Positions 1 through 36,652 of a stretch of DNA of 36,652 nt are shown piece after piece. Position 1 is the first letter of the stretch. Each line of letters begins with the position of its first letter. This DNA is from an uncultured Alphaproteobacteria bacterium (GTDB taxonomy: Bacteria > Pseudomonadota > Alphaproteobacteria > Bin65): positions 1 to 36,652 of the forward strand of contig CAMYMQ010000346.1 in NCBI GenBank assembly GCA_947259335.1, read 5' to 3'. Under the pieces are notes generated by a model. The model saw only the letters and a list, made by a program, of their open reading frames with translations, was not told where the DNA came from and ran no database searches. Both the position numbers and the translations under genes were made by a program.

Positions 1-50
1 CCCGGCCGGGGGTGCGCGGCCGCACCGGATGCGCGCCGCGGCGCAGGCCG

Positions 51-67
51 TTTAGGCGAAATTAACC
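51..67 (+). promoter_or_regulatory. CtrA-like half-consensus site upstream of the histidine kinase
   Basis: The bases read TTTA, seven bases, then TTAACC. The alphaproteobacterial CtrA box is TTAA-N7-TTAA, so the right half matches exactly and the left half has one mismatch. It lies about 47 bases before the kinase start. Full-consensus versions occur at 24547 and 35196, also upstream of signalling genes, which is the main reason to list this weaker one. Confidence 0.35.
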
Positions 68-113
68 AAGACAGCCCACACTGGCGCCGAAATCCTGGCG
101 GAGTCGCGGTTGC

Positions 114-1505
114 ATGTCGCGTTGGCCGATCCTTTGGTTCTCGGAGCCCATGAGCGAGGCGCTCGAACGCGAAATGCGTGTCGAGTGGCTGCTGATGCTC
201 ACCCGCAGCCAGCCTCTGGCGGCGGCAGCCAACTGCCTCAACTCACTGTTTATCATTGGTTTTCTGCTCGGCGGCCAAGCGTCCGCACCCCTGTTGGTCT
301 GGCTGGGGGTCTTCCAGATCCTCGCCGCGGTGCAGTTCCAGCACTGGTGGCGATACCGGAAACGGGCGCGCCCATCGGCGGTCTCGTCCCGCCTCGTGCC
401 CCGAGCGGTCGCCTGGACGGCGCTGGGCGGCGGTCTCTGGGGAACCTTTTCGGCGATCTACTTCGCCGACGCGACCCCCCATCAGCAGCTCCTGGTCGGC
501 ATCCTCGCCGCGGCCATGGCGGCCGGCGGGGCCTCGTCGCTCGCCAGGTTGCCCGCGGCGGCGGCGGGGTATGTCCTGCCCTGCATCCTACCCATCACCG
601 CCGTGGCGCTGATGAGCGGCGGACTGGCCTACTACATCCTGGCCTTGCTCAGCGTGATCCTGCTGTTCTTCCTGCTCGGCACCGTGCGCAACGGATATCT
701 GGCGGCCGAGCGCGAGGTCGCGCTCAGGCTCAGAAATTCGGAGCTGCTCGAGGTTGCCCAGGAGGCGAACCGCGCCAAGGCCAATTTCCTGGCCCAGTTC
801 AGCCACGAGTTGCGCACCCCGCTCAACGCCATCATCGGCTTTTCCGAGTCGATGAAGGAGCAACTGCTCGGCCCGGTCGAGAACGAGCGCTATCGGGACT
901 ATGTGCGCTACATCAACGACAGCGGCGTCCATCTCCTCGCCCTGATCAACAACATCTTGAACTCCGCCAGCCTGGAAGCCGACGAGGCGGGGCTCGACTG
1001 CAGGCCGGTCGACCTTGGAACCCTGGCCGACGACGTGGTCAGGATGGTCGAGGCGACCGATGCGGCCGCCGGCGTCACCCTGCACAACTGGATTCCCGCC
1101 GGCGTGCGGATCAATGCCGATGCGGTCAAGTTCAAGCAAATCCTCATCAACCTCGTGTCCAACGCCGTCAAGTTCACGGACCGTGGCGGCACGGTGACGC
1201 TGGGTGTGACCCGCCGGGACGACGGCGGTGTGGATGTCGGCATCGCCGACACCGGGGACGGCATCGACCCGGCCGACCTCGACCGGGTCCTCGAGCCCTT
1301 CGTGCGCACGGAGTCGGCGGTCGCGAGCGGTATGCAGGGCGCCGGGCTCGGCCTGCCGATTGCCAGGATGCTCGCGCAGCTGCACGGCGGCGACATGACC
1401 ATCGAGAGCGCCCGCGGGCTGGGGACGACCGTCCGGGTGCACCTGCCGCCCGACGCGATCGTGGCGCTCGAGCCCGCCGCGCCCGCGGTTGTGGCGGCAA
1501 ACTAG
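114..1505 (+). CDS. Membrane-bound sensor histidine kinase
   Basis: 463-residue inner-membrane two-component kinase. Residues about 33-195 form several hydrophobic helices (an integral-membrane input domain), followed by a short coiled linker. The HisKA box is FSHELRTPLNAIIGF with the phospho-acceptor near His231. The ATPase domain shows the N box (NLVSNAVKF, about 347), a G1 motif (DTGDGID, about 378) and a G2 motif (GAGLGLPIA, about 408). No receiver domain is attached and no response regulator is adjacent, so the partner is unknown. The ATG at 114 has a GGAG about 12 bases upstream; an in-frame ATG at 150 directly preceded by CGGAG is a credible alternative. The membrane region resembles that of the diguanylate cyclase at 25139 in layout and in W-G and AGGAS-type motifs. 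Confidence 0.9.
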   Translation: MSRWPILWFSEPMSEALEREMRVEWLLMLTRSQPLAAAANCLNSLFIIGFLLGGQASAPLLVWLGVFQILAAVQFQHWWRYRKRARPSAVSSRLVPRAVAWTALGGGLWGTFSAIYFADATPHQQLLVGILAAAMAAGGASSLARLPAAAAGYVLPCILPITAVALMSGGLAYYILALLSVILLFFLLGTVRNGYLAAEREVALRLRNSELLEVAQEANRAKANFLAQFSHELRTPLNAIIGFSESMKEQLLGPVENERYRDYVRYINDSGVHLLALINNILNSASLEADEAGLDCRPVDLGTLADDVVRMVEATDAAAGVTLHNWIPAGVRINADAVKFKQILINLVSNAVKFTDRGGTVTLGVTRRDDGGVDVGIADTGDGIDPADLDRVLEPFVRTESAVASGMQGAGLGLPIARMLAQLHGGDMTIESARGLGTTVRVHLPPDAIVALEPAAPAVVAAN

Positions 1506-1587
1506 ACCGCCCGCGTCTGCGTTCGTTGACGGACCCGGGCAGGGCCGCTTTTATGGCGCCACAGATCTCTCCCAACGAGTAGGCGCA

Positions 1588-2520
1588 ATGACCACTCCGC
1601 TTCGCGTGATCGTCTTCCCCGGCGGCACCAACCTGCCGATCTGGACGGCCCAGTCCCAGGGCTTCTTCGAGCGGCACGGCGTGTCGGTCGACCTGACCTA
1701 CACGACCAGCTCCAAGGAGCAGCTCGCCGGCCTGATCCGGGGCGACTGGGACCTGGGCGGCACCGCCTTCGACAACGTCGTCGCCTACATGGAGGGGCAG
1801 GGCGAGGCGGCGATCGACCGCGAGCCCGATCTGTTCGTGTTCCAGGGCGGCGACAACGCCTTCCTGCGGCTGGTCGTCCAGGGCGACATCCACGGCTATG
1901 ACGACCTCAAGGGCAAGACGCTGTCGGTCGACGCGCTGACCACCGGTTTCGCCTTCGTGCTGCGCAAGATGCTCGCCAATGCGGGGCTCTCGGACGACGA
2001 CGTGACCTACGAGAGCGTCGGCGGCCTGCACGAGCGCTGGAACGCGATGAAGGCCGGCGAGCACGCCGGAACCCTGCTGCTGACGCCGTTCGAGCTGATT
2101 GCCAAGCATGTGGGTCTCAACCTGCTGCAGAGCGCCATCGACGTGGTACCCGACTATCAGGGCGTCATCGGCACGACGCGGCGGTCGTGGGCGGCGGAGA
2201 ACGGCAAGGCGCTGACCGGCTACATCCGGGGCTACCTCGACGCCCTCGACTGGATCTTCGATCCTGCCAATCGCGCCGCGGCCGAGGCGCTGCTCGCCGA
2301 GAACGTGCCGCAGATGACTCCGGCGATGGCGGCCGAAACATGCGGGGTTTACCTCGTGCCCGAGGGCGGCATCGAGCGCCGCGCCCGCCTGAGCCGCGCC
2401 GGCATGGACGCGGTGCTGGCCCTGCGCAGCGAATACGGCCGGCCGCAAAAGGCGCTGATCGACCCGGACAAATATGTCGATCTGACCTGGTACGAACAGG
2501 CGGCCGGGACCCAGGGGTAG
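1588..2520 (+). CDS. NMT1/THI5-like ABC-transporter substrate-binding protein, no visible signal peptide
   Basis: 310 residues with the periplasmic-binding-protein type II pattern: an opening strand and LPIWTAQSQGFFERHGV motif, then GDWDLGGTAFDNVVAY and DLKGKTLSVDALTTGFAF, as in NMT1/SsuA/THI5-like proteins that bind small organic ligands. The ATG at 1588 is chosen because the protein fold begins right there (TTPLRVIVFPGG); an upstream in-frame start adds low-quality sequence. There is no hydrophobic leader or lipobox and no permease or ATPase gene beside it, unlike a normal importer operon. It may be exported another way, be wrongly started, or act in the cytoplasm. The ligand cannot be read from sequence. 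Confidence 0.8.
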   Translation: MTTPLRVIVFPGGTNLPIWTAQSQGFFERHGVSVDLTYTTSSKEQLAGLIRGDWDLGGTAFDNVVAYMEGQGEAAIDREPDLFVFQGGDNAFLRLVVQGDIHGYDDLKGKTLSVDALTTGFAFVLRKMLANAGLSDDDVTYESVGGLHERWNAMKAGEHAGTLLLTPFELIAKHVGLNLLQSAIDVVPDYQGVIGTTRRSWAAENGKALTGYIRGYLDALDWIFDPANRAAAEALLAENVPQMTPAMAAETCGVYLVPEGGIERRARLSRAGMDAVLALRSEYGRPQKALIDPDKYVDLTWYEQAAGTQG

Positions 2521-2854
2521 CCTCGATGGATCCTTGAGGGATCCGGTCGACGGCCATTGCGGCGGCCGTCACGGCGGTTACCGCACCGCGCTCATGCCGG
2601 CAGGCATTTCCGAGCCGTTGCCGGCCCCTTGCCCGGAGCGTGTGTCCGCAATCGGGGCGCCTGCGGCCCCGATTGTCGCGGCGGTACCACGCGTCTCATC
2701 GCCGTTTCCGAGAGACGGCCCCGGAAGGTTTCGCCCGGGCGGGCTCCGGCGGTCGAAAAATATGTTTTCTGCGGGCCGTGGATATCGTTCCGAACGGATG
2801 CCACTTGAACGCAGCGCAGCGCGATCATGCGCTGCTCTCCCGCGGAGAAACTCA
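2521..2854. other. Non-coding gap with several hairpins
   Basis: 334 bases without a credible gene. It holds GGATCC arms at 2528-2533/2539-2544, GACGGCC/GGCCGTC arms at 2549-2555/2564-2570, the strong hairpin at 2649-2675 listed separately, and a CGTCTC/GAGACG pair near 2692-2717. None is followed by a T-run, so they are not clear intrinsic terminators. An AT-rich patch at 2755-2768 may belong to the promoter of the DUF4189 gene. Confidence 0.5.
2649..2675. repeat. 10-bp perfect inverted repeat (stem-loop)
   Basis: CAATCGGGGC at 2649-2658 and GCCCCGATTG at 2666-2675 are exact reverse complements around a 7-base loop. There is no T-tract. It could be an RNA stem in the leader of the secreted-protein gene at 2855, a protein-binding site, or part of a transcription stop for the upstream gene. 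Confidence 0.6.
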
Positions 2855-3241
2855 ATGAAACGTCTTCTCGCTTTGTGCCTTTTGGGGCTTGCCCTAGCTC
2901 CTGTCACGGCCACGTCGGCGAGTGCCAATTGCCGGGTTCCGAATTGCTGGGCGTCGATTGCCGTCAATCCGACGACCCGCGCCTGGGGATATGTCTACAA
3001 TCATCCGACTGCGGCGTCCGCCCGCCGGGGCGCTTTGGCCCAGTGCCGGGGCAACTGCAGCCGCGTCACGACCTTCCGCAACTCGTGCGGCGCCTATGCG
3101 GTGGCGAACAACGGCGGCTGGGGCTGGTCGTCGCGTTACGCGAACCGGGCCGGCGCCCAGGCCCGCGCGCTGCAGGAATGCAACAAGTTCAATCCCGGAC
3201 AGGGCTGTCGGATCCGGGTCTGGGCCTGCACCTCGCGCTGA
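2855..3241 (+). CDS. Small secreted DUF4189-type protein
   Basis: 128 residues. The N-terminus (MKRLLALCLLGLALAPVTA) is a clear Sec signal peptide with likely cleavage after SASA near residue 25. The mature part is rich in Cys, Trp, Arg and Gly, with the WASIAVNP..AWGY...A...AL..C and VANNGGWGWSS patterns typical of DUF4189, a family of small exported proteins whose role is unknown. Paired cysteines suggest disulfides in the periplasm. The ATG at 2855 is set by the signal peptide and a GGAGAAA Shine-Dalgarno at 2844-2850. It is monocistronic: a long gap precedes it and an intrinsic terminator follows within 31 bases. Confidence 0.8.
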   Translation: MKRLLALCLLGLALAPVTATSASANCRVPNCWASIAVNPTTRAWGYVYNHPTAASARRGALAQCRGNCSRVTTFRNSCGAYAVANNGGWGWSSRYANRAGAQARALQECNKFNPGQGCRIRVWACTSR

Positions 3242-3271
3242 ACGGGGCGGTCCAAACACCCTGGACTGAGT

Positions 3272-3303
3272 GTAAGGGCGCCTTCGGGCGCCCTTACTTC
3301 TTT
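3272..3303 (+). terminator. Intrinsic terminator of the DUF4189 gene
   Basis: An 11-bp perfect stem (GTAAGGGCGCC / GGCGCCCTTAC, 3272-3282 and 3287-3297) closes on a TTCG tetraloop and is followed by TTCTTT. Confidence 0.85.
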
Positions 3304-3747
3304 GGGCCGCCGCCGATGCGGCAAGGGCGGCGTCCTCACGGCGTCCTTGCCGGGGACAGGGCGCGGTCGAGAGGCCGGTCGGCGCGGTCCCCGGTCCGCC
3401 TTGATATCTGGGAATAAAATCCAATATTGTTGCCAAGGTGTCGTGCGGTTGGCCGTGGCGCTTAACATTCGGGCCAAAAGCGGCTATCGGCTGGTCCGGT
3501 ACCGGTCCGACGACCGGTCTATGGTGACGATTGATGACATATGCTGACGTGGGTCGGCAGGCGAGCCTCCGGCATTGCGAGTGCAGAAGATAACTGATGA
3601 TAACCGTTGATAACCTTTTCCGAATTTTGATCCGAATCGCCCGCTGGGGCGATGCGATGACGTTTCATGACGATTGCTGACATTTGATGACATTTACCGA
3701 CGACCGGCCGCGCCCGCGCGCCGCCGGCGGATTTGAAAGAAGCCACC
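3304..3747. other. Long non-coding region upstream of cimA
   Basis: About 440 bases with no convincing gene on either strand; base composition drops toward AT in 3410-3440 and 3580-3640. The region from 3525 to 3701 carries the 10-bp-phased short repeats listed separately. I could not find a clear -35/-10 pair, so the cimA promoter is unplaced; the region most likely holds it together with regulator sites. Confidence 0.5.
3525..3701 (+). repeat. Helically phased TGAC/TGAT repeat array upstream of cimA
   Basis: TGAC starts at 3525, 3535 and 3545; GATAAC starts at 3589, 3599 and 3609 (within TGATAACC-like units); TGAC starts at 3658, 3668, 3678 and 3688, with CGAC at 3698. Every step inside a block is exactly 10 bp, and blocks two and three share one register. 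TGACGATTGATGACAT (3525-3540) and TGACGATTGCTGACAT (3668-3683) are near-identical copies 143 bp apart. This is what I would expect of a multi-site protein-binding platform on one helix face. The binding protein is not known. Confidence 0.7.
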
Positions 3748-5361
3748 ATGTCCGATAACCGCGTCTATCTGTTCGACACCACCCTGCGCGACGGCGCCCA
3801 GACCCAGGGGGTCGACTTTTCCGCCCACGACAAGGCGATGATCGCCGAGGCGCTCGACCGGATCGGGGTCGACTATATCGAGGGCGGCTGGCCCGGCGCG
3901 AACCCGACCGACGACGCCTTCTTCGCCGACGTGCCCCGACTGCAGAGCACACTCAAGCACGCCAAGATGACCGCTTTCGGCATGACCCGGCGGCCGGGGC
4001 GCAGCGCCTCGAACGATCCCGGCCTGACCGCGATCCTGAGCACCGGGGCACAGGCCGTGTGCATGGTCGGCAAGACCTGGGACTTCCACGTCGACATCGC
4101 GCTGGGGACGACGCTCGACGAGAACCTGTCGATGATCGCCGACAGTGTCGCCCTGGCGACCGAGCGGACCGGCGAGGTCATGTTCGACGCCGAGCATTTC
4201 TTCGACGGCTACAAGGCCAACCGGGATTTCGCGCTCGGCTGCGTGCGCACGGCACTGGAGGCCGGGGCGCGCTGGGCGGTGCTGTGCGACACCAACGGCG
4301 GCACCCTGCCGGCGGAGATCTACCGCATCGTCCGGGAGATCTGCGAGGTCGTGCCGGGCGCTCGGCTCGGCATCCACGCGCACAACGACACCGAAAACGC
4401 GGTCGCCAACTCGCTGGCGGCGGTCGAGGCGGGGGTGCGGCAGGTCCAGGGCACGATCAACGGGCTGGGCGAGCGCTGCGGCAACGCCAACATGATTTCG
4501 CTGATCCCCTCGCTCAAGCTCAAGACCGGCTTCGAGATCGGCGTGTCCGACGACCAGCTCGCCCACCTGACCCAGCTGTCGCGCACGCTCGACGAGCTGC
4601 TCAACAAGAGCCCGGCGCGCAACCAGCCCTATGTCGGCGAATCGGCCTTCGCCCACAAGGGCGGGCTCCACGTCTCGGCGGTCGAGAAGGACCCCAAGAC
4701 CTACGAGCATATCGAGCCGTCCCTGGTCGGCAATCGGCGGCACATCGTCGTCTCCGACCAGGCCGGCCGGTCGAACATCGTGGCGCGATTGCGCGAGGCC
4801 GGGATCGACGTCGCGCCCGACCATCCCAAGCTTGGCCGATTGGTCGAGGACGTGAAGGCGCGCGAGCACGACGGCTACGCCTACGACGGCGCCGAGGCGA
4901 GCTTCGAGCTGCTCGCCCGCAGCCTGCTGGAGGGCGTGCCGAGATATTTCACGATGGAGAGCTTCCGGGTCGAGATCGAACGCCGCTACAACGCCAAGGG
5001 CGATCTGGTCACCATCTCCCAGGCGGTGATCAAGATCCGGGTCGGCGACCGTGTCACCCTGGAGGTGGCCGAGGGCAACGGCCCGGTCGACGCGCTGGCC
5101 ACCGCCATGCAGAAGGCGCTGGGGGCGAGCTATCCGGCGATCGAGGGGCTGAAGCTGACCGACTACAAGGTCCGCATCCTGACGCCCCAGGCGGGCACGG
5201 CGGCGGTCACCCGGGTGATGATCGAATCGACCGATGCGTCCGGGGCGCGCTGGTCGACGGTGGGCATCTCGCCCAACATCATCGAGGCCTCCTACGAGGC
5301 GCTGCGCGACGCGATCCACTATCTGCTGCTGCGCGAGGGCACACAGGCCGTGGCGGCGTGA
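3748..5361 (+). CDS. cimA: (R)-citramalate synthase
   Basis: 537 residues, cytoplasmic. It condenses pyruvate with acetyl-CoA to citramalate, the first step of a threonine-independent route to 2-oxobutyrate and isoleucine. The DRE-TIM aldolase motif DTTLRDGAQ lies at residues 8-16, the metal-binding HAHND at about 209-213, and NGLGERCGNAN about 30 residues later. The C-terminal 150 residues form a LeuA-type allosteric domain (usual site of isoleucine feedback). Residues typical of the CimA/2-isopropylmalate-synthase-like branch (FDTTLRDGAQTQGV, EGGWPGANPTD) separate it from leuA and nifV. The ATG at 3748 follows AAAGAAG; a TTG at 3733 is a weaker alternative. Other isoleucine genes are not next to it. 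The phased repeat array directly upstream is the likely control region. Confidence 0.92.
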   Translation: MSDNRVYLFDTTLRDGAQTQGVDFSAHDKAMIAEALDRIGVDYIEGGWPGANPTDDAFFADVPRLQSTLKHAKMTAFGMTRRPGRSASNDPGLTAILSTGAQAVCMVGKTWDFHVDIALGTTLDENLSMIADSVALATERTGEVMFDAEHFFDGYKANRDFALGCVRTALEAGARWAVLCDTNGGTLPAEIYRIVREICEVVPGARLGIHAHNDTENAVANSLAAVEAGVRQVQGTINGLGERCGNANMISLIPSLKLKTGFEIGVSDDQLAHLTQLSRTLDELLNKSPARNQPYVGESAFAHKGGLHVSAVEKDPKTYEHIEPSLVGNRRHIVVSDQAGRSNIVARLREAGIDVAPDHPKLGRLVEDVKAREHDGYAYDGAEASFELLARSLLEGVPRYFTMESFRVEIERRYNAKGDLVTISQAVIKIRVGDRVTLEVAEGNGPVDALATAMQKALGASYPAIEGLKLTDYKVRILTPQAGTAAVTRVMIESTDASGARWSTVGISPNIIEASYEALRDAIHYLLLREGTQAVAA

Positions 5362-5403
5362 GGGCGGCGGGGCCGACGGTGATCAACTGCCGATATCCGA
5401 TGC

Positions 5404-5475
5404 CGTCATTCCCGCGCATGCGGGAATCCAGCTTTCACGTGGCGGCTCTGGGCCCCCGCCTGCGCGGGGGTGACG
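5404..5475. repeat. Dispersed palindromic intergenic repeat (MITE/REP-like)
   Basis: Two hairpins in tandem: ATTCCCGC/GCGGGAAT at 5408-5415/5420-5427 and CCCCCGC/GCGGGGG at 5453-5459/5464-5470, bounded by CGTCA (5404-5408) and TGACG (5471-5475) as terminal inverted repeats. The wording, CGTCATTCCCGCG... to ...GCGGGGGTGACG, is that of a repeat scattered between genes in many proteobacterial genomes. I noticed only one copy in this window. Confidence 0.75.
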
Positions 5476-5503
5476 GTGAAAGAGTGGCGGAGGCGCCAGA
5501 CAG

Positions 5504-6301
5504 ATGATGGACAGCTCTTCCGCCGAGACGGGGCGCCCGGGCCCGGGCGCATGCGACAGCGCCGTGCCGGCCGTCATCCTGATCGAGCCGCAGCTGGGCG
5601 AGAACATCGGGACGGCCGCGCGCGCCATGCTCAACTGCGGGCTGACCGACCTGCGGCTGGTCAATCCCCGCGACGGCTGGCCGAACGAGAGGGCCGTCGC
5701 GGCCGCTTCCGGAGCCGAGGCGGTGCTGGATGCCGCTCGGGTGTTCGGGACAACCATTGAGGCCGTCGCCGACCTCAACCGGGTTTATGCCACCACGGCG
5801 CGGCGGCGCGGGCTGATCAAGCCGGTGATGACGCCCCAGACCGCCGCCGGCGAAATGCGGGCGGCGATCGGGGCGGGCGAGAAGGCCGGGGTCATGTTCG
5901 GCCCCGAACGCAAGGGCCTGCACAACGACGACGTCATGCTGGCCGCCAAGATCATCGAGGTGCCGCTCAACCCGGCGCACACGTCGCTCAATCTTGCCCA
6001 GGCGGTCCTGCTGGTCGGCTGGGAATGGTGGAAGGCCGGCGACGCGACCCCCGGCGAGTTCATCCCGGCGCTCACCGGCGACGAGGCCTTGCCGCCGGCC
6101 CCGGCGCAGGACATCGTCAACCTGTTCGAGCACCTCGAGGGCGAGCTCGATCAGGCCGGCTATTTCTTCCCGCCGCACAAGAAGCGGGCGATGGTCTACA
6201 ACCTGCGCACCATGCTCCAGCGGGCCCAGTTCACCGAGCAGGAGGTCCGGACCCTGCGCGGCGTGGTCAAGGCCTTGAGCCAGAAGCGAAAGGGACGTTG
6301 A
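5504..6301 (+). CDS. trmJ: TrmJ-family tRNA 2'-O-methyltransferase
   Basis: 265 residues, SPOUT-class SAM-dependent enzyme that methylates the ribose 2'-OH of cytidine/uridine in tRNA (position 32 in characterised members). Motif 1 is LIEPQLGENIGTAARAMLNCGL (written here as two parts: LIEPQLGENIG, TAARAMLNCGL) near residues 26-47; motif 2 FGPERKGL and motif 3 VPLNPAHTSLNLAQAV form the knotted cofactor site. A C-terminal helical extension of about 80 residues fits TrmJ. Tandem ATGs occur at 5504/5507. Its TGA stop lies inside the -35 box of the rpsD promoter. Confidence 0.88.
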   Translation: MMDSSSAETGRPGPGACDSAVPAVILIEPQLGENIGTAARAMLNCGLTDLRLVNPRDGWPNERAVAAASGAEAVLDAARVFGTTIEAVADLNRVYATTARRRGLIKPVMTPQTAAGEMRAAIGAGEKAGVMFGPERKGLHNDDVMLAAKIIEVPLNPAHTSLNLAQAVLLVGWEWWKAGDATPGEFIPALTGDEALPPAPAQDIVNLFEHLEGELDQAGYFFPPHKKRAMVYNLRTMLQRAQFTEQEVRTLRGVVKALSQKRKGR

Positions 6302-6325
6302 CACCCGGGGCGCCCGGTCTATATT
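6298..6325 (+). promoter_or_regulatory. Sigma-70 promoter for rpsD overlapping the trmJ stop codon
   Basis: TTGACA at 6298-6303, a 16-bp spacer, and TATATT at 6320-6325. The TGA stop of trmJ (6299-6301) lies within the -35 hexamer. The predicted leader to rpsD is about 130 bases. Confidence 0.75.
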
Positions 6326-6466
6326 CCGCCCCTTCATTTCGGAGAACGCGGGCAGCAGGCTTGATCCTGCCGACCCCGCCCCAGAGACAGTCGTCCCAGG
6401 GGCCTATCCGGACACCAAGAACATCGGGACCGCGGAGATCAGCGGTTACCGGGAAGGAGAAACATC

Positions 6467-7084
6467 ATGACCAAGCGCGTCTCCTCCAAGGAGAAGATTT
6501 CGCGTCGCCTCGGAGTGAACCTCTGGGGCCGTGCCAAGAGCCCCTTCAACCGCCGGGGCTACGGCCCGGGCCAGCACGGCCAGGCCCGCCGGCGTAAGCT
6601 GTCGGACTTCGGCGTCCAGTTGCAGGCCAAGCAGAAGCTGAAGGGCTATTACGGCAACATCACCGAGCGCCAGTTCCGCCGCTACTACGAAGAGGCGTCG
6701 CGGGGCAAGGGCGACACCGGCGAGAAGCTGATCGAGCTGCTCGAGCGCCGGCTCGACGCCGTGACCTACCGGATGAAGTTCGTGCCGACCGTGTTCGCGT
6801 CGCGGCAGTTCATCAGCCACGGCCACATCCACGTCAACGGCAAGCGGGTCACCATCCCGTCCTACCGGGTCAAGGACGGCGACGTGGTCGAGATCAAGGA
6901 GAAGTCGCGCGAGCTGCCACTCGTCCTCGACGCGGTGGAGTCGCCGGAGCGCGACGTGCCCGGCTACATGGAAGTCGATCACAACAAGATGCGCGGCACC
7001 TTCGTGCGCGGACCGGGGCTCGACGACGTGCCCTATCCGGTGCACATGGAGCCGAACCTCGTCATCGAGTTCTATTCGCGCTAG
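6467..7084 (+). CDS. rpsD: 30S ribosomal protein S4
   Basis: 205 residues, the usual length. Primary 16S rRNA-binding protein that nucleates 30S assembly. The N-terminal segment with [20 protein letters not shown] and the S4 RNA-binding domain ([32 protein letters not shown]) are unmistakable. The ATG at 6467 follows AAGGAGAA. It stands apart from the alpha operon, as in other alphaproteobacteria, with its own promoter at 6298 and a long leader that could allow S4 autoregulation (inference). The stop codon overlaps that of the opposing transporter gene, and its terminator lies inside that gene. Confidence 0.97.
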
Positions 7085-8040
7085 GCGGTCTCGCCGCTTT
7101 CGGATTTCGGGGAACCGGCCGCGTCCGCGCGGCCGGTTTTCCATGACTGGGCTTCGATAAACACCCGGGTGACCAGCGGGAAGCGGGTCTTGATCGCGGC
7201 TTCCATCTCGCTGACCACCTGTTCGACGTCCGCCGACGACAGCCGGTCGGCGAAGTCGACGCTGAGCGTCACCAGGATGTCCTCCGGCCCATTGTGCAGC
7301 GTCAGCAACTCGTTGACATTAGTGATGCCTTCCTGGGCGGTGACGATCTCGCGGATGCCGTCGATCACGTCGGAACCCGCGCGCTCGCCGATCAGCAGGC
7401 CCTTGGTTTCATAGGCGAGGATCGTCGCCGTCGCGGCCAGCACCAGCCCGATCAGGATCGAGGCCGCGCCGTCGGCCTCCGGGATGTCGGCCAGCCAGGC
7501 GACCAGCAGGCCGCCCATGGCGCAGGCGAGCCCGAACATCGCGGCGGTATCCTCGAACAGGACCGTGATGACGGTGGGGTCCTTCGAGCGCGTGACCGCC
7601 TGGAAGAAGCCGCGCTTGCCGCGGGTCTTGCTGAATTCCTTGTAGGCGACCCACCAGGCCACGGCCTCGAACACCATGGCGGCGCCCAGGACGATGAAAT
7701 TGATGTAGATGTCGGTGATCGGATGCGGGTGGCGGAGCTTCTCTATGCCCTCGTAGATCGACACGCCGGCGCCGACCGCGAAGATCAGGATCGCCACCAC
7801 GAAGGACCAGAAATAGATCTCGGATCCGTAGCCGAACGGGTGGCGGTCGTCGGCCGGGCGTTTGGACCGCTTGAGGCCATGGAGCATCAGGCCCTGGTTG
7901 CCGGTGTCGACGACCGAATGGATCGCCTCCGAGAGCATGGCCGAACTGCCGGTCCAGCTGGCCGCGGCGAACTTACAGACGGCGATCAGGGAGTTGCCGA
8001 CCAGCGCGGCGTAGATGACCTTTTTCGATCCGGAAGCCAC
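7081..8040 (-). CDS. Cation diffusion facilitator family transporter
   Basis: 319 residues, inner-membrane metal(II)/proton antiporter of the CDF/ZitB-like family. The first helices carry [13 protein letters not shown] (the conserved SxxxDxxxD-like metal-site helix), followed by [20 protein letters not shown], then further membrane helices with EDTAAMFGL (second metal-site helix), and a cytoplasmic C-terminal domain (about 230-300) of the usual fold. The start is set at GTG 8040, where AAGGAA lies 10 bases upstream and the protein begins just before its first helix; an upstream in-frame start would add 25 unlike residues. Metal specificity (Zn, Fe, Mn or Co) cannot be read safely. It converges on rpsD and overlaps it by CTAG. 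Confidence 0.88.
7113..7140 (+). terminator. rpsD intrinsic terminator inside the opposing transporter gene
   Basis: AACCGGCCGCG (7113-7123), loop TCCG, CGCGGCCGGTT (7128-7138), with TTTT at 7137-7140. The same bases encode the C-terminal tail of the minus-strand transporter, so the stop signal and the coding sequence are superimposed. Confidence 0.7.
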
Positions 8041-8193
8041 GGTTGATCCGTTCCTTTCGTCAGGCGGGATTCGGTTGTCGCAGGCGAGAGGCCGCGTGCC
8101 CATTACCGGTGACATGTCGTACCACGATGACGCACCGGGGCGACGAACCCAAGACCCTTTCCGCGCGCCGGCCGCCGGTGGCCGCTTCGGGCG

Positions 8194-9015
8194 CTACTTC
8201 GCCCCGGCGGGGGCGGGGAACCGCCGCCGAACCTCGGGCAGGACGCGCCGGGCGACCGCCATGGCGGCCGCCCGCTTCAGGCCGGGGCGGATGGCCGGGT
8301 GATACAGGAGGCGGAGCAGCAGGGCGTCATGGGCGCTGAGCGCCTGGGCCGTGCTCGCGTCATTGAAGACCGAGACCACGGGCAGGGCGGCGTCGTTGGG
8401 GAGACCCAGGACCTGGGTCGTCTCCTCGACGATGCAGCGGCGCAGGAGCCCGCGCGCGCGCGCATGGTCGACGGGAATGATGACCGTGGCGCGCACGATC
8501 GCCTGGGTTCCGACATCCTGGTGGAACATGCCCACGCAGTTGGCCCGGACCAGGCGCACCGCGACGGCTTCGGTTCCCGGATCGAGCGAGGCCCGGACCC
8601 GGTCGGCGAAATGACGCCGGGCGGTGAAGATGATCCGGTAGTTGGCGGGCTCGCCGGGTGCGGCATGGCGGATTGTCAGCCCCGACAGAGCCGCGAGCCG
8701 CCGCAAATGGTTCCACAGAAAGGAACCGGTGGCGGCATCGGTCGCCGCCAGGCCGAACAGCCGCACCCGGATCGGGGCCTGCCACTTGGCGATACCCGGG
8801 TCGGCCTCGGCCTCGTGTTCGCGTTCGAGCGCGACGAGGGCGAAGCTGCGCAGAAGGATTTCGTTGGACGGCAGCACGTTTGCGGCGGCCGGGTGCGGCC
8901 GGTTGCGGGCCGGGCCGGAATCCGATCCGAGTATCGCGGCGGCCAAGGCGAACAGCGTGACGCTGGCAACGAGCGCGACCGGATCGGAGACGGAGGGGAA
9001 GAAGCGGGCCGTCAT
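8194..9015 (-). CDS. Membrane-anchored or exported DUF2927-type protein
   Basis: 273 residues. An N-terminal hydrophobic stretch (about 10-30, VALVASVTLFALAAAILG) is a signal anchor or signal peptide. The rest matches DUF2927 in its hallmark run CIVEETTQVLGLPNDA followed by SVFND and LSAHDALLLRLLYHP. The family's function is unknown; the HEE-like and E-E-T-Q layout recalls metalloprotease-like folds, but a classic HExxH is not seen. The ATG at 9015 is chosen over an upstream TTG. It follows the purine/grxD series on the same strand but lies beyond a strong terminator, so it is probably transcribed on its own. Confidence 0.7.
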   Translation of the reverse strand: MTARFFPSVSDPVALVASVTLFALAAAILGSDSGPARNRPHPAAANVLPSNEILLRSFALVALEREHEAEADPGIAKWQAPIRVRLFGLAATDAATGSFLWNHLRRLAALSGLTIRHAAPGEPANYRIIFTARRHFADRVRASLDPGTEAVAVRLVRANCVGMFHQDVGTQAIVRATVIIPVDHARARGLLRRCIVEETTQVLGLPNDAALPVVSVFNDASTAQALSAHDALLLRLLYHPAIRPGLKRAAAMAVARRVLPEVRRRFPAPAGAK

Positions 9016-9056
9016 CGCCGCCAACTATGGCGGCGCGGGCGCGGCGCTGGCAAACG

Positions 9057-9084
9057 AAAACCGGCCCGGCGAGGGCCGGGCCGG
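9057..9084 (-). terminator. Intrinsic terminator at the end of the pur-bolA-grxD series
   Basis: CCGGCCCGGC (9061-9070) and GCCGGGCCGG (9075-9084) form a 10-bp perfect stem with a GAGG loop on the plus strand. On the minus strand the hairpin is followed by TTTT (AAAA at 9057-9060), 25 bases after the grxD stop. Confidence 0.8.
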
Positions 9085-9108
9085 TCGGATACGCAGCGGA
9101 CCGTCAGG

Positions 9109-9441
<333 letters not shown>

Positions 9442-9475
9442 TACACGATGCCCTGTGCCTTGGATGATAGGGGAT

Positions 9476-9715
9476 TCAAGAAGCGCCCGGGGCGCTGGTC
9501 TGCAGGGCGAGGGCGTGCAACTCGTTACCCATCCGCCCCTGCAGGGCCGCGTAGACGATCTGATGCTGCTGGACGCGCGTCTTGCCGGCGAAGGCGGCCG
9601 ATTCGACATGGGCGGCATAGTGATCGCCGTCGCCGCGAAGGTCCTGGATGGTCACGCGCGCGTCGGGAAGCGCATCCTTGATCAAGCGCTCGATTTCGCC
9701 CGCATCCATCGCCAT
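9476..9715 (-). CDS. BolA-family protein
   Basis: 79 residues. The class II KH-like BolA fold is seen in [47 protein letters not shown] and the terminal ELHALALQT segment, with the conserved His that can co-ligate a [2Fe-2S] cluster with Grx4. The ATG at 9715 is preceded by GGGAGG. It starts 12 bases after the purL stop and is followed by grxD, a BolA-glutaredoxin pair. Likely role: iron-sulfur cluster trafficking or iron regulation with GrxD. Confidence 0.9.
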
Positions 9716-9727
9716 CGGCAGACCTCC

Positions 9728-11953
9728 CTAACCTTTGTCGCGTTGTGTCATGTAGGCCGGAAGCCAGCCCTCATGCGCCTCGCTCAACTGTGTGAGCGAT
9801 ATAGGATCACCGCCGGAGAGCGTCAACGCGCGGCCGGCGACGGTCTTGCCGAACACCATCGCGGGCACGCCGGCCGAGTTCGCCCGGTCCAGAAGCTGCT
9901 CGGGCCGATCCGTCGCGATGAGATAGCGGGCCTGGTCCTCGCCGAAATACCAGGCGTGCGGCGCGAGATCGCCCGGCGGGGCTTGAAGTGTGACGCCCAC
10001 GGTTCCGGCCAGGGCCATTTCCGCCGCGGCGACGAGCAGGCCGCCGTCCGACAGGTCGTGGCAGGCCGACACCAGTCCGTCGCCGATCAGCGCGCGCAGG
10101 AGATCTCCATTACGGCGTTCGGCCGCGAGATCGATGGGCGGTGCGGCGCCTTCTTCGCGGCCGGCGATCTCGCGGAGATAGAGCGAGGCGCCCAGCCAGC
10201 CGGTGGTCTCGCCGATCAGGATCAGCGTGTCGCCGGCGCGGGTCAGCGCCGTTCGGGGGCTGGTTCTCCAGTCCTCGATCAGGCCGACGCCGCCGATCAC
10301 CGGGGTCGGCAGGATCGCACTGCCGTTGGTCTCGTTGTAGAGCGACACGTTGCCGGACACGACAGGGAAGTCGAGGGCGCGGCAGGCCTCGCCCATGCCT
10401 TGGACGCAGCCGGCGAGCTGGCCCATGATCTCGGGTCGTTCGGGATTGCCGAAATTGAGATTGTTGGTCACCGCCAGGGGCTTGGCGCCGACCGCCGTCA
10501 GATTGCGCCAGGCCTCGGCGACGGCCTGTTTGCCGCCTTCGACGGGATCGGCGACGCAATAGCGCGGCGTGCAGTCCGTGGTGATGGCGAGCGCCCGGCC
10601 CCCGTCGCCGAGAATATCGTCGATGGCGACCACGGCGGCGTCGCCGCCCGGCCGCTGGATCGTCTGCCCCCCGACCAGATGGTCATACTGTTCCCAGATC
10701 CAGCGGCGGCTGGCGAGCTGGGGACAGGCCATGAGCGTGGCCAGGGCGGTCCGGGTGTCCGGCACCGGCTCCAGGGCCGCGGGGTCGATCGCCGGCCGTT
10801 TGGGCGTGGCGACCCAGGGCCGGTCGTATTCCGGCGCGGCGGCGACCAGCGGGTCGACCGGAATGTCAGCCTCGATGCCGCCCTCGCGCCTGACCGTCAG
10901 GCGGCCGGTGTCGGTAATCGAGCCGATCACCGCGAAATCCAGTTCCCACTTCTCGAAGATCCGGCGCGCCTCGTCCTCGCGGCCCGGCTTGAGCACCATG
11001 AGCATCCGCTCCTGGCTCTCGGACAGCATGATTTCGTAAGCCGACATGCCGGTCTCGCGGCGCGGCACCCTGTCGAGGTCGAGCTCGATGCCGACGCCGC
11101 CCTTGGACGACATCTCGACCGACGAGGAGGTGAGGCCGGCCGCGCCCATGTCCTGGATGGCGACGATGGCGTCGGTGGCCATCAGTTCCAGGCAGGCTTC
11201 CAGCAGCAACTTCTCGGTGAAGGGATCGCCGACCTGAACGGTCGGGCGCTTCTCTTCCGAATCCTCGCCGAATTCCGCCGACGCCATGGTCGCGCCATGG
11301 ATCCCGTCGCGTCCCGTCTTGGAGCCGACGTAGACGACGGGATTGCCGATACCGGCGGCGGCCGAATAGAAGATCCTGTCGGTGGGCGCCAGGCCGACGG
11401 TCATGGCGTTGACGAGAATGTTGCCGTCGTAGGCCGGATGGAACTCGGTTTCACCGCCCACCGTCGGCACGCCGATGCAGTTGCCGTAGCCGCCGATGCC
11501 GCCGACCACGCCGGCCACCAGGTGCCGGGTCCGGGTATTGTCGGGCGAGCCGAAGCGCAGCGCGTTCATGTTCGCGATCGGCCGGGCGCCCATGGTGAAG
11601 ACGTCGCGCAGGATGCCGCCCACGCCGGTCGCCGCGCCCTGGTAAGGCTCGATGTAGGAGGGGTGGTTGTGGCTCTCGATCTTGAAGATGGCGGCCTGGC
11701 CGCCGCCGATGTCGATCACGCCGGCATTCTCGCCGGGGCCCTGAATCACCCAGGGCGCCTCGGTCGGCAGCGTCTTGAGCCAGCGCTTGGACGACTTGTA
11801 GGAACAGTGCTCCGACCACATGACCGAGAAGATGCCGAGTTCGGTGATCGTCGGCGGCCGCCCCATGATGTCGAGCAGCCGCGCATATTCCTCGTCGGTC
11901 AGGCCGTGTTCGGCGATCAGCTCGGGCGTTATCTCAGGGGCTGTGTCGGCCAT
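9728..11953 (-). CDS. purL: Phosphoribosylformylglycinamidine synthase subunit PurL
   Basis: 741 residues, the short PurL form that works with separate PurS and PurQ. It converts FGAR, ATP and glutamine-derived ammonia to FGAM, step four of purine synthesis. Visible motifs are [12 protein letters not shown] near residue 45, [20 protein letters not shown] near 91, and [15 protein letters not shown] near 112; the two-fold repeated AIRS-like architecture is present over the full length. It lies 53 bases downstream of the rhomboid gene and 12 bases before bolA, in series with purC, purS and purQ, so the whole FGAM synthase complex is encoded in one transcription unit. Confidence 0.97.
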
Positions 11954-12006
11954 TGCGGTGCGTCGAGAGTGAGGAGGGGACAGGGCGTTTTAGGGAGCGG
12001 GGCGGG

Positions 12007-12651
12007 TCATGTAAACGGAACAGCGCGCCGGGGTGGCGGCCGGAGCAGGACAAACAGGAGCGCGCCGGCGGCGAAGCCGCCGAGATGGGCCCACCAGGCG
12101 ATACCAGGCTCCCAGTCGGTGACGATGGCGACGGCGTGCGCGCCCAGGATGAGGAAGATCGCGACGTAAAAGGGCATGGGCACGATGAACAGCAGGATCC
12201 GCATCTTCGGCGCGGCGAGGAAGGCCGCTGCCATGATTCCCGAAATCGCGCCACTCGCCCCGATCACCGGCGCCTCCGATGTCGGCATGACAAAGGCGTG
12301 GACCAGCCCGCCCGCGGCACCGGCCAGAAAATAGATGATCAGGTAGCGCATCCGACCCAGCATCGCCTCGATCAGGGTGCCGAAGGAGACGAGCACGATC
12401 ATGTTCACGATGATATGGGCGACGCCGCTGTGCACGAACATCGAGGTGACGACCGTCGCCCAGGCCGGAATGGTGTCGAGCGTCGGCGGCAGCTCGGCAT
12501 CGCCGAGCAGACGGATCGGGATCAGCCCGGTCTGATAGATGAAGCGGCCGTTCTCGAGCCCCGACAGCGTCATCTGGTACAGGAAGACCAGGACGCAGGC
12601 CCCGATCAGGACGATTGTCGCGACCGGCCGATTGTCGAAGCGCCAGCTCAC
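12007..12651 (-). CDS. Rhomboid-family intramembrane serine protease
   Basis: 214 residues with six predicted membrane helices. The catalytic Ser lies in GASGAISG (Ser133), the catalytic His in WWAHLGGF (His189), and HIIVNM (Asn83 region) supplies the oxyanion-hole Asn of helix 2, so it should be active. It cleaves other membrane proteins within the bilayer; substrates are unknown. The start is GTG 12651, whose bases GTGA overlap the purQ stop, indicating translational coupling. A protease inside a purine operon is not explained by pathway logic. Confidence 0.88.
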
Positions 12652-13337
12652 GCCAGCGCCGCCGTCAGTCCTTCGAAGAGACCCTTGCCGTCTTCGCCGC
12701 CCTGGGCGGCGCGAATGGCATTCTCGGGGTGAGGCATCATGCCCAGGATCGTCTTGGTCTCGTTGTAGATGCCGGCGATATTGCGAATCGAGCCGTTGGG
12801 GTTGCCCTCGCTGCTGACCGCGCCGTCGGGAGTGCAGTAACGGAAGGCCACCCGGCCTTCGCCCTCCAGTCGCGCCACGGTATCGTCGTCGGCGAAATAA
12901 TTGCCGTCGAAATGGGCGACGGGAACCTGGATCACCTGGCCGGCATCATACCGGTTGGTGAAGATGGTCTGGCTCGATTCGACGGCCAGATGCACGTCCC
13001 GGCAGATGAACTTCAGCGCCGCGTTGCGCATCAGCACGCCCGGCAGCAGCCCGGCCTCGGTCAGGATCTGGAAACCGTTGCACACGCCGAGAACCGCAAC
13101 GCCCTGCTTCGCCCGGGCGACGACCTCGCGCATGATCGGGGAATGGGCCGCCATGGCGCCCGACCGCAGATAGTCGCCATAGGCGAAACCGCCCGGCACC
13201 ACGATCAGGTCGACCTTGGGCATGTCGGCGTCGCCGTGCCACACCCGCAAGGGCGGTGCCCCCACCGCAAGGGTCAGCGCATCGGCGATGTCGCGCTCGC
13301 GGTTGGTGCCGGGAAAGACGATGACGGCAGCCTTCAT
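12648..13337 (-). CDS. purQ: Phosphoribosylformylglycinamidine synthase subunit PurQ
   Basis: 229 residues, class I glutamine amidotransferase subunit that supplies ammonia to PurL. The nucleophile is Cys86 in GVCNGFQ, with [16 protein letters not shown] for oxyanion/ligand binding and the catalytic His-Glu in MMPHPENA near the C-terminus. The ATG at 13337 is preceded by GGAG; a TTG two codons earlier is less likely. It overlaps the upstream NrtS-like gene by ATGA and the downstream rhomboid gene by GTGA. Confidence 0.96.
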
Positions 13338-13606
13338 TGCCAATCACTCCGCCGATAGTGCTCGAGACGTGCCGAGACGGCGCCATAGGTGGCGACGCAG
13401 TAGGGCACGCAATAGGTCAGGGCGATCTTCCACCAGTTCAAGGCATCGCCCCGGACCAGGTAGTCGCCCTGCGCGATCAGGTTCAGGACGGTCCCGACGA
13501 TTACCGCCGTTATGGCCGCCCGCCGGACGATGCCCCGTTGGAAGATCAGGTTGGCGAGGGGAGGGCGGCCTGCGGCCGAGACGCTCTTGCCGGCGCCTGC
13601 CGTCAT
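13334..13606 (-). CDS. NrtS-like small membrane protein between purS and purQ
   Basis: 90 residues with two predicted membrane helices. The segment [18 protein letters not shown], then [22 protein letters not shown], is the pattern of the NrtS family, described as nitrate/nitrite transporters in cyanobacteria. The ATG at 13606 overlaps the purS stop (ATGA, 13603-13606) and its own TGA overlaps the purQ start (ATGA, 13334-13337), so it is firmly embedded in the operon. Whether it moves nitrate or nitrite here, or another anion, is unknown. A start further upstream inside purS would be in an unlikely non-membrane sequence. Confidence 0.72.
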
Positions 13607-13857
13607 CCGGCCGCGGGGTCGGCAATGTCGACCGTGTAATTTTCGATCACCATGTTGGCCAGCAGTTTGCGGCACATGTCCTCGACCTTGGACCGGGCGG
13701 CGTCGGCATCCGTCTCGGCAATCTCGATCTCGATGTACTTGCCCTGGCGGACATCCTCGATGCCATCGAAACCCAATGCGCCGAGGGCATGGCCGATGGC
13801 CTTGCCCTGCGGGTCGAGAACACCCTGTTTCAGCGTTATGTGAACTTTTGCCTTCAT
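13603..13857 (-). CDS. purS: Phosphoribosylformylglycinamidine synthase subunit PurS
   Basis: 84 residues, the small structural subunit that bridges PurL and PurQ. The family pattern is clear: KVHITLKQGVLDPQGKAIGHAL, GFDGIEDVRQGKYIEI and the terminal LLANMVIENYTVDI. The ATG at 13857 begins 22 bases after the purC stop. Its TGA overlaps the start of the NrtS-like gene rather than purQ, an unusual interruption of the purS-purQ pair. Confidence 0.95.
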   Translation of the reverse strand: MKAKVHITLKQGVLDPQGKAIGHALGALGFDGIEDVRQGKYIEIEIAETDADAARSKVEDMCRKLLANMVIENYTVDIADPAAG

Positions 13858-13879
13858 GCCCTCGTCGCTTCGCGTCGGC

Positions 13880-14647
13880 TCAATTGATGGACTTGGTGCC
13901 CTTGAGGTCCTGCGGCCCCGCCTCGGGCAGGATGCCGAGCCGGCGGGCGACCTCCTGATAGGCCTCCTCGACCCCGCCCATGTCCCGGCGGAACCGGTCC
14001 TTGTCGAGTTTCTCGTTGGTCTTGATGTCCCACAGACGGCAGGAATCGGGGGTGACCTCGTCGGCGACCACGATGCGCATGTTGTCCTGGTCGTCGTACC
14101 AGCGCCCGAATTCCAGCTTGAAGTCGACCAGCCGGATGCCGACGCCCAGGAACAGGCCCGAAAGGAAATCGTTCACCCGCAGCGCCAGCGCGATGATGTC
14201 GTCGATGTCCTGGGGGTTGGCCCAGCCGAAGGCGGTGATGTGCTCCTCCGACACCATCGGATCCTCGAGCGCATCGCTCTTGTAGTAGAACTCCACGATC
14301 GAGCGGGGCAGCGGCGTGCCCTCCTCTATGCCGAGGCGCTTGGAGATCGAGCCGGCCGCGATGTTCCGGACGACCACCTCGATCGGGATGATCTCGACCT
14401 CGTGGACAAGCTGCTCGCGCATGTTGAGCCGGCGCACGAAATGGGTCGCGATGCCGATCTCGCCCAGCTTGAGCATGATGTATTCGGAGATGCGGTTGTT
14501 CAGGACGCCCTTGCCGCTGATCACGCCCTTTTTCTGGGCGTTGAACGCGGTTGCGTCGTCCTTGAAATACTGGACGATGGTGCCCGGCTCGGGTCCTTCG
14601 AACAGGACCTTGGCCTTGCCCTCGTAAATCCGTCTGCGTCGTGCCAT
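13880..14647 (-). CDS. purC: SAICAR synthetase
   Basis: 255 residues. Phosphoribosylaminoimidazole-succinocarboxamide synthase, which joins CAIR and aspartate with ATP. It opens with [15 protein letters not shown], and contains [34 protein letters not shown] and the signature [10 protein letters not shown] followed by [16 protein letters not shown]. First gene of the minus-strand purine series; a plausible promoter sits at 14736-14764, leaving a GC-rich leader of roughly 85 bases. Confidence 0.96.
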
Positions 14648-14735
14648 GGGAAGATGGAACCCCTGATGGGTCGCGGCGACCGGTGCGTGGCCGCTGCAGC
14701 GCCGCTGCCGCCCGTGCGGCCGCGAAGGATCAGTT

Positions 14736-14764
14736 CATATAGCAACGAACCGATAGGGAAACAA
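14736..14764 (-). promoter_or_regulatory. Candidate promoter of the purC operon
   Basis: On the minus strand TTGTTT (14764-14759), a 17-bp spacer, then TATATG (14741-14736). It lies in the 121-base gap between the NRDE gene and purC, the only AT-rich part of that gap. No PurR-type operator could be recognised. Confidence 0.4.
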
Positions 14765-14768
14765 CGCG

Positions 14769-15545
14769 CTACGCCGCCGCGCGCGCCAGCGCCTTGACGG
14801 GGGCGTATCCGGTGCGGTCCGGCCGCCCCGGCGCGAACAGCCAGACCGGTTCCCGGGCGCCGTCGGACGCGGCGGGGAGGGCGATGAGCGAACTGGACGT
14901 GGTGCCGAAGCCGAAGTCCGTGGTGATCGACATGGTCGCGGTAGGGCCCTGATCCGGCGACGGCTCCCGGTTGGCGAGCAGCGCCTGCCACGCCGCCCAG
15001 TCTCCCGTCCCGGGATCGGGTGCCGCCGCCGTGCGGAACCGGTCCAGATAGCGGGCGATCCGGGGCGAATTCGTGTCGTTCAACTCGCGTTCGGTCAGCA
15101 GCGAGACCCCCTCGGGAACGGCGGCCGGCTCGATCCGTCCGGACCCCCGCTCGGCCTCGTTGCGGAGCCAGATCACGCTGTGGCGGTCCGCGACGACCAG
15201 GTTGAACGGCCGATAGTCCCGGGCGTCGATGGCAAGGATCGCGTCCGCCGCGGCGTCGGCGCTGGGGTTGTCCAGAGCGGCGAGGACGAGGCCGCCGCGC
15301 GATCGCTTCCCGTCGGCGGCGCCCAGGCTGCCCTGCCGGTTCAGGATCGCCGCGACAACGCCGTCGTCGTTCATTCCCAGCCAGCTGCCACCGGCCTGCT
15401 CGTCGAGACCGGCGATTATGCCGGGCCGATCCGGCCAGTGCCGGGCCGGCGGCTGCCAGCGCCGGTCGATCATTTCGTCGCGGTTTGCGCCCAGGATCAC
15501 CGGCCAGGAGGCCGAGGGCCGATACAGGATTGCGAGGGTACACAT
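14769..15545 (-). CDS. NRDE-family (TANGO2-like) protein
   Basis: 258 residues. It begins MCTLAI, placing a Cys at position 2 as in N-terminal-nucleophile hydrolases, and carries the family motif GANRDE at about 19-24 plus GGSWLGMNDDGVVAAILNR. Human TANGO2 is a relative; related proteins have been linked to heme handling, but the bacterial role is not established. The start at 15545 is required to place Cys2. It lies divergent to the ATPase zeta-subunit gene with a 89-base shared upstream region that contains TATATA at 15580-15585, a possible -10 for either direction. Confidence 0.85.
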   Translation of the reverse strand: MCTLAILYRPSASWPVILGANRDEMIDRRWQPPARHWPDRPGIIAGLDEQAGGSWLGMNDDGVVAAILNRQGSLGAADGKRSRGGLVLAALDNPSADAAADAILAIDARDYRPFNLVVADRHSVIWLRNEAERGSGRIEPAAVPEGVSLLTERELNDTNSPRIARYLDRFRTAAAPDPGTGDWAAWQALLANREPSPDQGPTATMSITTDFGFGTTSSSLIALPAASDGAREPVWLFAPGRPDRTGYAPVKALARAAA

Positions 15546-15634
15546 CGAAGTTTCGATACCACTTTGCGGGACGGATCGCTATATAGGTCTCCGAGCCGAC
15601 TTTGACCCTTTCTCAGGCACGTACCGGAGTTTCG

Positions 15635-15964
15635 ATGGCCAGTTTCAATGACCGCGAAAAGGCGTTCGAGGACAAGTACAAGCACGATCAGGAGCTGCAG
15701 TTCAAAGCCGAGGCGCGGCGGAACAAGCTGCTCGGTCTGTGGGCGGCGGAGCTGATGGGCCTGTCAGGTCCCGATGCCGATGCCTACGCCCGCGAAGTCG
15801 TCCAGTCCGATTTCGACGAGCCCGGCGACGACGACGTGCTACGCAAGGTTTTCGGAGACCTCAAGGCCAAGGGCGTCGACAAGAGCGAGCATCAGGTTCG
15901 CCGCCAGATGGACGACCTGATGACGACGGCCAAGGAACAGATCCTGACCGAGGTCAGGGACTAG
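15635..15964 (+). CDS. ATPase inhibitor subunit zeta (DUF1476)
   Basis: 109 residues, mostly alpha-helical. The opening FNDREKAFEDKYKHDQELQFKAEARRNKLLGLWAA, read here as FNDREKAFEDKY and FKAEARRNKLLGLWAA, is the diagnostic DUF1476 signature. In Paracoccus denitrificans this protein is the zeta subunit that blocks ATP hydrolysis by F1-ATPase through its N-terminal helix. It is restricted to alphaproteobacteria, which supports the taxonomic call. The ATG at 15635 follows GGAG. No atp genes are nearby; it sits among purine genes. Confidence 0.9.
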   Translation: MASFNDREKAFEDKYKHDQELQFKAEARRNKLLGLWAAELMGLSGPDADAYAREVVQSDFDEPGDDDVLRKVFGDLKAKGVDKSEHQVRRQMDDLMTTAKEQILTEVRD

Positions 15965-16036
15965 ATCCGCCGACCGTCCCGGGGTCGACCGGGCTTCTCA
16001 CCGCTGCCGCAATCGTATTGAGTGCCGTTCCGGCCC

Positions 16037-16056
16037 CCCGCGACTTCCGTCGCGGG
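16037..16056. terminator. Hairpin between convergent genes, possible terminator
   Basis: CCCGCGAC (16037-16044) and GTCGCGGG (16049-16056) pair perfectly around TTCC, midway between the converging zeta-subunit and Sel1-repeat genes. There is no T-run on either side, so intrinsic termination is uncertain. Confidence 0.4.
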
Positions 16057-16071
16057 CCGTGGACCTGCGGG

Positions 16072-17868
16072 TCAGGCGCCCTTGGGAAGCCAGTCGTCGG
16101 CTTCCTGTTCGATGCGGCGCCGATCCTCGATATTGACCTTGCCGGCCAGAGCGGACTGCGTGCGCACAAAGCTCTTGAGTCCCTGGCGTGCCAGGACGCG
16201 CAGCCAGAAGTAGGCCTTTGCCGGGTCCGCCTCGATGCCCTGGGCGCCTGAAGCATAGATATCGACAAGTCTGGTCTGGGCTCGCAGCAGCCCGCTCTGG
16301 GCGGCGTCCCGATAGAAAGCGAGCGCGCGCTTGCGGTCCCGATCCTTGCCGAGCCCGTCCCAATAGATGTCGCCCAGCAGAAGCTTGCCGAGCGGCCGGT
16401 TGGCGAGCGCATCATCCAGAAGGACCTGCTGCGCCTTCTCGACATCCTTCTCGACCCCATCGCCCATCAGGTAGAGGCGAGCGATTTCGAGCTTGGCGAC
16501 CTGAGAACCCTGCGTCTCGGCCTTCTGGAACAGGCGCAGCGCCTCGGCGGGGTTGGGCTTGCCGGCTATCGGGGCGATATAGCTACGCGCCAGGTACAGG
16601 GTCGCGGCGGCATAATTGGCGTCGGACGCTTTGCGAAGGTACTGGCGGCCGAGCTGGCGATGCTCGGCGGCTTCGAGGGCGCGGCCGTACTGGAACAGGA
16701 AGCGGGCCGCGGCGGGATACTCCATGATGGCCCGCTTGCAGGCGGCCAGCGCGAGGATCCTGTCGAAGGCGCCGTCGGAGACTGCGGTTCCCTTGTGATT
16801 CCGGTCGTCCGGAGCCGCGGCCACCCGGTCGCATTCGTGCACGGGCGGGTCGGTGACGGTCGCCGCGGTCGCGTTCCAAGGCGCCAGCGTCGGCTTCGGC
16901 ATCTCCTTGTCGATGGCCTCGCCCGAGACCGTCTTCGCGTCCATGTGGACCCGGAACAGTTTCTCGCCATCGGCGGCGGTACGGATGCCCTGGATCGTGC
17001 GGACCGGAACGGGGCGTGCGGCGACCCCAGTGACGGTCGCGACGGAGGAGCCCGAGATCACGGTGCGGGCGGCCTTCCAGAAGTCCCGTTCGAGCCGGGT
17101 CGGAGCCTTGTCCGCGCGCTGCTCGAGCAGGGCGAGCGTCTTGGTCTTGAAGGTCTCGGCGTCCTCCCGGCGGATGAAGGCGGCGGTGCGGTAGAACACC
17201 TCATGGGCCGACTTGTTGAGCAGGATGAGACGCCAGTCCTTGATGCGGATGGCCTCGAGGCGGGCCGTGGCCGACCCCGGCGAGGTCGCGAGGCCCAGGA
17301 CGGTGTTGGGATTGGGCACGTTCTCGAAATTGCCGCTGAGCTTGACCGCGGCATAGCCGGACCACTGCACCTTCAGCGAATCGAGGGCGAAGGACGACCG
17401 GCGGGCGTCGTAGGCATAGTCGAGGCCGATATCGGCGCGGGTATGCTTGACGCCCAGCGCGAGCATCATGCCGCGCAGGAACTGCGGGATCGTGCCCATC
17501 TCCGCCTCGGCGTCGTAGAGCGCGACCTTCATCTTGTGGGGCATCAGGTGGGTGCGATCGAGATCCTGGATCTCGATCTGGCCGATCGAATAAACCAGCG
17601 GGTAGCGGCGCAGGACCAGCACGACATTGTGAATGCGGATGAGGCCGCGGTCCGCGGTCGCTTCGACCTTGCCGACACTCAGCGCGCCGCCGCGCCGGGC
17701 ACCGAGCGCGATGAACCGGATCATGTCCCGGATATGGGCCGCGCGTTCCTGTGCGAGCTTTGCCGCGTCGATGGTCTGGCCCGTGGCGGGCGCCTGGAGG
17801 GCGACGGCGAGGGGGATCGCCAGGATGGCCGTGGCCACGGTCCGGAGAATGCTGCCTGGACGCTTCAT
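16072..17868 (-). CDS. Exported Sel1-repeat (TPR-like) protein
   Basis: 598 residues. Residues 1-31 are a Sec signal peptide (KRPGSILRTVATAILAIPLA, cleavage near ATGQT). Residues about 40-330 have no family I recognise and look like an alpha/beta periplasmic region. From about 390 to 570 there are Sel1-type repeats, helical pairs with A.LYLARSY, AKLEIARLYLMGDG, GKLLLGDIYWDGLG and AQTRLVDIYASGAQG, a scaffold for protein-protein contacts. SD AAGAGGT precedes the ATG. It follows purB by 73 bases on the same strand and may be co-transcribed with it. The function is unknown; a role in the envelope is inferred from the signal peptide. Confidence 0.8.
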   Translation of the reverse strand: MKRPGSILRTVATAILAIPLAVALQAPATGQTIDAAKLAQERAAHIRDMIRFIALGARRGGALSVGKVEATADRGLIRIHNVVLVLRRYPLVYSIGQIEIQDLDRTHLMPHKMKVALYDAEAEMGTIPQFLRGMMLALGVKHTRADIGLDYAYDARRSSFALDSLKVQWSGYAAVKLSGNFENVPNPNTVLGLATSPGSATARLEAIRIKDWRLILLNKSAHEVFYRTAAFIRREDAETFKTKTLALLEQRADKAPTRLERDFWKAARTVISGSSVATVTGVAARPVPVRTIQGIRTAADGEKLFRVHMDAKTVSGEAIDKEMPKPTLAPWNATAATVTDPPVHECDRVAAAPDDRNHKGTAVSDGAFDRILALAACKRAIMEYPAAARFLFQYGRALEAAEHRQLGRQYLRKASDANYAAATLYLARSYIAPIAGKPNPAEALRLFQKAETQGSQVAKLEIARLYLMGDGVEKDVEKAQQVLLDDALANRPLGKLLLGDIYWDGLGKDRDRKRALAFYRDAAQSGLLRAQTRLVDIYASGAQGIEADPAKAYFWLRVLARQGLKSFVRTQSALAGKVNIEDRRRIEQEADDWLPKGA

Positions 17869-17941
17869 GTTACCTCTTGTTGCCGTGCCGGCCCGTCGGC
17901 GTGCCCCGCCGCGACGGTGCCGGACGCTGTCTCCCTGGCGG

Positions 17942-19288
17942 TCACCCGCGCGACTGTTGCACCGGCACCACCTCGGCCTCGTCCCCGAACACCCGGCCGA
18001 AAATGGTGTCGACCTGTTCGAAGTGGTAGCCCAGGTCGAACAGCTTCGAAAGCGTCTCCACAGGCACGTGCCGGGTCACCTCGGCATCCGCCTTGAGGAG
18101 CTCGAGAAGGGAGCCGCCGCTCTTCCAGGCCTCCATCGCATTACGCTGGACCGCCCGGTAGGCATCCTCCCGGCTCATGCCGCCCTGGGTGAGCGCCAGC
18201 AGGACCCGCTGCGAATTGTGCAGTCCACCGAGCAGGTCGAGATTGCGTTCCATGTTCTCCGGATAGACTACAAGCTTTTCGACGACCCCGGCCATGCGGT
18301 GAAGGGCGAAGTCGAGCGTAACGGTGGCGTCCGGGCCGATCATCCGCTCGACGGACGAGTGAGAGATATCCCGTTCGTGCCACAATGCCGCGTTCTCCAG
18401 CGCGGGGATCACGGCCGAGCGGACGATCCGGGCGAGGCCGGTCGCGTTCTCGGTGAGGATCGGATTGCGCTTGTGGGGCATCGCCGACGAGCCTTTCTGC
18501 CCCGCCGAGAAGAACTCTTCCGCCTCGCGCACCTCGGTGCGCTGCAGGTGGCGGATCTCGACGGCGAGCCGCTCGACGGCGCCGGCGACCACACCCAGCG
18601 CGGCGAAGAAGGCGGCGTGACGGTCGCGCGGGATCACCTGGGTCGCGACCGGTTCCGGCTCGAGTCCGAGCTTGGCCGCGACATGGGCCTCGACCCGGGG
18701 ATCGATGTTGGCGAAGGTGCCGACCGCGCCGGAAATGCTGCAGGTCGCGATCTCGGCGCGGGCGGCCTCGAGCCGCTTCCGGCACCGCTCGAACTCGGCA
18801 TAGTGCCCGGCCAGCTTGACCCCGAAGGTCGTCGGTTCGGCGTGGATGCCGTGGCTACGGCCGATGGTGGGGGTCATCTTGTGTTCGTAGGCGCGCCGTT
18901 TCAGGGCGGCGCAGACGGCATCGACGTCGTCGATCAGGATGTCGGTGGCGCGGGTGAGCTGAACCGCGAGGCAGGTGTCGAGCACGTCGGACGAGGTCAT
19001 GCCCTGGTGGACGAAGCGGGCAGGCGGCCCGACCTGTTCGGAAAGCTCGGTCAAGAAGGCGATGACGTCATGCTTGACCTCGCGTTCGATCTCGTCGATC
19101 CGCGCGATCCGGGGCTCGTCATAGGGCAGGTCGCCCTTTTCCCACACGGTCTTCGCGGTGCCCGCCGGCACCACGCCCAGGGTTTCGAGCGCTTCGCAGG
19201 CATGGGCCTCGATCTCGAACCAGATGCGGAACCGGGTTGCGGGTTCCCAAAGGGCGGCCATGCCGGCACGGCTGTAACGGGGGATCAT
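17942..19288 (-). CDS. purB: Adenylosuccinate lyase
   Basis: 448 residues, fumarase/aspartase superfamily. It splits SAICAR to AICAR and adenylosuccinate to AMP, releasing fumarate. The superfamily signature is GSSAMPHKRNP (residues near 275), with QGMTSSDVLDT and TIGRSHGIHAEPTTFG supplying other active-site parts. The ATG at 19288 (MIPRYSR) matches the standard PurB N-terminus; an upstream in-frame start would add 20 unrelated residues. It belongs functionally with the purC-purL series 3 kb away but is separated from it by the Sel1, zeta and NRDE genes. Confidence 0.96.
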   Translation of the reverse strand: MIPRYSRAGMAALWEPATRFRIWFEIEAHACEALETLGVVPAGTAKTVWEKGDLPYDEPRIARIDEIEREVKHDVIAFLTELSEQVGPPARFVHQGMTSSDVLDTCLAVQLTRATDILIDDVDAVCAALKRRAYEHKMTPTIGRSHGIHAEPTTFGVKLAGHYAEFERCRKRLEAARAEIATCSISGAVGTFANIDPRVEAHVAAKLGLEPEPVATQVIPRDRHAAFFAALGVVAGAVERLAVEIRHLQRTEVREAEEFFSAGQKGSSAMPHKRNPILTENATGLARIVRSAVIPALENAALWHERDISHSSVERMIGPDATVTLDFALHRMAGVVEKLVVYPENMERNLDLLGGLHNSQRVLLALTQGGMSREDAYRAVQRNAMEAWKSGGSLLELLKADAEVTRHVPVETLSKLFDLGYHFEQVDTIFGRVFGDEAEVVPVQQSRG

Positions 19289-19413
19289 GCAGTGGTCCCG
19301 GGGTTTCTGGAGGTTCGGCGTACCGCTTCCGCGCACCAAAAGAAGCATGACGCGGCTGCGTGAGTGGTGTTAGCTTCCGCGCACGTTCCAGACAAGATGA
19401 ATGTGGGGAAGGA

Positions 19414-19911
19414 ATGAGCCTTCGGCTTGCATCGACGGCCGTCTTCGCGGCGCTTGTAACCGCGGCGAGCGCCGTTCCCGGGGGCGCGGCCACGAAGACC
19501 CGGGGAGAGCGGCTGGCAGAGGCTCTGCCCGCGCCGTTGTCCGGTTGGACCGCCAGGGAGCGGATCGAGGACAACACCAAGACCAAACAGGTCCGGGTTC
19601 AGCGGGTCTACTTCAAGAGCGAGAAGGACGAGACCTCCGAGATCAGCATCGTTCTGCGTTCGGAGACGAAGGCGACCCTCAAGAAGCGGCGCGACACCTT
19701 CCTCGACGAGAAGGTGGTCAAGGCAAAGAAGGGCGAATTCCGCACGATCGCCGGTCAGCGCTTCTCGATCCTGCAGATCAAGGGCGAGTACACCGCGATG
19801 ACCGTGGTCAAGGATCGCTACACGGTCCTGTTCTTCGGGACCAAGGACAAATCGATCCTCTACGCCTACATCATCACCACCGATTTCAAGCGCATTGAGG
19901 GCATCCGCTGA
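19414..19911 (+). CDS. Secreted protein of unknown function
   Basis: 165 residues. A signal peptide (SLRLASTAVFAALVTAASAVPGGAA) is followed by a basic, beta-rich domain with ALPAPLSGWTARE near its start and alternating strands such as EISIVL, RFSILQIKGEY and YTVLFFG. I do not recognise a named family. The ATG at 19414 follows GGAAGGA and is fixed by the signal peptide. It is divergent from purB. The (A/F)P-x-P-x-GWT opening resembles that of the exported protein at 22595, so the two may be distant relatives. Confidence 0.75.
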   Translation: MSLRLASTAVFAALVTAASAVPGGAATKTRGERLAEALPAPLSGWTARERIEDNTKTKQVRVQRVYFKSEKDETSEISIVLRSETKATLKKRRDTFLDEKVVKAKKGEFRTIAGQRFSILQIKGEYTAMTVVKDRYTVLFFGTKDKSILYAYIITTDFKRIEGIR

Positions 19912-20048
19912 ACCGCGGGTTCGGGTCGGTGCCGCTGGCGCGCGGCCCTGGCGGGCGTTAGTGGCGCCTTGTCGCCCCGCGCGTGCCACGCGTCACGCTG
20001 GCGATGGGGTGTCCGGAATGTCCGTTTCGACGTCCCGGCGGGTAATTT

Positions 20049-20096
20049 TGTGGATAAGATGTGGATCGTTCTGAATAACTGAATTTAATATCCACA
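20049..20096. repeat. Cluster of DnaA-box-like sequences
   Basis: TGTGGATAA at 20049-20057 is the exact reverse complement of the DnaA box TTATCCACA. TGTGGATCG at 20060-20068 differs at two positions, and ATATCCACA on the plus strand at 20088-20096 differs at one. The outer two also form a perfect 9-bp inverted repeat (20048-20056 and 20089-20097) around AT-rich DNA. Confidence 0.5.
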
Positions 20097-20159
20097 AGAA
20101 ATCCCTTGTAATTGCTGGATTTCTTTTGCCCCACTTTGAAGTGTTTGGCAGTATTCATG

Positions 20160-20330
20160 GGCACATCGGGCGTTCTTCGGAGCAAGCGGTGTGTGGCCGA
20201 GGGAGCCTCCGGGCTGCCGCGGCCGAGCCGGGGAAGCCGCAAGGTGGAGCTGGCTCAAGGAGAGGCGTCAGGGTGCTCTTCGGAGCTATGCAAGGACACC
20301 GCGTCTACGCACCTGGCGCCTCTTTCTTTT
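20160..20330 (+). ncRNA. Candidate structured non-coding RNA
   Basis: GC-rich, non-coding stretch ending in a strong terminator with no gene upstream that needs it (the nearest plus-strand gene ends 350 bases earlier). GCGGTGT (20186-20192) can pair with ACACCGC (20296-20302), and GCCT (20206-20209 region) with AGGC in the 5' arm of the terminator stem, so alternative folds exist. It does not match 6S, tmRNA, RNase P or SRP RNA as I know them. The 5' end is a guess; no confident promoter was found. Confidence 0.3.
20263..20330 (+). terminator. Intrinsic terminator of the candidate small RNA
   Basis: AGGCGTCAGGGTG (20263-20275) pairs with CACCTGGCGCCT (20310-20321) through 12 base pairs with one bulge and one G-U, enclosing a 34-base loop with its own CTC-TTCG-GAG hairpin. 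CTTTCTTTT (20322-20330) follows immediately. Confidence 0.6.
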
Positions 20331-20556
20331 GCGCATTTTCAGGCGCAAAACGAAACGGGCCCGGCGCGTATCGGTAGCCGCTAAAACCACCATCACGCCG
20401 AGCCCGCACACGTCAGGTTATGCAATACCGCGTCAGTGCACCTGTGCGCGGCGAACCTATGTGCGTGCCCGAATCCTGTCAACCAAATTTTGTGGATGCG
20501 TTGCTCGAACCGTCTAAATATGGTGACGGTTTGTGCGGCAACTTGTGGTGTCTGTG

Positions 20557-21225
20557 ATGGCCGACCGGCGGGTGGTGCTTTCCTGGAGCAGCGGCAAGGA
20601 CAGCGCCTGGGCCCTGAAGACCTTGCGGGAAGCGCCCGGGATCGAGGTCGTTGCGCTGCTGACGACGGTCGCCGAACAGGCCGGCCGGGTGCCGATGCAT
20701 CATGTCGCCGAGCACTTCCTCGACCGTCAGGTCGCCGCGGCCGGATTGCCGCTGATCCGGATTCCGCTGCCGAGCCCGTGCCCCAACGACGTCTATGAAG
20801 CGCGCATGCGCGCCGGGCTCGAAGCAATAAAGGCAACGGGCGCGCGGGAAATCGCTTTCGGAGACCTGTTCCTGGAGGACATCCGGGAGTATCGCGAACG
20901 GATGCTCGACGGCTCCGGCGTCAGCCCGCTATTCCCGCTCTGGAAGCGGGACACGGCCGAGCTTGCCCGCGAAATGGTCGCGGGAGGCTTGGAGGCGATC
21001 GTCACCGCCGTCGACACCTCACTCCTCGATGAAGCCTTCGTCGGCCGGCGGTTCGACGATGCCTTGTTGGACGCGCTGCCCGACGGCGTCGATCCCTGCG
21101 CCGAGAACGGCGAGTTCCACAGCTTCGCCTGCGCAGGGCCGATGTTCGACGCACCGCTGCGGGTGCGCGCCGGGGCGAAGGGCCGTTGGGAGCGAATCGT
21201 CTACGTCGATCTGGAAAACGCCTAG
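20557..21225 (+). CDS. Dph6-like ATP pyrophosphatase (diphthine-ammonia-ligase related)
   Basis: 222 residues. The PP-loop SWSSGKDSAW near residue 10 marks the adenine-nucleotide alpha-hydrolase fold, and the central GAREIAFGDLFLEDIREYRE and C-terminal NGEFHSFACAGPMF motifs are those of the Dph6/MJ0570 group. Eukaryotic Dph6 amidates diphthine on EF-2; bacteria lack diphthamide, so the bacterial substrate is unknown. The ATG at 20557 is used although no strong Shine-Dalgarno is visible; a GTG at 20548 region could also serve. Its stop overlaps that of the converging thiolase gene in CTAG (21222-21225). Confidence 0.82.
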   Translation: MADRRVVLSWSSGKDSAWALKTLREAPGIEVVALLTTVAEQAGRVPMHHVAEHFLDRQVAAAGLPLIRIPLPSPCPNDVYEARMRAGLEAIKATGAREIAFGDLFLEDIREYRERMLDGSGVSPLFPLWKRDTAELAREMVAGGLEAIVTAVDTSLLDEAFVGRRFDDALLDALPDGVDPCAENGEFHSFACAGPMFDAPLRVRAGAKGRWERIVYVDLENA

Positions 21226-22484
21226 CTCCGCTCGAGGATGACCACGGAGCAGGCGGCCTCGTCGAACCCGACCACGCCGCCACCGTTCTCGGACAGGGCG
21301 AGGCGGGGACTCCGCACCTGTCTCGGGCCCGCCTCGCCGCGGAGCTGGCTGCACAATTCCTCGATCATCGAGAGGCCGGTGGCGCCGACCGGATGCCCCT
21401 TCGACAGCAGGCCGCCCGAGGGGTTGATGGGGATGCGGCCGTTCAGCCCGGTCTCTCCGTCCTCGACCAGCGCACCGCCCGTGCCGGGCTCCGCGAAGCC
21501 CATCGCTTCCGCCTGATAGATTTCGCAAAAGGCCGTGGCGTCGTGAACCTCGGCGAGATCGATATCGTCCGGCGCGACCCCGGCCATGGCATAGGCCTTT
21601 CGCGCGGCGACGTAGGACAGGCCGGGTTCGTCGAGGTCACGATATTTTCCACCCGTCAGAACGCTCGCCCGGATGCGCACGGCCCGGTCGCGCGTGGCGG
21701 CGGGGAGGCGGGCGAGATAGTCGCCGGAGCAGACCAGGACGGACGCCGCGCCATCGCCGATCGGCGCGCACATCGACCGGGTCAGCGGCCAGGTGATCGG
21801 CCGGTCTTCGAGCACCTCCTCGACGGTCATCTCGAACCGGTACTGGGCCTTGTCGTTGAGGGCGCCGTTGGCATGGCTTTTGGCCGCCGCGGCCGCGATC
21901 TGGCGCTGGGTGGTGCCATACCGCTTCATGTGGTGGCACGCCTGCATGGCGTAGGTATCCATGAAGATCGTCCGGCCCGGACCCGGGTCGAAGGGCTTGC
22001 CGGCCTGTTCGCCGGCCGCCGTGTAATAGTCCCGCCACTCCTGGGGATCGAGCGCGTCGATGGCCGCGTCGAAGGCCGCTTGCGTGCGTTCGGGGGCGTC
22101 GGGGTGAAACAGCTTCTCGACGCCGACCGCCAGGCTCAGCTCGCTCTGGCCCGACAGCACGTCTTTCCAGGCGCCATTCAGGGCCATCTGGGCGGAAGCG
22201 CAGCCGCCTTCGACATTGATCGTCGGCACCCGCTCGGGAAACAGGCCCTCGCGGACCAGGGGCGTGAAGCAGACCTGGCCGCGGATCGAGCTCTGGCCAT
22301 CGACCCACATCCCGCAGTTCGAGAACCAGACCATTTCGATGTCGGCCCCGGCATCCTGTCCGTAATCCAGTCCGGCATCCCCGAGGACGCCGAGATAGGT
22401 CTCCCGGGTCAACTCCTTGTAGGATGCCTCGGGCTTGCGGCCGAAGGTGGTCGAATGGGCACCGATGATCCAGGCGTCGCGCAT
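21222..22484 (-). CDS. Thiolase-family protein (SCP2-thiolase-like)
   Basis: 420 residues. Acyl-CoA thiolase fold with the nucleophile Cys95 in VEGGCASAQMA, a mid-protein GDGAASVLV motif, the His in GGLLSKGHPVGATG and a C-terminal GGGVVGFDEAACSVVIL. This pattern is that of SCP-x/lipid-transfer-type thiolases used in degradation of steroid or branched-chain acyl-CoAs rather than of classical FadA or PhaA. No DUF35/OB-fold partner gene, which often accompanies this group, is visible nearby. SD AGAGG precedes the ATG at 22484. It is divergent from the secreted-protein gene at 22595. Confidence 0.85.
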   Translation of the reverse strand: MRDAWIIGAHSTTFGRKPEASYKELTRETYLGVLGDAGLDYGQDAGADIEMVWFSNCGMWVDGQSSIRGQVCFTPLVREGLFPERVPTINVEGGCASAQMALNGAWKDVLSGQSELSLAVGVEKLFHPDAPERTQAAFDAAIDALDPQEWRDYYTAAGEQAGKPFDPGPGRTIFMDTYAMQACHHMKRYGTTQRQIAAAAAKSHANGALNDKAQYRFEMTVEEVLEDRPITWPLTRSMCAPIGDGAASVLVCSGDYLARLPAATRDRAVRIRASVLTGGKYRDLDEPGLSYVAARKAYAMAGVAPDDIDLAEVHDATAFCEIYQAEAMGFAEPGTGGALVEDGETGLNGRIPINPSGGLLSKGHPVGATGLSMIEELCSQLRGEAGPRQVRSPRLALSENGGGVVGFDEAACSVVILERS

Positions 22485-22532
22485 GGTCAGACCTCTTGGG
22501 CAGGCGGTTGCGTGTCGGCGGTCCCGCCTCGG

Positions 22533-22562
22533 TTGACGTTTTCGCCGACGGTTCCGTAGGGT
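22533..22562 (+). promoter_or_regulatory. Promoter candidate for the secreted protein at 22595
   Basis: TTGACG at 22533-22538, an 18-bp spacer, TAGGGT at 22557-22562, about 32 bases before the start codon. The shape fits housekeeping-sigma promoters of alphaproteobacteria. Confidence 0.45.
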
Positions 22563-22594
22563 GCTTATTAGATCACTCGACAGGAGAAATTGGC

Positions 22595-23224
22595 ATGACC
22601 AAACGCGGCGCGTTCACGATGGGTGCCTTGGTGGCCCTGGCGGCGACGCTATCCCTTCCGACGGTCGCTTCGGCCGATGCGGTTACCGACCGGATCGCCA
22701 AGGGTCAGTCGCATTATGAGGCGGGACGCCTGTCCGCGGCTGCGCGCGAGCTCCAGTGGGCCATCGGCCGCATCAAGCGCCGGATCGCGACGGACATCGC
22801 CAAGACGTTTCCCGACGCGCCGGCCGGCTGGACAGTCCGCAGGGCGCGATCGAGCAACCGCCAGGGCGTCACCATGCTGCAAGGCCTGGTTGTCCAGCGA
22901 CGCTACCGCCAGACGGGCGGGCGGGGCACGGCCAATGCCCAGCTGATCGCCGACAATCCGATGGTCAGCATGATGGTTATGATGTTCACCAACCCCGCCG
23001 TCGCCCAGAATGCCGGCTACGAGCAGGTCGAGGTCGAGGGGCTGCCCCAGGGCGCGTTGATCAAGTTCAACGAGAGCCGGCGGAGTGGCGAGGTCGTGGC
23101 CATGGTCGGCGGCCGGGCCTTCATCAAGATCGACGCCCGCAACATCGCCGACGACAAGGTCCTGAAGGCGCTGATCCGGGGCTGGAAGATCGCCGCCCTC
23201 AAGGGGAAGCTGGGGCTGCAGTAG
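22595..23224 (+). CDS. Secreted protein of unknown function
   Basis: 209 residues. The signal peptide (TKRGAFTMGALVALAATLSL, cleavage near VASADA) is followed by a helical part with AVTDRIAKGQSHYEAGRLSAAARELQWAIGRI, reminiscent of a single TPR, then TFPDAPAGWTVRR and a beta-rich domain. A Met-rich stretch MVSMMVMMF occurs near 130. No named family recognised. The ATG at 22595 has an ideal CAGGAGAA upstream. The P450 gene starts 26 bases after its stop, so the two are probably one transcript. Possibly a distant relative of the 19414 protein. Confidence 0.75.
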   Translation: MTKRGAFTMGALVALAATLSLPTVASADAVTDRIAKGQSHYEAGRLSAAARELQWAIGRIKRRIATDIAKTFPDAPAGWTVRRARSSNRQGVTMLQGLVVQRRYRQTGGRGTANAQLIADNPMVSMMVMMFTNPAVAQNAGYEQVEVEGLPQGALIKFNESRRSGEVVAMVGGRAFIKIDARNIADDKVLKALIRGWKIAALKGKLGLQ

Positions 23225-23250
23225 CCCGCACGGAAGGATGGACGCGGATC

Positions 23251-24519
23251 ATGGACGGCGACACGGCGGTCGCGCCCGACTTCGATCCGCGCACCCCGGA
23301 GGCGGTTCGCGATCCCTATGCGGCGCTCAAGCCGCTCCAGGACGCTGCGCCGGTCTGGTGGTCCGACCGGCTCGGAGCCTGGTGTGTCACGCGCTATACG
23401 GACATCAGGGTGGCGTTCCGGGATCCGCGCCTGTCCGCCGACCGGATTCGGCCGTTTATCGCCCAGGCGGCGCCGGCGCTGCGCGATACCGTGGGACCGC
23501 TCGGGGACCATCTGGAACACTGGGCGGTGTTCACCGATCCGCCCGACCATACCCGGCTGCGCGGCCTGATGAACAAGGCCTTCACCGCGGGGGCCGTCGA
23601 GGCGTTGCGGCCGAATATCGGTGCCATCGTCGATGACCTGCTCGACGCGGTCGAGACCGGTCTTGCGGCGCGCGGCGACCGCACGTTCGATTTTACGGCC
23701 GCCGTCGCCTATCCGCTGCCGGCGACCGTTATCGCCGACATGCTGGGTGTTCCCCGACAGGACGTCGACCGGCTGAAGGACTGGTCGGACCGGCTCGCCA
23801 AGTTTGTCCTGACCTCCCGCGCCGACCCCGACCGCTATCGCCTGGCGGCCGAGGGCATCGCCGAAATGGAGGTCTATTTTCGCGACTTTCTGGACAGCCC
23901 CCCGTCCGGCGGTCATGCCGGCGTTACGGCAGGTCTGATCGACGCCCGCGACGCGGGTGACCGGCTGACGTCGGACGAACTGGTGGCGAACTGCGTGCTC
24001 CTGCTGTTCGCCGGGCATGAGACCACGACCCAGTTGCTGGCCAACGGTCTGCTCGCCTTGTTGCGCAATCCGGACCAGATGGCCGACCTGCGCGCCAATC
24101 TCGAAGACGCGGACCTGGTGCGCAACGCGGTCGAGGAGATGCTCCGCTTCGACGGGCCGGCGCTGTCTTCGGTGCGGGTCGTGGCCGAGGACTTCGAATG
24201 GCACGACGCCCGGCTTCGCCGCGGCGACAGGGTCTTTCTGTTCCAGTGTTCGGGAAACCGCGACCCCCGCGCCTTCGCCGACCCGGACCGGTTCGACATC
24301 CGCCGGGCCGACGCCAAGGCGAACATCGGCTTCGGCTATGGCATCCATTTCTGCCTCGGCGCGCCGCTGGCCCGGCTGGAAGCCGAAGTCGCCTTCCCGC
24401 GAATCCTTCGCCGCTTCCCGAACCTGGCTCTGGCGGAGCCCGACCCGGCCTGGTCGGATTCGATCCTGACCCGGGGAATGTTGGCCTTGAAAGTGCGCGC
24501 CAAAGAAAGTTCAGATTAA
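23251..24519 (+). CDS. Cytochrome P450 monooxygenase
   Basis: 422 residues, soluble bacterial class I P450. The I-helix oxygen-activation motif is AGHETT (254-259), the K-helix ExxR is Glu296-Arg299, and the heme loop is FGYGIHFCLGAPLAR with the axial Cys368. Early motifs DPPDHTRLRGLMNKAFT are also typical. The closest look is to the large group of bacterial P450s acting on terpenoids, lipids or steroids; the substrate is not readable. No ferredoxin or ferredoxin reductase gene is in the window, so redox partners must come from elsewhere. The ATG at 23251 has GGAAGGA 12 bases upstream. Confidence 0.93.
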   Translation: MDGDTAVAPDFDPRTPEAVRDPYAALKPLQDAAPVWWSDRLGAWCVTRYTDIRVAFRDPRLSADRIRPFIAQAAPALRDTVGPLGDHLEHWAVFTDPPDHTRLRGLMNKAFTAGAVEALRPNIGAIVDDLLDAVETGLAARGDRTFDFTAAVAYPLPATVIADMLGVPRQDVDRLKDWSDRLAKFVLTSRADPDRYRLAAEGIAEMEVYFRDFLDSPPSGGHAGVTAGLIDARDAGDRLTSDELVANCVLLLFAGHETTTQLLANGLLALLRNPDQMADLRANLEDADLVRNAVEEMLRFDGPALSSVRVVAEDFEWHDARLRRGDRVFLFQCSGNRDPRAFADPDRFDIRRADAKANIGFGYGIHFCLGAPLARLEAEVAFPRILRRFPNLALAEPDPAWSDSILTRGMLALKVRAKESSD

Positions 24520-24546
24520 CCACAATCCTTAGCGCTTCCTTAACTT

Positions 24547-24562
24547 TTAACGCTTTATTAAC
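24547..24562 (+). promoter_or_regulatory. Full-consensus CtrA-type box
   Basis: TTAA, seven bases (CGCTTTA), TTAAC. A further TTAAC lies just upstream at 24540. The surrounding 24515-24570 is sharply AT-rich. It stands 61 bases before the small gene at 24623 and about 580 bases before the diguanylate cyclase. Confidence 0.5.
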
Positions 24563-24622
24563 GATTTGCCGGGAGGGGGCGCGTTCGAAAAAACGCGACC
24601 CGGCGTGCAGGGGATTCAGCGG

Positions 24623-24847
24623 ATGGACAGGGTCGACCTCGAAAAGCTCGCAACCATTATCGAAAGCCCGGCGGTGACCGAGGCGCGCAGGCGGCGGTTC
24701 GCCGAACTCTTCGCGGCGCCGGTCGAACCGGCTTGGCGGGTGGCCACGGCGCCTCGAACGGAGTTGGTCGAGTTGAACGGACTGGCCGCCGCAAACGTGA
24801 CCGTCGGTCCGTGGCGTTACGACGGGACCGAACGCGCCGGGGGGTAG
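24623..24847 (+). CDS. Small hypothetical protein
   Basis: 74 residues, beginning MDRVDLEKLATIIESPAVTEA, with a helical, charged N-terminal half (ARRRRFAELFAA) and no signal peptide or membrane segment. Codon use is strongly GC at third positions, like the neighbours, which supports a real gene. The Shine-Dalgarno is weak (GGGGA about 9 bases upstream). It lies downstream of the CtrA-type box. Function unknown. Confidence 0.45.
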   Translation: MDRVDLEKLATIIESPAVTEARRRRFAELFAAPVEPAWRVATAPRTELVELNGLAAANVTVGPWRYDGTERAGG

Positions 24848-25138
24848 CCCGGCGCTCCGCCGCCGCGGGCATCGCGCCGGAGACGCGTGGCTTCGACCGA
24901 TGGCGTGGCGGAGTTCCGTCCCGGCTGCCGGCCCGTGACTGACGATCAGTGTGTCGAAGGGCGGTGGCACGGGGCGTGGTGCGCCGCGCGCCGAACTTAC
25001 CGGGCCGCGCCTGGCGGTTCCCGGGCGGGTCAAGGAAATCTTAAGGGTAATCCAGCACAATAGCCTCGGAACATGGGCCCTGCAGCCAAATGCGGCGGGT
25101 CCGTGGCCTGTTTGCGCATCATTGCTGGGATCGCCCGC

Positions 25139-26938
25139 ATGCCTTCGAAAGCCGAGAAGACTTCCCAAACGTCATCACCGCATGAGCCGGGATCGGGTAT
25201 CGACAAGCTTGCCGGAAACGCGCATGGCGCCGGCTCGGCGGGGGTTGCGGCATCGCCCGCCGGCGTCCCCAAGCTGGCGGCGGCCGGCGAGATCGGTTCG
25301 CTGATCGACAGGGCGGTCCGCTCTCAAGCGGCCCAGAGCATCCTGCGGCGAGCGACATTCACCTCGCGTACCGCGGCCGCCGTTATCCTCGAACAGGCGC
25401 GGATACTTCATGCCTCCGCGCAGGGAACCGCCGTGGCGACGGCGGTGAACGGCCTGCTGCTCGTGGTGGCCTATATCGGCAGCGTCCTGCCGCCGGTGGT
25501 CATCCTCGGCTGGTACGTGCTGCTGGTGCTGGCGCTGCTCTACCGCTTCCGGGTCATGGCTCATTTCGTGGGCGTCGATACCGGCGAGGGCGCCCGCCAA
25601 TGGCTGAACTCGATCACCGTGGCCTCCGCCGTGATGGGCATGGTCTGGGGCATCGCCGCGCTGGCGATGGTGTTCGTACCCGATCCGCTCAGGGCGGCCC
25701 TGGTGGTCTTCGTCCTGGCGATCACGACCGCCGGCGCCTCGGCGACCAGCGGCGTCTACTGGCGCGCGGCGCTTGCCTTCAACGTGCCGGCGCTGCTGCC
25801 GCTGTTCATCCACCTGACCCATCGCGGTTTCATGCCTGGCGCGTCCCACGTCGACTGGGCGATGGCGGTGCTGACCGCCGTCTATTTCCTGTTGCTGATG
25901 CGCGTCGCCCGCAATACGGAGCGTTCCATCACCGAGAGTGCGAATCTCAAGGAACAGAAGTCGGTCCTGGCCGAACGGTTGACCGATTCCCTTCAGGATC
26001 TCGAAGTGAGCCACCGCGAACTGGAAGCCAAGAAGGACGAACTCCAGATCGTCGCCGACTATTCTTACGCGTGGGAAAGCTGGTTCGCCAACGATGGGGA
26101 ATTGCTCTGGCTGAACCCGGCGGTGGAACGAATCACCGGCTATACCGCGGACGAATGCCGGAAGATGGAGAAGTTCCCCATTCCCTTCGTCCACGCCGAC
26201 GATCGCGATGCCGTTGTCCGCTTCCTGAAGGATGCGCCCGAGGCGCCCGGCATGATCGGCCTGGAATTCAGGATTCTGCGCAAGGATGGCGAAACCCATT
26301 GGTGCGCGGCCGAGTCGGTCCAGGCGCGCGACAAGGCCGACGCGCTGCGGGGGTTCCGGCTGAGCGTGCGCGACATCACCGAGCGCCGGACCCTTCAGAA
26401 CGAACTGGAACGCCTTGCCAGCACCGATCCGCTGACCGGCGCCGTGAACCGCCGCAAGTTTTTCGAGATGTTCGAGCGCGAAGCCTATCGAGCGGGCCGC
26501 TATTCCCGGCCGACCATGCTCGCCTCCTTCGACATCGATCACTTCAAGCTGATCAACGACGCCTACGGTCACGCGGCTGGAGACAACTGTCTCAAGGCTT
26601 TCGTCGATCTGATCCGGGAGAGTACCCGCCAGACCGATATCCTGGCGCGGTTCGGCGGCGAGGAGTTCATCCTCCTGATGCCGGAGACCGAGCCCCAGGC
26701 GGCCGTGGATCTGTGCGAGCGTCTCAAGCGCGCCGTCGCCGGTCTGCAGGTCGACAGCGATCGCGGCCCGGTCGGCTTCACGGTGAGCGTCGGCGTGACC
26801 GAGGTCGATGCCGATATCCCGAACCTCGATTTTTCACTCGGCGTCGCCGACGCGGCGCTCTATCAGTCGAAGCGAAACGGCCGCAACCGCGTGACCTATA
26901 TGATGTCCGACGCGGCGCCGCGCGCTCTCAAGAACTGA
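25139..26938 (+). CDS. Membrane PAS-GGDEF diguanylate cyclase
   Basis: 599 residues. After a disordered N-terminus, residues about 95-265 hold several membrane helices, then a coiled coil, a PAS domain (about 305-417, ITGYTADECRKME and the RDITERR exit motif), and a GGDEF domain (about 430-590). The active-site loop is GGEEF near 506, and the RxxD product-inhibition site (RQTD) lies five residues before it, so a working c-di-GMP synthase with feedback control is predicted. The domain start STDPLTGAVNRRKF is standard. No EAL domain. The ATG at 25139 is chosen for its GGGA; an in-frame ATG at 25073 is possible. The region 24848-25138 upstream holds no gene I can support, only a TCTTAAGGGTAA-like AT-rich patch near 25036. 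Confidence 0.93.
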   Translation: MPSKAEKTSQTSSPHEPGSGIDKLAGNAHGAGSAGVAASPAGVPKLAAAGEIGSLIDRAVRSQAAQSILRRATFTSRTAAAVILEQARILHASAQGTAVATAVNGLLLVVAYIGSVLPPVVILGWYVLLVLALLYRFRVMAHFVGVDTGEGARQWLNSITVASAVMGMVWGIAALAMVFVPDPLRAALVVFVLAITTAGASATSGVYWRAALAFNVPALLPLFIHLTHRGFMPGASHVDWAMAVLTAVYFLLLMRVARNTERSITESANLKEQKSVLAERLTDSLQDLEVSHRELEAKKDELQIVADYSYAWESWFANDGELLWLNPAVERITGYTADECRKMEKFPIPFVHADDRDAVVRFLKDAPEAPGMIGLEFRILRKDGETHWCAAESVQARDKADALRGFRLSVRDITERRTLQNELERLASTDPLTGAVNRRKFFEMFEREAYRAGRYSRPTMLASFDIDHFKLINDAYGHAAGDNCLKAFVDLIRESTRQTDILARFGGEEFILLMPETEPQAAVDLCERLKRAVAGLQVDSDRGPVGFTVSVGVTEVDADIPNLDFSLGVADAALYQSKRNGRNRVTYMMSDAAPRALKN

Positions 26939-27288
26939 CGCCGTCGCCCGCCGGCCCGGCCGCCATCGGGATGACCTGACTTACATCCACTCGGATGCGG
27001 AAGCCGCAGACGCATTGTTCACAATCGCGGTGGATAATCATGTGGATAGAGTGGAAGTCTGCGGTTGTCACAAAGGGTTAACATTGTGCCTGAACTTTGG
27101 GCAATCCATATAACATATTGAAAATAAACAATTTAAAGACCTAGGCCGTGGGCGTCCCGAGTGCGAGTTCGATGGCGTCGAAAATGTGGCAGGCGCGGTC
27201 TTTGCCGAAACAATAGGCCGTTCGGCGGCGCTGGACCGACAAGAAAACTACGATCCATACGCCGCCGAATTCTATTCAATCCATATCG
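26939..27288. other. 350-base gap between convergent genes
   Basis: Holds an 8-bp inverted repeat CCGCAGAC/GTCTGCGG around two DnaA-like boxes (27029-27049), then a very AT-rich tract at 27085-27140. Its 3' part, on the minus strand, has a short open frame (27141-27275) with coding-like codon choice but no good start. No gene starts from this AT-rich tract on the plus strand, which is odd for promoter-like DNA. Confidence 0.5.
27029..27049 (-). repeat. Two DnaA-box-like sequences in tandem
   Basis: GGTGGATAA (27029-27037) and TGTGGATAG (27041-27049) are reverse complements of TTATCCACC and CTATCCACA, each one base from the DnaA box TTATCCACA. They are 12 bp apart in the same orientation, similar to the 11-bp spacing of the first two boxes at 20049. 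Confidence 0.45.
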
Positions 27289-28353
27289 CTACTTCGCGAG
27301 ATAGCTGCGGTGGAACCAGGCGCCGGTCGTCAGGGTCGATTCGGCATAGAGCGCCTTGCCGGTTTGTTGGGTCTTGATGCGCACGTCCTTGGTGACCCTG
27401 CGGGTCCTGGCGGGTGCGCTGCGGGGCTCCTCGAGGAAGACGCGCACCGCTTCGGGCTTGGGTTGCTCGATCGTCGAGGCGCTTGTGGACCTGCTCCTTT
27501 CGGCCAGCGCTTCGGTTGCCGAGGCGCGCAGCAGCTTGGGCCACAGCTTCGCGAACAGCGCGTTGCCCCCGTATTCGTCGCCGCTGTTGATCTTGCCGTT
27601 CACGGCAAAGACATAGCCGACCGCGTCGGGGTGCTTGTTGACGAGGCCCGCCAACGCCGTCTGATAACGGCTTACGGCCGCTTGCAGATTCTTGTTTTCG
27701 AGCGCGAGTTGCAGGCTGGTTCTCGATCGCTCGGACTGGACCTGGGTGCCGACATTGCGAGAGAGTTTCTTCTGAAGCTTGTCGACGGTCGACCAGACCT
27801 TGTGCTGATTGTCGCGCGCGGCGAGTTGTTGGCGGTGACCTGGACGCGTGATCGCCTTCGGTTCGGCGTAGAGGGCAAGCTTGCCTTCCTTCGACGGCAT
27901 CCGGGTGGTCGACGATGAAAACCGGTGCACGGCTTCGCCGCTGCGCTTCGACCAGCGTCCTTTCTCGACGCAAAAGGCGCCGAGCGGCACTGCGCCCGAT
28001 CGGGGCGGAAGGATCAGGCTGGCGGTCACCACGCGGTCCTGCTTGCCGCCTTTCACGATGTCGCCCGCCTGGATGAACACCGGCTTGTCGCCGACATTCT
28101 CGATTTCGAGGCGGTTGACGCGGCCGGTTTCGCGCAACCGAACGGTTCCCGCGGCCAGCGCCTCCTGCAGCGTCAAGGGGGCGGGTCGCTTGGCGCCGGC
28201 CTTACGGTGGATCAGATAGACCGCGAGGTTGTTGTGGACGTACGGCCCGGAAAGCCGGTAACCGGCGTCCGCCGCAGCCGGCGCCGCGGTGACGGCAAGG
28301 CCGGGCGCCAACGAGGCGGCGGCAATCAAGGACAGGATTGTGCGACGTTTCAT
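27289..28353 (-). CDS. Exported ARPP-1-like protein
   Basis: 354 residues. Signal peptide MKRRTILSLIAAASLAPGLA with cleavage near AAADA. The segment LTLQEALAAGTVRL, then NKPVFIQAGDIVKGG-type sequence (GDKPVFIQAGDIVKGGKQ) and LILPPRSGAVPLGAFCVEKGRW matches the ARPP-1 domain, found in bacterial exported proteins of unknown role. The C-terminal 80 residues are Arg/Ala-rich. The ATG at 28353 is fixed by the signal peptide and GGAGGGG 8 bases upstream. It forms a single gene; the 212-base upstream gap contains CCCC-GAAAA-GGGG (about 28474-28486). Confidence 0.72.
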   Translation of the reverse strand: MKRRTILSLIAAASLAPGLAVTAAPAAADAGYRLSGPYVHNNLAVYLIHRKAGAKRPAPLTLQEALAAGTVRLRETGRVNRLEIENVGDKPVFIQAGDIVKGGKQDRVVTASLILPPRSGAVPLGAFCVEKGRWSKRSGEAVHRFSSSTTRMPSKEGKLALYAEPKAITRPGHRQQLAARDNQHKVWSTVDKLQKKLSRNVGTQVQSERSRTSLQLALENKNLQAAVSRYQTALAGLVNKHPDAVGYVFAVNGKINSGDEYGGNALFAKLWPKLLRASATEALAERSRSTSASTIEQPKPEAVRVFLEEPRSAPARTRRVTKDVRIKTQQTGKALYAESTLTTGAWFHRSYLAK

Positions 28354-28565
28354 CTTCAGGACCCCTCCATGAGAAACGAACCCGCAAGTCGGGAACGGAT
28401 TCTCAATAGATGCCAGGTAAGGCGGAGGCGGGGAGGCAATGGGGCCATCGCGGGGAGCAAATAGGGCGAGGCCCCCGAAAAGGGGCGGATGTCGGGCCAT
28501 GGGCCCTGCACGCTCTCGGAGACTCCCCGAGAGATGCGATATCCCGCCTGTCCGCCGCCAGCCCG

Positions 28566-29441
28566 CTAGGTCTCGCCGAAGAATCTCATGAGCGCGGCGC
28601 TTGTCTCGTCGGGCTTTTCTTCGGGCAGGAAGTGGCCGCAATCGATCGCTTCGCCGCGCACGTCGCTGGCCCGCTCCCGCCACACAGCGAGCACGTCATA
28701 CCCTTTGGCGACGAAGCCCTTGCCACCCCATAGAGCGAGCAGCGGACAGGCGACTTTCGTCGCCATGTCCGCCTCGTCGTGCTCGAGATCGATAGACGCC
28801 GCCGCGCGGTAGTCCTCGCAAGTCGCATGGATCGTGGCGGGATCGCTGAAACAGCGGACGTATTCCGCCAGGGCTTCGGGCGTGAAAGCGCTCTCGTCCT
28901 TGCCCCAGTGGCCCAGCTTTCGGCGCAGATAGTATTCCGGGGCCCCGCCGATCAGCCGTTCGGGCAGATCGAAGGGCTGGATCAGGAAGAACCAGTGATA
29001 GTAGGCGGTCGCCATCGTCTGATCGACGTTGGCGAAGACGGCATGGGTCGGGGCGATATCGAGCACGGCCAGCCGCCGAACGCGATCCGGGTGATCGAGC
29101 GCCAGCCGGTGGCCGACGCGGGCACCCCGGTCGTGACCGGCGACGAAGAAACTGTCGTAGCCGAGGGAGGCCATGGCCTCCACCTGGTCCTGGGCCATCG
29201 CGCGTTTGGAATAGGCCGCGTGGGAGGGGTCGGACGCCGCCTTTTCCGAGTCGCCGTAGCCGCGCAGGTCGGCGGCGACGACGGTGAAGTGTTCGGCCAG
29301 GAGCGGCGCGCACTTGTGCCACATGGCATGGGTCTGGGGATAGCCGTGCAGCAACAGCAGGGGCGGTCCGTCGCCGCCGCGCACGAGGTTGATTTCGGCG
29401 CCCGACGTGGCGATGCGATGCCGTTCGAAACCCTCGAACAT
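28566..29441 (-). CDS. Haloacetate (fluoroacetate) dehalogenase-type alpha/beta hydrolase
   Basis: 291 residues, alpha/beta hydrolase. The nucleophile is Asp104 in GHDRGARVGHR, not Ser. Relative to the characterised fluoroacetate dehalogenase of Rhodopseudomonas palustris (Asp110, Arg111, Arg114, Asp134, His155, Trp156, Trp185, Tyr219, His280), this protein has Asp104, Arg105, Arg108, Asp128, His149, Trp150, Trp179, Tyr211 and His270: carboxylate clamp, catalytic triad and halide pocket are all present, with almost identical spacing. Predicted reaction is hydrolysis of a haloacetate to glycolate. HGYPQTHAMWH forms the oxyanion region. The ATG at 29441 is the family start. Reference numbering is from memory. 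Confidence 0.85.
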   Translation of the reverse strand: MFEGFERHRIATSGAEINLVRGGDGPPLLLLHGYPQTHAMWHKCAPLLAEHFTVVAADLRGYGDSEKAASDPSHAAYSKRAMAQDQVEAMASLGYDSFFVAGHDRGARVGHRLALDHPDRVRRLAVLDIAPTHAVFANVDQTMATAYYHWFFLIQPFDLPERLIGGAPEYYLRRKLGHWGKDESAFTPEALAEYVRCFSDPATIHATCEDYRAAASIDLEHDEADMATKVACPLLALWGGKGFVAKGYDVLAVWRERASDVRGEAIDCGHFLPEEKPDETSAALMRFFGET

Positions 29442-29523
29442 GGTGATCTCCGTGCGCGCTGTCCCAGAGGCAGGGGTAGCGGAAGCCCGGGCGGCGGGCA
29501 ACCGGGGCCGTCCGGTCTCCGGA

Positions 29524-30312
29524 CTACAGCAGGCCGAGCGACCGGAACGACGCGGTCTCGGCGGCGCCGACGACCAGATGGTCGTGCAGGACAACGCCCA
29601 GTGGCGCCGCGGCGTCCTTCACCGCCCGGGTCATGTCGATATCGGCCTGCGACGGGGTGGGGTCGCCCGAGGGATGGTTGTGGACCAGGATCAGCGCGCA
29701 GGCGCCGAGTTCCAGCGCGCGCTTGACCACTTCCCGCGGGTAGACGGGCGTGTGGTCGACCGTCCCCCGGCCCTGGACCTCGTCGGCGATCAGCCGGTTC
29801 TTGCGGTCGAGGAAGAGGATCCTCACCTGTTCCACGGGCTCGTGGGCAATGGCGGCGCGCAGATAGTCGAGCAGCGCCTGCCAGTTCGAAATGACCGGAG
29901 CCTCGCGCGCCTGCGCGGAAAGCAATCTGAGGCTGGCGGCCTGTGCCGCCTTGATCGCGGCGATGCCCGCGGTGCCCAACCCCTTTACGTTGGCCCGATC
30001 GAGAGCCTCGGGCGATGCGCTGAGAACGCGGGCCAGTCCGCCGAAACGCTGGATCAGCGCCTTCGCCATCGGCTTGACGTCCGCGCGCGGATTGGCGGCG
30101 AACAGGATCACCTCGAGCAGTTCATAGTCCGGCAGGGCGTCGGCGCCGCCCTCCAGGAACCGGTTGCGCAACCGGTCCCGGTGGCCGTGGCATTGGGATG
30201 CAGGCGCGGTTGGCTTTGGCTCCCGAGCGCTGCACGGCGCGGATGCCCGCGCCGACAGTGGCGGCAAGCCCGCATCGGCAAATTCGCCAGCCTGTCCGGT
30301 TGATCGGTCCAT
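29524..30312 (-). CDS. radC: RadC-family JAB/MPN-domain protein
   Basis: 262 residues. N-terminal helix-hairpin-helix-like region (RLRNRFLEGGADALPDYELLEVIL) and C-terminal JAMM metalloprotease-like domain with HNHPSGDPTPSQAD. Once called DNA repair protein RadC, but that role is not supported for E. coli; the biochemical activity is unknown. The ATG at 30312 is preceded at short distance by a perfect 16-bp palindrome. The first ~45 residues are low-complexity and not conserved, so a later start is possible. Near map and sfsA, as in other alphaproteobacteria. Confidence 0.88.
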   Translation of the reverse strand: MDRSTGQAGEFADAGLPPLSARASAPCSAREPKPTAPASQCHGHRDRLRNRFLEGGADALPDYELLEVILFAANPRADVKPMAKALIQRFGGLARVLSASPEALDRANVKGLGTAGIAAIKAAQAASLRLLSAQAREAPVISNWQALLDYLRAAIAHEPVEQVRILFLDRKNRLIADEVQGRGTVDHTPVYPREVVKRALELGACALILVHNHPSGDPTPSQADIDMTRAVKDAAAPLGVVLHDHLVVGAAETASFRSLGLL

Positions 30313-30325
30313 GATCCTTTTTGTA

Positions 30326-30341
30326 CACGGAACGTTCCGTG
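30326..30341. promoter_or_regulatory. 16-bp perfect palindrome upstream of radC
   Basis: CACGGAACGTTCCGTG, 14 bases before the radC start on the minus strand. It could be an operator in the radC promoter or leader. It does not match the alphaproteobacterial LexA box (GTTC-N7-GTTC). A perfect 16-mer palindrome is expected about once per 65 kb by chance. Confidence 0.35.
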
Positions 30342-30412
30342 AATTCCAGCCGAATCGCTGTAGAAAGAAGCGTACAGCCGACCCGAAGGGCGCAAGCTGC
30401 CGGCCGTTGGCT

Positions 30413-31168
30413 CTACAGCATGCGGAAGGTCGGCAGCTTCTGATCGAGGTTCTGTCTCGGCGCCGGGCCCCGCCGCCGGGCACGGTTAAGAAGGGCCAGC
30501 GCTCTGCGGGCGGTCCGCAGTTTCGGGTTGATGCGCAGGGCCCGGTAATAGGACTGACGGGCTTGCTGGTGGTTGCCGAGAACCAGAAGAGCCGTGCCGC
30601 GCAGCACCCAGGCCCCCGCGTTTCGGGGGGCGAGCTTGATCGCCTTGTCGGAGTCCCTCAGCGCGGCACCGACATTCTTCGCCATGAGTTGCAGGGCGGC
30701 CCGCATCGTGTATGCCTTTGCGGTAGGCCGAAGGGCGATCGCCCTGTTCACGTTGGCGAAGGCGGCGCCGAACTGTCGCTGACGGAAGCTCAGAATCGCA
30801 CGGTTGCTATATACGCTTGCGTTCCTCGGGTTTTCCTTCAAGGCCGCGCCGAAATCGGCCTGAGCGTTGCGCATGTTGCCGCTCAACGCGTGCGCGATGC
30901 CCCTGAGATTGTACGCTTCCGAGCGAATGGCGGATGGGACGCCACCGCGCCGGAGCGCGAGCGTGCTCATCGCAATGGCGTTGCCGAAATTTCGTCGCTT
31001 GAGCTGGTGCGCGGCGATCGCGAGCAGCGTGGTGGGCGGCGCTTGGCGGAGTGGTCGGCTCTGACTGCCGGGTGAGCCCGGGACCACATTGCCCGCCCCG
31101 GTCGTCTGGCAAGCGGAGGCCGAGGCAGCAAGGGCGATGACAACCGCCAGCCGGATGTAAAAAACCAT
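30413..31168 (-). CDS. TPR-repeat lipoprotein
   Basis: 251 residues. The N-terminus VFYIRLAVVIALAASASAC with Cys20 looks like a lipoprotein signal, though the -3 residue is Ala rather than Leu. At least four tetratricopeptide repeats follow (EAYNLRGIAHALSGN, ASVYSNRAILSFRQRQF, KAYTMRAALQLMAKN, AGAWVLRGTALLVLGN) between residues about 85 and 225, then a basic tail. TPRs bind partner proteins; a periplasmic or outer-membrane scaffold is inferred. SD AGGTGAT precedes the ATG. No partner can be named. Confidence 0.8.
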   Translation of the reverse strand: MVFYIRLAVVIALAASASACQTTGAGNVVPGSPGSQSRPLRQAPPTTLLAIAAHQLKRRNFGNAIAMSTLALRRGGVPSAIRSEAYNLRGIAHALSGNMRNAQADFGAALKENPRNASVYSNRAILSFRQRQFGAAFANVNRAIALRPTAKAYTMRAALQLMAKNVGAALRDSDKAIKLAPRNAGAWVLRGTALLVLGNHQQARQSYYRALRINPKLRTARRALALLNRARRRGPAPRQNLDQKLPTFRML

Positions 31169-31253
31169 CGGATCACCTGTCGGTTGAGCATCGCGATGTT
31201 CTCACCCGATGGTTTCCGATCGGAGCTGTCAGGTCAACTCAGTTTGAAGGAAT

Positions 31254-32057
31254 TCAGGCGGCGGCGTCGGCCGCTTCGGTCTCGTAGGGCGGCTTGTGGA
31301 GGCCCTGGGGCGACAGGGTGAAGATTTCGCAGCCCTCGGCGGTCACGCCGATCGAATGCTCGAACTGGGCCGACAGGCTCTTGTCGCGGGTCACCGCCGT
31401 CCAGCCGTCCGCGAGGATCTTGGTGTCCGAGCGGCCCGCGTTGATCATCGGCTCGATGGTGAAGAACATGCCCTCGCGCAGGACCAGCCCTTCGCCGGCC
31501 CGCCCGAAATGCAGGACCGACGGGGCGTCGTGGAAGACCTGGCCGAGACCGTGGCCGCAGAAGTCGCGCACGACCGAAAACCGGTTGGACTCGGCATGGC
31601 GCTGAATCGCGTGCCCGATGTCGCCCAGGGTCGCGCCGGGACGCACGGCCGCGATCCCGCGCATCATCGATTCATAGGTGACGTCGATCAGTTTGCGGGC
31701 CTTCACGCCGACCTTGCCGACAGGATACATGCGGCTGGTGTCGCCGTGCCAGCCGTCGATCGTCGGTGTGACGTCGATGTTGATGATGTCGCCGTCGGCC
31801 AAGACCCGGTCGCCGGGAATGCCGTGGCAGACGACATGGTTCACCGACGTGCACGAGCTGTGCTGATAGCCCTTGTAGCCGAGCGTCGCGGGATGGCCGC
31901 CGTGTTCGACCATGAAGTCGTGGCACAGCTGGTCGAGTTCGCCGGTAGTCACGCCCGGTTTGACGAAAGGGGTGATGAAATCGAGCGTGGCCGCCGCGAG
32001 CCGGCCCGCCCTGCGCATGCCCTCGAACTCCGATTCGTCATGGAGCTTTACGATCAT
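31254..32057 (-). CDS. map: Type I methionine aminopeptidase
   Basis: 267 residues from the chosen start. Removes the initiator Met from nascent proteins. Metal ligands are visible as the two Asp in NIDVTPTIDGWHGDT, the His in CGHGLGQVFHDAP, and Glu in FFTIEPMIN and QFEHSIGV. The SCTSVNHVVCHGIP substrate loop is typical. ATG 32057 gives a normal 13-residue lead to MRRAGRLAA; an in-frame ATG at 32099 would add 14 residues, and neither has a strong Shine-Dalgarno. It follows sfsA closely, so the two probably share a transcript. Confidence 0.95.
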   Translation of the reverse strand: MIVKLHDESEFEGMRRAGRLAAATLDFITPFVKPGVTTGELDQLCHDFMVEHGGHPATLGYKGYQHSSCTSVNHVVCHGIPGDRVLADGDIINIDVTPTIDGWHGDTSRMYPVGKVGVKARKLIDVTYESMMRGIAAVRPGATLGDIGHAIQRHAESNRFSVVRDFCGHGLGQVFHDAPSVLHFGRAGEGLVLREGMFFTIEPMINAGRSDTKILADGWTAVTRDKSLSAQFEHSIGVTAEGCEIFTLSPQGLHKPPYETEAADAAA

Positions 32058-32140
32058 GCGTGAGCGGCCGTCGTTGTCTGCAAGGGTTTCGGTGCGCATG
32101 AGCAACTGACTGAATTAGGGTTGACGACTTAGGTAGCGCG

Positions 32141-32887
32141 TCATTGTTCGACCGGCAAGGGCGGTCCCGAAATGGCGATTCCGCCGGTATCGATCCCGCA
32201 GCGGTACGCAAGGCACTCGACGCCCGCCGCCCGGGCCGCGGAGAGCGCGGCGGCGTATGCCGGGTCGATATCGCCGGCGACCCGGACATGGCTGCAATCG
32301 CCCCGCTGCACGACATAGAGCAGCACGGCCCGGGCGCCCGCCGCGGCGACCGTGGCCAGTTCGCCCAGATGCTTGGCGCCCCGCGCGGTGACGGCGTCGG
32401 GAAACTCGGCCGCGAGTTCCGCCGCTTCGGGCGACAGCTCCGGCCGTGCCAGGGTCACGCTCTTGACCTCGACGTAGCACGGCGGCCGGGCGTCGTCCTC
32501 GAGGAGGAAGTCGACCCGGGACCGGTCTCCATAACGGACTTCCCGCCGTCGCCGGGCATACCCGCTCAACTCGGCCAGGATGCCGGCATCGAGGGCTTCC
32601 TCGACCAGCCTGTTGGGCAGGCTGGTGTTGACGCCGACGAGAGCGCCGGTCGACGGCGCCCTGACGAGTTCGAGACTCCAGCGCAGCTTGCGTTCGGGGT
32701 TGCGGGCCGGCGACAGCCAGACCTCGCTGCCGGGGTCGGCCAGACCCATCATCGACCCCGGATTGGCGCAATGGGCGACAACGGCCGGTTCTTCGCCGCC
32801 GACGGTATCGACCCATTCGACGTCGGCGAGGAAGCGCTTGTAGCGGCGGAGAAGCCGCCCGCGCCGGAGCGGATCGGGAAACAGCAT
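32141..32887 (-). CDS. sfsA: SfsA family protein
   Basis: 248 residues. The SfsA pattern is clear: RYKRFLADVEW at the start, HCANPGSMMGL, WSLELVRAPSTGALVGVNTSLPNRLVEEAL, YGDRSRVDFLL and CYVEVKSVTL. The family was named for a sugar-fermentation-stimulation phenotype in E. coli and has a nuclease-like core (the D-ExK-like VDFLL...VEVKS pair); its true activity is not settled. Its neighbours map and radC are part of a conserved alphaproteobacterial grouping. Confidence 0.93.
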   Translation of the reverse strand: MLFPDPLRRGRLLRRYKRFLADVEWVDTVGGEEPAVVAHCANPGSMMGLADPGSEVWLSPARNPERKLRWSLELVRAPSTGALVGVNTSLPNRLVEEALDAGILAELSGYARRRREVRYGDRSRVDFLLEDDARPPCYVEVKSVTLARPELSPEAAELAAEFPDAVTARGAKHLGELATVAAAGARAVLLYVVQRGDCSHVRVAGDIDPAYAAALSAARAAGVECLAYRCGIDTGGIAISGPPLPVEQ

Positions 32888-32973
32888 CGGGGAGATCGGT
32901 GCTCGGAAGGCGGGGCAGGGAGGAAGGGCGAGCCCGAACAGTGGCCCCGAGCGCCCCTCGGGTCAACCCGGGG

Positions 32974-35052
32974 TCAGCTCGCCTTCTGGACGGGCGCGCA
33001 GACGACGCGATCGGCAGGAAACACGACGGTGACGCGCGTGCCCTGACCCAGCTTGCTGTCGATGGACAGCTCGCCGCCATGAAGTTCCGCGAGCTTCTTG
33101 ACCAGGGGCAGGCCAAGCCCCGTGCCCTGGTGGGATCGCTTGAAGGCGCTGTCGACCTGGCCGAACGGAGCCAGCACGCGCGGAATGTCCTTGCTCTCGA
33201 TGCCGACGCCGGTGTCGGTGACTTCAAGCGTCATGGAGCCGGTTTCGCCCACGGCGGTCCGGACGGTGATCGTTCCGCCCGACGGCGTGAACTTGATCGC
33301 GTTCGACAGGAGGTTGAGAACGATCTGCTTGATCGCGCGCGGATCGCTGAGCAGCGCAGGCAGCTTCTCGCCGTTTTCGACGAGCAGCAGGAGGCCGGCG
33401 GCAAGCGCGCGCTCGCGAATGATCCGGACGCAGGTCTCGAGCAATTCGGACAGGTCCACGACTTCCGCGGCGAGTTCCATCTTGCCCGCCTCGATCTTCG
33501 ACAGGTCGAGAATGTCGTTGATCAGGCTGAGCAGGTGGCGCCCGCTGTCAAAAATGTCCCGGGCGTACTCGTCGTAGTGCTCCGACAGCGGACCGAAGAG
33601 ATGATGCTTCATCGCCTCGGAATAGCCGATGATCGCGTTCAGCGGGGTGCGCAGCTCATGGCTCATATTGGCCAGGAATTCCGACTTCGACCGGTTGGCG
33701 AGTTCCGCCGCTTCCTTCGCTTCCTGGATCTGCCGCTGGGTCTGATAGAGGTCGGTCACGTCGGTATGGACGCTGACCATGCCGCGGTCGGGCGTCGGGT
33801 TGGATCGGATCTCCATGGATCGGCCGTCACGGCGGATATATTCGATCACGTCGGGCTTCTGGCCGCGCAACCGCTCCATACAGCCGGCGACCATCTCGTC
33901 GACGTTGCCGTCGCCCCATTCGCCGCGCTCGACGACGAAGCGGAAGAACTGTTCCGCGTCCATGCCGGGGATCATCCGGTGCTCGGGCAGGTTGTAGTGG
34001 TCGATGATCGCCGGGTTCCAGGCGACCAGCTTCAGCTTGGCGTCGATCAGCGTGATCCCCTGGGCGGTGTTGTCCAGGGTGGCCCTGAGGACGGCGGTGG
34101 TTTCGGCAAGGCGGCGCTCATGGTCCTTCTGTTCGGTGACGTCGGAATGGGTCATCGCGATGTTGCCCTCGGGCGTCGTCCGAGTGCGCAACTCGATGAC
34201 GCTGCCGTCCGGGCGCCGGTGCTGATAGGGCGCGTCCTGAGCCGCGAACACGGTCATGATCCGCTCGCCGACAATCTCGTCGATGTCGCCGGGTCCGTAC
34301 TCGCCGCGTTCGGCGAGATAGCGCAGGATCGCTTCGAAATCCGGCTCGCCGATCATCTGGTCTTCAGGAATCTCCCACAGTTCCAGCAGCCGCTTGTTGT
34401 GGGCGATGACCTTGAGATCCCTGTCGATCAGGATCAGGCCTTGTTCCATGTTGTCGAGGGTCGCGCGCAGCACGGCCATCGTCTTGGCCAGCGCGCGTTC
34501 GCGCTTCTTGATCTGCGAGATGTCGTGTACCAGCCAGAGGAAGCTGCGGTCGTCTCCGCGGCCGAGCTGGGAGACCGTCAGATTGACCGTTATCCGCTTT
34601 CCGGACACGTGTTGGAGGTTGGCTTCCCGGGTCTTGCCGACGTCGATCGCGGCATCGACATCGACCTCCTGAAGCGTCCAGTCGTCTGCGACGATGTCCG
34701 GGAAGAACTGCCATATCTCGGACATCGGAACGACGTTGTCGGTGACGCCGGCGAGGTGTTCGAAACTGCCATTTTGCGTCTGTAGGCGCCCGAAGCGGTC
34801 GGTTAGCGCGATGCCGTCGCCGGCCGCATTGAGCAGGGTCCGGAATTTAGCCTCGGCCTCCTCCTTCATCCGCGCGTCCAGGCGGGCGATCTCGCGTGAC
34901 ATGCGGTCATACGCGCGCTTGTCCTCGGACTTTTCGCGATCGTTGGCTTCATAGGTCTGCGAAACCAGGTCGAGCAGCGCCTCGACGTCGAGGTCGCCGC
35001 TTTCCGAATCCCGGCGCGCGGTCGCGATCTGTCGCTCAAGCAGAGGGTGCAT
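32974..35052 (-). CDS. Soluble hybrid-input histidine kinase with three PAS domains
   Basis: 692 residues, no membrane segment. The N-terminal helix (HPLLERQIATARRDSESGD) and coiled coil are followed by three PAS domains (about 67-185, 190-310 and 320-435; the second and third are PAS_7-like with LDNMEQGLILID and LDNTAQGITLID). HisKA has FLANMSHELRTPLNAIIGYSE, phospho-acceptor His near 465. The ATPase domain has NLLSNAIKF, DTGVGI and GTGLGLPLVKKLAELHGG. No receiver domain; the partner is unknown. It most likely senses a cytosolic signal. Divergent from the CinA-like gene with a CtrA-type box between them. Confidence 0.93.
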   Translation of the reverse strand: MHPLLERQIATARRDSESGDLDVEALLDLVSQTYEANDREKSEDKRAYDRMSREIARLDARMKEEAEAKFRTLLNAAGDGIALTDRFGRLQTQNGSFEHLAGVTDNVVPMSEIWQFFPDIVADDWTLQEVDVDAAIDVGKTREANLQHVSGKRITVNLTVSQLGRGDDRSFLWLVHDISQIKKRERALAKTMAVLRATLDNMEQGLILIDRDLKVIAHNKRLLELWEIPEDQMIGEPDFEAILRYLAERGEYGPGDIDEIVGERIMTVFAAQDAPYQHRRPDGSVIELRTRTTPEGNIAMTHSDVTEQKDHERRLAETTAVLRATLDNTAQGITLIDAKLKLVAWNPAIIDHYNLPEHRMIPGMDAEQFFRFVVERGEWGDGNVDEMVAGCMERLRGQKPDVIEYIRRDGRSMEIRSNPTPDRGMVSVHTDVTDLYQTQRQIQEAKEAAELANRSKSEFLANMSHELRTPLNAIIGYSEAMKHHLFGPLSEHYDEYARDIFDSGRHLLSLINDILDLSKIEAGKMELAAEVVDLSELLETCVRIIRERALAAGLLLLVENGEKLPALLSDPRAIKQIVLNLLSNAIKFTPSGGTITVRTAVGETGSMTLEVTDTGVGIESKDIPRVLAPFGQVDSAFKRSHQGTGLGLPLVKKLAELHGGELSIDSKLGQGTRVTVVFPADRVVCAPVQKAS

Positions 35053-35195
35053 CGTCTGCCTTCGCCGGTACGGCTGCGACGGCCGCGCGGCGGTCGTCCC
35101 GAGGTTTGCTGTCTGGCTTCATCTGGTCCACGAAATGCCGCGTCGAGCGCGACCCCTGGATTTCTCTCCCGCACGCCCATATTGCGATTTCTTCA

Positions 35196-35211
35196 TTAAA
35201 GCGGCCTTAAC
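35196..35211. promoter_or_regulatory. Full-consensus CtrA-type box between divergent genes
   Basis: TTAA, seven bases (AGCGGCC), TTAAC. It lies 144 bases before the histidine-kinase start and 132 before the CinA-like start, so it could act on either. Confidence 0.5.
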
Positions 35212-35342
35212 GGTGATTGTTAGATCGCGGATTGGTATATGCGCCGCCGGCCGTCGAGAGCGCTGGAGGCGATTCCACTTCGGGCGAAAAGTCTCTATGT
35301 TTTCGCCCGCCCGACCGGGGCGCAACGCAATCAAGGGATTGG

Positions 35343-36113
35343 ATGACTGGAATGGGTGCGAAGGGGCGCGACTATACGGCTTGCCTGATCGTGATCGGCA
35401 ACGAGATCCTGTCGGGCAGAACCCAGGACGCGAACCTGCAGCACCTTGCGGTCACCCTGAACGGGTGGGGGGTGCGTCTTCGCGAAGCGCGCGTGATCCC
35501 CGATATCGACCAGACCATCGTCGACACCGTGAACGCGTGCCGGGCTTCCTTCGACTATGTGTTCACCACCGGCGGGATTGGGCCCACCCATGACGACATA
35601 ACTGCGGCGAGCATCGCCAAGGCCTTCGGCGTCGGCCTCGTCAAGCACGAGGACAGCTTTCGGGCGATGGCCGCGCGCTATCCCGACCAGGACGACTTCA
35701 ACGCCTCGCGCCAGAAGATGTGCTTCATCCCCGAGGGCGCAGAGGCGATCGACAACAGCGTGTCGATCGCGCCGGGCTTCCAGATCGGCAATGTCTTCGT
35801 GCTGGCGGGCGTGCCGTCGATCATGCGCGCAATGTTGGGCACGTTGCGCCACCGCATCGTCGGCGGCGACCCGGTGCAATCGCGCACGGTGAATGTGTTC
35901 CTCGGCGAAGGGGCGGTCGCGGAAGGCCTCGCGGCCGTGCAGGACCGCTTCCCCGAGACCGATATCGGCAGCTATCCCTTCTATCGCGACGGGGTCTTCG
36001 GTACGAGCCTGGTGCTGCGCGACACCGATCCCGCACGGCTGGACAGCGCGCTGGTCGAAGTCGAGGCGATGGTGCGGTCGCTGGGGGTGGAACCGCAGCG
36101 TATCGAAGCCTGA
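35343..36113 (+). CDS. CinA N-terminal (molybdopterin-binding-like) domain protein
   Basis: 256 residues. Opens with the MoaB/Mog fold signature LIVIGNEILSGRTQDANLQHLA, then FTTGGIGPTHDDITAASIAKAFG and the conserved IAPGFQIGNVFVLAGVPSIMRAM. Only the N-terminal domain of CinA is present; the C-terminal nicotinamide-nucleotide amidohydrolase (PncC) domain is absent. Related domains have ADP-ribose or FAD pyrophosphatase activity, so a nucleotide-handling role is possible. The ATG at 35343 follows AAGGGA; a second in-frame ATG is at 35352. Confidence 0.88.
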   Translation: MTGMGAKGRDYTACLIVIGNEILSGRTQDANLQHLAVTLNGWGVRLREARVIPDIDQTIVDTVNACRASFDYVFTTGGIGPTHDDITAASIAKAFGVGLVKHEDSFRAMAARYPDQDDFNASRQKMCFIPEGAEAIDNSVSIAPGFQIGNVFVLAGVPSIMRAMLGTLRHRIVGGDPVQSRTVNVFLGEGAVAEGLAAVQDRFPETDIGSYPFYRDGVFGTSLVLRDTDPARLDSALVEVEAMVRSLGVEPQRIEA

Positions 36114-36126
36114 CGGGGCCAGGGGC

Positions 36127-36321
36127 ATGACCGCGGCGACCTATCTCTCCTCCCTCTATGGCGCCCTGGGAGGAGTCGGCGTTCTGCTGCTTGTCTACGG
36201 CCTTGGCCGGGCCGCCGACAAGGACCGGGGAGACGGTGTCCGCCGGTCCGGGCTGTGGATGATCGCGGGCGGCCTCGTCTGCATGGTGGGGTCGGCCATT
36301 TTGCTCATGTGGGCGGACTAG
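36127..36321 (+). CDS. Small two-helix membrane protein
   Basis: 64 residues: YLSSLYGALGGVGVLLLVYG and GLWMIAGGLVCMVGSAILLM are two membrane segments joined by a charged loop (RAADKDRGDGVRRS). The start is 13 bases after the CinA-like stop, with AGGGG upstream, so the two are probably one transcript. No family recognised. Confidence 0.6.
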   Translation: MTAATYLSSLYGALGGVGVLLLVYGLGRAADKDRGDGVRRSGLWMIAGGLVCMVGSAILLMWAD

Positions 36322-36371
36322 CTGCCGGCATCGCGGCGGCATGCGTTTGAACCCGCGCGCCGGAACGGAAA

Positions 36372-36397
36372 CGGCCGGCCCCCGAGAGGACCGGCCG
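36372..36397 (-). terminator. Hairpin terminator of the partial minus-strand gene
   Basis: CGGCCGG (36372-36378) and CCGGCCG (36391-36397) pair around a 12-base loop; on the minus strand the hairpin leads into TTTCC, about 30 bases past the stop at 36427. Confidence 0.5.
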
Positions 36398-36426
36398 CCG
36401 ACCTTGGCCCAGGCGGGCCGTGTGGC

Positions 36427-36652
36427 CTAGTAGTTGTTGGTGCGCTCGCACCAGTAGCCGACATAGACGTTGCGCCAGCCGAAGCGGGTCAGCGTCCAGC
36501 GATAGTGGCGCTTGCAGACACGCTGCGGACGGTAGTCGTATTTCCACAGGTGGTTATGGCGGTGGCCGAAGTGCTTGAAGCCGGCCTGGACGACACCGGT
36601 GTCGACGGGGCCGGGGCTCGCGGCCTGGGCCGCGCCCGCGGCGCCCGCGACG
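36427..36652 (-). CDS. Small secreted protein, 5' end outside the window
   Basis: The last 74 codons are present; the N-terminus lies beyond the window edge. The visible part starts in an Ala-rich signal-peptide tail (AGAAGAAQAASPG) followed by an aromatic, His/Arg-rich mature sequence with FGHRHNHLWKYDYRPQRVC, WRNVYVGYWC and a final ERTNNY. Two Cys could form one disulfide. It resembles the short exported proteins with aromatic repeats common in alphaproteobacteria; no function is assigned. Confidence 0.65.
   Translation of the reverse strand, partial: VAGAAGAAQAASPGPVDTGVVQAGFKHFGHRHNHLWKYDYRPQRVCKRHYRWTLTRFGWRNVYVGYWCERTNNY

Follow-up and report, generated by a model that had tools for sequence, protein, structure and literature searches.

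Antisense RNAs that are linked to the locus of a longer structured RNA and pair with it are known from type I toxin-antitoxin systems and from RNAI/RNAII of ColE1, and protein titration by GGA-rich hairpin arrays of variable number is known from CsrB and RsmZ; the best-known binder of GGA-rich hairpin RNAs is CsrA. Among the alphaproteobacterial systems, reports on Rhodobacter sphaeroides describe a 72-nt RNA, StsR, driven by RpoHI/RpoHII, which pairs with the longer, terminator-ended UpsM (the mraZ/dcw leader), whereupon the fold changes and RNase E gains access (PMC8307010, PMC5089854). In Caulobacter, one sRNA sequesters another in the CrfA-SisA system (seed UUUCCUCCCU, alphaR8 family), with SisA-D scattered (PMC12559287). 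Also in Caulobacter, CcnA is described as a CtrA-linked ncRNA located among DnaA boxes at the origin, the CCCC loop of which acts on ctrA/gcrA (PMC8959179).

As judged from comparative analysis, the locus described here belongs to a known kind, the antisense or sponge RNA pair: conserved complementarity was found between two separately encoded candidate RNAs, named A and B, in a 36,652-nt stretch of alphaproteobacterial DNA (hereafter the window). The most similar mechanism is that of StsR-UpsM, where an sRNA targets a longer terminator-ended RNA in the same bacterial class; however, StsR is RpoH-driven (PMC8307010), whereas B has a sigma-70-like promoter (TTGA-N17-TA) and lies beside A. UpsM itself was rejected by position: in 14 of 14 genomes, the MraZ hits are separated from A by distances of 125 kb (G412) to megabases or lie on different contigs. 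CrfA-SisA shares with A-B the sequestration of one sRNA by another in an alphaproteobacterium, but the SisA-D genes are scattered and no convergent covarying partner gene is described in the part of the report at hand (PMC12559287). CcnA resembles A as an alphaproteobacterial ncRNA among DnaA boxes, but it lies at the origin and has no antisense partner in the available description (PMC8959179). CcnA was rejected by position, since the GC skew of Shimia puts A off the origin (clear in one genome, noisy in a second). The variable-number GGA-rich hairpin array of A recalls CsrB and RsmZ; however, CsrA (PF02599) was found in 0 of the 13 genomes searched (control positive in 3 of 14 known genomes), and a CsrB-like sponge of CsrA was rejected for this reason. 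Unlike type I toxin-antitoxin systems and ColE1 RNAI/RNAII, the A-B locus had no recognised coding frame, and one Ruegeria A-B region gave 0 matches in 72,556 plasmid records, so that a plasmid element was rejected for that region.

Rfam 15 gave no match at or above the gathering threshold at A or B in the window and 10 named loci, and nothing credible by E-value in 20 class loci; the best weak match at A was ctRNA_p42d (21.4 bits vs 50 needed). At L031:7436-7558 (minus strand), between the A/B pair and rpsB and outside both A and B, a match to the rpsB sRNA (RF01815) was observed at 40.5 bits, against a threshold of 40. No description of the pair was found in the full text of openly licensed papers, and its motif strings had 0 matches in 5.39 million papers; since the search covered such text only, absence from print is not established. 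A single-copy, independently moving pair with covarying complementarity, shared by Rhodobacterales and Rhodospirillales and with no match in Rfam, would be a widespread regulatory device of abundant marine and soil bacteria missed by annotation.

Two convergent candidate RNA genes

The preliminary description of this DNA had placed a 645-base gap here, which is right, since 19911 is the last position of the upstream plus-strand gene and the start of the Dph6-like gene (Pfam Diphthami_syn_2) lies near 20533-20557. It erred in finding no upstream gene that a terminator could serve: a plus-strand gene, secreted-protein-like by eye, occupies approximately 19415-19911, about 250 nt 5' of A. In the wider neighbourhood, purB was close by in 8 of 8 loci taken from family relatives with the core, and rpsB was present downstream in L031 and L038 and was not within the window. 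The features of the locus are as follows.

20049-20057, minus strand: exact DnaA box TTATCCACA, upstream of A
20088-20096, plus strand: DnaA-box-like sequence ATATCCACA, one mismatch
20126-20154, plus strand: proposed A promoter (-35 TTGCCC 20126-20131, 17 nt, -10 CAGTAT 20149-20154)
20160-20331, plus strand: candidate RNA A, structured body and conserved 3' domain, predicted ends
20225-20256, plus strand: body hairpin module of A (outer stem, purine internal loop GGAA/GGAG, short stem, GCAA loop)
20260-20324, plus strand: conserved 3' domain of A (P1 20260-20272/20312-20324, P2 UUCG hairpin 20275-20286, P3 20289-20311)
20299-20315, plus strand: B-pairing blocks of A (CCGCGUC 20299-20305, GCACCUG 20309-20315)
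20323-20331, plus strand: U-rich tail of the A terminator, TTTCTTTTG
20345-20446, minus strand: candidate sRNA B, convergent on A (approximately 20446-20345, predicted ends; predicted 5' start (G)CACAGGUGC)
20357-20405, minus strand: B terminator, stem 20405-20394 with 20368-20357 and tail GTTTCGTTTTG, read by eye
20428-20444, minus strand: 5' blocks of B complementary to A (CAGGUGC 20444-20438, GACGCGG 20434-20428)
20454-20482, minus strand: B promoter (-35 TTGACA 20482-20477, 17 nt, -10 TAGGTT 20459-20454, 7 nt to CACAGG)

The gap likely holds an unannotated RNA gene, A, of ~170 nt in the window and ~180 to ~1200 nt in relatives. The preliminary description had proposed a possible unannotated small RNA that ends in a terminator and might switch between folds. 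The former part stood, with conservation, structure and covarying stems all pointing to such an RNA. The terminator is present, its stem of 11-13 bp (20260-20272 paired to 20312-20324) leading into TTTCTTTT, and the GC-rich stretch 20160-20350 folds strongly (-103 kcal/mol, z -5.0 vs dinucleotide shuffles, 0 of 200 as stable), the z value falling to only -2.6 with other ends (20130-20332). A simple terminator scan of the window found 0 terminators; it missed this one because the stem closes a three-way junction of ~39 nt and is not a simple hairpin. Compensatory changes were seen in some P1/P2 pairs. The alignment of relatives contains 26 consensus pairs, 3 of them with compensatory changes. 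Of 113 loci, 99 have the P2 hairpin, in which 61 distinct stem pairs occur.

The switch between folds, on the other hand, was rejected. GCGGTGT (20186-20192) and ACACCGC (20296-20302) are both present and complementary, but energy and conservation are both against their pairing, which costs 19.7 kcal/mol when forced (-73.9 vs -93.6), has a probability of ~2e-13 for a pair within it, and would involve an ACA before CCGC that is unconserved among relatives. A second hairpin proposed next to the terminator (20328-20351, TTTTGCGC/GCGCAAAA) does exist, but no counterpart was seen in the alignment of relatives.

The body of A is built of short hairpins, capped by UUCG or GNRA and with GGAA/GGA in their internal loops (modules read by eye). 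The module is single in the window and tandemly repeated in other species (L202 being a tandem array), and module number differs greatly between species. This variable array of small hairpins points to an RNA-binding partner other than CsrA, since CsrA was found in none of the 13 genomes searched. In L202, a tandem 18-nt repeat (unit approximately GGGCCCAAAATGGAAACC, on the strand opposite A) was also observed ~860-930 nt upstream of the core.

The more important part of the locus was missed in the preliminary description, namely the partner on the opposite strand, the covariation of the complementary segments, the DnaA boxes and the occurrence in many genomes. The motif CCGCGTC-N3-GCACCTG occurs twice, as a direct repeat on the plus strand; read on the minus strand, the second copy comes directly after a TTGACA-N17-TAnnnT promoter and has a terminator downstream. 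The candidate sRNA encoded there, B, is ~100 nt long in the window and about 75-80 nt in genus g2. Its promoter-seed arrangement recurs (84 loci listed), the exact seed being present in 84 of 113 loci. Relative to the seed, a TTG near -35 and a TA near -12 are kept across loci. A promoter-anchored search with relaxed letters found B at 110 of 121 cores, including two picks judged false (L175 and L032) that were dropped from the 110 pairs and the true B of which was seen separately; no B was found by this search at 11 of the 121 cores, some of them at contig ends. L080, L155 and L194 were excluded from the box and seed counts as duplicates of family loci, as were also L197-L199 in the promoter-anchored search. 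A B-like GGTGCATGGATGCGG sequence is present in L094. In G008 and G009 A and B are ~2 and 0.9 kb apart, respectively, and both genes are retained. The B motif was also sought elsewhere in 23 genomes, with 5 matches: 3 are, by their coordinates, the A locus itself in antisense, and the others are in G435 and G425.

Complementarity and distribution of the pair

The predicted pairing of A with B has strong comparative support. The first 45 nt of B are complementary to the A 3' domain in blocks (CUGAC, UGCAU, GACGCGG and CAGGUGC), with noncomplementary spacers between them, and in the marine clade (e.g. L130) GUCAGGCGUCA and CGGGCUCCGCGUCC of A are complementary to B as well. In 74 of 108 cases, the A base that precedes CCGCGUC can pair with the B base that follows GACGCGG (A-U 46, U-A 17, C-G 7, U-G 4, non-pairing 34). 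After removal of duplicate combinations, the 51 distinct flank combinations were paired at a frequency of 0.725 vs 0.448 in permutations (p printed as 0.0000, 10,000 permutations), a test that ignores the tree and in which kinship still inflates the result. Under the same limitation, the mean duplex energy of 19 representatives was -53.7 kcal/mol for cognate and -48.1 kcal/mol for swapped partners (permutation p 5e-5); in L103, L119, L125 and L203 the cognate B ranked only 10th-12th of 19 by duplex energy.

The conservation of A was observed at several taxonomic levels. BLAST of a 321-base query against 61 genomes detected the core (within 20260-20328) in 8 of 10 family relatives, with 81-86% identity and E values of 5e-8 to 7e-13; in G002 and G005, which belong to genus g3 of the family, the core was absent by BLAST and by covariance model. 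Within the order, the covariance model found the 3' domain in 9 of 11 genomes, and a broader one, built from 37 sequences, found it in 40 of 385 class genomes (E 1e-3, strict filters). A 19-base pattern used to scan named genomes matched at least 119 stretches. Among the first 80 of these, the upstream arm was also present in 72, and 8 were left out with the arm missing within 75 nt (L150 has the arm with one mismatch). The 72 named loci come mostly from Rhodobacterales and Rhodospirillales (most are Rhodobacteraceae/Roseobacter relatives, plus Kiloniellaceae and Rhodospirillaceae MAGs). A single strong copy of A was found in every one of 25 named genomes, and 3 of these also gave weak matches (E 0.0015-0.01); L221, which is without a box, and L289 resemble chance terminators. 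The genes beside A/B differ between groups, and therefore the pair appears to be an independent unit. A single match to the A-core pattern, which may be due to chance, was observed at L291:5079-5102, on the viral contig IMGVR_UViG_3300006872_000016.

A different arrangement, named type 2, was observed in L287, L288, L290 and L282-L286, each a long, structured, GC-rich stretch preceded by a cluster of DnaA boxes. These loci share the P1 stem (GGCGUCAGG/CCUGACGCC) with A and have a different P3. In G313, G416 and G017 a type-2 locus is present besides a type-1 locus. At distant type-2 loci P1 and the boxes are kept and B was not recognised; a k-mer search for B partners was noisy (13 loci, mostly distant type-2).

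DnaA boxes, proposed mechanism and rival readings

DnaA boxes are enriched on the upstream side of A. Within 1 kb (about 105 kb in total on each side), TTWTNCACA was counted 85 times upstream (64 of 109 loci) vs 10 times downstream (10 of 109 loci), with a shuffled mean of 2.75; strict boxes were absent upstream in 45 of the 109 loci. When one mismatch was allowed, the density of boxes in the upstream 600 nt of 72 named loci was 15.7 times that elsewhere in these loci (2.18 vs 0.139 per kb), and with a looser box set 24 of 25 class-wide loci had them upstream and 1 of 25 downstream. The spacing of the proposed A promoter is identical in L031, L035 and L038, and a related TTG-N20-AACAGT form occurs in Ruegeria. 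At 37 of 113 loci a spaced promoter falls within the 160 nt that follow the last box, vs 0.004 expected per 160 nt; this count is descriptive only, because some of these loci had served to define the pattern. A sigma-70 scan of the window gave no promoter, and the -35 of A is weak there. The position of the boxes suggests that A is probably under DnaA control, a link between replication control and RNA regulation that would be testable in culturable Ruegeria or Shimia.

Altogether, we consider it rather likely that the gap encodes two convergent ncRNAs forming an autonomous antisense or sponge pair, with A probably under DnaA control. A would be transcribed as an independent unit, with DnaA boxes and a promoter 5', a body of hairpin modules and a 3' domain that doubles as terminator. 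Pairing would most likely start where CCGCG in the P3 loop of A meets GACGCGG of B, and would then extend via both arms, by strand exchange through P3 and P1, leaving out the P2 hairpin of A. This would open the 3' hairpin of A and may expose it to processing or decay by RNase E or III; hence, each RNA would silence the other to a degree set by how much of the two is present. Bound at the A promoter, DnaA would link the level of A to the replication state. A more specific version, in which A is a DnaA-governed regulatory RNA that titrates a protein through its GGAA-type hairpin array and is reset by B pairing with the terminator domain, is tentative and rather doubtful. If true, A/B would do on a chromosome what antisense control of copy number does on plasmids, with replication state coupled to an RNA circuit, and the type-2 loci, which share the P1 stem and have DnaA boxes of their own, would be its paralogues.

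Other readings of the locus were weighed against that of an autonomous pair. The plus-strand gene that ends ~250 nt upstream, a homologue of which is also upstream of A in L038, could make A its 3' UTR and terminator, at most a 3'UTR-derived sRNA; this is unlikely, as that gene is separated from A by DnaA boxes and a spaced promoter, and A with its boxes adjoins unrelated genes in other groups. It is somewhat more improbable that the CCGCGTC-N3-GCACCTG repeat is bound as DNA by a protein or recombinase and that the RNAs are complementary only as a consequence of the direct repeat. The motifs do form such a repeat on the plus strand, and its shared ancestry could mimic part of the flank complementarity; however, one copy is preceded by a promoter at fixed spacing, the other is surrounded by terminator structure, and the flanks vary between clades yet stay complementary between copies.

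Adjacent genes, a short antisense RNA with a strong promoter, block complementarity and a long structured partner would also fit a type I toxin-antitoxin system with A as toxin mRNA and B as antitoxin RNA. Nevertheless, the A body is a hairpin array of ~180 to ~1200 nt, and in the Ruegeria alignment, which has many indels, no conserved reading frame was seen by eye, which leaves this reading very improbable. Hardly any probability is likewise given to the locus being the chromosomal replication origin, with the conserved sequences as origin DNA and the RNAs incidental, even though a DnaA-box cluster lies beside AT-rich DNA and one strong copy per genome was the rule. In Shimia biformata the skew changes sign at about 0.4 and 2.2 Mb, and the locus, at 1.667 Mb, is deep within the arm of positive skew. 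Neighbour genes vary, and some genomes have two P1-stem loci, each with boxes, which is also evidence against an origin. The window itself shows no skew flip, and the sampling of OX638333.1 was noisy. In Shimia, oriC was rejected because the GC-skew minimum is not at the locus, again with one genome clear and the second noisy.

DnaA-box-like sites were also observed away from A. Two of them (TTATCCACC and CTATCCACA), 12 nt apart, lie at 27029-27049 of the window in a low-GC stretch. In Shimia, an exact DnaA box is present at L245:15025-15033, ~420 nt upstream of mraZ; the A core is absent there, and the box lies upstream of where a UpsM-type dcw leader would start.
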